A stretch of 64,000 bases of DNA from an uncultured Methanomicrobiales archaeon (GTDB lineage Archaea; Halobacteriota; Methanomicrobia; Methanomicrobiales; Methanospirillaceae), in assembly GCA_903828975.1 (NCBI GenBank), contig CAIKOD010000166.1:1-64000 (forward strand), in the 5' to 3' direction. Each line of letters starts with the position of its first letter. Position 1 is the stretch's first letter. A program made the translations under genes and the position numbers. A model generated the notes under the pieces. It ran no database searches and was not told the DNA's origin. It saw only the letters and a program-made list of their open reading frames with translations. This document shows positions 1-64,000 of this stretch, piece after piece.

Positions 1-77
1 CCTCATGAGGAGATGGTATGAACACGATTATTAACCATCCCGATCGTCGTTTGACCCCTTAAAATGAGGTAAACCAG

Positions 78-125
78 CGATATATTTTTATACTTAATAT
101 TATATTTACTATTTGAGGTATTTAC
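78..125 (+). promoter_or_regulatory. Archaeal promoter (TATA-like) and RBS of the histone gene
   Basis: gatatatttttatacttaatattatatttactatttgaggtattta immediately 5' of ATG 127. Confidence 0.5.
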
Positions 126-126
126 A

Positions 127-333
127 ATGGCAGATTTACCTATTGCGGCAGTTGTAAGAATTGCAAAGTCTAATGGAGCCGAAAGAGTCGGCAGTGATGC
201 AGCAGCAGCACTTGTAAAGAAGACTGAAAAATATATTGCACACCTCACAAAAGAGGCAAACAAGCTTGCGATTCACGCAGGAAGGAAGACGCTGAAAGAA
301 GAAGACATCGAGATGGCTGCAAAGTCATCCTGA
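127..333 (+). CDS. Archaeal histone (HMf-like)
   Basis: 68 aa histone fold, MADLPIAAVVRIAKSNGAERVGSDAAAAL...HAGRKTLKEEDIEMAAK; AT-rich promoter and GAGGT upstream. Confidence 0.97.
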   Translation: MADLPIAAVVRIAKSNGAERVGSDAAAALVKKTEKYIAHLTKEANKLAIHAGRKTLKEEDIEMAAKSS

Positions 334-335
334 TT

Positions 336-346
336 CTTTTTTTTTC
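336..346 (+). terminator. Oligo-T terminator after the histone gene
   Basis: Run of 9 T a few bases after the stop codon; archaeal-type U-tract. Confidence 0.45.
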
Positions 347-492
347 ATCTAATCCACACTTATCCGGGTTGTTCCGGTCGTTTTTTTGCATCAGTTGTTC
401 CAAAGGACATTTCGGGTGTATCGATTTTTATCAGGGTATTTTCATACGTGAAAATTATTTTCCCTCACGTGTTGTTTTTGTGCTATACGGCC

Positions 493-1963
493 CTAGTATT
501 TATTCCCGGATAACTGACCCGGCATGAAAATCCGGATAAATGGTAAAAGATAATTCCTGCGCACTGCCAGGAGTGGAGTATACCCCGAACCGGAAATCAT
601 CGTATTAATATCGGAACAGACCTGGAATATGCTTTTCTTGGTGTCCGAACATATCAGTCCTTTAAAGCCTGCAAATTCGCCCGGAGAACCTGACAGGATC
701 CTGGTCCCGTCATAGCAGAGAATGGAACTTCTGCCTGCAGCAATCAAAGAATCACCCGATAGTTTGAGGTCAAATACTGCCGATTCAAGATAAAATGGTT
801 GCATTCTCTCTCCGGAAACACGATACAATCCCCCGAAATCAAGAGAACGGTGACTACATCCGGCGGAAATAACCATGCAGCCATTACTGGATGGATCTGG
901 TACAATACCACTGACCGGTTTGCGCCCATCAACAGTCACTATCCGGCCGGTATCTTCGTTAATCAGTTTTACACCCCCCGGAAGTTCACCCCGGTTAAAA
1001 CCGACATAGAGAGCATTCGCTGATCCGGCAGCCATCGAAATCTGCACTGCATCGAAAAGCCATTCAGTAAGTGGCGTCCAGTTTCCAGATACCCGAATCA
1101 AGAGAAAACCGGTACCGGTTAAAAGGTGATAATATCACGATTTCGTCTTCCTGTATAATCATGCGGTAGGTCCTCTCTTTTGAGGGAGCCGAACCGAACC
1201 CCTGCCTGTTCATGCGGGGTGGTGGTGTCAGGGTAATACTGTGATCCAGTCCTGCAAACGGTATCTCCGTTAAAAATTCCCAGTTGCCTGAAGTATGTAC
1301 CCATATATCGCCTCCCTCCATTGCTACCAGTATTCGTCCGCCTGGCAGGAGAAAAAAATCATCAACCGCACTGATAAACGGTGGGCTTTCCCTTTGAAAT
1401 TCCCAGTTGTTCAGATCAAGCAAGAACAGTATGCGCTCGAAATAATGGAGCCAGAGTGTTGAGCCACACAGAGATCGATCCGCTGAAGGTGGTGTCCGGG
1501 GTTTTCCATATCTCCTCCTGGTACTATTCTATTACCTCATTCGCATGGCCGGGGAATAGTTGCGGGATCAGTATTGCCAATGTAATCATTTTTGTACTAC
1601 CCTGGCTGTGGGAGGTATTCCTGACCGTTCTTTCATTGAATATTCCAGTACCTTCGCGAGGTGGATATGCCCATTCATGATCCGCTGCACTTCACGCCAG
1701 CTCACGACATAAATTCTGCCATGAAGATTGAATATGATGTCTTTTTTCTTCGCCTCACGTACTGGTGAGAGCCATGCACATCCCTCCTCCTCACCTGCGT
1801 CATTGATGATGCCTGCTGACTGTTCCGATGACAACAGGACACAATCAGATTCCATCAGGTAAAATGTGCCCCCACGTAGTTCGAGAACGATACTTTCTCC
1901 ACTCTTCTTCATAGTCCCGGCCTGCGTATACGAATCAGAGATAAACTGTTTCATCACTCTCAC
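493..1963 (-). pseudogene. Fragmented secreted beta-propeller-like gene (three ORF pieces: 1586-1963, 1064-1423, 493-1101)
   Basis: Overlapping frames at about 1064-1101 carry adjacent propeller-like blades (TSGNWEFLTEIPF / VSGNWTPLTEWLF); open frame continues upstream of 1423 without ATG. Confidence 0.45.
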
Positions 1964-2154
1964 CTTACCCAGATATAAAACGGCATTGCACTAATATATG
2001 GCGTCAGACACGGATTTTACACCAAATTCATGCAATACAGAGAATATAAAAAATGTATCCGGCTCATATGATAAGAATTACCAGGCCACGAAGCCCCGTG
2101 AATATCTGATACCTGAATGGAAAAAAAGTCAAAAAACGGGCTTTCTTGAAATGC

Positions 2155-2257
2155 TCTTAAATTTCTCATGTAAATAAGGTAATTTCAAAATTCAATCACG
2201 CTCCCTGGACTCTGCACCGTCGCTTCGGCGACCCCGGTTGGGATAGGGAAGCCAAAA
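2155..2257 (+). repeat. Dispersed intergenic repeat, partial copy
   Basis: aatcacgctccctggactctgcaccgtcgcttcggcgaccccggttgggatagg, shared with 16.8, 47.9 and 60.3 kb. Confidence 0.7.
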
Positions 2258-2267
2258 TCGGAATAAT

Positions 2268-4004
2268 TCATGTAATGACAAGATAGGCAATAAGTGAAAG
2301 GAGGAATGCAAGTAATAGCAGAGCGATACTAACGGGTCCGATCAGTGAGAGCATGGCATTTATTGCACTTGCAAGTTGTGCAATCCGCTGCGATCCGAAT
2401 ATGACAATCTTTTCACATTCAACAGTACTACCTGCCACATCCGCTTCTGTGATATCGTCAAGTGCATCGTTCAGTGCATTCTCAACAAGGGGGACCAGCG
2501 ATTCGACGGGGATACGGAGACCTACCGGATTGGTACCTGATATCGTATTCACAACATGGGAGTCCGTCGTCATCACCTCAATCTCATCCACGACTCCAAT
2601 AAAACGGTCCCTGATTACCTCCCTCACCCCCTCTTGGATGTTGTTGCCATCAAATAACACGTAGGCAGTGGTCTGGCCTCCGGCTGATACTGCAAGCACC
2701 TGAATACCCTGGTCTCCAAATCCCTCCTCGCGGGAGTATGGGACTGCCGTATGTGCTGCACCGATCCTCAACGGGTGGGATTCCATCTGTGAATAACGCC
2801 TGAACGCCTCTTTACTGGCGTTCATGTATTCCCTTGCAATCGCTGTCGCCGGATGTACCGGCGTCATATCTTTAGTACTACAGTTATGGGCATCTACGAA
2901 GAGGATATCCGGGCTTACACGGTGTCCTTCTGCCATTATCGTCATCCCGATATTGAAGTCCAGGTCCTCGGTCCTCAATGGTGAACGGGTACTGACAATA
3001 AGGAGCGCATCACCAAACCGTTGTACAAGAAGTGAAACCGACCCTGACTGTAGGCGTTCTGACCTGCTTGCGGTTTTATGGAATGTAAGGTCATTCATCG
3101 GGCCCCGCATCGCATCGACTATTTTCTGGATCTCTTTCTCTGATACCAGGTTGAAATCGTGAGTGGCACACCCATGGGGGACCATCACGATGCCTTCGAA
3201 CGCTTCCTGCAGGCACCGCGGGATGTTCCCTCCGCCAATATCCCCCATCGGTCCGGGGTGAACATTCGGCACAGTAAAGATTACGCTGGTATTCCCGTTT
3301 TTTCTGAAAAAAAGGCTTGCCTGGGGGACGTAGACTTCCTCGCCGATCTCGCGGAAAAAGTCTTCCATACCCTTTGATCCATCGGTAAGATGTGCAATAA
3401 ACGCATTCAGAAACGATAAGACCCTGATATTAAAGGCACGCTGAAGTGGTCGTTCTATCAACCAGAGGAGCAGGATAAACATCAGAACAAAGACGATAAC
3501 GAGTACGACCGCAAGCGTGAAGAACGGGGATGGGAAGAGAAGGGTCCCAAGAATAATCGCTGTCGCAGCCTGGAATAATGCCGGGGTGAGCATACGGGCT
3601 ACCCGGTAGTCTGAAATTGCGACCAGTACCATCAGCCTGATCCCGGAAATGAAACCAAGCGATATGGCAAAGAACAGCGGTATCAGGCTGACTGAAAATA
3701 TCATGGCTGACAGGGTAATAATTACCGAGAAAATTGTACATGCGAGTGCCAGTAACCCTGACCGGTTCCAGGTCATTTGTTTTCCAAAAAGGTTTATGTA
3801 CGGTTTTGTGCAGAGAAATGCAACAATTGCCGGGATGGTAAACCCAAGTGTCCCTAAAAAGACGAAACCCCCGTAAATCCTGATACTTGCACCATCTATA
3901 ATGAGCCCCAGGATTATCAGTATCAGGAGCGATACCGGCCAGGAAGGTGCGTTAAAGAGATACCTGCTGAGACGTTCAAGGCGTACGTCCCCGGCAACGG
4001 CCAT
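2268..4004 (-). CDS. DUF2070 family multi-pass membrane protein
   Basis: 578 aa; N-terminal TM helices then VHPGPMGDIGGGNIPRCL...VPHGCATHDFNLVS typical of archaeal DUF2070. Confidence 0.85.
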   Translation of the reverse strand: MAVAGDVRLERLSRYLFNAPSWPVSLLILIILGLIIDGASIRIYGGFVFLGTLGFTIPAIVAFLCTKPYINLFGKQMTWNRSGLLALACTIFSVIITLSAMIFSVSLIPLFFAISLGFISGIRLMVLVAISDYRVARMLTPALFQAATAIILGTLLFPSPFFTLAVVLVIVFVLMFILLLWLIERPLQRAFNIRVLSFLNAFIAHLTDGSKGMEDFFREIGEEVYVPQASLFFRKNGNTSVIFTVPNVHPGPMGDIGGGNIPRCLQEAFEGIVMVPHGCATHDFNLVSEKEIQKIVDAMRGPMNDLTFHKTASRSERLQSGSVSLLVQRFGDALLIVSTRSPLRTEDLDFNIGMTIMAEGHRVSPDILFVDAHNCSTKDMTPVHPATAIAREYMNASKEAFRRYSQMESHPLRIGAAHTAVPYSREEGFGDQGIQVLAVSAGGQTTAYVLFDGNNIQEGVREVIRDRFIGVVDEIEVMTTDSHVVNTISGTNPVGLRIPVESLVPLVENALNDALDDITEADVAGSTVECEKIVIFGSQRIAQLASAINAMLSLIGPVSIALLLLAFLLSLIAYLVIT

Positions 4005-4663
4005 CAGGAGAAACCCCCTAATAATAGTTCGTTCCGGCCTGCACCATGATGAATGACCCTTGTACTGGTATACCTGAGAGGCCGGGAGTAAAATGGGGCA
4101 TTCAGCGCAAGGCTCTCGTATTCTCCACCTTCTCCGGCAAGGTGGATATGATGGCGGGCAGATATCAGCCTGAGTCGTTCGATAAGGTCGTTATCGATAT
4201 GGTTACCCAGAAACTCTTCTGATAACCCATCTGCCGCTGTCACCACGATGATCGCGTCCAGTCTCTCAGCGACTTCACGGAGAAGCAGTTCAGGGTCCAT
4301 CTGCCAGAGTGGCGCAAAGACTTCTATGTCAAGGGCGTCCGCAATGGCATGGACACGTTCATTCTGGTACGTTGAATTCACCGCACCGACTGTTATCCCT
4401 TCTATTTCCAGTTTTCCGAGGCCACGGGAAAGGTCTTGTAATTCGTCTTCTTTCTCCCCCTTCGTATGGATTTCAGCATATCCAATCCCAGAAATATGCG
4501 CAATAACTGGTACAGCATCAAGGTTGGAGCTGTGAAACATGAAGGAGTCGGGGTTTTCCGGCCTGACTGTGACAAGATGGGTGACCTGGATCCCCTGGTC
4601 AATTGCTTTCTGGACCGAAAGGATCGAATCCTTTCCGCCAGATGTGAGCGCCGCAAACCCCAT
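4004..4663 (-). CDS. Diphthine--ammonia ligase (Dph6-like ATP pyrophosphatase)
   Basis: MGFAALTSGGKDSILSVQKAIDQG PP-loop and GEGGEYESLALNAPF motif. Confidence 0.85.
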   Translation of the reverse strand: MGFAALTSGGKDSILSVQKAIDQGIQVTHLVTVRPENPDSFMFHSSNLDAVPVIAHISGIGYAEIHTKGEKEDELQDLSRGLGKLEIEGITVGAVNSTYQNERVHAIADALDIEVFAPLWQMDPELLLREVAERLDAIIVVTAADGLSEEFLGNHIDNDLIERLRLISARHHIHLAGEGGEYESLALNAPFYSRPLRYTSTRVIHHGAGRNELLLGGFS

Positions 4664-4670
4664 GATACTA

Positions 4671-5567
4671 TTAATTCGATCTCGCAGGTTGTAAAAGGCT
4701 TCCAAAAGACTTCCCGTAACGGGCTTCCATCTGTTCCCAGTCCGGCAGGTTTGTCTGGCAACCGGTTTTTTCTACCGCGAAGGATGCGGTAATGGTGCCT
4801 ATTTTGCAGGCAGTAAGGGTTTCATAACCGCGGAAATATGCAGTCAGGAAACCTGCGCGGTACGCGTCACCTGCTCCGGTCGGGTCGGCCATTGTTACCG
4901 GGAATGCAGGAATCCGGGTAGAATTCCCCTTCTCATGAATGATGCTCCCCTCTTTCCCCATGGTAATGATGACCACCGGTACACTGTTAATAATCTTCTG
5001 TTTACCTGTACCGAAAATTTTCTCCATTCCCGTGATCTCGTGCTGGTTTGCAAATAATACATTGATATTGCCAAGGATTGCATCGAGTTGTTCTTTTGTG
5101 TACCGGTGGAGGTCCTGTCCTGGATCAAATGTTGCAAATTCACTCCGTTCGGCGACCCTGACGTTAAATCCCGGGTCTGCCGTTGCCATGTGAACAAATG
5201 GGAGAGCGGGTGCGTCCCCATGTTCGAACGCTGACGATGCGCCCCATTCAAAAAATGTGATCTGGTCGCCGGCCTCGTCGGTAAACATGAATGCCGTGGC
5301 CGTATGGGCACCGGGGATGGTAAAGAACTGCCTGGCAATTCCGAGCTTTTCCATCCATTGCTCGTATTCGCTCCCTGGAAAATCACCCCCCACTGCACTG
5401 ACAAGGGTACAGGGCTCATTGAGCTTTGCAATCCCGGCAGCGATGTTAGCCGCCCCGCCACCAAAATAGACTTTACGGTCAAGGATATGGATAGAACCAT
5501 TCACTGGCGGGAACCGGGGGACACGACTGATATGATCAATTGCCGTGTGACCGACCACAGAGATCAT
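4671..5567 (-). CDS. PfkB-family carbohydrate/nucleoside kinase
   Basis: [14 protein letters not shown] and [17 protein letters not shown] signatures. Confidence 0.9.
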
Positions 5568-6040
5568 TGTTCCTCGTCACCTGGTTCCCTTTCGGATAGT
5601 TCTCCCGTTTCGTCTCCTTCAGGCAAATATAGTTTATTTCGCCTTGGTTTCCCCTTCTTTGATTTCTTTGTGTCTATTTGTACCGGTTTGTTTCTCTCTT
5701 CGTTTATTTCCTGCACGTCCTTTACCTGCAGAGGAATATCCCGGAGTGCTTTTCCAATCGTCGACTTTGCAATCCGTGATGCATGTTCAGGTGACTCGGC
5801 ACGGAACACTTTCATATCAAGGAGGAGCCCGACAAGTGCGGTGTCTGCTACCACAATGGCACTGTTCAGTTCTCCTTCGCAAAACGGGCAGGCTAACATT
5901 CCTGCCTCCACTTCTACAAATTTTGCCTGGGGGTTCAGGCGCTTCCCTGCCTCGCTGATTGCAATCCCTATTGCATCATCAAGAGATTTCACGTCTTTTA
6001 TAATCCAGGCAGATTCAAGTGTGACATTATAATCAGGCAT
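5564..6040 (-). CDS. UPF0212 / DUF555 family protein
   Basis: [37 protein letters not shown]...[29 protein letters not shown]. Confidence 0.85.
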
Positions 6041-6097
6041 TTTTACTTCATCTCCATTTTTTGATAAATGATTTGCAGCCAAACCCCTGGTTTCCGG

Positions 6098-6625
6098 TTA
6101 CCAGGTATCGAAATGCACATGTTCACCCACGGCCATGCGCTCTGTCAGCGTACCATGCGGTCTTCCTTTCCCCACGGTGAGTATTGCAACGGCCCTGATA
6201 TGTGGGGGGAGCCCGAGAATATCGCGCACCCCGTCTTCATCGAATGCGCCGACCCAGCAGGAATGGAGGCGCCTTGAATGGGCCGCCAGCATCATGTAGG
6301 TACATGCGATGGTCGCGTCCTGCACGGCATACAAAATACCACGTTCACCATACCTGGACATTGAACGCACATAATTTGCGCAAACAACGAAGAGGACCGG
6401 TGCGGCCTCCAGCTGGGGCTGATCATACGCAGCCCCCATAAGTGCCTCCTTCTGGTCTGTTTCACGGATGACAACTACATCCCAGGCTTCCAGGTTCCCT
6501 GCACTCGGGGCAGTACTCGCACTGTCGAGGAGGAACACGATATCATCTTCGGTAAGTTCCTCGTCGAGATAATCCCTGACAGAGGTCCTGCTGATGAGGA
6601 AGTCCAGAAATTCAGAGGAGTCCAT
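6098..6625 (-). CDS. Nitroreductase family protein
   Basis: FLISRTSVRDYLDEELTEDDI...APSAGNLEAWDVVVI. Confidence 0.9.
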   Translation of the reverse strand: MDSSEFLDFLISRTSVRDYLDEELTEDDIVFLLDSASTAPSAGNLEAWDVVVIRETDQKEALMGAAYDQPQLEAAPVLFVVCANYVRSMSRYGERGILYAVQDATIACTYMMLAAHSRRLHSCWVGAFDEDGVRDILGLPPHIRAVAILTVGKGRPHGTLTERMAVGEHVHFDTW

Positions 6626-6974
6626 GTTCGTTAAGTACCTGCCAGGACGCCTGAGCAACCGTTGTTGAACCGGTTATTGCTTCACTGATCCGTAATGAAG
6701 CAGGCCCATACTGCTCACTCTCAACAAGGCTGATCGCTTCAGACAGGAGGTCGGTTGAACGGCGAAACCCGGACTGTTCGGTTGAACGCAATGCCATCTG
6801 CAGTTCGGCACGGACCGCTTCCATGCTCATGATAAGCATCCTTCGGCCCCCTGCCCGTTCATTTTCCGGGAAACTTCCAAGGGCCGTGACCAGTTGAGAG
6901 CAGACAATCAGTTCACTTTTTGCCCGGTCTGCAAACTGGTAGTTCTTTATTGCAGCTTTAAGATCCATACTCAA
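6612..6974 (-). CDS. Conserved hypothetical helical protein
   Basis: 120 aa ORF in operon position overlapping the nitroreductase start. Confidence 0.65.
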   Translation of the reverse strand: MSMDLKAAIKNYQFADRAKSELIVCSQLVTALGSFPENERAGGRRMLIMSMEAVRAELQMALRSTEQSGFRRSTDLLSEAISLVESEQYGPASLRISEAITGSTTVAQASWQVLNEHGLL

Positions 6975-7099
6975 TAGAAACTCCGCTGATTAATGATAGT
7001 TATGATGATAAGTTTTGGATGCGGGAAAAAATGTTTCGGGAATTAAAAAGTTGCCCTGCCACACCCGGGGCATGCACATTCCTGAAGGTATTTTTGATA

Positions 7100-7423
7100 T
7101 TACCTGGCGGACTTCTGCTTTGCGCCCATTATCGATACTTTTGCGCGGCGCATTGATTTCCGCACGATGGTGTCTGCAGGATTCCCCATGTCACGGCCCC
7201 TGCCGCCACGGCCTCCCCTGCCGCCCCTGCTTCCACCTCTTCGCCCGCCTGGCCTGCCACCCTGGTCTCCGGCGAGCTGCTCAAGTTTTTTCAGCGTGGC
7301 GCCGGCCCTGAACCGCTGGTTAGGCCCTGGTCTCTTTACTTCACCTTCTGATTTCGGGACAAGCCTGATCTGGCCTTTTACGCCTTTGACCTGTACCCAT
7401 TGTGTTGTTCCTGTCTTTCCCAT
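7100..7423 (-). CDS. DUF5350-like basic protein with RGG-type tract
   Basis: MGKTGTTQWVQVKGVKGQIRLVPK...GGRRGGSRGGRGGRGGRGRDMGNPADTIVRKSMRRAKV. Confidence 0.75.
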   Translation of the reverse strand: MGKTGTTQWVQVKGVKGQIRLVPKSEGEVKRPGPNQRFRAGATLKKLEQLAGDQGGRPGGRRGGSRGGRGGRGGRGRDMGNPADTIVRKSMRRAKVSIMGAKQKSAR

Positions 7424-7523
7424 GAAACTCCTTTATGATTAAAGCAGGATTCTTCATAAAGTTTCGCCATTATCCCTCCAAATCACGGGAAAAAATGGAA
7501 GAAAAGTACCGGAAATTACCGGA

Positions 7524-9362
7524 CTACCGGGATTTGCAGACCCGTTCGATCTCCTTACGCAGGAGTTCGCTCACTATTTTCCCATCTGATGAACCCCGTA
7601 CTTCGGCCATAACGACGCCCATGAGCGGTACCAGAGCTGCATTTCCCTTCTCCTGCACAAAGGCAGCCCTTTCATCAACAATCTTCGTAATAATCGCGTG
7701 GAGCTGGTCGCGGCTGATGGCAGGTGCACATTTCTCAATTGCTTCATCAGTGCCGGCTCCTTTCGCGACCATCCTTAATAGTTCAGGAATTGCTTCTTTT
7801 GCAGCTTTTCCGGATTCAACCGCATGCAGTACTTCAATGAACCTGTCATCTGAAATCATTGAGATATCCGCCCCGTCCCGTTGGATCTCCTTGAGGGTCC
7901 CAAGGATAGTGCGGGCGGCAAGTGTCGGGTTGATCCTTTCCATGACTGCCCGTTCAAATAACGGAAGCCGTTCAGAAAATGCGATCTGCCGGGCCAGCCC
8001 TTCATCAATGCCGAGCTCCGTGCTGAACCGGAGTGCCCGCACGGTAAGGAGTTCAGGCAGGGAAATACTGTCCCACATGGAGGGTTCAACGAGTACAGGG
8101 AGTACATCTGTCTCGGGATACATCCTCGCCGCCCCAGGTAATGGTCGCATGTAGGCTGTGTTTCCCTCGGGAAGCATCTTCCTCGTCTCTTCCGGTACTC
8201 CGTCCAATGCAAACCCCGCCCGCTTGATGACCTGCATGGCCGCACAATGTGCCTGCTTGGGTGTTGCTGCAACAAGGACTATACAGTCCTTTTCAGTTGT
8301 ACCAAGTGCTCTATGGAGTGCTTCTACCTCATCGGCAGTAATCCCGTGTGCAGGGAGTTCATCAGTATGGAAAATACCGCCTACCCCGCACTTTTTAGCG
8401 TAATCTGACATCTCGGTACCGAGCCGCCGCCCGGGCTGGATCTCATACCCGACAAGGCCGGAAAACCCGATAAGGCAGACTGCAAGGATTATTTTTGCTT
8501 TTTTGAGGATTGAAGACCCTGTACCGGTAAAGAGACCTGTCACATCAAAAGGAGCCGGTTGAACAAAGGCACCCCGGGAAAGCAGCTGGTCCCTGATCAT
8601 TATCAGGTTCTGCTGCCTTAGTGCCTCGCGTTTCACTACGTCTGCAACGAGGTCAAGTTCCTGTACCCCTTTTACCTCGATCCTTGCACCTCCCGTAATG
8701 GATATATTGACGTCCTGCCTGATCGTCCCGAGCCCGCGTTTTACCTGGCCGGTAGAACGGAGGACCATACCGAGATACCCTGCCATCTCCCTGACTTCTT
8801 CAGGGGTGTGCATACAGGGTGAGGTAGTAATCTCAACCAAAGGAATCCCGAGACGGTCGAGCGAGAAGATCTCACCCTCGACGCGCTGTGCTGCCTCCTC
8901 CTCGAGACAGAGTGTCTCGATCCTCCCGCCATTTGGAAGGGTGCCGTTTACTGCAATCAATGCAGTGCGCTGGAAACCGCTTGTATTCGAACCATCGATA
9001 ACAAGTTTACGCATCATATTAATCTGTTCGATCGGGGTCATGCCGAACATTTTTGCAATGGTAAGGCTGAGCACCAGGGCTTCCTGGTTGAGGGGTGCCG
9101 GGGGCTCCTCGTCATTCTCTACGAGGCAGGTAGAATCATACGTGTAATAGGTGAATTTTCTCTCTCTTTTCATCTCTTCGCGGGCTGCGTCATCGATCTC
9201 ACCCATTTCGCTCTCTGTCGCACGGAGGTAGCGGTGGTATTCCCCCGAGTGCTCCTCAGTCTTCCGGAGCAGGGTAGGACACCTGCAGAAGAGTTTTTCT
9301 TTTGTGTCAAGCTGCTGGTGGATTTCAATCCCTGCAAGGAGCCCGATCTTTTCATAGTCCAT
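7524..9362 (-). CDS. gatE: Glu-tRNA(Gln) amidotransferase subunit E
   Basis: MDYEKIGLLAGIEIHQQLDTKEKLFCRCPT; GatB/E core with GAD insertion, adjacent to gatD. Confidence 0.97.
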   Translation of the reverse strand: MDYEKIGLLAGIEIHQQLDTKEKLFCRCPTLLRKTEEHSGEYHRYLRATESEMGEIDDAAREEMKRERKFTYYTYDSTCLVENDEEPPAPLNQEALVLSLTIAKMFGMTPIEQINMMRKLVIDGSNTSGFQRTALIAVNGTLPNGGRIETLCLEEEAAQRVEGEIFSLDRLGIPLVEITTSPCMHTPEEVREMAGYLGMVLRSTGQVKRGLGTIRQDVNISITGGARIEVKGVQELDLVADVVKREALRQQNLIMIRDQLLSRGAFVQPAPFDVTGLFTGTGSSILKKAKIILAVCLIGFSGLVGYEIQPGRRLGTEMSDYAKKCGVGGIFHTDELPAHGITADEVEALHRALGTTEKDCIVLVAATPKQAHCAAMQVIKRAGFALDGVPEETRKMLPEGNTAYMRPLPGAARMYPETDVLPVLVEPSMWDSISLPELLTVRALRFSTELGIDEGLARQIAFSERLPLFERAVMERINPTLAARTILGTLKEIQRDGADISMISDDRFIEVLHAVESGKAAKEAIPELLRMVAKGAGTDEAIEKCAPAISRDQLHAIITKIVDERAAFVQEKGNAALVPLMGVVMAEVRGSSDGKIVSELLRKEIERVCKSR

Positions 9363-10587
9363 GAAGCGACCTCCTCATGCATTCCCCTTTTATAGAAGAA
9401 GAAAAGAGCAGACGCTGTTTCTCCGGGTCCTTTTCATTGCCAAGCACCCACATCATCTTAACGAGTGCTACTTCCGGCAACGTATCGGCGCCTTCAATTA
9501 CCCCGATTTTCAATAGGTCCCGCCCTGTGTCATACACGCGGTCACAGACACGCCCGTTCAGGCACTGGGAAGTCATCATAATGATGGTACCATCATCAAC
9601 CAGCGTTTTGAGGGCTGGTATCCAGTCCGTGCTCACGTGGCCAAGGCCGGTACCGGCAAGGACCAGCCCGTGTACCTCCCCGGTTTCCGGGAGTGCCGAT
9701 GGGGGCATTCCCGGGTAAAAGTACAGGAGCCTGCAGGACTCATCGAGGACCGGACTGATGGCCGGTTCACGGGACCCCCGTCTCACCGCTCCCGGTGAAA
9801 GGTGTATGTCCAGTGAAGGATAGTCCACGTAACCCAATGGCGCTATGCCAATACTCTGGAACGCATCGCGCCGCGATGTATGCATCTTCCTGACTCTCGT
9901 TGCCCGGTGGATTGCACAGCGGTCATCACTTGTCGAGGCATGCATTACAACTGCCACTTCCCCGAGGGGGCTGACTGCGGCAGTCGCACTGCATAATGCG
10001 TTCATGGTATTATCGCTGCTCGGCCGGTCGGCCGATCTCTGGGAGCCGACAAAGATAACCGGCACCGGGGTATCAACCATGAAGCTGACTGCGGCTGAAC
10101 TATAGGACATTGTATCGGTGCCATGGGTCACAATCACACCCGTGGCCCCGTTCTTAATTTCTTTATACACCGCTGCTGCCAGTTCCTGCCATATTGCAGG
10201 GGTCATATTTTCAGACAGGATCGTGTATAACTGCGTTGTCCGGTACCTGGCAATTCCTGAAAGGCCTGGTATTGCCCTCAGAATATCATCGGCGTCGAAC
10301 TGGCTTGTTACGGCTCCGGTACGATAATCGATCCTGCTTGCAATTGTCCCACCCGTTGAAATGATTGAAAGGGGTGGGAGAGAGTCATTCTGCGTCGTTG
10401 AAATTTCCGGTCGGCCGACCGGGTCCGGTCGTTCCATGAACCTGCAGGTATCGCTTCCTACACCGATGTTATACCCGCTGTCAAGCTTGATGACGGCTTT
10501 TCCCTCTCTGCTCGTAATATATGTCCCGTTAAACCGGGTGCCGGCATATGAACACTCAATCCGGTCACCGGTTTTCAGTCGTTCCAT
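9352..10587 (-). CDS. gatD: Glu-tRNA(Gln) amidotransferase subunit D
   Basis: Asparaginase-like ISTGGTIASRIDYRTGAV and VTHGTDTMSYSSAAVSFM. Confidence 0.97.
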   Translation of the reverse strand: MERLKTGDRIECSYAGTRFNGTYITSREGKAVIKLDSGYNIGVGSDTCRFMERPDPVGRPEISTTQNDSLPPLSIISTGGTIASRIDYRTGAVTSQFDADDILRAIPGLSGIARYRTTQLYTILSENMTPAIWQELAAAVYKEIKNGATGVIVTHGTDTMSYSSAAVSFMVDTPVPVIFVGSQRSADRPSSDNTMNALCSATAAVSPLGEVAVVMHASTSDDRCAIHRATRVRKMHTSRRDAFQSIGIAPLGYVDYPSLDIHLSPGAVRRGSREPAISPVLDESCRLLYFYPGMPPSALPETGEVHGLVLAGTGLGHVSTDWIPALKTLVDDGTIIMMTSQCLNGRVCDRVYDTGRDLLKIGVIEGADTLPEVALVKMMWVLGNEKDPEKQRLLFSSSIKGECMRRSLHGL

Positions 10588-12065
10588 TATTGGATAAGCC
10601 TCCCTGCGTCTGTCAGCATTGTTTCAATGGTGTGGCGGACGCCTTTTATTTTTGAATCGGTAATTTTCTGGTCCCTGTTCAGTTTCTCTCTTGCAAGGGC
10701 AATTGCTTCTGCAGTAGCGGAAGGTGCAGGTCCGCCGGGGTGGTCCCGCATGGCTACACTATCCTCGACTGATAACGCGGATATAACCTGTTTTTCTGTA
10801 AGGCCCCGTTCTGACAGGGTTTTTCCTGTTATCTCCACTGCCGCCACATCGAGAGTCTTTATTTCAAGTGTGCCGTTTCGTACTGCCCTGCCAACAATGC
10901 TGTGGGCTGTCCGGAATGGTATGTTATATTCCCTGACCAGGAGGTCTGCTACGTCTGTAGCAGTGGACATGCCTCTCCCGGCCTCGGTTTTCATACGGGC
11001 GATATCGAACCGGGCGCCCGATATCATGCCGGGCAACAGGTGCAGGCTCGTGGCAGCGTCCCTTGCCCCTCTCCAGAGGTGCGGGGTCAGCTCCTGGAGG
11101 TCCCGGTTATAACTCATGGGAAGGCCCTTGGTGATTACAAGAGCTGCTGTATATGCTCCTGCGACTGATCCTGCCTTTGCCCTCATTATTTCAGCGGTGT
11201 CCGGATTTTTCTTTTGCGGCATTATTGAACTGGTTGAACAGAACTGGTCATCGAGGCTGACAAAGCCGGTGAACGAAGAACTCCAGAGAACCAGCTCTTC
11301 ACAAAGCCTGCTCACGGTTGCCATCATAATTGAAAGGTCAGAGAGGACTTCCAGAGCAAAATCCCGGGTTGCAACTGCATCCATGGTATTCATGATGATC
11401 CCGTCAAATCCGAGCAGCCTGGCGGTATAGTCGCGATCTATCCGGTACCCCGATGATGCAAATGCAGCAGCACCAAGGGGGGACTGGTTGACCCGTGCAT
11501 ACGCCTCGTGCAACCGGTCAAAATCGCGTGAAAAAGCCTGTTCGTAGGCAAGGAGATGGTGGGCAAGAGTCGTTGGCTGGGCATGCTGGAAGTGGGTGAA
11601 CCCTGGCATAAATGAATCACGATGTTGTTGTGCGCATCCTAAAAGGACTTCCCGGAGTTTAACTAGTGAACCCATCTGTCCGAGTAGTTCATCCCTTAGG
11701 TGGAGCCGGATACAGGCCGCAACCTCATCATTTCTTGAGCGCCCGATATGGAGTCTTCCACCTGCCCCTTCACCTGCAGCAGCAATCAGCACTGATTCGA
11801 TACCCGCATGGATATCCTCAAAATGATCAGAAAAGGCTTCTTCAGGTACTCCGGTACCATGCATGCCGAGGAGCACCCGCATGATGGCAACGGCGTTGTC
11901 ATGATCAATCACGCCCTGCCTTTTCAGCATCAGGAGATGCGCTATATCCACGAGCAAATCTGCCTCTGCAATACTCCGGTCCGCATCCATTGAGGAAAGG
12001 AACTGTTTAATCCCCGGTACCCTTTCGCCCGACAGGCGGCCACGTCTGACTACATCTTCCTGCAT
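10587..12065 (-). CDS. argH: Argininosuccinate lyase
   Basis: HIGRSRNDEVA, GFTHFQHAQPTT, SSIMPQKKNPD motifs. Confidence 0.97.
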   Translation of the reverse strand: MQEDVVRRGRLSGERVPGIKQFLSSMDADRSIAEADLLVDIAHLLMLKRQGVIDHDNAVAIMRVLLGMHGTGVPEEAFSDHFEDIHAGIESVLIAAAGEGAGGRLHIGRSRNDEVAACIRLHLRDELLGQMGSLVKLREVLLGCAQQHRDSFMPGFTHFQHAQPTTLAHHLLAYEQAFSRDFDRLHEAYARVNQSPLGAAAFASSGYRIDRDYTARLLGFDGIIMNTMDAVATRDFALEVLSDLSIMMATVSRLCEELVLWSSSFTGFVSLDDQFCSTSSIMPQKKNPDTAEIMRAKAGSVAGAYTAALVITKGLPMSYNRDLQELTPHLWRGARDAATSLHLLPGMISGARFDIARMKTEAGRGMSTATDVADLLVREYNIPFRTAHSIVGRAVRNGTLEIKTLDVAAVEITGKTLSERGLTEKQVISALSVEDSVAMRDHPGGPAPSATAEAIALAREKLNRDQKITDSKIKGVRHTIETMLTDAGRLIQ

Positions 12066-12108
12066 CGACTGTAATCACTCCTGTTGATAAATTGGCCGCC
12101 GGATGAGA

Positions 12109-12642
12109 TTAAAGCCACGCTTTTTTAGAGGCAAGCTCGATCGCCCGCTGGACCGATTCCTTTGGAATTATCGTTGCCACCGGGATATGGACGAGCTGTT
12201 CAATGACACTGCTGACGATGGGGGCGCAGACTATCGCAATTGCACCTTCCCGTTCAGCCCTGACTGCTGACACAATCGCATCTTCCATGGTATGCACAGG
12301 GTATTCACGTATATTGACACGGTGGCCTTCGACATCAGCGATCCGTTCTACTACAATATCGAGTACCGGGCGTGCCGCAATGAGACCGATAAATTCTTCC
12401 TCGCTATGCCGGTAATACCGCCGCAATGCACGGACAATCGCCCGCAATGTTGAAAGGTTCGGAGACCGTTTGCCATGAAGGATTTTATAGAGGGAACTTT
12501 GGGCAATGCCACTTTCAAGCGATAGCTCACGGATCGTAATTCTCAAATCCTTTCGGAGAATATCATTAAGAGCGACCACAAACTCTTCATCTGATAACAG
12601 GGCCGCCCGCATGAGCTTGTCTACAGGGTCCATCTGTACCAT
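12109..12642 (-). CDS. HTH (XRE-like) transcriptional regulator
   Basis: ITIRELSLESGIAQSSLYKILHGKRSPNLSTLRAIVRAL; divergent from ABC transporter operon. Confidence 0.85.
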   Translation of the reverse strand: MVQMDPVDKLMRAALLSDEEFVVALNDILRKDLRITIRELSLESGIAQSSLYKILHGKRSPNLSTLRAIVRALRRYYRHSEEEFIGLIAARPVLDIVVERIADVEGHRVNIREYPVHTMEDAIVSAVRAEREGAIAIVCAPIVSSVIEQLVHIPVATIIPKESVQRAIELASKKAWL

Positions 12643-12843
12643 AATGGTGATACAATAAGGATAAATGATTATAATAATATTCGTTTTGTGCCAATAATAG
12701 TTTTAAAGACACATCTTACAATGGACATTTATAATATCCTGACTATCCAATAGTAAAGTATCACACGAACAATAGATACAATAGTATCAATATTTTATCC
12801 TTAAAATGAATCTATAAATATTGACAGACCGACATCTTATCAT

Positions 12844-14097
12844 ATGAAAAAGATTGCTTCCGCCATTGTTGTCTGCATCGCTCTTGCAATGATACTATTC
12901 GTAGCAGGATGTTTACAACCAACAACTCCCCCTACCCCGGTTACCCCCCAGGTAACCACCCCTGCCGTTGCAGGGACGACTGAAGTTGATGTAATGTATG
13001 CGGGGGGTGTCGGGCCGATGCCAGTCCTGCTATCGACAAACCAGATAGATGGCTATATCGCATGGCAACCGTACGTCTCCGTTGCCACTGAATCAGGTAT
13101 CGGGCAACTTGTCACCTATACTAAGGATTTCCCACCGGTGCCCGAATGGAACAATCACCCCTGTTGTGTGCTTACAGCAAGGAATGACCTGGTGGCCGGC
13201 AACCCTGACTTCGTAAATGCGATGGCCGCCCAGACAATCCTTGCTGACCAGTGGATAACCGATCATCCAGATATGGCTGCAGCCGACCTGTCAGAATGGC
13301 TGATTGGTAATGACACTATCAAATTCGGAAACCAGTCTGTACCCGCAATGAGCGTTATGAAGAGCGCGATCCCCTCGGTAAAATATACGACTGAACCTAC
13401 GCCTGAATGGATAAACGGGACGAAAAATTTCGTCAATGCCCAGATTAGTCTCGGGTATGTTACCGGGAGCCTGAAGAACACAAGTGCTGCAGATATGGAT
13501 GCAACCCTGTTTGACTTTGGTCCGTACCGTGCTTCGAAGAAAATGATCGCCGACAAGAAGATCGTTACTCCTGCAAAGGTAAACAAGCAGATTGGAATAG
13601 GTTACCTCAAGGGAGACATGCATGGCGGCGCGCTTATCATCGCGGTCAAGGAATGGAAATACTTCAATGAAACGTACGGCATCGCAATCAAGCCGAGAGA
13701 TCCGACTGCCTCGAAACCGGAGATATGTGACCTCATCGTCAACGGGGTCCCGGTTGCCGAACTGAAGCTGGTTTCAGCCGATGCCGGTCCGCAACTGATG
13801 CAGATGGAGGCAACCGATATTATCGGAATGGGCTACGCCGGTGTCCCCCCTGCAATCGGGTCAATTGACAAAGGTTCACCGGTTAAGATACTCATGCCAA
13901 TAAATACGGAAGGCTCAGGGCTTGTCGCAACGAAAGGGTCACCTGCCCTTGACTGGAACAGTTTCATCAAATATGCAGGAGAGCGCTCAGCAAGCGGGAA
14001 ACCGTTGAAAATTGCGGCACCTGCAAAAGGATCAATCCAGGATGTAATGCTGCAATACTCCCTGAAATACAGCGGTGTGACAATAAAATTTGTCTGA
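12844..14097 (+). CDS. ABC transporter substrate-binding lipoprotein (SsuA/NMT1-like) with apparently permuted domain order
   Basis: Lipobox FVAGC; QIDGYIAWQPYV and NHPCCVLTARNDLV precede GYLKGDMHGGALIIAVKEW, GYAGVPPAIGS, INTEGSGLV, KGSIQDVMLQYSL. Confidence 0.88.
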   Translation: MKKIASAIVVCIALAMILFVAGCLQPTTPPTPVTPQVTTPAVAGTTEVDVMYAGGVGPMPVLLSTNQIDGYIAWQPYVSVATESGIGQLVTYTKDFPPVPEWNNHPCCVLTARNDLVAGNPDFVNAMAAQTILADQWITDHPDMAAADLSEWLIGNDTIKFGNQSVPAMSVMKSAIPSVKYTTEPTPEWINGTKNFVNAQISLGYVTGSLKNTSAADMDATLFDFGPYRASKKMIADKKIVTPAKVNKQIGIGYLKGDMHGGALIIAVKEWKYFNETYGIAIKPRDPTASKPEICDLIVNGVPVAELKLVSADAGPQLMQMEATDIIGMGYAGVPPAIGSIDKGSPVKILMPINTEGSGLVATKGSPALDWNSFIKYAGERSASGKPLKIAAPAKGSIQDVMLQYSLKYSGVTIKFV

Positions 14098-14286
14098 ACC
14101 CCACCTTTTTTTCGAGGGATTCTGCATAATGAAAACACTTCTTTCAAATGTTATACCCGGTATCTGAAGGTAAAGATGGGAGAGGGTATGATCCTTACCC
14201 GTCGAAATGCAGCACATTAATTAACCCTGCCCGTTTCCTGACCTCAGTGAAAGAAGGTTCATCTTGCCTTAGGGAGAAATAATACC

Positions 14287-15096
14287 ATGCAAATGCCCCC
14301 CGATAAACCACAATGGTGGCATGGGATCCTTTCAAAATCCCTCCTTTTAAAAATTGCACTCCCCATCATCATCATCATCAGCTGGGAAGTGCTCTCGATA
14401 CTCATCGATAACCCATTCATACTCCCTTCGATCGAATCGGTCCTGCTCGTGCTGTCCAAACCTTTTGCTGATATCCTTGGAAGCGGGAGTCTCATCGGTA
14501 ATGCAATGATCAGCCTTGGGAGAGTTTTAATCGGGTTTTTTGTTGCTGCGGTGCTCGCAATCCCCCTTGGTATAGGAATGGCCCGGAACGAAAAACTCCA
14601 TGATTTTTTTGATTCCACGGTACAGGTATTCCGGCCTATCCCCCCGCTTGCGTGGGTCCCGCTTGCCCTTGCATGGTTCAGGATTGGCCTTGTTTCAATG
14701 GTCTTTATCATTGCAATCGGTGCATTTTTCCCCATCCTCCTTAATACGCTCGACGGGATGAAAAGCATAAAAAAGACCTGGATCGAAGCCGCCCACACGC
14801 TCGGTGCGAAAGAACGGCAGATCCTGGCCAACGTCGTCCTCCCCGGAGCAGCACCAACTATATGGACCGGCCTCCGGGTCGGGTTCGGTATTGCATGGAT
14901 GTGTGTCGTTGCTGCCGAGATGATGCCCGGTACCAATTCAGGAATCGGGTATCTCATTATCACTTCCTACAACTGGGGGCAGGTGCAGGTAATCATTGCG
15001 GGTATTATCGTTATAGGGGTTATCGGGCTTGGAATTGATTATCTTTTCAAAGTCGTTGAGAAAAAGAAATTTATGTGGAGGGAGCTCGACCGATGA
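14287..15096 (+). CDS. ABC transporter permease (SsuC/TauC-like)
   Basis: PPLAWVPLALAWFRIG and EAAHTLGAKERQILANVVLPGAAPTIWTGLRVGFG (EAA loop). Confidence 0.95.
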   Translation: MQMPPDKPQWWHGILSKSLLLKIALPIIIIISWEVLSILIDNPFILPSIESVLLVLSKPFADILGSGSLIGNAMISLGRVLIGFFVAAVLAIPLGIGMARNEKLHDFFDSTVQVFRPIPPLAWVPLALAWFRIGLVSMVFIIAIGAFFPILLNTLDGMKSIKKTWIEAAHTLGAKERQILANVVLPGAAPTIWTGLRVGFGIAWMCVVAAEMMPGTNSGIGYLIITSYNWGQVQVIIAGIIVIGVIGLGIDYLFKVVEKKKFMWRELDR

Positions 15097-15848
15097 CACT
15101 CATTGTTGAAAATATCAGCAAAGAATTTGAACAGCGTGGTGTCCGATCAGCTGCACTCGTGTCTATTAATCTCGATGTAAAGGAGAAAGAGTTCACCTGC
15201 GTCCTTGGGCCGTCAGGGTGTGGGAAGACAACGCTGCTCCGTATCATAGCCGGTCTTGAGAAAGCAACTACCGGGAGGGTCATGATAGGCGGAGAGCTGG
15301 TCACCGGCCCTTCATCGCGTATGGCGATGATTTTCCAGGACTACTCGCTGTTTCCCTGGCGCACGGTCATTGACAATATCGCGTTTGGTCTCGAGATGAA
15401 GGGAGTCGGTGAAGAAGAACGTCTTGACGTGGCAGCCCATTATCTCGACCTTATCGGTCTGAATGGGTTTGGGGAGAATTTTCCCTACGAGCTCTCGGGT
15501 GGTATGCGCCAGCGCGTTGCCGTGGCACGGGCACTTGCAATTGACCCTTCTGTACTGCTGATGGACGAGCCGTTCGGTGCGCTCGATGCCCAGACCAGGA
15601 ACATGCTTCAGAAGCAATTACTTGAAATCTGGGACAAAACGAAAAAAACAGTCCTTTTCGTGACGCACAGCGTGGACGAGGCAGTATTTATGGCTGACCG
15701 AATTGTCGTGCTTACCAGCAGACCTGGAACGGTAAAAGAAGTCGTTACTATCGATCTTCCAAGACCCCGCGACCGGACAAGCCAGGACTTTGCGAAGGTC
15801 CGCCGTTATGTGCTTGGGCTAATCGATGAACAGCAGTCCACCCAGTAA
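15075..15848 (+). CDS. ABC transporter ATP-binding protein (SsuB/TauB-like)
   Basis: GPSGCGKTTLLR, LSGGMRQRVAVARAL, LLMDEPFGALD. Confidence 0.97.
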   Translation: MEGARPMTLIVENISKEFEQRGVRSAALVSINLDVKEKEFTCVLGPSGCGKTTLLRIIAGLEKATTGRVMIGGELVTGPSSRMAMIFQDYSLFPWRTVIDNIAFGLEMKGVGEEERLDVAAHYLDLIGLNGFGENFPYELSGGMRQRVAVARALAIDPSVLLMDEPFGALDAQTRNMLQKQLLEIWDKTKKTVLFVTHSVDEAVFMADRIVVLTSRPGTVKEVVTIDLPRPRDRTSQDFAKVRRYVLGLIDEQQSTQ

Positions 15849-15908
15849 GATTTAATAGCAAATATCTCCTTTTTATAAAGAACGAATAGATCGAAGGAGT
15901 TCTGAGCC

Positions 15909-16436
15909 ATGGTAAGAAAACCGGGAAAGATGTATAGGAATATTTCAAAGAAGGCATATACCCGCCGAAAATACATGGGCGGTGTGCCGGGAAGTAAAAT
16001 TGTCCAGTTCGAAATGGGAAATCTTTCATCTGATTTCCCACTCGAGGCCCACCTTGTTGTAACCGAAAGCTGCCAGATCAGGCATACAGCACTTGAAGCG
16101 GCCCGTATCGCAATAAACAGGCGCCTGATGAAAGAACTCGGAAGAATGAACTTCCACTTTAAAATCCGTGTATACCCACACCACGTGCTCCGCGAAAACA
16201 AGCAGGCAACAGGTGCAGGTGCAGACAGGGTATCAGAAGGTATGAGGCTTTCCTTTGGAAAACCCGTAGGGACTGCTGCGCGCGTAGAATCGAAGCAGAA
16301 AGTGTTCACGGTGTATACGACCCCCCAGTACTTGGAAAAGGTGAAGGATGCACTCCGGCACGGAGGTCACAAGCTCCCGTCTCCTTCGTATATCATCATC
16401 GACCAGAAACTGGTCATTAATGAATCATCAGAATAG
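15909..16436 (+). CDS. rpl10e: 50S ribosomal protein L10e (uL16 family)
   Basis: [38 protein letters not shown]. Confidence 0.96.
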
Positions 16437-16445
16437 ATAGCACAC

Positions 16446-16452
16446 TTTTTTT
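16446..16452 (+). terminator. Oligo-T terminator after rpl10e
   Basis: T7 tract 10 nt after the stop codon. Confidence 0.35.
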
Positions 16453-16679
16453 AACCAACTTTTTAAGACTATCATTCATGAACGTCTTTTTTCATTCAAT
16501 GGTCCCTTGTGATCAGGGTCCTTTTCAGATTTCAATACAATCAGGACGCAGGATCTGAATAACTACAGCAGCCTGCACCGGAAACAAACTGAACACAGAC
16601 TGCGGGCTGGAAGGTTACCCTTGTTTGCTTGTTATGGCAGTCTTGAACGGCAGGTCAAATTCGATGGATGAAATTTTTC

Positions 16680-16995
16680 CGGCTTTGTTGAAACACACAT
16701 GAACGGGATGTTCACACCCGACCCATGAAATAACCACGTTCAAAATCTCTTCATATTGGTGGCCGTTCAGGCATTTTAATGGGAAACCCTGCGTGTTTAG
16801 AAAAAGGAATGGGAAATACATAGACAGGAGGGGGTTTCACCCCCGACCTGTCCCACCTCCGACAAGATATCCTCCCAGCTGGGTTCAACTGCAGTATTCA
16901 TGAAAATTTCAGAAATTAAAAGGTCATCCTCTATCCCAACCGGGGTCGCCAAAGCAGCGGGGTGGAACCCCGGGAGCGTGGGCAAATTTGGGAAT
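16680..16995. repeat. Dispersed intergenic repeat with module B inverted relative to module A
   Basis: ttcacacccgacccatgaaataaccacgttcaaaatctcttcatattggtggcc as at 60.2 kb, followed by the reverse complement of the 60.3-60.5 kb module. Confidence 0.75.
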
Positions 16996-17318
16996 GCCCT
17001 CATCCTCAAGATGGATTTGAGAACTTGTCAACAGAGCTATTTTTTTTACTTGTTTTTTAAGGAGATCATTACCTGGAAAAATAATCGAAAACGAATGGAT
17101 CTGGGAGATGTATGAATAGTACCCCAACTGTTTCACCTTCCCGGGGATTACAGGTAACCGTGATCAACTCATGGTGTTACAATCCGGGTAATCAGCCTTC
17201 CGTGGTTCTAAAACAGAGTCTCTCTCTCGGAAACCTGCTAATAAGAACCTTGCATGTTCCGTAATTCATAAACTAGTTATTTAAGGATAACGAATATGCC
17301 TAATATAATCTGGTATAT

Positions 17319-19097
17319 GTGGAGTTAAAAGCGAAAAGGGGAATTTCTATGATATCTGTTTTGCTCGTGGATGATGATCCTGCCCTGTTGGAAATTACCC
17401 GTATCTATCTTACGAAGAACAAGGAGATGGTGATAGATACGGCCCGGTCTGCGGGAGAAGCGCAGGATAAATTGAGGGGAAAAAAATTTGATGTAATTGT
17501 TTCGGATTATGATATGCCCGTGATGACGGGTATCGAATTCCTGACATCACTCAGGTCATCAGGGGATCTTACACCCTTCATCATCTTCACCGGAAAGGGG
17601 CAGGAGCAGGTGGCGATGGAAGCGATCAATAATGGTGCCGATTTCTACCTTATACGTGCAGGAGACCCGAAAAATGAGTTTATTGCTCTTACCCACAAGA
17701 TGCGGAAGGCAGTCGAGCAGCGGCAGGCAGATGTAGCGATTAAGGAATCGGAGGAACGACTGCGGAAACTTCTCTATTCTCTCCCGTCCGGTGTCCTGGT
17801 CATTGATGCAGAGACTCACATTGTATTGCAGGCAAACCCGGCAGCACTTCTCATGATGGGAGCAAAAGAACAGGATATCACAGGAAAGTCCTGCTTCGGT
17901 GTCGTGTGCCCGACCGAGGAAGGTCAATGCCCGATAACTGATCTAGGACAGAAATTCGACAGTATCGAACGATTGCTCATACGAAATGATGGAACCGGAA
18001 TACCGGTGATCAAGAGCGTTGCCCGGATCAAGCTCGGAAAACGCCCCGTCCTTGTAGAGAGCTTCATAGACCTCTCTGAACAGAAGAAAGTGGAGCGCGA
18101 ACTCCACGAGAGCAAGGAGAAATACCGGACACTGGTTGAAGAGATCCATGACCTGATCTGGTTGACCGATGCGAAAGGCCGGTTTAAGTATGTAAGTCCC
18201 CGTAGTTTCACCCTGCTTGGATATCACCCGGAAGAAATGATTGGCCACATGCCCTCTGAATTTGTCTCGTTCGAGGATGCTAATTATATAAGGGATATTT
18301 TTGCAAAAAATTTTAAAGAGCATAAAGAACTTCACCTGATCGAGACCCATACCCGCCGGAAGGATGGCACGGTCGTGGTCCTTGAATCAAGTGCTATTCC
18401 GTATTATTCTAAAAATAGTGCCCTCCTCGGGTACCGTTGTGTAAGCCGTGATATAACGGAAATCAAAAAAGGGGAGGAGGTACGGGCCCTGCTTGCTGCG
18501 ATTGTGACCTCTTCGGACGATGCGGTGATCAGCGAGAACTTGCAGCACATGATTACTACCTGGAACCAGGGTGCTGAGCGTATATTTGGATATTCCAGGG
18601 AAGAAATGATCGGCACGATCTCTCACTCAATTGTACCGGACGAGGAAATGGGTGCCCTCCATGATATAATCCACGAGGTTGTCAGCGGGAAGCATGTTGA
18701 GCATTTTAACACATTCAGGATTAAAAAAGACCGGACCCATGTAGAAATATCCCTTTCACTCTCCCCAATCCTGAACCACCGGGGCTCTATCGTTGGGATC
18801 GCCACGATAGCGAGGGACCTGACAAAACAACGTGAGACCGAGCGAGCCCTCCTTGCCTACATCACCGAGACTGCCATGCGGTTAAAGAACCCCGTTGAAT
18901 TGATTGGGGACCGCCTTACCGACATCAGGGAGCAGATCCAGGCAGGTGATGTGACACCTGACGAGCTGGCCCTCCAGCTCCAGATCCAGATTAAAAATAC
19001 CGAACAAATTGTATCGAACCTGCGTGAACTGAACATGGCAATCTCCACGGGTTTTACATCCATATCCGAAGCATACCAGAAATACCTGAAACGATAG
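17319..19097 (+). CDS. Response-regulator receiver plus PAS multi-sensor protein with degenerate HisKA-like C-terminus and no HATPase
   Basis: SVLLVDDDPALLEITRIYL...VIVSDYDMPVMTGIEFL; PAS blocks; C-term AYITETAMRLKNPVELIGDRL. Confidence 0.88.
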   Translation: MELKAKRGISMISVLLVDDDPALLEITRIYLTKNKEMVIDTARSAGEAQDKLRGKKFDVIVSDYDMPVMTGIEFLTSLRSSGDLTPFIIFTGKGQEQVAMEAINNGADFYLIRAGDPKNEFIALTHKMRKAVEQRQADVAIKESEERLRKLLYSLPSGVLVIDAETHIVLQANPAALLMMGAKEQDITGKSCFGVVCPTEEGQCPITDLGQKFDSIERLLIRNDGTGIPVIKSVARIKLGKRPVLVESFIDLSEQKKVERELHESKEKYRTLVEEIHDLIWLTDAKGRFKYVSPRSFTLLGYHPEEMIGHMPSEFVSFEDANYIRDIFAKNFKEHKELHLIETHTRRKDGTVVVLESSAIPYYSKNSALLGYRCVSRDITEIKKGEEVRALLAAIVTSSDDAVISENLQHMITTWNQGAERIFGYSREEMIGTISHSIVPDEEMGALHDIIHEVVSGKHVEHFNTFRIKKDRTHVEISLSLSPILNHRGSIVGIATIARDLTKQRETERALLAYITETAMRLKNPVELIGDRLTDIREQIQAGDVTPDELALQLQIQIKNTEQIVSNLRELNMAISTGFTSISEAYQKYLKR

Positions 19098-19104
19098 TGC
19101 AAAC

Positions 19105-19665
19105 ATGGGATTTTCTGCCGAAACGCTGAACGAGAACCGGATCGTACTGCTCCTTGCGGACTCACGCAGGCTGAAGCAGACGAATACCGCGGTGATCAAG
19201 GAGCTGACGAGCAATGGCTACAGCGTAATGCTTATCTCTGTCACGCTCCCGAACATCGTTATCCGGCGGACGTACGAAGTGGCAGGAATTGACATGACGA
19301 AAGTGTTTGTCGTCGATGCTGTTACCAAATACTCTGGTGGCCCGACAGTCCTTGATGACCCACATTGCAGGTATATCTCAAACCCGGGCAACCTGACCGA
19401 TATCGGCATAGTCATTACCGAGGGTCTCAAAACCCTTCCGGGAGAAAAGAAGTGCCTTTTCCTGGATGATATTTCAACAATGCTCCTCTATTCCCCGTCG
19501 GTCACGATATCAAAGTTTATCCATTTTATCACGAACAAGCTCCGGTTATTCGATGTCGCCGGCGTATTTCTCGCTGTCGAGAAAGGACTTGACCCTGCCC
19601 TGCTCACCCAGATCTCAACATTTGCTGATTTGGTGGAGTCACTGGGAGAGGGGGAAGGGGCGTGA
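19105..19665 (+). CDS. KaiC/RecA-like protein lacking a P-loop
   Basis: Paralog of 39090-39659: NLTDIGIVITEGL, LFLDDISTMLLYSPSVTISKFIHFITNKLRL. Confidence 0.75.
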   Translation: MGFSAETLNENRIVLLLADSRRLKQTNTAVIKELTSNGYSVMLISVTLPNIVIRRTYEVAGIDMTKVFVVDAVTKYSGGPTVLDDPHCRYISNPGNLTDIGIVITEGLKTLPGEKKCLFLDDISTMLLYSPSVTISKFIHFITNKLRLFDVAGVFLAVEKGLDPALLTQISTFADLVESLGEGEGA

Positions 19666-19743
19666 AATCAGGATAATGATTGGCTGTGGCTGTGAACTTT
19701 TTTTAGGAAAAGGTTTTTAAATTATAAACTATAGTTTATAGTT

Positions 19744-20046
19744 ATGCCTAAAGGAGTCCGGGAGATCCATGTACCGGATAGTAAAAACCCTCATACTTCT
19801 GCCGAATCTCTAGAGCGCAAGAAGGTTCACCTAACAATTCCCCGGACCACCATCCAGATCAGCAATCTGACAAAAAAGACCCTTGAGCAGGTCAAAGAGA
19901 TGGAACACCTGGAAACCTACGACGATGCCATCAATTTCCTTTTTAGAGAACGAAGAAAGAATTTACCTTCGACTTTCGGGTGTATGCCCGATAATGGGTC
20001 GTTCGAGCGGGAAGAGGAGGATGATCCCTATCGCTTACCTTCTTGA
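19744..20046 (+). CDS. Putative VapB-like antitoxin
   Basis: 100 aa ORF overlapping a PIN toxin gene; LTKKTLEQVKEMEHLETYDDAINFLFRE. Confidence 0.65.
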   Translation: MPKGVREIHVPDSKNPHTSAESLERKKVHLTIPRTTIQISNLTKKTLEQVKEMEHLETYDDAINFLFRERRKNLPSTFGCMPDNGSFEREEEDDPYRLPS

Positions 20047-20404
20047 TACATGGGTATGGATTGCGCATTTTGAAGGCAAGTCCCAGAAAGCACGTCATTA
20101 TATTGAAGGTATGGAGAACCTCTGCGTGTCAGCAATTACCATTGCGGAAGTCTCACAAAAATATTCCAGCCATGGCGGGAACATGGTTGAATCCCGGATT
20201 AACGATATACTCCGAGGATCTCCCATGATACCCGTTGACAGGAAGATCGCAACGTTGGCGGGGATGTTACGTCATACGGAGATACAGGGAGGTATAGCTG
20301 ATGCCATCATCCTTGCCACTGCAAGGATTGGGCACCACACGATTGTGACTGGCGATCAGCACTTCCAGAATTTACCTGATGTCGTGTTTATCGGGGACAC
20401 CTGA
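20021..20404 (+). CDS. PIN-domain toxin (VapC-like)
   Basis: AYLLDTWVWIAHFEG...ITIAEVSQKY...GIADAIILATA...VTGDQHF acidic residues in PIN spacing. Confidence 0.85.
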   Translation: MIPIAYLLDTWVWIAHFEGKSQKARHYIEGMENLCVSAITIAEVSQKYSSHGGNMVESRINDILRGSPMIPVDRKIATLAGMLRHTEIQGGIADAIILATARIGHHTIVTGDQHFQNLPDVVFIGDT

Positions 20405-20697
20405 TACAGGAAGCCCTGTGGTCTTTATTCCTTCCGGGTAATCCGTGCTGTTTTGCTCTTGTCATGTTACCGGCCAACACGGTCCGTTCAAACCGCTGTG
20501 GTGTTTTCCTGAACACTCAAAAGACCGGTTGTAAACCGATATTATAAGAAATCTATAATTTAACACACGGCCGCAAATGAACGAGGGTTATCTAAAAATC
20601 TGATAAACAGGGCTGGAAATGATGTGTTTATTAGAATTAAGAATTCCAGGTTCGCCGTTTAATAAACTGTTTTTTGTAACAAGCCAGTTACAATTCA

Positions 20698-21810
20698 TCA
20701 TACCCTTGAAGCGATCTCAGCAGCGCTCAGTGACCGGTTGTAAAATGCGAGTTCGTCGATGGTACCTTTGAAGAACTTCTGGATACCTGCATCAGAACCG
20801 ATGTAAATGTCCTCAGTGGTTTTCTTCAGTTTGCCGGTTACCGGTGTTTCGGCCTTGAGAACCCCGTTTACATAGAGTTTTAGGGATGCACCGTCATATG
20901 ACAGGGCGAGATGACTCCAGGTGTCAAGGGGTACCTGCCCACTCCCCCAGTTCACTGAATGGGATACCCCGTCTGCAGTCCTGATTGAACCCTGCCACCC
21001 GTTCCATTTGTCCTGGCCAATGCCATCCCCGTCCCAGTCCCTCTTCTGGATTATCTTCGCTGTTTTCTGCTCTGTTGGATTGACCCAGGCCTCAAACGCT
21101 ATCGCGTTCTCCGGGGCTTCAGATGCGGACCCCTGGATACGGACACTACTGTTAATGCCATTGAAGAGAAGTGCATTTCCCAGTTTTCCTACAGTCCAGG
21201 TTGCATTTTTAATCAATCCCGTATACCCTTTCCCTGATAAGTCTGCGGACGTTGTCCCCGTACCTTCGTTAAACGACCAGAACCCTGATGCACCAACCGG
21301 AATTCCTCCAGGGGGCGTCTGTGATCCCCCTGCACCATTGCTCCATCTGGCGATGAGAAGATGCGAATTCTCATCAACCAGCCGTACGGTAACCGCACCC
21401 GAAGGGAATTGTCCTACGGCAGGTGATGATAGATCTGTCAGATTGCTGGTAATATAGAAGCCATTCGCAGTTTTGAATACATAGAGCGTGTCACCCGGGC
21501 GGAACTGGTTCATTTGCGAGAGCGGAATTGCCCGGGAACTCCCTGTGGACGAATCGATATACACACCCATTACATATTGTCCCTGGCCGCTCATGTTCAG
21601 GGTTGCGGTATCCCCTCCCTTGTTATATAACTTGATTACGTTTTTTCCGGCAATTGTCTGATTGGTGATATCCGGAGCGATAAATGCGGATTTTGGTGTC
21701 AGGTCTATAAGGCCCACGAATAGCGCAGCAATAACCGCAGCTAACGCAACCACCAATATAATGATAAGGATTGTCCCGATGATTTCGTTGACTGCTTGGT
21801 CGTTTCTCAT
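20698..21810 (-). CDS. Archaeal type IV pilin N-terminal domain protein with LamG/concanavalin-like C-terminus
   Basis: NDQAVNEIIGTILIIILVVALAAVIAALFVGL; C-term LSYDGASLKLYVNGVLKAE...GTIDELAFYNRSLSAAEI. Confidence 0.87.
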   Translation of the reverse strand: MRNDQAVNEIIGTILIIILVVALAAVIAALFVGLIDLTPKSAFIAPDITNQTIAGKNVIKLYNKGGDTATLNMSGQGQYVMGVYIDSSTGSSRAIPLSQMNQFRPGDTLYVFKTANGFYITSNLTDLSSPAVGQFPSGAVTVRLVDENSHLLIARWSNGAGGSQTPPGGIPVGASGFWSFNEGTGTTSADLSGKGYTGLIKNATWTVGKLGNALLFNGINSSVRIQGSASEAPENAIAFEAWVNPTEQKTAKIIQKRDWDGDGIGQDKWNGWQGSIRTADGVSHSVNWGSGQVPLDTWSHLALSYDGASLKLYVNGVLKAETPVTGKLKKTTEDIYIGSDAGIQKFFKGTIDELAFYNRSLSAAEIASRV

Positions 21811-21873
21811 GATGGGTAATTAATCATATGGTTATGGGGGTGTCCTAATACGCCCCATTTAATGGCTTGAAAT

Positions 21874-24800
21874 TTAAAATGCCGGAAGCCCGGCGGCAAA
21901 CCGTGAAGCCACCTCAGACGGATCCATAGCCCGTTCATAGGTATAAAGTCCCCTGATATCTCCGTCGAATTTCCGGAGCATACTCGTCGGTCCCGGCCAC
22001 TGGATTCCTGCCGGTCCACCGACCTGGTAACGATTTGGTGAAGCTTTCAGCCCACCATTGTCAATTACCACACTTTTCTCCAGTGTGCCATTTACATATA
22101 TTTTTATTCGGTTATTGGTGGGATCGGTCTGGTTGTATACACCAACTACGTAATACCAGGTATTTATGGTCGGTGAGGTAGTTGATTGGGCATACTGGCG
22201 GCTCAGATTTGTTGCAGCAGCAAATTCGAAAAGCGTATTATCGCTATTATGCTGGAGGTGGTACCGACTGTTTGAGTCTGAGTCGCCATCAACAACGATT
22301 GTTGCCCATGTGCGAGAAGAGTTTCCTCCTGCGTTCGGGGGAATATTCCATTTTACCCACACCTCTGCAGTGAAACCAGATAATGATTTTATTAAATGGT
22401 TCCCAAAATCATTTCCGGTTGCATAACAGCTATCTGATTTTTCTTTAAGATGAACATTCCATACACCACTCGAAGGATAGGTCTGTGTCCATCCGGATTG
22501 AAGGACTTCTTCAACGACATACTTGGTATCAACGTCAGGTCCAATATATAGAAGTCCGGTAACTATATAGTCCCCATTTGCATTTGTAATCGCAGATCCG
22601 GCTATTGTATTATTAGATTGCCACCGGACATTTATTCGCCATCCTGCAAGGCCCGGTTCACCAGGATCTCGATTTCCATCTCCATTCAGGTCATTCCATT
22701 TTGTCCCCGCGATAGAACCGCAGGTTGGCTGAGATATAACCACCTGACTGATAGTAGAATTTTTATTGCAGGCATTGGTTACGGTCAGGTTTACGTTGTA
22801 GGTCCCGGTTGTTATGTAGGTATAGGTGGGATTTTGTTGGGATGATGTCCCAATACCATCCCCGAAATTCCAATTCCAGCTGGTTATATTTGCTGCCGAC
22901 TGGTCTGTGAACTGTACCGTGAGTGGAGCGGTCCCCGATGCCGGTATAGCGTTGAATGCTGCAACCGGACCTTTATTGACAGTGATGTAATTGGTTCTTG
23001 TAAATTGAGTGCTGTTTCCGCAGGAGTTCCCAGCAGTGAGAGATATGGTGTAAGTGCCTGCCGTAGTGTATGTTTTTACTGGGTTCTGTTCCTTTGAGGT
23101 CGTTCCATCTCCAAAAGTCCAGGTCCAGGATGTCGGGTTACCAATAGTAGAGGTACTAGTAAACCTGATGTTGAGTGGCTGGCATCCGGTGGTCACATTA
23201 GCAGTAAAGTTAGCAACCGGCGCTGCTTTGACCGAAATGCAATCGGTTCTCGTATAGGTAGTGCCGTTACCGCATGAGTTACCTGCTGTGAGAGATACGG
23301 TGTAGTTCCCTGCTGAAGTGTATGTTTTCACGGGGTTCTGAGCCGTTGAGGTCGTCCCATCACCGAAAGTCCAGGTCCAGGAGGTCGGATTACCCGTGGA
23401 GGTATTAGTAAACCTGACCGTGAGTGGCGGGCACCCGGTGGTTATGTTGGTGGTGAAGTTCGCGATCGGCACAGGGTTGATAATTATGTAACCTGGCCTG
23501 GTATACGGTATGCTGTTTCCGCACGAGTCACCTGCCGTGAGAGATACGGTGTAGTTCCCTGCTGAAGTGTATGTTTTCACGGGGTTCTGATCCGTTGAGG
23601 TTGTTCCATCGCCGAAAGTCCAGTTCCATGTGGAGGCTCCTAATGTGGTATCGATGAAATTCACGGTCATGGGTTGGCATCCTATGGTCAAGTTCGCGAA
23701 GAATGATGCGACCGGGACAGGGTTGACCGTGATGTAATTGGCTTTGTTAAACGGAATGCTGTTTCCACAGGAGTTACCCGCAGTAAGAGAGACTGTGTAG
23801 TTGCCTGTGGTAGTGTATATTTTTACCGGGTTCTGATCCGTTGAGGTTGTTCCATCGCCGAAAGTCCAGATCCAGGAGGTTGGATTGCCCGTAGATGTAT
23901 TGGTAAACTGGACAGTGAGTTGTTGACACCCGATGGTCACGTTGGCAATGAAGTTAGCGACTGGTGCGGAATTGACCGTAATATAATTAGTTCTTGAAAA
24001 CGGAATGCTATTTCCACATGAATTACGTGCAGTAAGAGAGACTGTGTAGTTGCCTGTGGTAGTGTATATTTTTACCGGGTTCTGATCCGTTGAGGTTGTT
24101 CCATCGTCGAAAGTCCAAATCCATGTAGTGGGTACACCTGTCGAGGTATCATTGAATTGTACGTTCATCGGCAGGCAGCCCATTGTTAAATTCGCGTTAA
24201 AGTTTGCGATTGGGACCTGGCCAACTATGATGAAATTTAATTGCGTTTTTGTATTCGAACCATCGCTATTCGTAGCAGTGAGGCTCACGTTATACGAACC
24301 CGGAGATACGTATGTATGAACCGGGTTCTGTAGTGTCGATATTCCACCGTCTCCAAATGACCAGCTCCACGAAGTTGGAGAACCCGAGGATGTATCAGTG
24401 AACTGAACTGATAGCGGGGTACATCCTGATGTGGTATTTGCGGTGAACCCTGCAACAGGTGAAACACCCCCTCCCCCGGAAGTGACGTTAATATCCATTG
24501 TAAACGGTGCACTGGTTCCATAGACATTGCGGGAGACCAACCTGACCGTATAGGTGCCTGCGGTGGCGAAGGTATGTGTCGGATTTTTTGTAATTGAGGT
24601 CCAGCCATCACTGGAGGTCCAATCCCAGGATGTTGGAGTGCAGGTGGAAGTATCCTGGAATATCACAAGGGTACTGGTGTCTGGGTTTGGAGGGAAATAC
24701 ATGAATGAAGCAACCGGGCTGCAGGGAACTGGTGCAGTTGTGGTTGACGTGGTGGGAGTGATCGTATGTGTTGGCGTGTAAGTTATGACAGAACCAAAAT

Positions 24801-25182
24801 CTGCTAGGACCCGCTCCCCGGCAGAGCCGTTATAAACAATTTTCACATCAGGGAGTGGTGTTGCGGGATCATAAGAAGAAAATGTGAGGGTATCATCAAT
24901 TGACCAATCTGGTGATGAGGCGTTGGAACTGACATAATCGGTTGGGTTACCATTGATGAGGATCTTAAAACTAGATCGCGGGATTGATTCGCCCCCGTCA
25001 TGATGGAGGGTAAGGTTAGTGCTTGTATTTGCAAGACTTGCCCTGAATTCAGGAATTTTTTCAGGAACGGAATGATTCAGGAAATACACGCCTGCTATCG
25101 CAACTCCGAGGCCGATAATTGCTATCAGCATTAGCGCACCGACAATTTCGGCCACACCTGAATCTGAAACAGAATCTTTCAT
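21874..25182 (-). CDS. Giant pilin/adhesin: pilin N-terminus, about 8 PKD repeats, SdrD B-like domain, LamG-like domain
   Basis: SGVAEIVGALMLIAIIGLGVAIAGVYFL; repeated PTSWTWTFGDGTTST..NPVKTYTSAGNYTVSLTA; GTKWNDLNGDGNRDPGEPGLAGW; start set at ATG 25182. Confidence 0.9.
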   Translation of the reverse strand: MKDSVSDSGVAEIVGALMLIAIIGLGVAIAGVYFLNHSVPEKIPEFRASLANTSTNLTLHHDGGESIPRSSFKILINGNPTDYVSSNASSPDWSIDDTLTFSSYDPATPLPDVKIVYNGSAGERVLADFGSVITYTPTHTITPTTSTTTAPVPCSPVASFMYFPPNPDTSTLVIFQDTSTCTPTSWDWTSSDGWTSITKNPTHTFATAGTYTVRLVSRNVYGTSAPFTMDINVTSGGGGVSPVAGFTANTTSGCTPLSVQFTDTSSGSPTSWSWSFGDGGISTLQNPVHTYVSPGSYNVSLTATNSDGSNTKTQLNFIIVGQVPIANFNANLTMGCLPMNVQFNDTSTGVPTTWIWTFDDGTTSTDQNPVKIYTTTGNYTVSLTARNSCGNSIPFSRTNYITVNSAPVANFIANVTIGCQQLTVQFTNTSTGNPTSWIWTFGDGTTSTDQNPVKIYTTTGNYTVSLTAGNSCGNSIPFNKANYITVNPVPVASFFANLTIGCQPMTVNFIDTTLGASTWNWTFGDGTTSTDQNPVKTYTSAGNYTVSLTAGDSCGNSIPYTRPGYIIINPVPIANFTTNITTGCPPLTVRFTNTSTGNPTSWTWTFGDGTTSTAQNPVKTYTSAGNYTVSLTAGNSCGNGTTYTRTDCISVKAAPVANFTANVTTGCQPLNIRFTSTSTIGNPTSWTWTFGDGTTSKEQNPVKTYTTAGTYTISLTAGNSCGNSTQFTRTNYITVNKGPVAAFNAIPASGTAPLTVQFTDQSAANITSWNWNFGDGIGTSSQQNPTYTYITTGTYNVNLTVTNACNKNSTISQVVISQPTCGSIAGTKWNDLNGDGNRDPGEPGLAGWRINVRWQSNNTIAGSAITNANGDYIVTGLLYIGPDVDTKYVVEEVLQSGWTQTYPSSGVWNVHLKEKSDSCYATGNDFGNHLIKSLSGFTAEVWVKWNIPPNAGGNSSRTWATIVVDGDSDSNSRYHLQHNSDNTLFEFAAATNLSRQYAQSTTSPTINTWYYVVGVYNQTDPTNNRIKIYVNGTLEKSVVIDNGGLKASPNRYQVGGPAGIQWPGPTSMLRKFDGDIRGLYTYERAMDPSEVASRFAAGLPAF
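22950..24450 (-). repeat. Tandem PKD-coding repeats of about 246-249 bp
   Basis: ttctgatccgttgaggttgttccatcg recurs at 23585, 23831 and 24080. Confidence 0.85.
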
Positions 25183-25210
25183 TTTTCTTCCTAATGTGGT
25201 TTCCAATGCC

Positions 25211-26290
25211 TCATGTATAACTAATACTAGCATATGTCCCGACAAAAGACATACCGGTGTCTTGTTGGGAATTATAATCATAATCAAGACTGAATAATCC
25301 TACACCAATCGGTCGAATACCACTAATAATAATGGGAATCTTATTATATTCATTGTAATAAGGATATGGTGAAGTATTATTTATTGCTAGAAATGTGTAT
25401 TCGTTTTGGTTTGGTTCCGATGTAATTGTAAACGAGGATCCAAGATCGACATACCCTGTAATCCATGCGTTATCTATCGTGACAGTACCGAATGGTTTTG
25501 TTGTCCCATTCACCGCATATGTTATTCGAAGAGAAACGTCCTGACCCCGCATCTGATAAAATGTATTTCCAAGACCAAATATCTTAAAGTCGTCCTGCTT
25601 ATCCTGTAAACGGTGAATTTCAATAATGTCATTAACTGAAAGTGACATCGGTTTATTTCCATCGATAGAAATAGTTGAACCAGATTTAGTTACTTTGAAA
25701 CGCAAAATTCCTGCATTAAGACTTGATGCTTGCTTATTTTTCCGTATAAAAATGGTAGCAGTGCGCGTGACAATATCATCATACGCATCCCGGATTTGGA
25801 TGTCAGAACAATTGATGATATTACATGCAGGGCAGGATGGAACTGGTGGTACGTAAACGTCAGGTACGAAATTTTGAGGTGGTTGTATCTGCTCCAGGTC
25901 AAGGAGAACATCGCCCGATCCTGTCTTATAGAATATCTGTACAGTAGGGTTACTAAAAGAAGTACTAAATTCTATAGTTTTTCCTATATCCCAAACGTTA
26001 CTTCCAATTGGGGATATGTTGAAATAGGGGGTATTATCAATTTTTACATAAAATTCTCCCCGGTAAAGCGATTCACCCCCATCATGGTAGATAGTTACTT
26101 TACTGCCATTAACCTGCGAAAGAAAACGTGAATCCGGAATTTTTTGTGGAAGAGGCTGGCTGAAAAGTCCTACGGCAATGATTGCTACAGCAAGTACAAC
26201 AACAGAAATAAGGAGAATCGCCCCGATTACCTCCGATACGCCGGATGAATTATTCATCAGTATTTTTCCCTGGCCCGAATTCCTTATCAT
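25211..26290 (-). CDS. Archaeal type IV pilin-like protein
   Basis: SSGVSEVIGAILLISVVVLAVAIIAVGLFSQPLPQKIPD; YHDGGESLYRGEFYVKID as in the giant pilin. Confidence 0.85.
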   Translation of the reverse strand: MIRNSGQGKILMNNSSGVSEVIGAILLISVVVLAVAIIAVGLFSQPLPQKIPDSRFLSQVNGSKVTIYHDGGESLYRGEFYVKIDNTPYFNISPIGSNVWDIGKTIEFSTSFSNPTVQIFYKTGSGDVLLDLEQIQPPQNFVPDVYVPPVPSCPACNIINCSDIQIRDAYDDIVTRTATIFIRKNKQASSLNAGILRFKVTKSGSTISIDGNKPMSLSVNDIIEIHRLQDKQDDFKIFGLGNTFYQMRGQDVSLRITYAVNGTTKPFGTVTIDNAWITGYVDLGSSFTITSEPNQNEYTFLAINNTSPYPYYNEYNKIPIIISGIRPIGVGLFSLDYDYNSQQDTGMSFVGTYASISYT

Positions 26291-26300
26291 TTCACACCCG

Positions 26301-27239
26301 TCAAACCAATGTAATTGAGTTCAGGCTCGTAAAAAAATATGGACGAGTCATTACTAAATTCACGTTAGTTCCCACAGGGGGCTGGATTTTAATCCATGCT
26401 ATACCATTGTCTGTTGTTGATAAGGGGCATAGAGTATACCATTGATAAACACCAGTATCAGAACCGTTTATTCTTTCCCTAATGACAATGTCTCTGAACA
26501 GATTTCTCCACATAAGTGCTGTCTGTGCATCTTTCACTTTGACAGAAATATTAACCCAAGTATTGGGATTTGTTACTGGAGAATCAGGCTGTTCCTGCAG
26601 GCGGAAATTCAAGCGTGCATTTCCTTCTCCCGCGATGGAACCACCACCATTTAAATTTATAGGCACAACGACAACTGAAGCCGTGTTACTGACGTTATAT
26701 ATTGAGATAAGCGGGGAAACAACGTTTGTGACCCCGGTAACCCCATTAATATCCTGTGAGAGAAAAATCCCCCCCATCTGGTAGTAATACTGCTGCTGGA
26801 TCCAGTAATTATTATTGGACTGATAGACAAGTGAGCTCATCGGTATTGGTAACGAATTTGGGTCATTATTAGTCGTCACAGTGATTGTATCCAGGGTGTT
26901 ATACGGGGTATTATTGATCGCGAGAGACCCCGAAGAGCCGATAGGCTGCATCATCGGTAAAAACAGGCCGCTTGTCTGGGTATTTCCTCCCTTGCTCCCA
27001 AGGGTGAGTGTTGTAGAGTCGGTAACACCTGTCTCACTGTTCATCCAGAGAGAATCGACGGCAATTTTATAATCTAAAAACCAGTCACCAACATAATCCA
27101 TGTGCGAAATTTCCTGCTCTCTCCCCTGTGCCGGAAGAACATATGTCATCCAAAGAGAAATTGCGACAATAACAAGTGCCAGTATTAAAACAAAGCCGAT
27201 TACTTCCGAAAGTCCGTGATCATTTACCTTATGAGTCAT
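26301..27239 (-). CDS. Archaeal type IV pilin-like / archaellin-like secreted protein
   Basis: NDHGLSEVIGFVLILALVIVAISLWMTYVLP. Confidence 0.82.
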   Translation of the reverse strand: MTHKVNDHGLSEVIGFVLILALVIVAISLWMTYVLPAQGREQEISHMDYVGDWFLDYKIAVDSLWMNSETGVTDSTTLTLGSKGGNTQTSGLFLPMMQPIGSSGSLAINNTPYNTLDTITVTTNNDPNSLPIPMSSLVYQSNNNYWIQQQYYYQMGGIFLSQDINGVTGVTNVVSPLISIYNVSNTASVVVVPINLNGGGSIAGEGNARLNFRLQEQPDSPVTNPNTWVNISVKVKDAQTALMWRNLFRDIVIRERINGSDTGVYQWYTLCPLSTTDNGIAWIKIQPPVGTNVNLVMTRPYFFTSLNSITLV

Positions 27240-28298
27240 AATACGGGAAACCTGTCTACTATTATTCCTGGCTCTTTTTTAAATCAATGCTCTCTTTTAT
27301 TTCAATCTATAAGCCCTTTTCGGCCTCTTGATAACATATATTTCACCTGTATTGTTAATAAAAATCGCATTATACTAATGGTTTGACTCTACACATTGCG
27401 ACCTGAATTATTTATAATTTCAGAAAAAGAGCGCCTAATAGGGATAGACGTCTCAATAAGGCCTCTTATACATTCGACCTTGTGTGTTGTGCCATGATTC
27501 TCAATAACTGGGGTACTTATGAGTCTCACATTGTTTCAGTCACATAAGCAACGGTACCGAGGTATGGCTCCGGATGATCCATCTGGAAAATACGGGCAGA
27601 CTACGGAAAAAGCTGAAGGAAAGCGGAAAGTTTCCGCGTGGATCAAATCCCAGGGTGAGGCCCCTGATTCAGGAATTACTGGTACTAATACACTTAATTG
27701 TACTAGTGATAGTCTATACTATGGAAAATTTGATCTCACGTACACCCCCAACAGCGTATGTGACACAGACTCGTCCACTCACTGTGGAGTTCCAGAATTC
27801 CGCAGGGTAAAACCTGAAGTCTTTAGATGGTCCCTGATTCGTCAATGCAGGTATGGATGGCCTGGAATATCCACGCAAAACTTTTTGCTCGATGTACGGG
27901 AACATGGTTGTTTTCAGCTTGAGAAGAGGGTTGCCCGGAACCCCGGCAAGACCTACAATTCCCACAGATTACACTGAGATGCTGTCAGAAGAGGTGGCTA
28001 ATCTTTTTTGTACCGAAATACTGCACCCGATACTAAATCTCTTCGCTTCGCTCCACAATCTGGGTTCTCCAGGTTTTACTCGCATAATCAGTCGACCTCA
28101 AAAGGAAAGAACCGCAATAAGGGTCATCTGTTTCCCCGGTACCGCATTACCGCTACAGTACCAGCAGGGCTGTAGGTTAAGGCCCCCGGTGGCGAACATT
28201 CCTCTGTTATCATCACATCTGTTCACTATCTGGAAATCCAGGTGGACGAAAATTCAATTACAAGACTAAAAAAAGAGATCCCCTCCGGCAGGTCCCCT

Positions 28299-29386
28299 TC
28301 ACATCGTCGATACTTTCACATCATCGATGATACCGTTGAAATAGCGGTTGCTATTGATACCTTCGCCAATGTGCAGGTCGTAATTCCCAGGTGCAAATGT
28401 CCCGGTCTGGGTTTTGCTAACTGGAGTTGCACCATTCACTGAGAGATCAATCTTTCCTATTGTTGCATTATATGATCCCACTACATGGTACCATGTATCC
28501 TTCTGAAGAGTAAGTCCTCCGTTTGACTGTACGAACTGTCTTCCATTTGTAGTACGGACCGCAAATTCAAATTTATCATTAAACTGGCTGTGCTGGAGTG
28601 CATACTGCATGTTTCCATCACTGTCTCCTTTTGTGACGATATTAGCCCACTGATTTCCGTTACCCGGTGGGATAGCCCACTTTACCCAGGTATCCACCTT
28701 GATCCCGGTAGGTGGTGCGAGCTCCGGAGAATTCGGTATTGAAACATAGCTGGACCCGTTAAAGAAAAGGCCATTTCCCGTATGCCCCGGGATCCAGGTG
28801 GCGCCGTAGAGCGTAAGATTATAGGATGGGTTCGGGCCCGTGAAGAAGTCCTGCCATGCATATCCGGTGGCCTGCGCTGCGACACCTAACGTGAGATCTG
28901 TTGTATATATAATCACATTATCTGTCCCGTCGATAACGTCGAAACGCCATAAACCCTTCGTCAGTCCGGAACCTACCCTTGCATGTGTCTCATTCTGTGT
29001 GACGGTTAGTATTCCTGACTTATCGTAGATAAAAAGGGTATCGCCGGGTTTCCATGTAATAGGTCCATCAGCTGCCGGGTGCAAGACCCCTCCACTGGGT
29101 GGGGCAACCTGGAAATCCACCGGCATTCCTTCTTTAGCGGTTGAGCGGTTCAGATGGGCGATATCCCCCCCATGTCATAGACGGAGATGTACCAGTTATT
29201 TGATGAGGCATTTTTCGCTTCCGTCTGGACTACGATATAGGCCGATTTTGGATAAAAAATCACCAGCCCGAATACAATACTTGCAATTATTGCAGCAACG
29301 GCGATTACCAGGATCACCATCAGAATAACACTTACCGCTTCCTCAAGTCCTCGATCATTTAAACAACGGGGTGCAGGTCGCCTCAT
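28299..29386 (-). pseudogene. Pilin with LamG C-terminus split by a frameshift at a C7/G7 tract (29165-29171)
   Basis: ORF 29150-29386 carries the pilin N-terminus; ORF 28299-29126 the remainder; adding one G restores DMGGDIAHLNRSTAKEGMPVDFQVAPP. Confidence 0.8.
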
Positions 29387-29725
29387 AGTTCAAGACAGTA
29401 ATATCACTGGTGGCAATATAAACAAGATCGTTAAAAGGGAGGTATGTTGCTGTAAGGAGGGGGCGAATTACTTCAGAAAGCCATCAGGAAATCCACTGAA
29501 TTTCTAATCCAAAATGTCTTTTTACCGGGGATTTCCCGGAAAATTATTCGATCCCATGTATCCTATATAATTACCAACAATATTTATTTACCATTAAAAT
29601 CATATTACCAAATACTATATTATCCATTATCCTATACTATCTCATACGCAGGATCGGAGGAATGAAAAGACATTCGGTATTTTCAATGGTTGATGGCCAA
29701 AAACCGGTAGCCATGGGTTGAAGAT

Positions 29726-30031
29726 ATGAAACAGAAAAGATCACGATCGGGAAAGACCGGGAATTACACCGGCGTGCATGAACCGGGTACAGAATACATG
29801 CCTGGGTCCGGCCCGGTTATCGTTGTGGATGCAACCGGTCGGATGGTGCTTCCCAAAAAAATACGGGACCATTTTAACGCAAAACGATTTGAGGTTCTGG
29901 AAAAGGAGGGGCATATCGAGTTGATCCCTATCAAACCGCTGGACACACTTTTTGGGATATTACCTGGAATCAATATAGAAAAATTGTACCAGGAACATGA
30001 TCGGGAATGTGAAGAGGAGGATAAAGTGTGA
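29726..30031 (+). CDS. AbrB-type VapB antitoxin
   Basis: VIVVDATGRMVLPKKIRDHFNAKRFEVLEKEGHIELIPI. Confidence 0.88.
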   Translation: MKQKRSRSGKTGNYTGVHEPGTEYMPGSGPVIVVDATGRMVLPKKIRDHFNAKRFEVLEKEGHIELIPIKPLDTLFGILPGINIEKLYQEHDRECEEEDKV

Positions 30032-30423
30032 CCAAACCCGGAATCCTTGTTGATACCTGGGCCTGGCTTGAGATGATGAGCGGGTCCCCAAGGGGAGACC
30101 GGGCACGTGACATCATTCGCAACAGTTCACCAGTCTCTCTATCAGTCCTGACGCTCTATGAACTCCGGTACCGCCTGGAACAGATTAAAAACCGAGAGTT
30201 TGCAATAATGGTTATTAAACAGATAGCCGATCAGACAGAAGTTATTCCCATAGATGATCAGATTGGACTCCTTGGCGGTACCATAAAGATTCAACAAATT
30301 TCTCAGAAAACAACAATGGGCGCAGTTGATTGCCTGATCCTTGCAACATCCCGTGTCCATGACCTACAAATCCTCACCGGTGATAAACATTTTGCGGGTT
30401 GTCCGGAGGCTATTTTTTTATAA
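30028..30423 (+). CDS. PIN-domain toxin (VapC-like)
   Basis: GILVDTWAWLEMMSG...LTLYELRYR...GAVDCLILATS...LTGDKHF; 4-nt overlap with the AbrB gene. Confidence 0.9.
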   Translation: MTKPGILVDTWAWLEMMSGSPRGDRARDIIRNSSPVSLSVLTLYELRYRLEQIKNREFAIMVIKQIADQTEVIPIDDQIGLLGGTIKIQQISQKTTMGAVDCLILATSRVHDLQILTGDKHFAGCPEAIFL

Positions 30424-30776
30424 AATTGTTCTCCCTCGAAATTTTTTAGGTCCCGGGAGTAGCCAGGAAATAATTGTAATTGTTTTATTTCTCCTCGCTG
30501 GAGGTATCTGATCGTATTATATGTGTGATACAAAATCTTTTCACAAATAATGGGTAGTCCAGCGCAAAGGTACCCTCAAAACAGCCAAGATACTGCCCCG
30601 CACAAATATACCGCAATCCCTGTTCTTTGGCTTAAAACAACCTGGCATAGCCAATCGGGGGATAATTCAGCCCCTTAATATCCACAATAAGGAATGGTGT
30701 TGGAATAATCCGTAATTATGTCTATGCTGCCATGTTGAGGGTGTGAATATTCCGATAAATCGGTTGAATTTCAGGC

Positions 30777-30801
30777 CGATTCACGTAATAGTGGTGAATC
30801 G
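30777..30801. repeat. Inverted repeat CGATTCAC-N9-GTGAATCG
   Basis: Perfect 8-bp arms (30777-30784 / 30794-30801) next to the TATA-like taatatataaaaa. Confidence 0.6.
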
Positions 30802-30982
30802 ACTAATATATAAAAAATCGACAAATTGCAGTTCTTTTATCGCAAACCTGCTTCAAATTGACGATATTTGACCGTTGTCCGGGTAGATGTGAGATGAAGG
30901 TCTGGAAAAGCGTGTAATTGAGAAAATACCATTATTCAGTGAATACATACCCCAAAAAATAGGTATTATTATCACGGATATT

Positions 30983-31297
30983 TCACTCCTTATCTTCCGG
31001 TGCGACGTATTTAGGATGGAAATAACGCCAGAGTAGGCCTGATATTGCAATAATAATCAATAAAATGCCTATTATCAGCCATATTGGCACAATACCAACA
31101 TTTTGTGATACATCGACAGGAGGCACAAATGTCGGAACGATAGTAGGAATAGATGTAGGGGCTGAAGTCAGGATTACCCCTGTTGGCTGAATACCGGGTG
31201 TGTTACCCGTACCTGTCGTTATTGCTGTAACTGTCACTAAAAGGAGTGAAAGTGCACTCAGGAAGATAAGAATACGGGATAATGGGACCTTCATCAC
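30983..31297 (-). CDS. Small secreted/membrane protein, Pro/Thr-rich
   Basis: N-terminal signal sequence, T/P-rich middle, C-terminal TM IVPIWLIIGILLIIIAISGLLW. Confidence 0.6.
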   Translation of the reverse strand: MMKVPLSRILIFLSALSLLLVTVTAITTGTGNTPGIQPTGVILTSAPTSIPTIVPTFVPPVDVSQNVGIVPIWLIIGILLIIIAISGLLWRYFHPKYVAPEDKE

Positions 31298-31425
31298 CTT
31301 TCATTTGGAAGGACATTCGTATATTTCTATCTCTTCACTATGGTTGAAAAATTCGTTCCTTTGGAATGTGATACAACAGTAATAATTATACGTTTCGTGA
31401 CTCTCATTCCATATACGGAATTGAT

Positions 31426-32643
31426 ATGACAAAAAAAAGGGGTAAAACCGATAAGGGAGTATCTGATCTGATAGGTACCATTCTAATTATCATTCTGGTT
31501 ATTGGGTTGGCCGCCGTGATTGCAGCATTTCTCATGCCAAATTTGTTGCATAAATCTGCATATATCGCCAGTGAGGTGAGTGCCTCTCCGATAACCCAGC
31601 CAAGTGGACAACAGGTTGAGGTAATCTCACTCCTACCGCAGGCGGGTGATCCATTTTATATTATCGGGCAGAAGCAATCAAAAGGTGGATACCCGATTTC
31701 AGTGAGGGCCCTGTCTCCTGATGGACGGAAAATCAGTGTAAACTGCACAGACCTGACCGGAAACTTGTACGGAAAAGAACTCTATGTGTATCCGGCGAAC
31801 AGGCCGGGTGCGGGCCCTTGTGAAATGTGTATCAATGATACCAGACCTACGGGCGCAATGCGGCCGATGACGAACGGCAAATGGACAATTCAGTTGATTG
31901 ACGAGGAATCGCATATTCTCGTGATGTCGAATTCTGATGCAAATATTACAAAAGGGACGACCTCCCTTCCGAAAGTAGGTGGGATGCTTGGTGGTAATGT
32001 ATATTACTCTGATTGCACAATCATTACCCCCACCGTTGCATCAGCACCTGTTAGTCCCACACTTGGACCGGGAAATATGTCGTACCGGACATTTAATGGT
32101 AATCAGTATATGGAGTATCCAAACGATCCTAACCTGAGATTTACCGGCGATTTGGGAATATCCCTTTGGCTCCGGCCGACCAACCTTGCTGTCTGGAACA
32201 CGATAATAGGAAAGGGCATTCTGTATCCAAACAGTACAGAATATGATAACTATCAGGTTGTAGCGATAGGGAATAAATTATACTTTGAATGGAATAATGC
32301 AGACGGAACCCATTATCACTCCCAGACTGATAATGCAGCCCTGACCCAGGGTTCGTGGCAATATGTGACCGTGAATGTGCAAAAGAATGGCCAGCCACAG
32401 ATGTATGTCAATGGGGTGCTCCAGCCCTCCACCGTATTTACAGGAAATGTTCCGAATACCGGATCGGTTTCAACCGCAACGGTGAATATGCAGGACAATA
32501 ATTTCCCGGTTAAAATTGGTAAACAGAATGCAGGACCCCCGAATGAGTTCTATTACTATGGAGATATCGGAAATATGGCGCTTTATAACCGTCCCCTGAC
32601 ATCCAATGAGATACTGCAGAACAATCAGACATATTCTGCCTGA
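31426..32643 (+). CDS. Archaeal type IV pilin N-terminal domain protein with LamG-like C-terminus
   Basis: DKGVSDLIGTILIIILVIGLAAVIAAFLMP; LWLRPTNLAVWNTIIGKG...YVTVNVQKNGQPQMYVNGVLQ. Confidence 0.87.
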   Translation: MTKKRGKTDKGVSDLIGTILIIILVIGLAAVIAAFLMPNLLHKSAYIASEVSASPITQPSGQQVEVISLLPQAGDPFYIIGQKQSKGGYPISVRALSPDGRKISVNCTDLTGNLYGKELYVYPANRPGAGPCEMCINDTRPTGAMRPMTNGKWTIQLIDEESHILVMSNSDANITKGTTSLPKVGGMLGGNVYYSDCTIITPTVASAPVSPTLGPGNMSYRTFNGNQYMEYPNDPNLRFTGDLGISLWLRPTNLAVWNTIIGKGILYPNSTEYDNYQVVAIGNKLYFEWNNADGTHYHSQTDNAALTQGSWQYVTVNVQKNGQPQMYVNGVLQPSTVFTGNVPNTGSVSTATVNMQDNNFPVKIGKQNAGPPNEFYYYGDIGNMALYNRPLTSNEILQNNQTYSA

Positions 32644-32963
32644 ATTCTTTTTTTTTTAAATTGATTAGGAAATTATTATTGAATGGCCTGGTTAGATAGT
32701 CGTTTCTTTTTCTGATTGGAAGCTCTTTATCAGGAACGTTTCATGCAAATTACAGAACATTTGCAATATCACTCTCATGGATATATCTATGTCCGGAAAA
32801 AAGAATTCGCGTAAACAGTTGACTGCCCTCTCTATTTGCTAATTGCAGAAGAACAGAAAGAAACCTGAGTCCGGGATAAAAAAACGCTTACTCATTTTCT
32901 TCCCGCAATCGCCAAACAGATTGTTTTTATTTCATCTTTAAAAAAGTTAAAAAAACCAACCCG

Positions 32964-34889
32964 TCAGATGACAAAGTTGAAGATAACCATCGCAATAATG
33001 AGCATAATTGCTGCATGCTTAAGGCCGGCAGAGAGCGATGCCTCTCCCATCTGACCTGCGATAATACCCGAAAAGAACGCCTGTACAAGGCAACCGTGAT
33101 ACATAAGCCGGGAAATGGTATACATCGAAGCGGCAGTGAACGCTGCAAAGGCACCAGTCTGGGGGAGACCTTTGGTGTCGATATTTCCGAGAACTGGCAT
33201 GAACTGGGTAGTAATCACCGCAACAACGAATACGAATACGATGAACGCGAGGTAAATGACGGCCGTATAAATAAACATCTCCGACATCCGTTCCTTTTTA
33301 AGGGTCTCCGACATCCGGGCGTCGCTCGCCGCAATGGTCAGGACGTCCCCGATTGAACCGCTCATCTGGGTTGCCTTGCTGATAAGGGTTACAGTTCGTG
33401 CGATCATCGGCGTGGAAATCCGCTGTTCGAAACGCATCAGCGCATCGGTAAAATTTGCTCCCCAGTCCATATCCCGCTTGATCCGCTTGATCTCGTATGA
33501 CAGGAGACCCAGCTTGGTATTAACCATGATCGCGATTGCCTGCGATATGGTCAGCCCTACCTGGTTGATACCCGCCATCCTGTCAAGGAAATCAGGGATC
33601 GATGCCTCAATGCCCTGGATGTTACGCCTCCAGAGCTCGTAAAAAATACCGAACGGGATGAGCACGATAAGCACGGCAATCACTACGTGGTCATCCATCA
33701 TATCGATGAACCGTTCGAAACCCGCCGGTGGGAGATTAAGGTATATGGTGATGAGATAAATCGCAGCAACAGGGATTGTGATCAGCAGCGTAAGCTTATA
33801 ATTCATCACGAATATCCGTACAGGGTTCCGGATAAATTCCTTTATATTCCTGATACGGTCGTAATGGAGGAGTTTTTCGAAGAATTTCTCCTCCCCTGCC
33901 TTCTTTTCGATCCTGACATCAGCATATTCGGAAAGTTCCCGTACCCGTGTGAACCGTTGGATCGATTCAGACTTGATCGAGATCATATCGATAAGGATGA
34001 TAAATACCAGTGAGCCGATAGGGAGCAGGAGGTAAATAACAAGGGCCATCTGGGTCACTGCCGCACCCCCCATCATCCCCATCACCACCATGATGATGAT
34101 CAGGAACAGGGGCCCGGCCACAAAGAGGGTGACATAGGACTCTGATATCAGCGAGAGAAACTGGAGAAATTCTTTCTGCTCGAATCTGGCCTCTTCCTGG
34201 TACAACCGCACGCGGCCGGCCAGAAAGCCTGTCAGGTCCCCACCCGTTTCAATGATGGATATCATATCCTCAAGGAACTGTTTCATCTTTTGTGAAGGGG
34301 TCGTCTCCATGAGGTGCCGGAGCGCGGTGACGACATCCATACCAAAGAAGTCGGCATCCCTGATGACCTGCCTGAACTCGAGTGCGACCTCCCCGTAGAC
34401 CGGGGCATTTTCTGATATTGACCGGAAAATAACGAGGAGTTGCCCGCCCCCTTTCCTCATCGCAAACATGTATGCGACCGCATTATGCAGTGTCAGGTTT
34501 ATCTTGGTTGCCCGGTTGTTCTTTCTCATGCCCGGGTATTTCATTACGATAACATAGATCAGGAGTGACCCGATGATAAATGAGATAACTGCCCCTATAA
34601 GAGATATGACCTCATTTGGAAGGGATACGATTATGGAATTGGGCAACGTGATTTTGTAAACATTGTAAATGCCCGTGTAATCAGCCGTAGGGCTCATAGT
34701 GACTGTTATTGAAACAAAAAATCCAAACACCGCAAATACGATACCACAGAGCAGCGATACGATCAATCCATACCGGGTGTACCGTTCCGGGGTCATCGGC
34801 ATGCGGGCGGAAATGAGATTTGCACTCAGGCTGGAGTATTTATCAGAATCACGCGGTACCAACCGTTGTACAATAGAGTAATGACTCAT
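32964..34889 (-). CDS. Type II/IV secretion system membrane protein, TadC/ArlJ-like, with two T2SSF-like halves
   Basis: 641 aa, repeated TM layout; LEDMISIIETGGDLTGFL and ALMRFEQRISTPMIARTVTLISKATQMSGSIGDVL. Confidence 0.9.
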   Translation of the reverse strand: MSHYSIVQRLVPRDSDKYSSLSANLISARMPMTPERYTRYGLIVSLLCGIVFAVFGFFVSITVTMSPTADYTGIYNVYKITLPNSIIVSLPNEVISLIGAVISFIIGSLLIYVIVMKYPGMRKNNRATKINLTLHNAVAYMFAMRKGGGQLLVIFRSISENAPVYGEVALEFRQVIRDADFFGMDVVTALRHLMETTPSQKMKQFLEDMISIIETGGDLTGFLAGRVRLYQEEARFEQKEFLQFLSLISESYVTLFVAGPLFLIIIMVVMGMMGGAAVTQMALVIYLLLPIGSLVFIILIDMISIKSESIQRFTRVRELSEYADVRIEKKAGEEKFFEKLLHYDRIRNIKEFIRNPVRIFVMNYKLTLLITIPVAAIYLITIYLNLPPAGFERFIDMMDDHVVIAVLIVLIPFGIFYELWRRNIQGIEASIPDFLDRMAGINQVGLTISQAIAIMVNTKLGLLSYEIKRIKRDMDWGANFTDALMRFEQRISTPMIARTVTLISKATQMSGSIGDVLTIAASDARMSETLKKERMSEMFIYTAVIYLAFIVFVFVVAVITTQFMPVLGNIDTKGLPQTGAFAAFTAASMYTISRLMYHGCLVQAFFSGIIAGQMGEASLSAGLKHAAIMLIIAMVIFNFVI

Positions 34890-37225
34890 ACGCCTCGCTT
34901 CAGGAAGGCCTTCAGGTCACCGATCGCTTCGATAACCCCGGCCGCATCGATATTATAAGCCTGGAACAATTGTGAAACACTGATATAATCAAGGATGCCC
35001 TGTTCCTTCATCGCGATCAGTATCATCTTCCGGACCCTGATCTCGTCCTCGAGTTGCTCGCGACTCCATCCACGTTTTTGTGCTATATCTGCATAAACCT
35101 GGGAACGACCATGATAACTGAACTTGTCAGTCACAGGGTCATAGGTAAACACTGTGTTGACACGCAGGCTTCCGGTTACCGGGTCGGCTCCGGCAATTTC
35201 TACAATCTCCTGTACTCGCCGGATCCGTTCCTGCCCCCGGTAGACAAGGGCCTGGACGCTGATAACATTCAGGGCCTGTAACATGTTCCGCGGAACATTC
35301 AGGGGTTCACTCTCAAGACGGTGGATGGCCGCATCAACATTTCCGGCATGGAGTGTTGAAAAGGTGGTGTGACCAGTGTTCATCGCCTGGAACAGTGTCT
35401 GTGCCTCAGCACCCCGGACTTCACCGACGAGGATATATTCAGGCCGCTGCCTCATTGCTGCCCTTAAAAGGTCAAACATGGAGATCATGCTGGCCCCTTC
35501 AGCTATCGAGTCTCGCGTTACGGAGGCAATCCAGTTCTCGTGGTAGAGGGTGATCTCTCTTGTGTCCTCGATACTGACTACCTTTGCCATCGGCGGGATA
35601 AACAGTGATGCAGCATTCAATGAGGTAGTCTTTCCTGATGCTGTACCACCAATGAAGAGAAGGCTCTTGTTATTTTCAATGGCCATCCAGAAATAGACGA
35701 GCTGGTCCTCATTGAACGTACCATTCTCAAGTAGTTCGATCGGTGAGAATGGGTCTTCACGGAATTTCCGTATGGTAAAGGAAGTCCCGCGTGTTGTAAC
35801 TTCTTTCCCGAACGTCAGCTGGAGCCTTGACCCCTCTGGTAACGTGGCATCGATAATCGGAGACCCTGTTGAGATGTGTTTTCCGGACCGCTGGGCAAGG
35901 GTAATTGCAAGCGAATCGAGGATCTCTGCCTTAAAGGTAATATTTGTCTTGATATTCCGGTATTTCCTGTGGTAGAGGAACAGGGGGATCATTGTCCCGT
36001 CGCACGAAATATCCTCAATATAAGGGTCTTTCATCAGGGCCTCGATCCGTCCCCAGCCAAGAAAATTCCTGACAAGGTAATACTGCAGTTTAAATAGCGT
36101 GTTCAGGTCGGGACTGATACCGTACTCATGGAATAAATCATCCATTTTCTCGATGAGGAGCTCCCGCTTGTCCCTGACGAGTTCATCATCATCAAGGATC
36201 AGGACATTTCGCAGGTCTGCGTGCACCCGTTCGATCAACTCGTACTGGAATTCCGATAAGACCGGCTCGAACAGGAGGTACTCATTCTGGTTGGTCTTTT
36301 CATTCAATGCGACGACGACCAGGGACTCCCCGACATCAACCCAGTAGTGGTCAATCTCCCGGTAACTGGCGGGAAGTGCGGATTCGACCAGGGGTCCCTG
36401 CGTTACAGGATCGTATCGGGGAACAATTTTTTTGGGGGATTTCCGTTTTCCAAATCCGGCCTCTTTACCGGGCTTGTCTTTCTTTCCCGATTCATCATCC
36501 ACATGAAACGCCCGTTTTAACGAATCCAGGCTGGAGGTCTTTTTCCTCTCGTATAGCGCCACTTCGTCAGGAAGTAATTCAGGGGTCTTTTGTGGTACGC
36601 TCCCGCTTACCTGGGTCGCTGAGACACCGGCAGGTGACTTCGCCACCGTGGTTGATGATGTCCCGTTTGTTGTACCACGATGGAACAGGCCTGATATTTG
36701 ATCCTCAAGTGACGGGCCTTTGCTACCCTTTTTGGCTTCCTTTACCCCCACTGGATTATCCGGGTTATTGTAGCCTGCAGGGGGGATTATAACAGGTGAT
36801 GAGGTTTTAGGTACCGTCTTTGATTTTGTATCCTTTCCTTTGTCTTCGTGAAACAGGGAAGAGATCTGATCAATATGTGATAGAGGCCTGGTGGCGGGCT
36901 TCAGTACCTTTACTGCCACTGGATTATCCGGGTTATTGTTGCCTGCAGGGGGGATTATAACAGGTGATGAGGGTTTAGGTACCGTCTTTGATTTTGTACC
37001 CTTTCCTTTGTCTTCGTGAAACAGGGAAGAGATCTGATCGATAAGAGATAGAGGCCTGGTAACGGGCTTCGATACCTTTACGATCACTGGACTGTCCGGG
37101 TTTCCGTTGCCTGCAGCAGGGATTGTTACAGTTGATGAGGTTTTAGGTACCGCATCCTCTTTCTTTCCCGAACTTCTACTACCCTGGATCATTTTTTTTA
37201 ATTTGCCGAGTCCCGGGATGTCCAT
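34886..37225 (-). CDS. Type II/IV secretion system ATPase (TadA/VirB11/ArlI-like) with repetitive N-terminus
   Basis: Walker A FIGGTASGKTTSLNA; RQRPEYILVGEVRGAEAQTLFQAMNTGHTTFSTLHAG. Confidence 0.95.
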   Translation of the reverse strand: MDIPGLGKLKKMIQGSRSSGKKEDAVPKTSSTVTIPAAGNGNPDSPVIVKVSKPVTRPLSLIDQISSLFHEDKGKGTKSKTVPKPSSPVIIPPAGNNNPDNPVAVKVLKPATRPLSHIDQISSLFHEDKGKDTKSKTVPKTSSPVIIPPAGYNNPDNPVGVKEAKKGSKGPSLEDQISGLFHRGTTNGTSSTTVAKSPAGVSATQVSGSVPQKTPELLPDEVALYERKKTSSLDSLKRAFHVDDESGKKDKPGKEAGFGKRKSPKKIVPRYDPVTQGPLVESALPASYREIDHYWVDVGESLVVVALNEKTNQNEYLLFEPVLSEFQYELIERVHADLRNVLILDDDELVRDKRELLIEKMDDLFHEYGISPDLNTLFKLQYYLVRNFLGWGRIEALMKDPYIEDISCDGTMIPLFLYHRKYRNIKTNITFKAEILDSLAITLAQRSGKHISTGSPIIDATLPEGSRLQLTFGKEVTTRGTSFTIRKFREDPFSPIELLENGTFNEDQLVYFWMAIENNKSLLFIGGTASGKTTSLNAASLFIPPMAKVVSIEDTREITLYHENWIASVTRDSIAEGASMISMFDLLRAAMRQRPEYILVGEVRGAEAQTLFQAMNTGHTTFSTLHAGNVDAAIHRLESEPLNVPRNMLQALNVISVQALVYRGQERIRRVQEIVEIAGADPVTGSLRVNTVFTYDPVTDKFSYHGRSQVYADIAQKRGWSREQLEDEIRVRKMILIAMKEQGILDYISVSQLFQAYNIDAAGVIEAIGDLKAFLKRGV
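36770..37150 (-). repeat. 168-bp tandem repeats within the secretion ATPase gene
   Basis: gtaccgtctttgatttt at 36811 and 36979, related gtaccgcatc at 37147; period 168 bp (56 codons). Confidence 0.88.
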
Positions 37226-37531
37226 CCCTCCCCTCCCCTGAACCTATTTCTTTTTATTTACTTTGGAGAGGAATCGCTATATAAGGGTATGTCAGGGCAT
37301 ATACCCTCATATGGGGATGGAATGTCCTGATATCAGAATAATCCGGGACATCTCGTAATTTTTCAAGGTTTATCGGGTGATTTGCATACTCATAGATCTA
37401 CGGGTTGGCCAACATCGTGGCAGATTCAGGATCCAGTCGGATCATGCCATCTCCTATCCCGGTTCAGTAGTTTAAAGAAGTGAACCGGGAAAACATTAAC
37501 ATCACAAGCGGGACAAATTATAAATATAACC

Positions 37532-38371
37532 ATGGAAACGGCAGAAATTCACGACCTTTCAATAAAAAAAATGCCTACCGGCATAGCGTCACTTGACCCG
37601 ATGATGGAGGGAGGAATCCCTCCGGGTACAGTGGTACTCCTGCTTTCGGAAATCGGCGCCGGGAGTTATGAGTTCATCTATAGTTCGATTCTTTCCATTT
37701 CTTCAAAGAAAAGTCAGTCCCTGGTTTCGGATACAATTATCCTTCCGTCCAGTATAAGGTATGTGACATTCACCAAGATGAGTGACGATGTCAAGCGGGA
37801 AATGAAACTCTCATTTTATGATGACCTGCTTGAGGGTTTGGATAATATCCAGTTCGACGACCTTTCCCAGCTCTATTTTGATGCCAGTGTAGTCCCGATT
37901 GACTGGTACAGTAAAGGGGATATCGTATCACGGCTCCAGAGCCGGAACAACCGCGATATCCTTTCGCAACTTTCGCAGACCTTTGGTCCCGGGGCTGATA
38001 ACAACCTCATCGTCCTCGACTCACTCACCGACCTTGCTACGCAGTATACGGGGACATCCCGCTGGGGTGACCTGATGGCGTTTATGCGCGGGCTCCAGCG
38101 GATAGCGAAACAATTGAATACAACGATTTACCTGCCTCTTGCCCAGGGAATCCTCAATGTAAAAAATGAGCGGGAAATCGCGGATATTGCAGATGCCGTG
38201 ATCCTTTTTAACTGGGAAGAGAGTTCGGCTGCACGACGTCAGCGGGTTATGTATTTCGAGAAATTCCGGGGGCTTATGCCACACCTCGAAGAAAAAGACC
38301 TCGTAAAATTTTCAGTCAGGATTTCGGCTGCCATAGGCTTTGAAGTAAGTAATATCAGGGTGATCATATGA
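37532..38371 (+). CDS. KaiC/RecA-like protein with degenerate Walker A
   Basis: GIASLDPMMEGGIPPGTVVLLLSEIGAGSYEFIYS (no GKT/S); LIVLDSLTDLATQY. Confidence 0.82.
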   Translation: METAEIHDLSIKKMPTGIASLDPMMEGGIPPGTVVLLLSEIGAGSYEFIYSSILSISSKKSQSLVSDTIILPSSIRYVTFTKMSDDVKREMKLSFYDDLLEGLDNIQFDDLSQLYFDASVVPIDWYSKGDIVSRLQSRNNRDILSQLSQTFGPGADNNLIVLDSLTDLATQYTGTSRWGDLMAFMRGLQRIAKQLNTTIYLPLAQGILNVKNEREIADIADAVILFNWEESSAARRQRVMYFEKFRGLMPHLEEKDLVKFSVRISAAIGFEVSNIRVII

Positions 38372-39066
38372 GCGGGGGCCGCGTGAAGATAGGTATTGAT
38401 GGACTTGACCAGATGATGGGTGGCGGGCTGGTACCAGGTAGTATCGCCGCAATTATCGGTTCCTATGGCACGGGTAAGACCTCCTTTGCCCTCCAGTTTT
38501 TATGGGATGGTGTTCAGCTCGGGGAACATACGATCTATATCAGCCTCGAGGAACGGGAAGATCGGATCTTCGAATATATGGCCCAGAAAGGATGGAACTA
38601 TAAACCTTTCCTGAATAAGCTTATCACGGTGTTAAAACTTGATCCATCTGATTTTAACCTCGCTATCAACCGGATTAAAAATGAACTCCCGGAACTTATC
38701 CGGACTGTTGGTGCCATCCGGGTTGTGATAGACCCGATATCACTGTTTGAAGACCTTTTCGAGAGCAATTCATTGAGACGGCAGGAAATGTTCCGGTTTG
38801 TTGAGGGACTACGCGACCAGCAGTGTACCGTGGTCATGACCAGCGAAACTGACCGTGACAACCCATATGCAAGCCGTCACAACCTTATCGAGTACCTGTG
38901 TGACACGGTTATTATCCTGCGCTATGTCAGGCCCGATGACCTTTCTGACGTTCATCTCGCGCTGGAAGTGGTAAAAATGCGATTGTCGAGCCATTCAAGA
39001 GAGATTAAACCCTATGAGATCCTGCAGGACAAGATCCTTGTTCATAGCGAGGCAAATGTTTTCTGA
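38368..39066 (+). CDS. KaiC-like RecA-superfamily ATPase, single domain
   Basis: IGIDGLDQMMGGGLVPGSIAAIIGSYGTGKTSFALQFL; 4-nt overlap with the preceding gene. Confidence 0.92.
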   Translation: MSGGRVKIGIDGLDQMMGGGLVPGSIAAIIGSYGTGKTSFALQFLWDGVQLGEHTIYISLEEREDRIFEYMAQKGWNYKPFLNKLITVLKLDPSDFNLAINRIKNELPELIRTVGAIRVVIDPISLFEDLFESNSLRRQEMFRFVEGLRDQQCTVVMTSETDRDNPYASRHNLIEYLCDTVIILRYVRPDDLSDVHLALEVVKMRLSSHSREIKPYEILQDKILVHSEANVF

Positions 39067-39089
39067 CCCCCTGCTTTTTTGTTGACGGG

Positions 39090-39659
39090 TTACACCACGT
39101 CGGATTGAATGATATCATCCATAAATGTCGAAAGGTTGGAGATCATCATCGGGTCGAGTCCTTTCCCGACGGCGAGGAAGATTCCGGGAGTCTCAATCAG
39201 CCTGAGCCGGTTTGATATATTGTGTATAAATTTTGAGATAGTGGCTGAAGGCAGGTAGATCAGCATGGTACTGACCGAGTCAAACAGGATGCAGGGACGT
39301 TTGTCAGAAAATTCATTCAGTGCCCCGGTTATCGCGATACCAAGATCGGTCAGGTTGGAAGGGCCGCCGATAAACCGGACGTTCTTCTCACCCGGAGGGG
39401 CTGTCCCTATCGCATAACTGGTGATAGCGTCAATGAAATACAGCCTGGCAACATCGATCCCGGCTCTCTCATAATTCTTTTTCAGGACTTCAGAGGGCTG
39501 GTTCGTAGTAATTATGATCAGGTCGTAGCCCTTATCGGCCATCGTTTTCACGATATCGATATTGTCCTGTCTCAACCGGTCAGCAGTGGTCAGCCGGAGG
39601 AGGAGGTTTTTTCCCCGGGAGATATCACCCGTTACAGTCTCTATCAAATCCAGGCTCAC
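39090..39659 (-). CDS. KaiC/RecA-like protein lacking a P-loop
   Basis: NLTDLGIAITGAL, ILFDSVSTMLIYLPSATISKFIHNISNRLRLIETPGIFLAVGKGLDP; paralog of 19105-19665. Confidence 0.75.
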   Translation of the reverse strand: MSLDLIETVTGDISRGKNLLLRLTTADRLRQDNIDIVKTMADKGYDLIIITTNQPSEVLKKNYERAGIDVARLYFIDAITSYAIGTAPPGEKNVRFIGGPSNLTDLGIAITGALNEFSDKRPCILFDSVSTMLIYLPSATISKFIHNISNRLRLIETPGIFLAVGKGLDPMMISNLSTFMDDIIQSDVV

Positions 39660-40306
39660 CTGCTGATGAATTCCCGGTATGCCTCCGGTATCTCGTTATT
39701 ATCTGTTACAATCGCCTGGTTCAGTTCCTGGAGGTTTTCAACGATCTGTTCCGTATTTTTAACCTGGAGCTGGAGACGGATCTTCAGATCACCGGGTGGC
39801 CCTTCCTCCTCGACCTGTTTCACCAGTTCCCGAAGGTTATCATGGACTATCTCTATCGGGTGGCGGAGCCTGTTAGCGGATTCAGTAATATAGGCAATCA
39901 GGATCCCATGGTTCGCTTCGATTACCTTCTTTGACTCGACGAGTTCCTGCTGGTACTTATCCTTTGTTGAAGATATCACCGCAACGATTGCCGTTACAAG
40001 GATAAACATCATGGCACGGAGGAGCGGAGGCCATGTCAGTTCTCCTAATACTTCGTAACTGACCACGATATGCATTACCCCTAGTACAATTGCAAGGAAT
40101 ACTGCCCGCTCGTGGTACCAGATGGCGGCGAGTACAAGGAGAATGTAAAATACATGGGTGTAGGCCACCTCGATTCCCCAGTAGAGGTGGATCGTCTCTT
40201 CAAGGAACAGGCAGAAAAGAACAAGCAGGACCAGGGTGAATTTTTTATTTTCCGGATCTCTAAACCAGTTGAATATTCGATTCACAACAATAATCCCCAT
40301 TATCAT
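39656..40306 (-). CDS. Multi-TM sensor with degenerate HisKA-like C-terminus and no HATPase
   Basis: N-terminal TM helices; AYITESANRLRHPIEIVHDNLREL...LQVKNTEQIVENLQELNQAI. Confidence 0.78.
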   Translation of the reverse strand: MIMGIIVVNRIFNWFRDPENKKFTLVLLVLFCLFLEETIHLYWGIEVAYTHVFYILLVLAAIWYHERAVFLAIVLGVMHIVVSYEVLGELTWPPLLRAMMFILVTAIVAVISSTKDKYQQELVESKKVIEANHGILIAYITESANRLRHPIEIVHDNLRELVKQVEEEGPPGDLKIRLQLQVKNTEQIVENLQELNQAIVTDNNEIPEAYREFISR

Positions 40307-40640
40307 GTCCTCTAATCAATTAATTGGTAATACATGCATTAATCCTTTGATGTCATTCACCGGGAAACCGGGTACCGGATATTCTTTTACTGCTGATGGA
40401 AGGATCGAATACCTCCACCCATCAACAATCCGACAAAACCTGGAATGGCCAACAATCAGGAAAATATTTTCTATTTGCTGAAAATGTATCCATTTTAAGG
40501 TATTCCTGTGAGGTACGCCGATACTACCGGGTGCATGGTCAATGGCAAAAAGATTGGGCTGAAAAAAACAGATCACATATCTTTTTTACAGGTGCAGAAG
40601 AGAATCTGTAGGTGAATTACGGAATAATGGCCTGGCCTCC

Positions 40641-41504
40641 ATGCAGCCGATAGTCCGAACCGGAATGAATACCAATAGAATCGATCAGGCACTCTATCGC
40701 AATATTGTGAAGGCGACCTGTAATGCCATCAGGCAGGCGCAAATTTTTCTCCCGGCTGATGTGAAGTTCGCGATTTCCAACGCGATGGAACGGGAGACCA
40801 GTCCCGTTGCAAAAAGTGAGCTCCGTAATATTCTTGATAATCTTTCGCGCGCTGAAGAGTTGAAACTCCCGATATGCCAGGATACCGGGGTACCGGTCAT
40901 CTATCTTACCATTCCCCCCGACGTACCTTATTGCACCGGGCTCCTTGATGCTATCCGGGAAGGTGTCCGGATGGCTACGAAAGTAGTCCCTCTCCGCCCG
41001 AATGCGGTGGATCCTGTAAGCAGGGAAAATACCGGGGACAATACTGGTACCGGAATGCCATCCATCCATGTAAGCCCCGGCAGCCAGCTTACCATAACCG
41101 TGTTACCTAAAGGGGCCGGTGCGGAGAACATGTCACGGATTGCAATGCTCCTCCCATCGGAAAAGGCAAGTATCCCAAAGTTTGTCGCCGAAACGATGCT
41201 CATCGCGGGAGGCCGGCCCTGTCCCCCGGTAATCCTCGGTGTAGGTATCGGTGGTACGTTTGACCAGGTAGCATCACTTGCAAAAGAGGCGCTCCTTCTC
41301 CCCGTGAACACCATGGACCCATTCGAGCAGGACCTTTGTGATACCGTGAATAAACTGGGGATCGGTCCGATGGGCCTTGGCGGAGATACGACGGCAATTG
41401 CTGTAAAGGTAAAACGTGCGTCCTGTCATACGGCATCCCTTCCTGTGGCTGTAAACGTGCAGTGCTGGGCATCGCGACGGGCCACGGTGGTGGTACCCCT
41501 GTGA
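40641..41504 (+). CDS. Fumarate hydratase class I, alpha subunit
   Basis: LPICQDTGVPVIYLTIP...GTFDQVASLAKEALL...DTVNKLGIGPMGLGGDTTAIAVKV. Confidence 0.92.
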   Translation: MQPIVRTGMNTNRIDQALYRNIVKATCNAIRQAQIFLPADVKFAISNAMERETSPVAKSELRNILDNLSRAEELKLPICQDTGVPVIYLTIPPDVPYCTGLLDAIREGVRMATKVVPLRPNAVDPVSRENTGDNTGTGMPSIHVSPGSQLTITVLPKGAGAENMSRIAMLLPSEKASIPKFVAETMLIAGGRPCPPVILGVGIGGTFDQVASLAKEALLLPVNTMDPFEQDLCDTVNKLGIGPMGLGGDTTAIAVKVKRASCHTASLPVAVNVQCWASRRATVVVPL

Positions 41505-42046
41505 GTGTCATTGCGTTACGAACACCGCTCGGAGAGGAGGTCCTTTCCCTCCGGGCCGGTGACCGGGTTACCCTGTCAGGACTTGTCTATACAGCACGCG
41601 ATGAAGCCCACCTGATGATGGAGGAATGCGGGATCCCATTCGATCCCAACGGGGCGGCGATTTACCATTGCGGCCCGATAATCCTCTACGGGAAGGTTGT
41701 TGCCGCAGGGCCGACCACCTCGGCAAGGATGAATAAACTGTCGGGTTTCCTGCTGGACAACGGTGTCAGGGCATTGATTGGAAAGGGAGGTATGGGCGAA
41801 ACAGTTCGTGAACAACTCAGGGGAAAGGGCATTTACCTGGCATTCACGGGCGGTTGCGCAGCCCTTGCCGCATCATGCATGAAATACCGGGGTATCTATT
41901 ACGAAGAGCTTGGCATGGCAGAAGCAGTATGGGAGCTCGAATTTGACAAGGTACCTCTGGTGGTCGGTATCGATTCGAAGGGCAATGATATCTTTTATGA
42001 TGTGAGCTGCAAAGCAAAACTACAATTCAGTTCGCTATTCAAATAA
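41501..42046 (+). CDS. Fumarate hydratase class I, beta subunit
   Basis: LSGLVYTARDEAHLMM...YCGPI-type YHCGPIILYGKVVAAGPTTSARM; GTG start overlapping upstream TGA. Confidence 0.92.
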   Translation: MSVIALRTPLGEEVLSLRAGDRVTLSGLVYTARDEAHLMMEECGIPFDPNGAAIYHCGPIILYGKVVAAGPTTSARMNKLSGFLLDNGVRALIGKGGMGETVREQLRGKGIYLAFTGGCAALAASCMKYRGIYYEELGMAEAVWELEFDKVPLVVGIDSKGNDIFYDVSCKAKLQFSSLFK

Positions 42047-42088
42047 TCTAAGGGAACAAACAGATGTCAAGGATAAAAGGACACCCGT

Positions 42089-42361
42089 ATGAAGATCGAG
42101 ATTGACGAGTCCCGTTGTAAGGGCTGTAACCTCTGCATCGCTGGATGCCCTTACAAGATATTCCAGGCAGGCAAAAAAGCAAACAGGAAAGGGATCCTGG
42201 TCCCACTGCTCGACCGGCCTGAGCGCTGTACGAACTGCAGGCTCCGGCACCTGTACGGCAGGGTGCTGTGCGGGGTCTGCCTGATGACATGCCCTGACCA
42301 GGCAATCCGGTTCCGGGAAGAGAGACCAGGCGAGACCGTTAAGGTGGCGATTGAATATTGA
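42089..42361 (+). CDS. korD: 2-oxoglutarate:ferredoxin oxidoreductase delta (ferredoxin) subunit
   Basis: CKGCNLCIAGCPY and CTNCRLRHLYGRVLCGVCLMTCP preceding korABC. Confidence 0.85.
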   Translation: MKIEIDESRCKGCNLCIAGCPYKIFQAGKKANRKGILVPLLDRPERCTNCRLRHLYGRVLCGVCLMTCPDQAIRFREERPGETVKVAIEY

Positions 42362-43458
42362 GTAAAACTGAGTTCATGCAGGGAAATATTGCCTGTGCTG
42401 AGGGCGCCCTTGCTGCCGGCTGTAATTTCTTTGGAGGGTACCCGATTACACCTTCTACCGAAGTTGCCGAGCATATGGCCATAAAACTCCCTAAAAAAAA
42501 CGGGACATTCATCCAGATGGAGGATGAAATCGCATCTATGGCCTCGATAATCGGGGCATCCTGGACAGGTGCACGGGCGATGACCGCAACGAGCGGCCCG
42601 GGTTTTTCGCTCATGATGGAAAACATCGGCTACGCGGTGATGACAGAAACCCCCTGTGTTGTTGTAAATATCCAGCGGGGCGGCCCGAGCACCGGCCAGC
42701 CCACCATGGCCGCAGCAGGCGACATGATGCAATGCCGGTTCGGGTCACATGGTGACTACAGTGCAATTGCCCTCTGCCCGTCCAGCGTGCAGGAGATGTA
42801 CGAACTCACAGTGAAGGCCTTTAACCTGGCAGACAGATTCAGGGTACCTGTATTCCTGATGGCAGATGAAATTATAGGGCATATGCGTGAACGCATCATT
42901 ATCCCGGACAAGGTCGAACACATACCCAGGAGACCGCTGGCCCCTGGTGTTCTCCCGTTCCACCCGGAAGATGACCTCGTGCCAGGGTTCCCCGAGTTTG
43001 GAAAAGGGTTCGGAGTCCACGTTACCGGCCTTACCCACGATGAGCGTGGTTACCCGTGTGCAACAAACCCGAAACTCCACGAGCAACTTGTTATGCGTCT
43101 GTATAATAAGATCGAGCATGCCAGGAAGGAGATTGCCGACTATGTTGTTACGAACCCGGATGCCGAAACGGTCTTTGTTACGTATGGTTCTCCTGCACGC
43201 TCTGTGGAACAGGTCATCCATGATGCAGCAGGTGAAAAAATCGGGCACCTCCGCCTGAAGATGGTATGGCCATTTCCTGAGCATGCGATAGCTGAGTTCC
43301 CGAATGCGGCGCGTTTCATCATTCCTGAACTGAACCTCGGCCAGGTCGCACGGGAATTTGACCGTCATACGAGGGTCCCGGTAATCCAGGTCCCGAAACT
43401 TGGCGGAGACCTTCACCTGCCGGCAGAACTAAAAAAACTGGCTGGAGTGGCTGCATGA
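42358..43458 (+). CDS. korA: 2-oxoglutarate:ferredoxin oxidoreductase alpha subunit
   Basis: FFGGYPITPSTEVAEHMA...ATSGPGFSLMMENIGYAVMTE. Confidence 0.93.
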   Translation: MSKTEFMQGNIACAEGALAAGCNFFGGYPITPSTEVAEHMAIKLPKKNGTFIQMEDEIASMASIIGASWTGARAMTATSGPGFSLMMENIGYAVMTETPCVVVNIQRGGPSTGQPTMAAAGDMMQCRFGSHGDYSAIALCPSSVQEMYELTVKAFNLADRFRVPVFLMADEIIGHMRERIIIPDKVEHIPRRPLAPGVLPFHPEDDLVPGFPEFGKGFGVHVTGLTHDERGYPCATNPKLHEQLVMRLYNKIEHARKEIADYVVTNPDAETVFVTYGSPARSVEQVIHDAAGEKIGHLRLKMVWPFPEHAIAEFPNAARFIIPELNLGQVAREFDRHTRVPVIQVPKLGGDLHLPAELKKLAGVAA

Positions 43459-44243
43459 GTTACGAGGACTGGTTCCGGCAGGACCGCCTGCCACATATCT
43501 ATTGTGCAGGATGCGGTAACGGGACGATCATTAACTGCACACTCGAAGCCATAGATGAAATGGATTGGAAAAAGGAAGAAACTGTCTTTGTTTCCGGTAT
43601 CGGCTGTTCATCAAGGGCCCCCGGGTACATTGTCACTGACTCCCTCCATACCACCCACGGCCGAGCCCTCCCGTTTGCAACAGGGATTAAAATGGCGAAG
43701 CCCGGATTCCATGTTGTTGTGTTCACCGGTGACGGGGACCTTGCGGCAATCGGCGGTAACCACTTTATCCATGCATGCCGGAGAAACATCGATATTACGG
43801 TTATCTGTATGAATAACCAGATTTATGGAATGACCGGGGGGCAGGGAAGCCCTACTACACCTGTGGGTGCGCTCTCAACCACCACACCGTTTGGATCGGC
43901 TGAACCTGCTTTCGACCTCTGCGAACTTGCCATTGCTGCAGGTGCGAATTACGTGGCCCGCTGGACATCCTACCATGTGAAAGAACTGACAAAAGCAGTA
44001 AAGGTAGGTATGGAAACTCCCGGGTTGTCTTTTATTGAAGCCAGGGTCCAGTGCCCGACAAATTACGGCAGGAAAAACAAATTCAAACAGGTACTCGACC
44101 AGGTCGAGTACCTCAGGTCGCATTCGATGCTCAGGCAGAAATATCTCCAGCATGAAGAGAGGGGTGAACCTGTTCCTGATGCCACAATTGTCATAGGGGA
44201 ATTCATTAAACGGGGCCGTCCGGTCATGGGGTTACCACGATGA
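43455..44243 (+). CDS. korB: 2-oxoglutarate:ferredoxin oxidoreductase beta subunit
   Basis: YCAGCGNGTIINC, GIGCSSRAPGYI, FTGDGDLAAIGGNHFIHACRRN TPP-binding motif. Confidence 0.94.
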   Translation: MSYEDWFRQDRLPHIYCAGCGNGTIINCTLEAIDEMDWKKEETVFVSGIGCSSRAPGYIVTDSLHTTHGRALPFATGIKMAKPGFHVVVFTGDGDLAAIGGNHFIHACRRNIDITVICMNNQIYGMTGGQGSPTTPVGALSTTTPFGSAEPAFDLCELAIAAGANYVARWTSYHVKELTKAVKVGMETPGLSFIEARVQCPTNYGRKNKFKQVLDQVEYLRSHSMLRQKYLQHEERGEPVPDATIVIGEFIKRGRPVMGLPR

Positions 44244-44782
44244 GACACGAAGTACGGTTTTCAGGGTTTGGCGGCCAGGGGATAATCCTGTCTGCTGTTA
44301 TCATCGGGCGTGCTGCGGTTATGTATGATGGTAAGTATGCAGTCCAGACCCAGGTATACGGGCCCGAAGCCCGGGGAGGTGCATCAATGAGTGCCGTAAT
44401 TATCGATGACGAGCCTATTCTCTTTCCAAAAGTCACGGTCCCGGATATCTACGTCATCATGTCACAGGAAGGGTTCGAAAAATATGGTGCTTCAGCCCAG
44501 GAGGGAGCGGTTATGATCATCGATTCCACCCTTGTCCACTCAAGGCCGGCCTGCACCTGCATTGAGGTACCGGCTACGAAGGAGGCCAGGGAAAAACTGG
44601 GCCGTGATATTGTCGCCAATATCGTAATGCTCGGTGCACTGGTAGCAGCAACACATGTCGTATCTGAAACTGCCATCGAACGTGCAATTCTGGACAGCGT
44701 ACCAAAGGGGACTGAAAAACTGAACCAGAGTGCCATGACCCGCGGGTTTGAACTTATTAAAGAAAGAGGACAGTCAGCATGA
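44240..44782 (+). CDS. korC: 2-oxoglutarate:ferredoxin oxidoreductase gamma subunit
   Basis: VRFSGFGGQGIILSAVIIGRAAV...QTQVYGPEARGGASMSAVII. Confidence 0.94.
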   Translation: MRHEVRFSGFGGQGIILSAVIIGRAAVMYDGKYAVQTQVYGPEARGGASMSAVIIDDEPILFPKVTVPDIYVIMSQEGFEKYGASAQEGAVMIIDSTLVHSRPACTCIEVPATKEAREKLGRDIVANIVMLGALVAATHVVSETAIERAILDSVPKGTEKLNQSAMTRGFELIKERGQSA

Positions 44783-45864
44783 AGATACTAGAACACGAAG
44801 CAAAAAAAGTGCTCGAAGAATCGGGTATAACAATCCCGCAGAGCGTTCTCATCAGGTCGCCGGATGAGCTTGCAACGCACCTTGGGTCACTTCCGGATAA
44901 GCTGGTCCTGAAAGCACAGGTGGATGTTGGTGGAAGAGGGAAGGCAGGGGGGATCCTGATGGCGGAAAAAGCCAATGCAATGGTGACCGCAAAGGACCTG
45001 TTTTCGCGGGAGATTAAAAATATCCCTGTTAAAGAAGTCCTGGTCGAGGAACGGCTCGACATCGTGCATGAATATTATCTTTCTATTGCTGTCGACAGGT
45101 CAACAAAGCATGTACTCATTCTCTTTGCCGATGCCGGCGGGGTGGAGATTGAAAAGGTCGCAAAAGAAAACCCTGATGCAGTCCGGAGGGCCTCACTCCC
45201 CCTTATCATGCACGATGTCCCGCAGTTCATGGTTCGGGACCTTCTCGGGATTGCCCCGAAGGAACTGGGCCCGGTCATTAACCAGTTGTACCATGTATTC
45301 CAGAAGAAAGATGCTTTGCTTGCAGAGATCAACCCGCTCGTTACTACGCCAAAGGGGGTAGTTGCAGCCGATGCAAAGCTGATTGTCGATGATAACGCCC
45401 TGAAGAGGCAGGGTATCACGGTAAACCGCGACCTCAGTGAACGGGAACGTGAAGCTGAACGGTTCGGCTTTTCCTATGTCGAACTCGATGGCACGATAGG
45501 TGTTATCGGGAACGGCGCCGGGCTTACGATGTCAACCCTCGACCTGATTGAATATTATGGCGGCCGGGCCGCCAACTTCCTCGATGTTGGTGGCGGGGCT
45601 GAACAGGAGCGTGTAATGAATGCGGTCCGGCTGGTAGCAAGCGTCCCATCAGTAAAGGCGATTGTCGTGAACCTTTTGGGGGGAATTACCCGGTGTGACG
45701 AAGTTGCAAAAGGGATCATCAGTGCAGGGGTAACGCAGCCCGTAATTGTCAGGCTTGCGGGTACCAACGAGGCGGAAGGAAGGGGACTCCTGGCAGAAAA
45801 AGGGTATCAGATGCCTGATACCATGGAGCAGGTGGTCAAAGCGGCAGTGGAGATGACACGATGA
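44779..45864 (+). CDS. sucC: Succinate--CoA ligase beta subunit
   Basis: MKILEHEAKKVLEESGI...NLLGGITRCDEVAKGI. Confidence 0.95.
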   Translation: MKILEHEAKKVLEESGITIPQSVLIRSPDELATHLGSLPDKLVLKAQVDVGGRGKAGGILMAEKANAMVTAKDLFSREIKNIPVKEVLVEERLDIVHEYYLSIAVDRSTKHVLILFADAGGVEIEKVAKENPDAVRRASLPLIMHDVPQFMVRDLLGIAPKELGPVINQLYHVFQKKDALLAEINPLVTTPKGVVAADAKLIVDDNALKRQGITVNRDLSEREREAERFGFSYVELDGTIGVIGNGAGLTMSTLDLIEYYGGRAANFLDVGGGAEQERVMNAVRLVASVPSVKAIVVNLLGGITRCDEVAKGIISAGVTQPVIVRLAGTNEAEGRGLLAEKGYQMPDTMEQVVKAAVEMTR

Positions 45865-46727
45865 TCTTCGGGGATAAAAAAACAGGCGTGATTGTCACCG
45901 GGGCCACCGGTAACCAGGGTGCATTTCACATCGCACTGATGAACGAGTACGCGAAGAGTGTTGGCGGAAGTGGTGTTGTCGCAGGTGTTACACCAGGTAA
46001 GGCCGGGCAGGAAGTCCATGGTGTTCCGGTTTATAACAGCATTCGTGATGCGATGAAAGAACACGATGCCGGCGCCAGCGTTCTTTTTGTACCGGCCTTC
46101 GCAGCAGGTGACTCTATCATGGAATCCGCGAGCGCGGGCCTTTCTCTTGTGGTCGCCATTACCGAGCATATACCTGTCCATGATACCATGAAAGCCATTT
46201 CCTACGCAAAAATGAATGATTGCGATGTTATCGGACCTAATTGCCCGGGACTGCTATCCCCCGGGGAGATTAAGATGGGAATTATGCCTGTACAATTATT
46301 TAAAAGAGGTCACATCGGAGTGATTTCACGAAGTGGAACCCTTACCTACGAAATAGTTGACGAGCTTACGCGTGCAGGACTCGGCCAGAGTACCGTTGTA
46401 GGGATTGGAGGGGACCCTGTTATCGGCCAGACATTTACCGATGTCCTTGCCAGGTTTTCCGAAGACCGGGAGACAAAGGCGGTCGTGATTATCGGGGAAG
46501 TTGGTGGTGCCCTTGAAGAGGAAGGTGCGAAGTCAGCCGAAATCCCGATTGTTGCATACATTGCAGGAATATCCGCGCCCCCCGAAAAGCGGATGGGGCA
46601 TGCAGGCGCCATCATCGAGGGCGGTGAAGGCGATGCCCGGTCCAAGATAGATCGACTGAAGGCGATGGGGGTCCCGGTTGCGTCACGGCCGTCAGAAGTG
46701 CCACGCTTAATCCACAACCTGATTTAA
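45861..46727 (+). CDS. sucD: Succinate--CoA ligase alpha subunit
   Basis: GVIVTGATGNQGAFH...GVISRSGTLTYEI...KRMGHAGAIIEGG. Confidence 0.95.
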   Translation: MIFGDKKTGVIVTGATGNQGAFHIALMNEYAKSVGGSGVVAGVTPGKAGQEVHGVPVYNSIRDAMKEHDAGASVLFVPAFAAGDSIMESASAGLSLVVAITEHIPVHDTMKAISYAKMNDCDVIGPNCPGLLSPGEIKMGIMPVQLFKRGHIGVISRSGTLTYEIVDELTRAGLGQSTVVGIGGDPVIGQTFTDVLARFSEDRETKAVVIIGEVGGALEEEGAKSAEIPIVAYIAGISAPPEKRMGHAGAIIEGGEGDARSKIDRLKAMGVPVASRPSEVPRLIHNLI

Positions 46728-46900
46728 TTTTTCAGGCTGGCGCGAGATGTATGGAATATAGGTTGTGATATCCGGGATCACCCTGGATGGGTCAATTGGA
46801 AAATTAAAATAAAGAGACAAGTACACGTATCATTACGTAACCGGTATTGGGATGGGAGACGCGAAATGATGAGAAATATGAGCAGTAAGGAGGGGAGATA

Positions 46901-47635
46901 ATGAATCCGGCGGATGATAGCAATTCTGGTGCCGGACCGGGGCAGTACCTGGTACCTGGCGAGACCATTCTCCGTTATTCCAGCTCTGTTGGCATTAAAA
47001 AATTTTTCTTTAACGCCTATATTACTGACCGGCGGATTTTTCTGGTTGACCAGAACGAAAAAAAACCTGGATTCATCTCCAAGGAGATCCCACGTGATGT
47101 CGTTATGGGGAGCCATCTCGAGTCTCCCGGGTCCCCTCACCCATTCCTTGTGCTCACTATCCGGACATCAGAAGACGAGACAAGGACGATGAAAATTGCA
47201 TTCGTCCAGGAGGGCAATGACCGGACTGCCGAGATAGAGGAATGGATAAGCGTCCTTCACGGGAGGCCGGTAAGGCCGGTAAAATCCACCATACGTCACC
47301 GGGACGTCCCGGTGACGGTACATAAGGCTGACCCGCAACGGACAAAACCTCAGGAAAAACAGGTCCAGCGGCAACATGGGTACCATGAAGCAGTTCTTTC
47401 AGGGACACTGCATCACCGTGGCACGGGGATTACCCGGCCGGAACCGGATAAGTCCCCCGCGACCAGGCCCGTACTCATTGAAGATGAGCGACCTGCCGCA
47501 GGCCAGAATATCGGACCTGTTCCGGATGGTGTGGAGATTGCATTCTGTCACCATTGCGGGAAAAGAGCACCTTCGAGCGCAAATTTTTGCCCGTTTTGCG
47601 GCACTAAACTTCATCGCCCTGGCCATTTCACCTGA
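46901..47635 (+). CDS. PH-like N-terminus with C-terminal zinc ribbon protein
   Basis: FCHHCGKRAPSSANFCPFCGTKL. Confidence 0.7.
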   Translation: MNPADDSNSGAGPGQYLVPGETILRYSSSVGIKKFFFNAYITDRRIFLVDQNEKKPGFISKEIPRDVVMGSHLESPGSPHPFLVLTIRTSEDETRTMKIAFVQEGNDRTAEIEEWISVLHGRPVRPVKSTIRHRDVPVTVHKADPQRTKPQEKQVQRQHGYHEAVLSGTLHHRGTGITRPEPDKSPATRPVLIEDERPAAGQNIGPVPDGVEIAFCHHCGKRAPSSANFCPFCGTKLHRPGHFT

Positions 47636-47865
47636 GCGGGACCTGATTTCCTGGGATACCGGTAGGAATAACCTTTCATGACGTCCAGGGTATTTGAGTC
47701 CGGGATCATGCCTACCCGGCTCGTCTTCCCTTTTTGTGCGGAATTTACTGGTTTTTTTAAGGAGCCCCGGGAAGCCCTGTGGGGAAGCGTCTGTTGTTTA
47801 ACAACATCAGGAGAGAACACTAAGGGAAACACGGTCTCATTATAAGTATATTCTACGGCTTTTAT

Positions 47866-48118
47866 GAAACCCTCTCAATCTATCTGTTAGATTAGGTTAT
47901 TCTAAAATTTAGTAACGCTCCCCGGGGCTCCGCCCCGACACTTTGGCGGTCCTGGTTGGGTTATGAGATGATCTCCAAATTTCTGAAATTTTCTTCCAAT
48001 CCCCCCAATTGAACCCTGCGCATGAATTTCTTATTGGGGATGGGGCCGGGAGGGGGGAAATCCCCTCCTGTCAACGTATTTCCTCTTTTTTAAAAAAATA
48101 TGCAGGTTTTTAAACAAA
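47866..48118 (+). repeat. Dispersed intergenic repeat
   Basis: aaaccctctcaatctatctgttagattaggttattctaaaatttagtaacgctcccc...gggaggggggaaatcccctcctgtcaacgtatttcctc. Confidence 0.8.
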
Positions 48119-48197
48119 GCCGATTGCACCCTTTTTAGAGAACAAAAGACTCCGAAAAACGATGCGTGTATTTCTATATCCTGCTATTACTTCCTTT

Positions 48198-49319
48198 TTA
48201 TACCTGTTCCGGCATTTTAGCTATAATTTCTTCTCCCCCTGTAATTTTCCGGGTTATTACCATCCTGACCCATGTATCTTCATGATAATGGTCCCTGATG
48301 TCCCGCTCATCAATTATCACCAGGCCGTTTTCCGATAACGCATGTCTGTATTCAGGAGTCATAAACGCCTTTTCCTTTGTGAATCCTCCATGTAGTTTAT
48401 TGACCCCCTGGAATGTCCAGAGTTTGTATTCAAGGGTCTGAAACGGGTCATGGGGCAGTCCCCCCGGAGACTGGATAGTAATAAAATAACCTCCTTTGTT
48501 CAGGGCTCCGCTGATTTTGGGCAGGAGTTCAATGGATTTTCCACTCGGGTTTGAGGATGAGATAATCAGGTCGTACCCATCCCCAAATGAGTCTGAAAAG
48601 AAATCCCCTGGCAGGAGGTGCACGTTCTCCGCATTGTACTGTTCCAGGTACTGTCCTGCCAAGGTAACGACGTGGGGTAAATCAAACACCCATGCTTCAA
48701 TATCAGGACGCTGCATGCCAAGTGCGATTGCATAGAGACCATGCCCCCCTCCAAGGTCAAGTACCCGCTTAACACTATCAAAACCGGGAAGACTAATAAC
48801 AGCTAAAATTACCGCCTGCAACCTTCCTGATAAGGCATTTTCCGCCATCGCAGGAAGAGAGTACTCGCGGAAAAAAATTTCTTTGTCATACTGCTTTGGT
48901 CCATTATGGATAATATGGGCAAGCGGACTCCACAGGTCCTCTCCCATCCTGGCAAGTTGCCTGATATAATGGACCTGTGAATAGGGTGAACTAATAATCA
49001 GGTATGTTGATGCCAGGGTTGTATCAGAATAGTTACCATTTTCCAGGGTCAGAAGGCCTTCCATCACCAGGGCTTCGCAGAGCAGGCCACACATTTCCAC
49101 ATCAGAAGAAATCCGGGATGCCAGTTCCTGCGCTGTCACCGGGGTTGTACATACATCAAAAATCCCCAGCTCAACGGCGGCACTGATAAGCGAAAACTCC
49201 CGGAGACCCCGTATCGCAGCATCTAATTTTACAAACAATAGTCCAGGGTCTTCCGGGGGTTCCGTGATAAAGAATGATCGCTTTTCGTTCATGCCATACC
49301 TCCTGAAAGGTGATTGCAC
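48198..49319 (-). CDS. SAM-dependent methyltransferase (O-methyltransferase type 2-like)
   Basis: VKRVLDLGGGHGLYAIALGMQRPDIEAWVFDLPHVV; N-terminal winged-helix dimerisation-like region. Confidence 0.88.
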   Translation of the reverse strand: MQSPFRRYGMNEKRSFFITEPPEDPGLLFVKLDAAIRGLREFSLISAAVELGIFDVCTTPVTAQELASRISSDVEMCGLLCEALVMEGLLTLENGNYSDTTLASTYLIISSPYSQVHYIRQLARMGEDLWSPLAHIIHNGPKQYDKEIFFREYSLPAMAENALSGRLQAVILAVISLPGFDSVKRVLDLGGGHGLYAIALGMQRPDIEAWVFDLPHVVTLAGQYLEQYNAENVHLLPGDFFSDSFGDGYDLIISSSNPSGKSIELLPKISGALNKGGYFITIQSPGGLPHDPFQTLEYKLWTFQGVNKLHGGFTKEKAFMTPEYRHALSENGLVIIDERDIRDHYHEDTWVRMVITRKITGGEEIIAKMPEQV

Positions 49320-49533
49320 CGGATTGGTTTAAAGTATCCCAATCTCCAGTGACGGGTAGTATGATAAGGCCCCTTCATTTCGGCATGAGAAAATGCATAA
49401 GGGTTATTCCCCTGCAGTTTAAGGCTGCTATTCACGCAGCCAGAGAAAAATCACGGGTATTACAGGCAACAGTTATTCATTAGCGCCCCGGGTCAACTAC
49501 CAACCTATAATATACTCGGATTGAGAAGTTTTA

Positions 49534-51360
49534 ATGAAGATGTCTGGCCTGAATTCCCCGAATTATTTTAAAGGAGTCATGAAATCAATGGGGGTTGTCT
49601 TCGGGGACATTGGGACCAGCCCTATCTACACGCTCACCGTCATTTTTTTGCTTGTCCAGCCTAACCTGAAAAACCTGCTTGGAATTATCTCTCTGATTGT
49701 ATGGACCCTGACAATTCTTGTGACAATCCAATATGCATGGCTTGCGATGCAACTCGGAAGGAAAGGCGAGGGAGGCACGATCGTGTTAAAAGAGATTATA
49801 CTCCCCATGCTAAAATCGGGACGTGCAATTGCATTCTTTTCCCTTCTTGCCATTATCGGTGTATCACTCCTGATTGGCGATGCAGTAATAACACCTGCAA
49901 TCAGTATACTTTCTGCCGTGGAAGGCCTGAGACTAATCCCTGGAAATGAAGCAATGAGCCAGAGTATCCTTGTTATTATTGCAGCATTCATTGCGATAGT
50001 ACTCTTTTCTTTTCAAAAGAAAGGGACTGAAAAAGTTGCCTGGGCATTCGGGCCGATAATGGTCATATGGTTTTCTATCCTTGCAGTAATGGGGCTTTTC
50101 TATATCCTGCAGGAACCACAAATAATCCAGGCTCTCAACCCTTACTATGGAATGCATTTTATGGCATCGAACGGTATTACCGCGTTCTTCATCCTTTCAC
50201 AGGTGTTACTCTGTGCCACGGGAGGAGAAGCGTTATTTGCCGACATGGGCCAGCTTGGGAGAGCCCCTATCCTTAAGGCATGGGGGGTCGTTTTTTTTGC
50301 CCTGATTCTTAATTATCTGGGACAGGGTGCATATCTTCTCCAACATCCTGAATCTAAAAATATCCTTTTTGAGATGGCATATACCACGGCACCAGTGCTG
50401 TATATTCCATTCCTGATTCTTGCTGTTGTTGCAACGGTAATTGCCTCACAAGCTGTCATTTCCGGTATATTTTCCATCGTCTACCAGGGGATTACCACGC
50501 GTGTTATCCCGCTCTTAAAAATTGACTACACTTCAGCTGAACTCCGGTCGCAGATCTATATCGACTCTGTAAACTGGTTCATGCTGCTTGCGGTTCTGTA
50601 CATATTATTCCAGTTTGAATATTCCGAGCGCCTCGCTGCGGCGTACGGGCTTGCGGTGATGGGGACAATGACCTTAACAGGTATCATGATTACCGCGATA
50701 TTCCTGTTGAAGCGGCAGTATATCAGGACTGCCATTGCATTTTGTGTGCTCCTGGTGGACCTGGTATTCCTGTTCTCTACAACATTCAAGATTCCAAACG
50801 GTGGTTACTGGTCACTGATAATCGCGGCGATCCCGTTCACCCTGATCATGATCTACATCCACGGCCAGAAGCGGCTGTTTGCCGCGATGAACCCGATGGA
50901 TCTCCCTGAATTCAGGGAGCGATATACTCATGTCTATACTCATGTGAAAAAGATCAAGGGGACCGCACTCTTTTTTGCGCGGGACATCCAGAAGATCCCG
51001 AGTTATATCTCCCATACCATCTTCAATAACAACATTTTATACGAAGAAAATATCATCATCAGCCTTCAACAGCTCGACAATCCGTTCGGGGTGAGCGGGA
51101 AATTTGAGGAAGACCTGGAGACGGGCCTCCGGGTTTTCCGGATTGACTATGGGTACATGGAGATTATCAACATGACTAAAATACTCCGTGAAGCCGGTAT
51201 ACGTGAGAAGACGATATTTTACGGGCTTGAGGAGATCGTCACAGATAATCTTGTATGGAAAATATTCTCTGCAATTAAACGCCTTTCTCCGTCATTTGTG
51301 CAGTTCTACAAGCTCCCGTCCCATAAGATCCATGGTGTGGTAACCCGTATCGAGATGTAA
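49534..51360 (+). CDS. kup: KUP family potassium transporter
   Basis: MGVVFGDIGTSPIYTLTVIF...RKGEGGTIVLKE...LLIGDAVITPAISILSAVEGL. Confidence 0.93.
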   Translation: MKMSGLNSPNYFKGVMKSMGVVFGDIGTSPIYTLTVIFLLVQPNLKNLLGIISLIVWTLTILVTIQYAWLAMQLGRKGEGGTIVLKEIILPMLKSGRAIAFFSLLAIIGVSLLIGDAVITPAISILSAVEGLRLIPGNEAMSQSILVIIAAFIAIVLFSFQKKGTEKVAWAFGPIMVIWFSILAVMGLFYILQEPQIIQALNPYYGMHFMASNGITAFFILSQVLLCATGGEALFADMGQLGRAPILKAWGVVFFALILNYLGQGAYLLQHPESKNILFEMAYTTAPVLYIPFLILAVVATVIASQAVISGIFSIVYQGITTRVIPLLKIDYTSAELRSQIYIDSVNWFMLLAVLYILFQFEYSERLAAAYGLAVMGTMTLTGIMITAIFLLKRQYIRTAIAFCVLLVDLVFLFSTTFKIPNGGYWSLIIAAIPFTLIMIYIHGQKRLFAAMNPMDLPEFRERYTHVYTHVKKIKGTALFFARDIQKIPSYISHTIFNNNILYEENIIISLQQLDNPFGVSGKFEEDLETGLRVFRIDYGYMEIINMTKILREAGIREKTIFYGLEEIVTDNLVWKIFSAIKRLSPSFVQFYKLPSHKIHGVVTRIEM

Positions 51361-51393
51361 AGCAGGGAATTTTTTTTGGAGGATTAATTCTGG

Positions 51394-52461
51394 ATGGATA
51401 AATCGCAGGTACGTTGGATCTGGATATCAGTCGCATTCTCAACGGTAGTACTCCTTATAGTCCTCGCCACGACCTTCGATGCAAATACCATTCTTACTAT
51501 TCTCAAACTCAACCTCTGGTTCCTTTTACTTGCTACCCTGTTACGGGTAGCCTCGTTGTTATTCTGGGCTCTGCGTGTCAGGACCATGTCAGGATCGCTT
51601 GGGTACAAGGTGAAATTTTCGCACTGCTTCAATCTCGTTGTTGCAAATCTCCTTGCCGGTGCAATTACCCCGGGGCAGGCTGGAGGTGAACCTGTCAGGA
51701 TCCATGAGTTATACCGGGCTGATGTAAAAATCGGAGATGCAACCGCTGTCGTTCTTATGGAACGGGTCCTTGATGGCGTCGTTCTGGTCATCATGGGATT
51801 ATTAGCTATGCTCCTCCTCGGGAATATATGGAGAGGTTTAAACATTGGCCTGATTATTGGCATGTTTTTCGGCCTGGCCATTATGATCGGGCTGATCCTT
51901 CTCCTTTTCTACTCGGCACGGAGACCTGAGCGTGTAAAGGTCTTGCTGACCCGGATAATTACCTGGGCAGGGACCCGCTGGAAGGGTAAGACCATGCAGA
52001 AGATTACCCGGTATGCTGATGTGGAAATGGACAATTTCTTTGCCAGCCTGCACCGTTTTACCACGAGCGGCCGGAAAGGACTCATGCATGGTACCATATT
52101 TACAACGTTATTCTGGGCATCCGAATTTTTCATTGCTTCCCTTCTCCTGCTCTCACTCGGACAGCCCCCGTTTATCGCTGAGTCCTATCTTTTCCAGCTG
52201 ATTATCGCAATCGTGATGATGATACCGCTGACACCAGGCTCATCAGGTATAGCTGAGCTCTCGGCAACCTCACTCTATGCCCTGATTGTACCTGCATCAG
52301 TACTCGGGCTTTTCGTCCTTCTCTGGCGGTTGCTACTCTTTTATTTCAATATCCTTATTGGCCTTGTTGCAAGCCTGCATATATTCCGGCGGGAACTAAG
52401 AATTAAAGACGAAAAAGAGACAGCGGCATCAGAATTACAAATCTCCGAAAATGGCAGATAA
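51394..52461 (+). CDS. UPF0104 / flippase-like (LPG synthase TM) membrane protein
   Basis: NLVVANLLAGAITPGQAGGEPVRIHELYRADVKIGDATAVVLMERVLD; TPGSSGIAELSAT. Confidence 0.88.
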   Translation: MDKSQVRWIWISVAFSTVVLLIVLATTFDANTILTILKLNLWFLLLATLLRVASLLFWALRVRTMSGSLGYKVKFSHCFNLVVANLLAGAITPGQAGGEPVRIHELYRADVKIGDATAVVLMERVLDGVVLVIMGLLAMLLLGNIWRGLNIGLIIGMFFGLAIMIGLILLLFYSARRPERVKVLLTRIITWAGTRWKGKTMQKITRYADVEMDNFFASLHRFTTSGRKGLMHGTIFTTLFWASEFFIASLLLLSLGQPPFIAESYLFQLIIAIVMMIPLTPGSSGIAELSATSLYALIVPASVLGLFVLLWRLLLFYFNILIGLVASLHIFRRELRIKDEKETAASELQISENGR

Positions 52462-52632
52462 TTCATGACAGGTCCCCGAATCCTGCATAGATACGAGGAT
52501 ATCCGGGAGAGCCCGGACTGATATGAAAAATAGGAATATTTCCGGTTAATAGAACATTCCCCCAAAAAAATACATTTTGCGGTGACCCGGCAATTATATG
52601 TCCGGTCCTGGATACCGGTGTTTCACACCAAT

Positions 52633-53544
52633 TCAGAGGTCCGGCATTTTACTCGCCATGTACCAGGCATGGGCGGCAAGGATAAAATAAATCGGGTAGT
52701 TAATCCCATACGTGTTGAATTCGCCGTTTGTAGTAAAGACAAGCGTTGTTGCATAGACATCGATCTGGAATATGATTATGCCCCACCATTTTCCAAGGTA
52801 GAAATAGCCCATTCCGGGCAGGACAAAATTCAGGAAACCCGCAATGTACGGGTTTTTCCGTAGTCTTGGTCTTAGCGAGAGCCCACGTGGGAGATAGGCA
52901 AGTGACAGACCGACACGTGGTGCAGCTTTCACGGCATTCCACCGTACATTATCATTCGCATCGCTCAGTGAACGATAAACCAGCGGGATGGCCTTTTCAG
53001 ACCCGATAACTCCAAATGCCCTGACAGCTTTTTCCCGGATTTCACTATCATGATCGTTCAGGGCTACACTGAGGGGTTCAATTGCAGCCTCTCCAATTGC
53101 CACCATTTCCTTCCATTCCTGTTTGCCGAGGTGCAGGTAGGCATGCATGGTATCATTTTCAGGCTGCCAACCGAATTTATCAAGGGCCACAGCGGCCCCA
53201 TACCTGACAAAACGGTCACGGTCTTTTAATGCCTCCACAAGCGGGGGTAGTGCCCGGTCATCACCGATCTCGCCAAGCGCGAGTGCTGCTTCCCACCTCA
53301 CCTCGTTGTCCGGATCATGGAGGGCATTGATAAGGGGCTGGACTGCCTCCGGTGCCCTGATCTCTCCCAGTGCCTCCATAACCCCCAGCCTGATATGTTT
53401 GTTCCTTGACTGTAACGCCAGGAGCAGGTGGTTATTTCCCTCAGTTCCCATCTCCCCCAATGCTTCGGCAGCCCTCCACTGGATATCGAGGTCTTTATAC
53501 ATGAGTGCCCGGATAAGACCGTCGATATCTTTTCGTTTTTTCAT
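52633..53544 (-). CDS. HEAT-repeat protein with C-terminal TM hairpin
   Basis: Repeats such as DPDNEVRWEAALALGEIGDDRALPPLVEALKD; C-term PYIAGFLNFVLPGMGYFYLGKWWGIIIFQ. Confidence 0.85.
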   Translation of the reverse strand: MKKRKDIDGLIRALMYKDLDIQWRAAEALGEMGTEGNNHLLLALQSRNKHIRLGVMEALGEIRAPEAVQPLINALHDPDNEVRWEAALALGEIGDDRALPPLVEALKDRDRFVRYGAAVALDKFGWQPENDTMHAYLHLGKQEWKEMVAIGEAAIEPLSVALNDHDSEIREKAVRAFGVIGSEKAIPLVYRSLSDANDNVRWNAVKAAPRVGLSLAYLPRGLSLRPRLRKNPYIAGFLNFVLPGMGYFYLGKWWGIIIFQIDVYATTLVFTTNGEFNTYGINYPIYFILAAHAWYMASKMPDL

Positions 53545-53721
53545 CTCTTTGATATCCGGAGGTTCCGGACGGAATATGTCCAGTATTTTCAGTTACACCA
53601 CCACGCGGTCAGGATACCAGTAAAACGGGAGGCCGTTTCCACATGGTTGTACATTGAGAATAGGTCGATTAATGCAGGGAGTTTTTTCCCGGGAAGGTGC
53701 AGGAACAGGGCATTCATGATA

Positions 53722-54750
53722 TCACAAGTCAGGAATTTTGTTTCCAAGGTACCAGGCGTGCAATGCGAACGCTATCGAGTAGGGCACAGAAAGCAGGGGG
53801 ATAACCAGGAACGGAAGCTGGCTCCCGGTTAGAGCAATTGTCATTAAATTTATCGTTATAAAGACCTGGAATAAGAGGAAACCGAACCAGTACCCTAGGT
53901 AATTGTACCCGATGCCAAGAAACATCAGGTTCAGGAGAGCGGCAATATATGGACTTGGTTTCGTTCTTGGCCGCCTGGCGAGACCCATTGGAAGAATGGT
54001 AAGCGGGATGCCACATTTTGGAAAAGACAAGGCTGCACGCTTCCTCACAAACGCGTCAGGGTCACGCAGCGCGATACTGCAGGCGCCCCTCGAAGCCGGT
54101 GTATGGAGTTCCCCGAGAGAATCTACCGCTGCAGCACGTACCCTGGCGTCCCGGTCTTTTAATGCCCAGAGCAACGGGGTATTGGCCGGTTCACCAAGTG
54201 GTGGTATTTTGTCCCATTCCTGCTTGGCGATGTAATAATGAGCCTCCGTAGGGATATCCTGAGGTTCCCAACCGAATATATCAAGAGCAGTTGCCGCCCC
54301 TGACCTTACATATTTATCGGGGTCTCTTAATGCGGCCACAACCTGAGGGACCGCGGATTCATCACCAATTAATGCCAGCGAGTATACTGCAGCCCACCTC
54401 ACTTCATTGCTCTTGTCTTTCCTTAGTGTATCGGTAAGAGCACTGACAGCCTGGTGTGATCGTATCGCACCAAGGGCTTCAACAGCCCCAAGCCGGACTG
54501 CCATTTTCCTGTGTTTTAGTGAAGAAATAAGGAGTGGGACGGCTTTTTCACCAGCCTCAGCAAGTCTGTCGGAAGAGTTTCTCTGGACCTCCTGGTCAGG
54601 GTACCCGAGAAGACAGATGAGATCAGCGGTATTTCCACTCCGGATTATGCGCTGGACTTTGATGTCCCCCGGCCAGAATAACTTTTGGATATTCATAGGC
54701 CTACCCGGATTCTCTTTCTGGTGTTCAGGTTTTTTCAGCCTCCCGCTCAT
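53722..54750 (-). CDS. HEAT-repeat protein with C-terminal TM hairpin (paralog)
   Basis: KSNEVRWAAVYSLALIGDESAVPQVVAALRD; PYIAALLNLMFLGIGYNYLGYWFGFLLFQ...LHAWYLGNKIPDL. Confidence 0.85.
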   Translation of the reverse strand: MSGRLKKPEHQKENPGRPMNIQKLFWPGDIKVQRIIRSGNTADLICLLGYPDQEVQRNSSDRLAEAGEKAVPLLISSLKHRKMAVRLGAVEALGAIRSHQAVSALTDTLRKDKSNEVRWAAVYSLALIGDESAVPQVVAALRDPDKYVRSGAATALDIFGWEPQDIPTEAHYYIAKQEWDKIPPLGEPANTPLLWALKDRDARVRAAAVDSLGELHTPASRGACSIALRDPDAFVRKRAALSFPKCGIPLTILPMGLARRPRTKPSPYIAALLNLMFLGIGYNYLGYWFGFLLFQVFITINLMTIALTGSQLPFLVIPLLSVPYSIAFALHAWYLGNKIPDL

Positions 54751-55242
54751 TTGACTACTGGGTTCCCAACAGACTACATCATCATTAATGGTCAGTCGTT
54801 ATCTGAACAATACCGGATACTATTATAAAATTCCGTCAATTCCAAATCCCCTAAAGGAGATCCAACCGTAAACGAAACAATCATCCGGTGTTCCAGCGAT
54901 TTGGTAGACCAGGCAGGCTTCGTTTTACATGAATCCCCGGTTTATGCCAGCACGGTAAATGAATTCTGAATTGAGGTCAATTAAGTGGTTCTATCAAAAA
55001 CATATAAACGTTTGCGGGGTTACTTTGCCTGTCAATACCATATTTGTCAGGAATCTGACTTTTTTTAGAATTTTAACTTACTTTTTTCCAAAAACCACAG
55101 GCAGTATACATTCCTGGTGTTACCCGGAAACTAAGGTTATGTAATCGTTTAATCCATTTAACAGTGAAATTAGAGATAAAAAATTAAAAAAAACGGTAAA
55201 ACCCGGATAATATTTAAATAAAAGGATATTTCCGATACATAG

Positions 55243-56166
55243 TTATAATGTCCTCGGATCTCCCAACATTTTAACTAATAACGCTTTCTGGGCATGTAGG
55301 CGGTTTTCTGCTTCGTCCCAGACTACACTCTGCGGCCCCTCGATTACCTCATCAGTTATTTCATGTCCGCGGTGCGCGGGGAGACAATGCATGACAATTG
55401 CATCCGGTGATGCATATTTCAATAAATTACTATCAACGGTATAGCCCTGGAATGCCTTTATACGGACGTCATATCGCGCTTCTTCGCCCATCGAGACCCA
55501 GGTATCTGTTACCACTACATCAGCATCCCTGACTGCCTGAACAGGGTCGTGCATCACTTCCACCCGTCCGCCAAGTGCCCTCGCTCTTTCAACTACCTCT
55601 TCTTTTGGTAAAAAGCCGACAGGACTTGCAATATTCACAATCATTCCGGTAATCGCTGAGGACAACACCAGCGAGTTACAGACATTATTCCCGTCGCCGA
55701 CCCAGGCCACTTTGATATCAATCGTTGAGCCAAAATGCTCCCAGATCGTAAGTATATCGGCAAGCAGCTGGCAGGGATGTTCCTTGTCTGACAGTCCGTT
55801 GATAACAGGGACCTTTGAATACCGGGCAAAATCAATAATCGTCTGGTGTTTGTATGCCCGTATCATCAGGCCTGATACGTACCGCGAGGCAACCCGTGCG
55901 GTATCCCTGATCTCCTCACCACGGCCAATCTGGAGGTCCTGGGAGTTCAGGTACAGGGCATGCCCACCCAGGTCATGCATACCTACTTCGAAGGAAAGCC
56001 TCGTCCTCGTTGAAGGCTTCTCAAATATCATAGCGAGCGCTTTTCTCTTCAGTAGTTCATGAGGAGTTCCGGTTTGTTTCATTTTCTTGAGATGCTTTGC
56101 TTCCGTGAGGATCTTCTGCAATTCATCTTCAGAAATATCAAGAAGCGAGAGAAGGTCTTTTTTCAT
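55243..56166 (-). CDS. argF: Ornithine carbamoyltransferase
   Basis: [26 protein letters not shown]...[18 protein letters not shown]. Confidence 0.96.
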
Positions 56167-57455
56167 CGTATCTCCTTCATATGTTCAATTCTCTTCTGGA
56201 GCAGGGCTTCTGTACCAATATCACGACGGTGACTGACGTCACCGCCGACAGATGAGGCTGCTGATTCTGCAATTTTTTCTGCTTCAGCAAGCGTATCTGC
56301 CCTTCCCACGAATGCAATCGCCCGGGAAGACTGGGTCAGGAGTTCTCCGTTATTCAACTCTACATTTGCGTAAAATAGCAATGCCTTGCCATAGTCCCCG
56401 AATGTCAGTGGTCTTCCGGTTCGCGGGGTATCAGGGTACCCTTCCGGTACAAGGTACTTGCAGACCGTAGCCTCCTTAGAAAATTTCACTGACCCCTGTG
56501 ATAGCGTCCCTTCAGTAATCCTGATAATAATCTCAGTCATATCGGATTCAAGGAGTGAAAGGACATTCATCGCTTCCGGGTCACCAAACCTTGCATTAAA
56601 CTCAATCACCATAGGGCCGTTTTGGGTATTCATAAACTGCCCATATAATATTCCCCGGTATGGCTGCCCGATTTTTGCCATCACCGCAACAACGTCCTTC
56701 ATGATGCGAAGGGCTTTTTCCCGGTCATTATGGGAAACAAAAGGCAAAGAATGGTCTGGCATACTATAGGAACCCATACCGCCTGTATTTGGGCCCTGGT
56801 CGCCCTCAAATGCGCGTTTATGGTCCTGGACAAGTGGCATGGGTATCAGGTGAGTGCCATCAACAAATGCCTGGAGGGTAAATTCTTCTCCGATGAGGCG
56901 TTCCTCAACAACCACCTGGCCTGCCAGTTGTTTTGCATAATCGATCGCGCCGTTCCGGTCCACGTGCTCCCCCATGATACGGACCCCCTTTCCACCGGTG
57001 AGGCCGACAGGTTTGATTGCAAGCTCCCCGGGGTATTGGGAAATAAATAATACCGCATCTTCCTGGTCGTGAAAAACGCGGTACTTCGGGCAACCGGCAA
57101 TACCATGACGGTCCATCATCATCCTGCAGAACCCTTTGTCAGTCTCGAGACGGGCAGCCTCCCTCGTGGGACCTACGCATGCGATCCCCCGGGATTCAAG
57201 CTCATCTGCAATTCCCGCCTGCAGAGGGGCTTCAGGCCCGATAATTGCGCACTGGACTCCAATATCTGATGCAAAATCCGCAATCCGTTTGACGTTCGTT
57301 TCATTCTCGACAAGGACTCGTTTTGAAACAGACCAGACACCGGGATTTTTCTTCGCCATTACGGAATAAAGTTCTACTTCACTGTTGCGTGAAAGGACGC
57401 TTGCAATCGCATGCTCCCTGCCCCCTCCCCCTACAACAAGGATCTTCAATGTCAT
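56163..57455 (-). CDS. purD: Phosphoribosylamine--glycine ligase
   Basis: [18 protein letters not shown]...[14 protein letters not shown]. Confidence 0.96.
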
Positions 57456-57484
57456 GTATCAGACCTACCGTCAATTATTACTGG

Positions 57485-57997
57485 TTACTCTCTGGTTATC
57501 TCGCTTGCTTTAACTAGTGCGTGCAATGTAATGTTATCCTTTGCAAGTGCAGCGGTTGCACCCTGCTCCCTGTCTACCACTGTCACGACCACGCTGATAC
57601 TTGCGCCAGCATCCCGGAGTGCCTTCACACCGTATAATGCCGAGCCGCCGGAGGTGGTCACATCCTCAACAAGGAGGACATTTCTTCCTTTCACTTCCCC
57701 TATCAACCGGCCACTTTTTCCATGGTCTTTCTCTGCACTCCGGATAATTGCATAAGGACGTTTACCCGCCAGTGAGACCCCGACAGCGAGTGGGACTCCA
57801 CCGACAGCGACCCCTGCAACGATATCTGATGGGAACCTTTCTGCAATTTCCTCGCACACCAGTTCCAGCAGATCCGGGTCTGTCATAGCTGATTTGACAT
57901 CCAGATAATACGAGCTGGTCGCACCTGATGCAAGAATAAAATGGCCATATTCAACTGCACCATGGCGGATAAGCGCATCCGCGATCCGGTTTACCAT
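57485..57997 (-). CDS. pyrE: Orotate phosphoribosyltransferase
   Basis: VLLVEDVTTSGGSALYGVKALRDAGA PRPP-binding motif. Confidence 0.95.
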   Translation of the reverse strand: MVNRIADALIRHGAVEYGHFILASGATSSYYLDVKSAMTDPDLLELVCEEIAERFPSDIVAGVAVGGVPLAVGVSLAGKRPYAIIRSAEKDHGKSGRLIGEVKGRNVLLVEDVTTSGGSALYGVKALRDAGASISVVVTVVDREQGATAALAKDNITLHALVKASEITRE

Positions 57998-58039
57998 GCT
58001 ATCCTATCCCTCCGGCATTTTCTTTGTCCCACATCTTTG

Positions 58040-58633
58040 TTACCATGGGACCTCCTTCACACCTGCCAGGTACCCGATGATATTGGTTGCCCGGTGGAGC
58101 AGGGGGGTAATAATCAGAATTATAATCACAATCGGGACAGTCATGACATTGAAAAACCATTGCGGATCGAACACCGCTGTCAGCAGAAAGGCCCCCGCTA
58201 CCAGGTCATACTGGTCTGCCACCGGCCAGGGATCACCCGGCTTTTTCCCGAGACGACGCTTGAAAAAGCTCTTCCCAAGGTCACCCAGCAGTGCCCCGGT
58301 TGCAAGGAGAAAAACTGCCAGCATTGTCAGCTCGGGAAAAAAATCCCATTTAAAAGATGACGCAAGTAAAATCTGGACAGCCCCGACAATAACCCCGCAT
58401 GCAATCCCCAGGATAAGCCCTCTCCAGGTCTTCCCACTCCCGAAGAGCCTCCTGCCGTCGTTAAAATTCCTACCCCCATCTATGGGTGCGCCCCCTCCGA
58501 ATGCAGCTGCCGAGGAGTTTGGGATATACGCTGGCAGCATTATCCAAAGAGCTGATACCAATGCAATTATTACTGTATCAATACTAATAACTGGAGCACC
58601 CCAATACCTAAAATAAAGAGCAGATATAAACAT
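58040..58633 (-). CDS. carS: CDP-archaeol synthase (DUF46)
   Basis: MLPAYIPNSSAAAFGGGAPIDGGRNFNDGRRLFGSGKTWRGLILGIACG; start trimmed to ATG 58633. Confidence 0.9.
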   Translation of the reverse strand: MFISALYFRYWGAPVISIDTVIIALVSALWIMLPAYIPNSSAAAFGGGAPIDGGRNFNDGRRLFGSGKTWRGLILGIACGVIVGAVQILLASSFKWDFFPELTMLAVFLLATGALLGDLGKSFFKRRLGKKPGDPWPVADQYDLVAGAFLLTAVFDPQWFFNVMTVPIVIIILIITPLLHRATNIIGYLAGVKEVPW

Positions 58634-58684
58634 TAAGGTATCTAAGGGAGAAATTCCAGAAAAGGATGCAACGGTTGGAGTACT

Positions 58685-60148
58685 ATGCTTATCAAAAAGA
58701 CGAAGAGCCTGTGCCCTGTCTGCAATACCGTAATTGAAGCGGATATTGTTGAGGAAAATGGTGGGGTATGGATACACCGTTCATGTCGGGAGCATGGATC
58801 ATTTCGTGATCTCTACTGGTCTGACGTGGATATGTACCGCAGGTTCGATACCTATGAGAATATCGGATCGGGAGTTGAAAATCCGCAGCGGGAGGGGTCG
58901 GAAGAGACCTGCCCTTCGACTTGCGGTCTTTGCAGCAACCACAAGTCTGCTACCCTTCTTGCGAATATTGACCTCACAAACCGTTGCAATTTAAACTGTG
59001 ACTTCTGTTTCGCTAATGCCCGCGCCTGTGGATATATTTACGAGCCCTCGTTTGACCAGATTGTTGAGATGCTCAAACTCCTCAGGGATGAAAAACCAGT
59101 CCCGACCCCGGCAGTGCAGTTCTCGGGTGGCGAACCTACCATGCGCGAAGATCTGCCTGAGATTATCAGGAAGGCGAAAGAACTCGGGTTTCCGCAGGTG
59201 CAACTAGCCTCGAATGGCATAAAACTGGCAAAAGACATTAATTATGTCCAGGTACTGAAAGATGCAGGTCTTTCTACTGTTTATCTCCATTTTGACGGTG
59301 TCACCAGGGATACAAACCCGAACCTTGCAATCGATGAAAAAGCAGTTGCAAACTGCCAGAAAATCGGGCTTGGCATCGTGCTGGTCCCCACAATAATCCG
59401 GGGAAGGAATGACCACCAGATAGGGGATATCATCCGGTATGCTGCCGACCATATTTCAGTTATCCGCGGTATAAATTTCCAGCCGATTGCATTTACCGGT
59501 GCAGCAAGCCAGGACGATGTTATTAGAGGGAGGGTCACGGTACCAGACATTGCTGCAGCTGTTGAGAAACAGACCGACGGTGTAATCAGGAAATCTGACT
59601 TTTACCCGATTCCCTGTGTGTTACCAATATCAGCCTTATTTGAGGCATATGGAGGAAAACCGCAGATACAATTCACGGCCCACCAGCACTGCGGGGCCGC
59701 CACCTATGTATTTGTAACAAAAGAGGGACTGGTCCCCATAAACCGTATGCTTGATGTTGACCAGTTCTTTGAATCTGTTGATGCAATGGCGGAAAAACTG
59801 AAAAAAGGAGGGTCACTGAATAAGTACAAGACCCTGCTTGAGGGGATCAAGGGACTCCATGATTCCGTGAAAAACAGCGAACAGGGAAGTGCAATAGATT
59901 TCTGGAAACTTATCGGGAAAGCACTTTTGTTGCAGAATTTTGATGCGTTACGGGAGTTCCACTGGAATGCTCTCTTCATCGGCACCATGCATTTCATGGA
60001 CCGGTATAACTATGATATCCGCCGCGTCCAGCGGTGCTGTATACACTATGCGACACCCGATGGGACGCTCATACCGTTCTGCACCTATAACTCAGGCCCC
60101 GTATACCGGGAACAGGTCTGGCAGAGATGGAAAAATACGGATGAATAA
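58685..60148 (+). CDS. Radical SAM protein, tetraether lipid synthase (Tes/MJ0619)-like
   Basis: LCPVCNTVIEADIVEENGGVWIHRSCREHGSF; radical SAM LTNRCNLNCDFCFA; C-terminal Cys-rich region; divergent from carS. Confidence 0.75.
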   Translation: MLIKKTKSLCPVCNTVIEADIVEENGGVWIHRSCREHGSFRDLYWSDVDMYRRFDTYENIGSGVENPQREGSEETCPSTCGLCSNHKSATLLANIDLTNRCNLNCDFCFANARACGYIYEPSFDQIVEMLKLLRDEKPVPTPAVQFSGGEPTMREDLPEIIRKAKELGFPQVQLASNGIKLAKDINYVQVLKDAGLSTVYLHFDGVTRDTNPNLAIDEKAVANCQKIGLGIVLVPTIIRGRNDHQIGDIIRYAADHISVIRGINFQPIAFTGAASQDDVIRGRVTVPDIAAAVEKQTDGVIRKSDFYPIPCVLPISALFEAYGGKPQIQFTAHQHCGAATYVFVTKEGLVPINRMLDVDQFFESVDAMAEKLKKGGSLNKYKTLLEGIKGLHDSVKNSEQGSAIDFWKLIGKALLLQNFDALREFHWNALFIGTMHFMDRYNYDIRRVQRCCIHYATPDGTLIPFCTYNSGPVYREQVWQRWKNTDE

Positions 60149-60212
60149 TCATCCCCCATTTACCCGCAGATAACGGTAAATGCCAATAATTTCATTGTTA
60201 ACAATCCTCAAT

Positions 60213-60555
60213 TTCCAACGGGAAGTTCACACCCGAACCATGAAAATGCCACGTTCAAAATCTCTTCATATTGGTGGCCTTTCAGGAATTTTCATGGGAA
60301 ACCCTCTCAATCTATTTTGTACATTTAGGTTATTCCAAAATTTAGTCACGCTCCCAGGGCTCTACCCTGTCGCTTTGGCGGCCCAGGTTGTGGATAGGAT
60401 ATGATCTTCCAAATCTCGGAAATTTTCTTTGAATGCCCCAATTGAACCCTGCCAAAGAATATCTTAACAGGGGTGGGACAGGAGGGGGGTAAACCCCCTC
60501 CTGTCGATGTATTTCCTCTTTATTTAAAATATGCAGGGTTTCAACAAAGTCCTTC
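60213..60555 (+). repeat. Dispersed intergenic repeat, longest copy (modules A and B)
   Basis: ttcacacccgaaccatg...aaaccctctcaatctattttgtacatttaggttattccaaaatttagtcacgctccc...gacaggaggggggtaaaccccctcctgtc. Confidence 0.8.
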
Positions 60556-61557
60556 TTACGGGAATTCCAGTTCCAGGAATTTTCCGTTCTTCATGGCAAT
60601 TGCAGCGATGGCAAGGTCCTGGATTGCAAGGCCTGTGGAGTCAAAAACCGTAATCTGCCCATTATCGGCCCTTTTCTTTCGACCAAGCACGACTTCTCCG
60701 AGCGTCCCTGAAATCTCTTCCGGAGAGAATAACCCCTGCCTGATAGGAACATTGATCTCTCCCGAGTGGATGGCCTGTACCGGGTCATCGACGATTACCA
60801 TTGACCGTTTGAGAATAGCAGGGTCAAGTTCCTCTTTCCCGGGTGCATCCGCCCCGATTGCATTGATGTGTGTCCCGTCTTGGATCCATTCATCCATTAC
60901 AACAGGACTTCTTGAAGGGGTCGTCGTGACAATCACATCACTATCGCAGACAAAGGGTAGTGTGCTGGTCCTGCAGTCAAACCTGGAGAATTTTTTTACA
61001 AATTTTTCAGCAGACTCTTCTTTACGGCTCCATACGCGGACACCTGTAATTTCTATTTCGCGCGATATCGCCTCGAGCTGTGCTGCTGCCTGTCGTCCTG
61101 TACCTACCAGGCCTAAGGTCACCGATCTTTTCCGTGCGAGATACCTGGTTGCGATAGCTCCCGCAGCACCGGTCCTCAAATCAGTCAGACCCGTGGCATT
61201 CAGGATAGCTAGAGGCAGCCCTGTCTCAATATCAAGGATTATGGTAAGGGCCATCACTGTTGGCAGTCCCTTTCCAGGGTTCGCAGGATGCACATTAACA
61301 CATTTTATTCCGGCCAGTTGCTCTGCGGGTAAATAAGCCGGCATGGTCCTGAAATCCCCGTTAGGGAATAAGATATAGACTTTTGGCGGCATCTGGAAGT
61401 TGCCGGTCCCATGTTCCCTGAATGCTTCTTCAATTGCAAGATTTACCTCGTGGGTATCCAGTCCGCTCTCAGGCCTTGGATAATACTTCATGCTCCTAAT
61501 CTGATCTCCTGCCCGGATTTCCGGGTTTTTTAACAAAGTGTAGGGCTGGATAACCAA
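60556..61557 (-). CDS. Ornithine cyclodeaminase / alanine dehydrogenase family protein
   Basis: TGLTDLRTGAAGAIATRYLARKRSVTLGLVGTGRQAAAQLEAI. Confidence 0.92.
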   Translation of the reverse strand: MVIQPYTLLKNPEIRAGDQIRSMKYYPRPESGLDTHEVNLAIEEAFREHGTGNFQMPPKVYILFPNGDFRTMPAYLPAEQLAGIKCVNVHPANPGKGLPTVMALTIILDIETGLPLAILNATGLTDLRTGAAGAIATRYLARKRSVTLGLVGTGRQAAAQLEAISREIEITGVRVWSRKEESAEKFVKKFSRFDCRTSTLPFVCDSDVIVTTTPSRSPVVMDEWIQDGTHINAIGADAPGKEELDPAILKRSMVIVDDPVQAIHSGEINVPIRQGLFSPEEISGTLGEVVLGRKKRADNGQITVFDSTGLAIQDLAIAAIAMKNGKFLELEFP

Positions 61558-61799
61558 ATACCTTATCGATCCCCGGAATTTTATCTCTCATCCTTCTGGG
61601 GTTAAGAAAAAACTGTGGACCATAGCAGCCTGCAATCAGTAAATCGAGTTAATACGGCCAATTTGGATTTAAAAGGATGGGTGAACAGTATATATCTGCC
61701 ATGCCTTCGCAGCGGGTTTATTAAGTCCGTGTCCCATGGATACTTTTTATATTCGAATCCGCTGTACCAAAAGTCCCCGGGATATCAGAACAGACCGGT

Positions 61800-62036
61800 T
61801 CATTGCTCATTCATGGTATCTGTGATAACATTTGCATAACCTGACCCTTTACAGGTAGTACACCTGCAACACCCTGCAATTCCCGTTCCATAACAGCATG
61901 CACACGGTGTGACCGGTTGAGATACCATGATAAACCCTTTACCTTCGCAGGCAGGGCATGGCATACAACCGATCTTCCCGTCTCCCCTGCAATATGCGCA
62001 ACTTTTCTTTGAAACACCAGACATTTCTACACTCAC
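61800..62036 (-). CDS. Stand-alone DnaJ-type zinc-finger (CxxCxGxG x4) miniprotein
   Basis: CAYCRGDG, CPACEGKG, CACCYGTG, CTTCKGSG in 78 aa. Confidence 0.75.
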   Translation of the reverse strand: MSVEMSGVSKKSCAYCRGDGKIGCMPCPACEGKGFIMVSQPVTPCACCYGTGIAGCCRCTTCKGSGYANVITDTMNEQ

Positions 62037-62367
62037 ATGTAGTGTCGGGTTCTGAAATAACCATGCGGTAATGGCCGGCAGGTTACGTATTATAAAGATT
62101 TAAGGATATGATAATTCCCAGACGCCTGGCGAACAATTGAACAGGTACATAGGTCGAGTTTTGTTAAAAAATCAGAATACCCACATCTCTTTATTCTCTT
62201 ATACAATCTACTGAAGATTATGTTCTGGAACATTATGGCATTGAATATAATCTATTACGATGTTGGAGCCCCGTGTTTCCCCTGAATCGCCAGGAGAACA
62301 TCAACGTAATTAATAGTTGAAGCCAACAAATATTTCGTTGAGGGAATAAAATTCGGAGGATTATCTT

Positions 62368-63162
62368 ATGATCACCATCGTTCCAAAACCAACCGATTCT
62401 GCCGGTGATAATTCTACATCAATGGTCACTGAAGAACTCACCAAAGCCGGCGCAGCCTACAGGTTTATAAATCTCGATACTATTGACCCTTTTTCTAATC
62501 CCTGCTCAGATGAATTGATCTGGGTATGCGGGCTCCGTCAGGACGACCACCAGTTTGAAATTATCAATGCTCTTTCTGTAGACAATCACGTCATCAATTC
62601 ACCGGAGTCGATATTTACCTGCGCTAGTAAAGTAAAGACATCTGCACTCCTTCAAAAAAAAGGCATACGGACGCCGGAAACCCTTTTCACCGCCTCTTCA
62701 GAAATGGCTGGACATTTCATCGAACAGCATGGCAGAGTAGTATACAAACCCGTATACGGGTATGACGGAAACGGTATCTTTCTCATTAATTCTCTAGGGG
62801 AACTCGGAAAAGGCCCCTATTATCTTCAGGAATATGTCGCTAATGATTGTGATTACCGGATTTTTGTTATTAATGGGAGGTCTGTCGGAGCAATTGTGCG
62901 TCGTTCGGATTCACTTGCGCACAATATTCACCAGGGCGGTATTGGTATCCCGTGCATGATAGATAACGATATGGATGAAATGGCAGGGGAAGCCGCTATG
63001 GCTGTCGGGGTCGATTACGGCGGTGTTGACCTCCTCAAAGATAGGGAGGGTTATACCGTGCTGGAAGTAAATGGGACCCCCAACTGGCACTGCATGAGCG
63101 CCCCGATACCAAAACTTCTTGCAGAATACCTGATAACAAAGGAACGACAGTCCAGGTGTTAA
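62368..63162 (+). CDS. RimK-type ATP-grasp ligase (MptN/CofF-like)
   Basis: VVYKPVYGYDGNGIFLI...YYLQEYV...DYRIFVINGRSVGAIVRR...TVLEVNGTPNW. Confidence 0.82.
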   Translation: MITIVPKPTDSAGDNSTSMVTEELTKAGAAYRFINLDTIDPFSNPCSDELIWVCGLRQDDHQFEIINALSVDNHVINSPESIFTCASKVKTSALLQKKGIRTPETLFTASSEMAGHFIEQHGRVVYKPVYGYDGNGIFLINSLGELGKGPYYLQEYVANDCDYRIFVINGRSVGAIVRRSDSLAHNIHQGGIGIPCMIDNDMDEMAGEAAMAVGVDYGGVDLLKDREGYTVLEVNGTPNWHCMSAPIPKLLAEYLITKERQSRC

Positions 63163-63249
63163 TCTCAGGAGATTCTTTCACGGTTCAAAATTTGCGTATA
63201 TACCATTAAAATGTAAGTTTCCAGTTAACAAAGAGATGATTACCAGGTA

Positions 63250-63534
63250 TTACTGGGAATATTCCATTTCTTTTAAGGTTTTTTCTGCCAGTTCCTTCAT
63301 CCTTGCAGATATTCTTCCGGATGCGGAGAATTCCACGTCCTTCATGGCATTGGCAAGCTCGTTGCCGAGGACAAAAATCGCATATTTATGTTCCATTTTG
63401 CTCTTATGTGTCTGGTTAGGCAGGATTTTCAGGGAATAGTATTGTGCGAATTTAAGGTCCGGGTTGATGCTCTCAAAATAGTCCTTGATATTGAACAGCA
63501 TCTGGTGTAAGGTAATTAATTCCTCTTTGTGCAT
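63250..63534 (-). CDS. UPF0058 family protein
   Basis: MHKEELITLHQMLFNIKDYFESINPDLKFAQYYSLKILPNQTHKSKMEHKYAIFVLGNEL. Confidence 0.88.
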   Translation of the reverse strand: MHKEELITLHQMLFNIKDYFESINPDLKFAQYYSLKILPNQTHKSKMEHKYAIFVLGNELANAMKDVEFSASGRISARMKELAEKTLKEMEYSQ

Positions 63535-63598
63535 TTTGGTATCATCCCCAAGATCAAATGGTAAATTTTATCTTAAATAAGTATGGGGAAGAATTTAT

Positions 63599-64000
63599 TC
63601 AGGCGAATTTTATTAGTCTGATTGAGATGGGGCGCTTTATAATCCCCTTGAATTCGAGTGCGGCCACGTACTCCACGCCCGACTCGACCAGGTGGTCCAG
63701 GAGTTTCTGGTTCACTTCACTGTCAAGGACAACTCCCTTTATGTCACCATTCATCTCATCGAGTGACGTTTCTAAATCCCCAATTTTCATTTCACGGAGG
63801 ATTCCATAATCCTCTGACAGGAACCGTGCAATATGATGTCCCCGTACTGCCCTGAGGTGGTCTGTAAGCGTTTTTGGGGCTCCGTGTTTTTCTGCAGTTC
63901 GTGATTTTGGCCGGCGATCGTCCGATTCATCGGGTTTTCCAACAGGTTCGGGAGCAGGAGCAGGAACGAGAGGTTTTTCTGTTATACCTTGTTCCGCTTC
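63599..64000 (-). CDS. dnaG: DNA primase DnaG, C-terminal part (continues beyond the window)
   Basis: Open frame to the window edge, ending MKIGDLETSLDEMNGDIKGVVLDSEVNQKLLDHLVESGVEYVAALEFKGIIKRPISIRLIKF. Confidence 0.8.
   Translation of the reverse strand, partial: EAEQGITEKPLVPAPAPEPVGKPDESDDRRPKSRTAEKHGAPKTLTDHLRAVRGHHIARFLSEDYGILREMKIGDLETSLDEMNGDIKGVVLDSEVNQKLLDHLVESGVEYVAALEFKGIIKRPISIRLIKFA

Follow-up and report, generated by a model that had tools for sequence, protein, structure and literature searches.

A probable circular permutation in an NMT1/SsuA-type substrate-binding lipoprotein of Halobacteriota, with canonical versions at the same locus

Introduction

Hardly any natural circular permutation of an ABC binding protein has been documented. 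In the open-licence literature on circular permutation and substrate-, solute- or periplasmic binding proteins, a single natural case was found, that of T. pallidum Tp0684 (MglB-2) and its relatives, and most of the other reports concern engineered sensors or constructs. MglB-2 is a naturally permuted glucose-binding lipoprotein for which the class 'Type Ic / Cluster Bc' has been proposed; its permuted part consists of a few N-lobe strands, and a fourth hinge crossing is needed (PMC4990184). A search of the open-licence literature on NMT1 and circular permutation returned nothing relevant and no report for the type II family.

The present analysis concerns a stretch of 64,000 nucleotides from an uncultured Methanomicrobiales archaeon (hereafter the window), which encodes a lipoprotein designated P0001. 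The motifs GYL, GVPP, EGSG, KGSIQD, DGYIAWQP and HPCC are common to P0001 and the NMT1/SsuA/TauA/NrtA-type type II substrate-binding proteins (SBPs; PF13379, TIGR01728).

Gene layout and block order

The features of the locus are listed in Table 1. Read directly from the sequence, P0001 begins with a lipobox, AGC(23), and a Pro/Thr linker, followed by VDVMYAGGVGPMPVLL...DGYIAWQPY (from residue 47, base 12982) and NHPCCVL. C-terminal helices and a linker of about 20 aa come next, and only then IGIGYL (residue 250, base 13591), GYAGVPPAIGS, INTEGSGL and KGSIQDVMLQYSLKYSGVTIKFV, directly before the stop codon. This agrees with the open reading frame, coordinates and motif order of a first-pass annotation made from the window alone, and the breakpoint proposed there, with VTIKFV at the end of the protein and EVDVMYA at the start of the first block, holds in the alignment with canonical proteins. 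Anchor and operon partners are those of an NMT1/SsuA-type SBP: the lipobox is invariant in 30 relatives, and the permease and ATPase genes already named in that annotation lie downstream, with BPD_transp_1 and ABC_tran domains, respectively.

Table 1. Features of the SBP gene and its neighbours, in window positions
Feature	Position	Strand	Basis
P0001, substrate-binding lipoprotein of 417 aa, NMT1/SsuA-type (type II, cluster F), probably circularly permuted	12844..14097	+	ORF, Pfam, rotation test
Signal peptide with lipobox (AGC), up to Cys23	12844..12912	+	sequence; G22 and C23 invariant in 30 relatives
Pro/Thr-rich tether, residues 24-46; length varies among relatives	12913..12981	+	sequence, alignment of relatives
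C-lobe block, residues 47-228, canonical C-terminal portion: VDVMYA...IAWQPY...NHPCCVL...C-terminal helices	12982..13527	+	
Junction linker, residues 229-249, old C-terminus to old N-terminus	13528..13590	+	alignment with canonical proteins; dN/dS 0.05-0.26
N-lobe block, residues 250-417, canonical N-terminal portion, IGIGYL to KGSIQD..VTIKFV	13591..14094	+	
Insert of about 25 aa, residues 281-305, in N-lobe block	13684..13758	+	alignment
ABC permease (BPD_transp_1); family tree tracks SBP type	14287..15096	+	
ABC ATPase (ABC_tran)	15075..15848	+	
HTH (XRE-type) regulator, divergent, PrpR_N-like C-terminal half	12109..12642	-	
argH (presumed), conserved left flank	10587..12065	-	blastp of window ORFs
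Ribosomal protein L10e (presumed), conserved right flank	15909..16436	+	blastp of window ORFs

The names argH and L10e are presumptive, as they come from family recognition by eye on the blastp matches. The insert of about 25 aa is found in the permuted proteins of Methanomicrobiales and is absent from both the Archaeoglobaceae-type permuted proteins (see below) and the canonical proteins. Within the Methanomicrobiales clade, it has the pattern VNG.PVAE.

Evidence for circular permutation

P0001 scores 79 bits against the Pfam profile NMT1_2 (PF13379), above the cut-off of 24.7, and the match is made of two out-of-order stretches, the first in the protein (residues 58-147) corresponding to profile positions 163-245. 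When residues 250-417 are placed before residues 47-249, the match becomes a single stretch covering profile positions 37-245, with a score of 88.8 bits. The blocks of P0001 thus do not stand in the canonical N-to-C order and are colinear with the family only after rotation. The score against TIGR01728 likewise increases on rotation, from 52.5 to 62.2 bits, which is below the curated cut-off of 163.5.

A profile was also built from 21 archaeal homologues with canonical order, and the mature protein was scored against it in rotations 5 residues apart. In its natural order P0001 reaches 80.8 bits; the score is highest, at 144.0 bits, when the cut lies immediately ahead of IGIGYL, and none of 20 shuffles exceeds 1.0 bits. 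The gain on rotation is far beyond chance. Permuted relatives gain in the same way, the Archaeoglobaceae-type L130 from 109 to 214 bits, L029 from 64 to 120, and L112, a member of the second subfamily described below, from 62 to 115. In three canonical controls, the peak falls at the natural termini or within 10 residues of them; these controls are also part of the scoring profile, which inflates their absolute scores, so that the position of the peak is the informative part.

Alignment indicates that the two blocks sum to exactly one SBP, with no stretch lost or present twice apart from a few residues around the break. A single rotation is enough to make P0001 colinear with canonical homologues, and the canonical controls show no such gain; the residues at the new termini are neighbours in the canonical chain, and a linker connects the old termini. 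In a comparison with the solved structure of TauA (6ssy), the Archaeoglobaceae-type profile matches in swapped order, profile positions 236-328 to chain residues 24-117 and positions 32-111 to residues 127-210, which places the break of this clade at about TauA 117-127. That region is inside lobe II of type II SBPs, and the number of hinge crossings should therefore remain two. AlphaFold, run on a shallow alignment of four close sequences (P0001 and three relatives), gave a pLDDT of 32.6 and a pTM of 0.23, too low for a reliable model.

The rotation tests and alignments bear out the circular permutation proposed in the first-pass annotation. Judging from its sequence, P0001 is very probably the SBP of an ABC importer with a circularly permuted type II, cluster F fold.

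Distribution of permuted SBPs

The first-pass annotation had suggested a search for the same block order in other Methanomicrobiales. Full-length, colinear permuted homologues with 40-90% identity are present across the genera of the order, single-contig genomes included (G006, G007, G049), and three congeners in separately named records have the same order at 82-90% identity. Two single-contig genomes with a permuted homologue are presumably those of Methanosphaerula palustris and Methanoregula boonei. Of 396 genomes drawn from the whole phylum, 52 gave a match at 1e-20 or better, and the order is the same in 49 of the 52. Some of these genomes also encode a second, more divergent permuted subfamily (about 30% identity) with its own permease and ATPase.

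A profile of distant permuted proteins uncovered a second large permuted clade (families f9, f15, f16, f26, f28, f30, f31 and f34), which, besides Archaeoglobaceae, takes in six or more other family groups of Halobacteriota. We take family f9 to be Archaeoglobaceae and genome G159 to be that of A. fulgidus. In the following, clade A denotes the Archaeoglobaceae-type and clade B the Methanomicrobiales permuted proteins. The permuted SBP is thus a conserved family of Methanomicrobiales, Archaeoglobaceae and other Halobacteriota families, and not a one-off.

The search for tandem-duplicated intermediates, likewise suggested in the first-pass annotation, was made and turned up none. At L212 (2950-3828, +; also L198, 543-1421), a canonical-order SBP-like ORF of 292 aa that lacks a signal peptide immediately precedes a permuted SBP, with 61 bp between them; it groups with L095/L106 on a very long branch and, by its sequence, is not a tandem-duplication intermediate. 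The source genome of the window also encodes two NMT1_2 SBPs in normal order with a single-stretch Pfam match (G000:C4:16901-17581 and G000:C94:4161-4793). At L122 (G202:C58, family f10), a Methanomicrobiales-type permuted SBP adjoins an ATPase of the canonical-cassette clade, with no regulator-like gene; transfer or a binning error is possible in this case. Among plasmid sequences, P0001 found no match; a clade A protein matched bacterial plasmid SBPs, and the two inspected are canonical.

Operon, selection and putative substrate

The SBP-permease-ATPase operon and its flanks are conserved in most of the loci examined. Between congeners, the dN/dS of the mature protein is 0.038-0.061, with similar values for both blocks, whereas the tether and, in most pairs, the junction linker are less constrained than the blocks. 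The P0001 gene is thus under strong purifying selection. Together with the intact lipobox and the conserved operon, this supports the first-pass view that the gene is probably functional.

The permease and ATPase of the window are nearest to taurine, nitrate, sulfonate and Sao types and score below every specific cut-off. Against SaoX (NF040735), P0001 scores 28.6 bits, or 31.0 bits when rotated, with a curated cut-off of 300; since the TIGR01728 score, too, falls short of the curated cut-off whether or not P0001 is rotated, no substrate class is transferable from that family. As a family-level guess, the substrate may be a small anion of the sulfonate, taurine or nitrate type. In Methanosarcina, sulfonate transporters are reported to be upregulated when coenzyme M homeostasis is disturbed (PMC12713407), a finding that does not bear on the P0001 gene; coenzyme M or another sulfonate as the substrate of P0001 would be only a lead.

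The PrpR_N-like half of the divergent regulator has conserved CAPIVS and AERDGA motifs. An XRE-type regulator is divergent from NMT1-type ABC cassettes, with permuted or canonical SBPs, across many Halobacteriota, and no specific NCBIfam family covers it. When the regulator-SBP intergenic regions were searched for a shared operator motif, enriched sequences such as ATACAATTG and TTGGACAA were barely above shuffles in this AT-rich DNA, and no claim is made for them.

Two topologies at one locus

In Methanomicrobiales, the order of the locus is argH, (mostly) a divergent HTH regulator, SBP, permease, ATPase and L10e. The same argH/L10e locus and operon order occur with a canonical SBP at L097, L098, L099, L107 and L108. 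Two of these, L107 and L108, carry the divergent regulator, which shares as much as 94% identity with the regulator of a permuted locus. Within one genus, canonical L108 and permuted L139 are 94% identical in the regulator and 64% in the ATPase, and only 37% in the permease; within one family, the corresponding values for canonical L109 and permuted L219 are 89, 77 and 38%.

Trees give the same picture. In the regulator tree, the SBP types are mixed, whereas in the permease tree they are apart: permuted A, permuted B and canonical rows separate, with A and B each at 100/99. Permuted and canonical SBPs therefore alternate at one locus with a nearly identical regulator, and the permease matches the SBP type; this is a new observation. 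As the SBP and its permease switch in concert while the regulator is kept, synteny argues that both topologies would serve the same kind of uptake.

Alternative explanations and number of origins

The source genome is a draft of 186 contigs, in which an assembly or binning error might have placed two canonical gene fragments in the wrong order. This explanation was rejected, and its probability is negligible: independent genomes, comprising the three congeners at 82-90% identity and dozens of others, single-contig ones included, have the same order, and both blocks are under purifying selection. A decaying or non-functional relic is hardly credible either, given a dN/dS of about 0.04-0.06, an intact lipobox and a conserved operon and locus; a look for points in favour of a relic found none. 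Fusion of blocks from two different SBP genes, in place of permutation of one protein, deserves slightly more weight, as such fusions can occur and the authors of the MglB-2 study weighed a similar idea (PMC4990184). A tree of the N-block alone and one of the C-block alone, however, yield the same three groups (permuted A, permuted B and canonical), with support for A and B of 100/96 to 100/100, and the two blocks make exactly one SBP, so that a chimera is very improbable. Permutation of a single protein is the preferred reading.

Whether this permutation occurred once or twice is a closer question. Like the other trees, that of the rotated SBPs (58 rows, 313 columns) is based on a distant alignment; it supports clade A and clade B at 100/100 each, and canonical rows lie between them at 90/83 and 78/85. 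This separation by canonical rows, seen in the permease tree as well, and the presence of the insert in clade B only point to permutation having taken place twice at the same loop, independently in the Methanomicrobiales and the Archaeoglobaceae-type lineages. A single permuted clade is, however, compatible with the AU tests (p = 0.27 for the SBP as a whole, 0.29 for the N-block, 0.55 for the C-block and 0.40 for the permease). The two clades also share the loop that holds the break, which follows the KGSIQD / GTVQDF helix and precedes the next strand, and their junction linkers look similar: some members of both clades have P-x-K-V-x-K ahead of the GYL strand (TPAKVNK, VPEKVNK), though this motif is short. 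Two origins are thus a serious possibility, to which we give somewhat less than an even chance. More tentatively still, the same-loop permutation may have occurred more than once in archaea, with permuted and canonical SBP-permease pairs acting as interchangeable modules at one fixed, co-regulated locus.

Proposed mechanism

In the permutation itself, the old C-terminus would have been joined to the old N-terminus through the linker of about 20 aa, and the chain would have acquired new termini in the loop that leads from the KGSIQD helix to the following beta-strand. The permuted SBP is predicted to keep its two-lobed folding, to hold the ligand between the lobes and to deliver it to the cognate permease for transport. 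In both permuted clades, the lipobox or an N-terminal membrane segment is intact; the lipid anchor would now enter the lobe that contains the former C-terminal strand, and no longer the former N-terminus. The permuted arrangement is probably ancient and vertically maintained, and the SBP-permease pair is probably swapped as one unit for its canonical counterpart, with the same regulator in place. The two versions of the SBP would probably share the same or a closely related uptake task.

Comparison with known systems

A permuted SBP here spans families of a whole archaeal phylum, alongside canonical versions at the same locus. Such matched pairs of permuted and canonical proteins allow the effects of permutation to be asked for folding, hinge motion, the anchor-bearing lobe and permease docking. 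Profile-based annotation hides rearrangements of this kind, as permuted proteins are still recognised as ordinary SBPs.

The canonical SBPs at the same locus (L097, L098, L099, L107 and L108) differ from P0001 in being unpermuted and in their partner permease, which belongs to a different clade and shares about 33-37% identity with that of the window. Compared with NMT1/SsuA/TauA/NrtA-type SBPs in general, the sequence blocks and operon partners of P0001 are the same, and the block order is permuted. Like P0001, MglB-2 represents a natural, lineage-conserved circular permutation of a membrane-tethered ABC substrate-binding lipoprotein. P0001 is not of the MglB-2 type (type I, cluster B), as Pfam gives only NMT1_2 at E values up to 1; MglB-2 is bacterial with a sugar-binding fold of that type, whereas P0001 is archaeal, is assigned by its sequence to type II, cluster F, and has a different break site.
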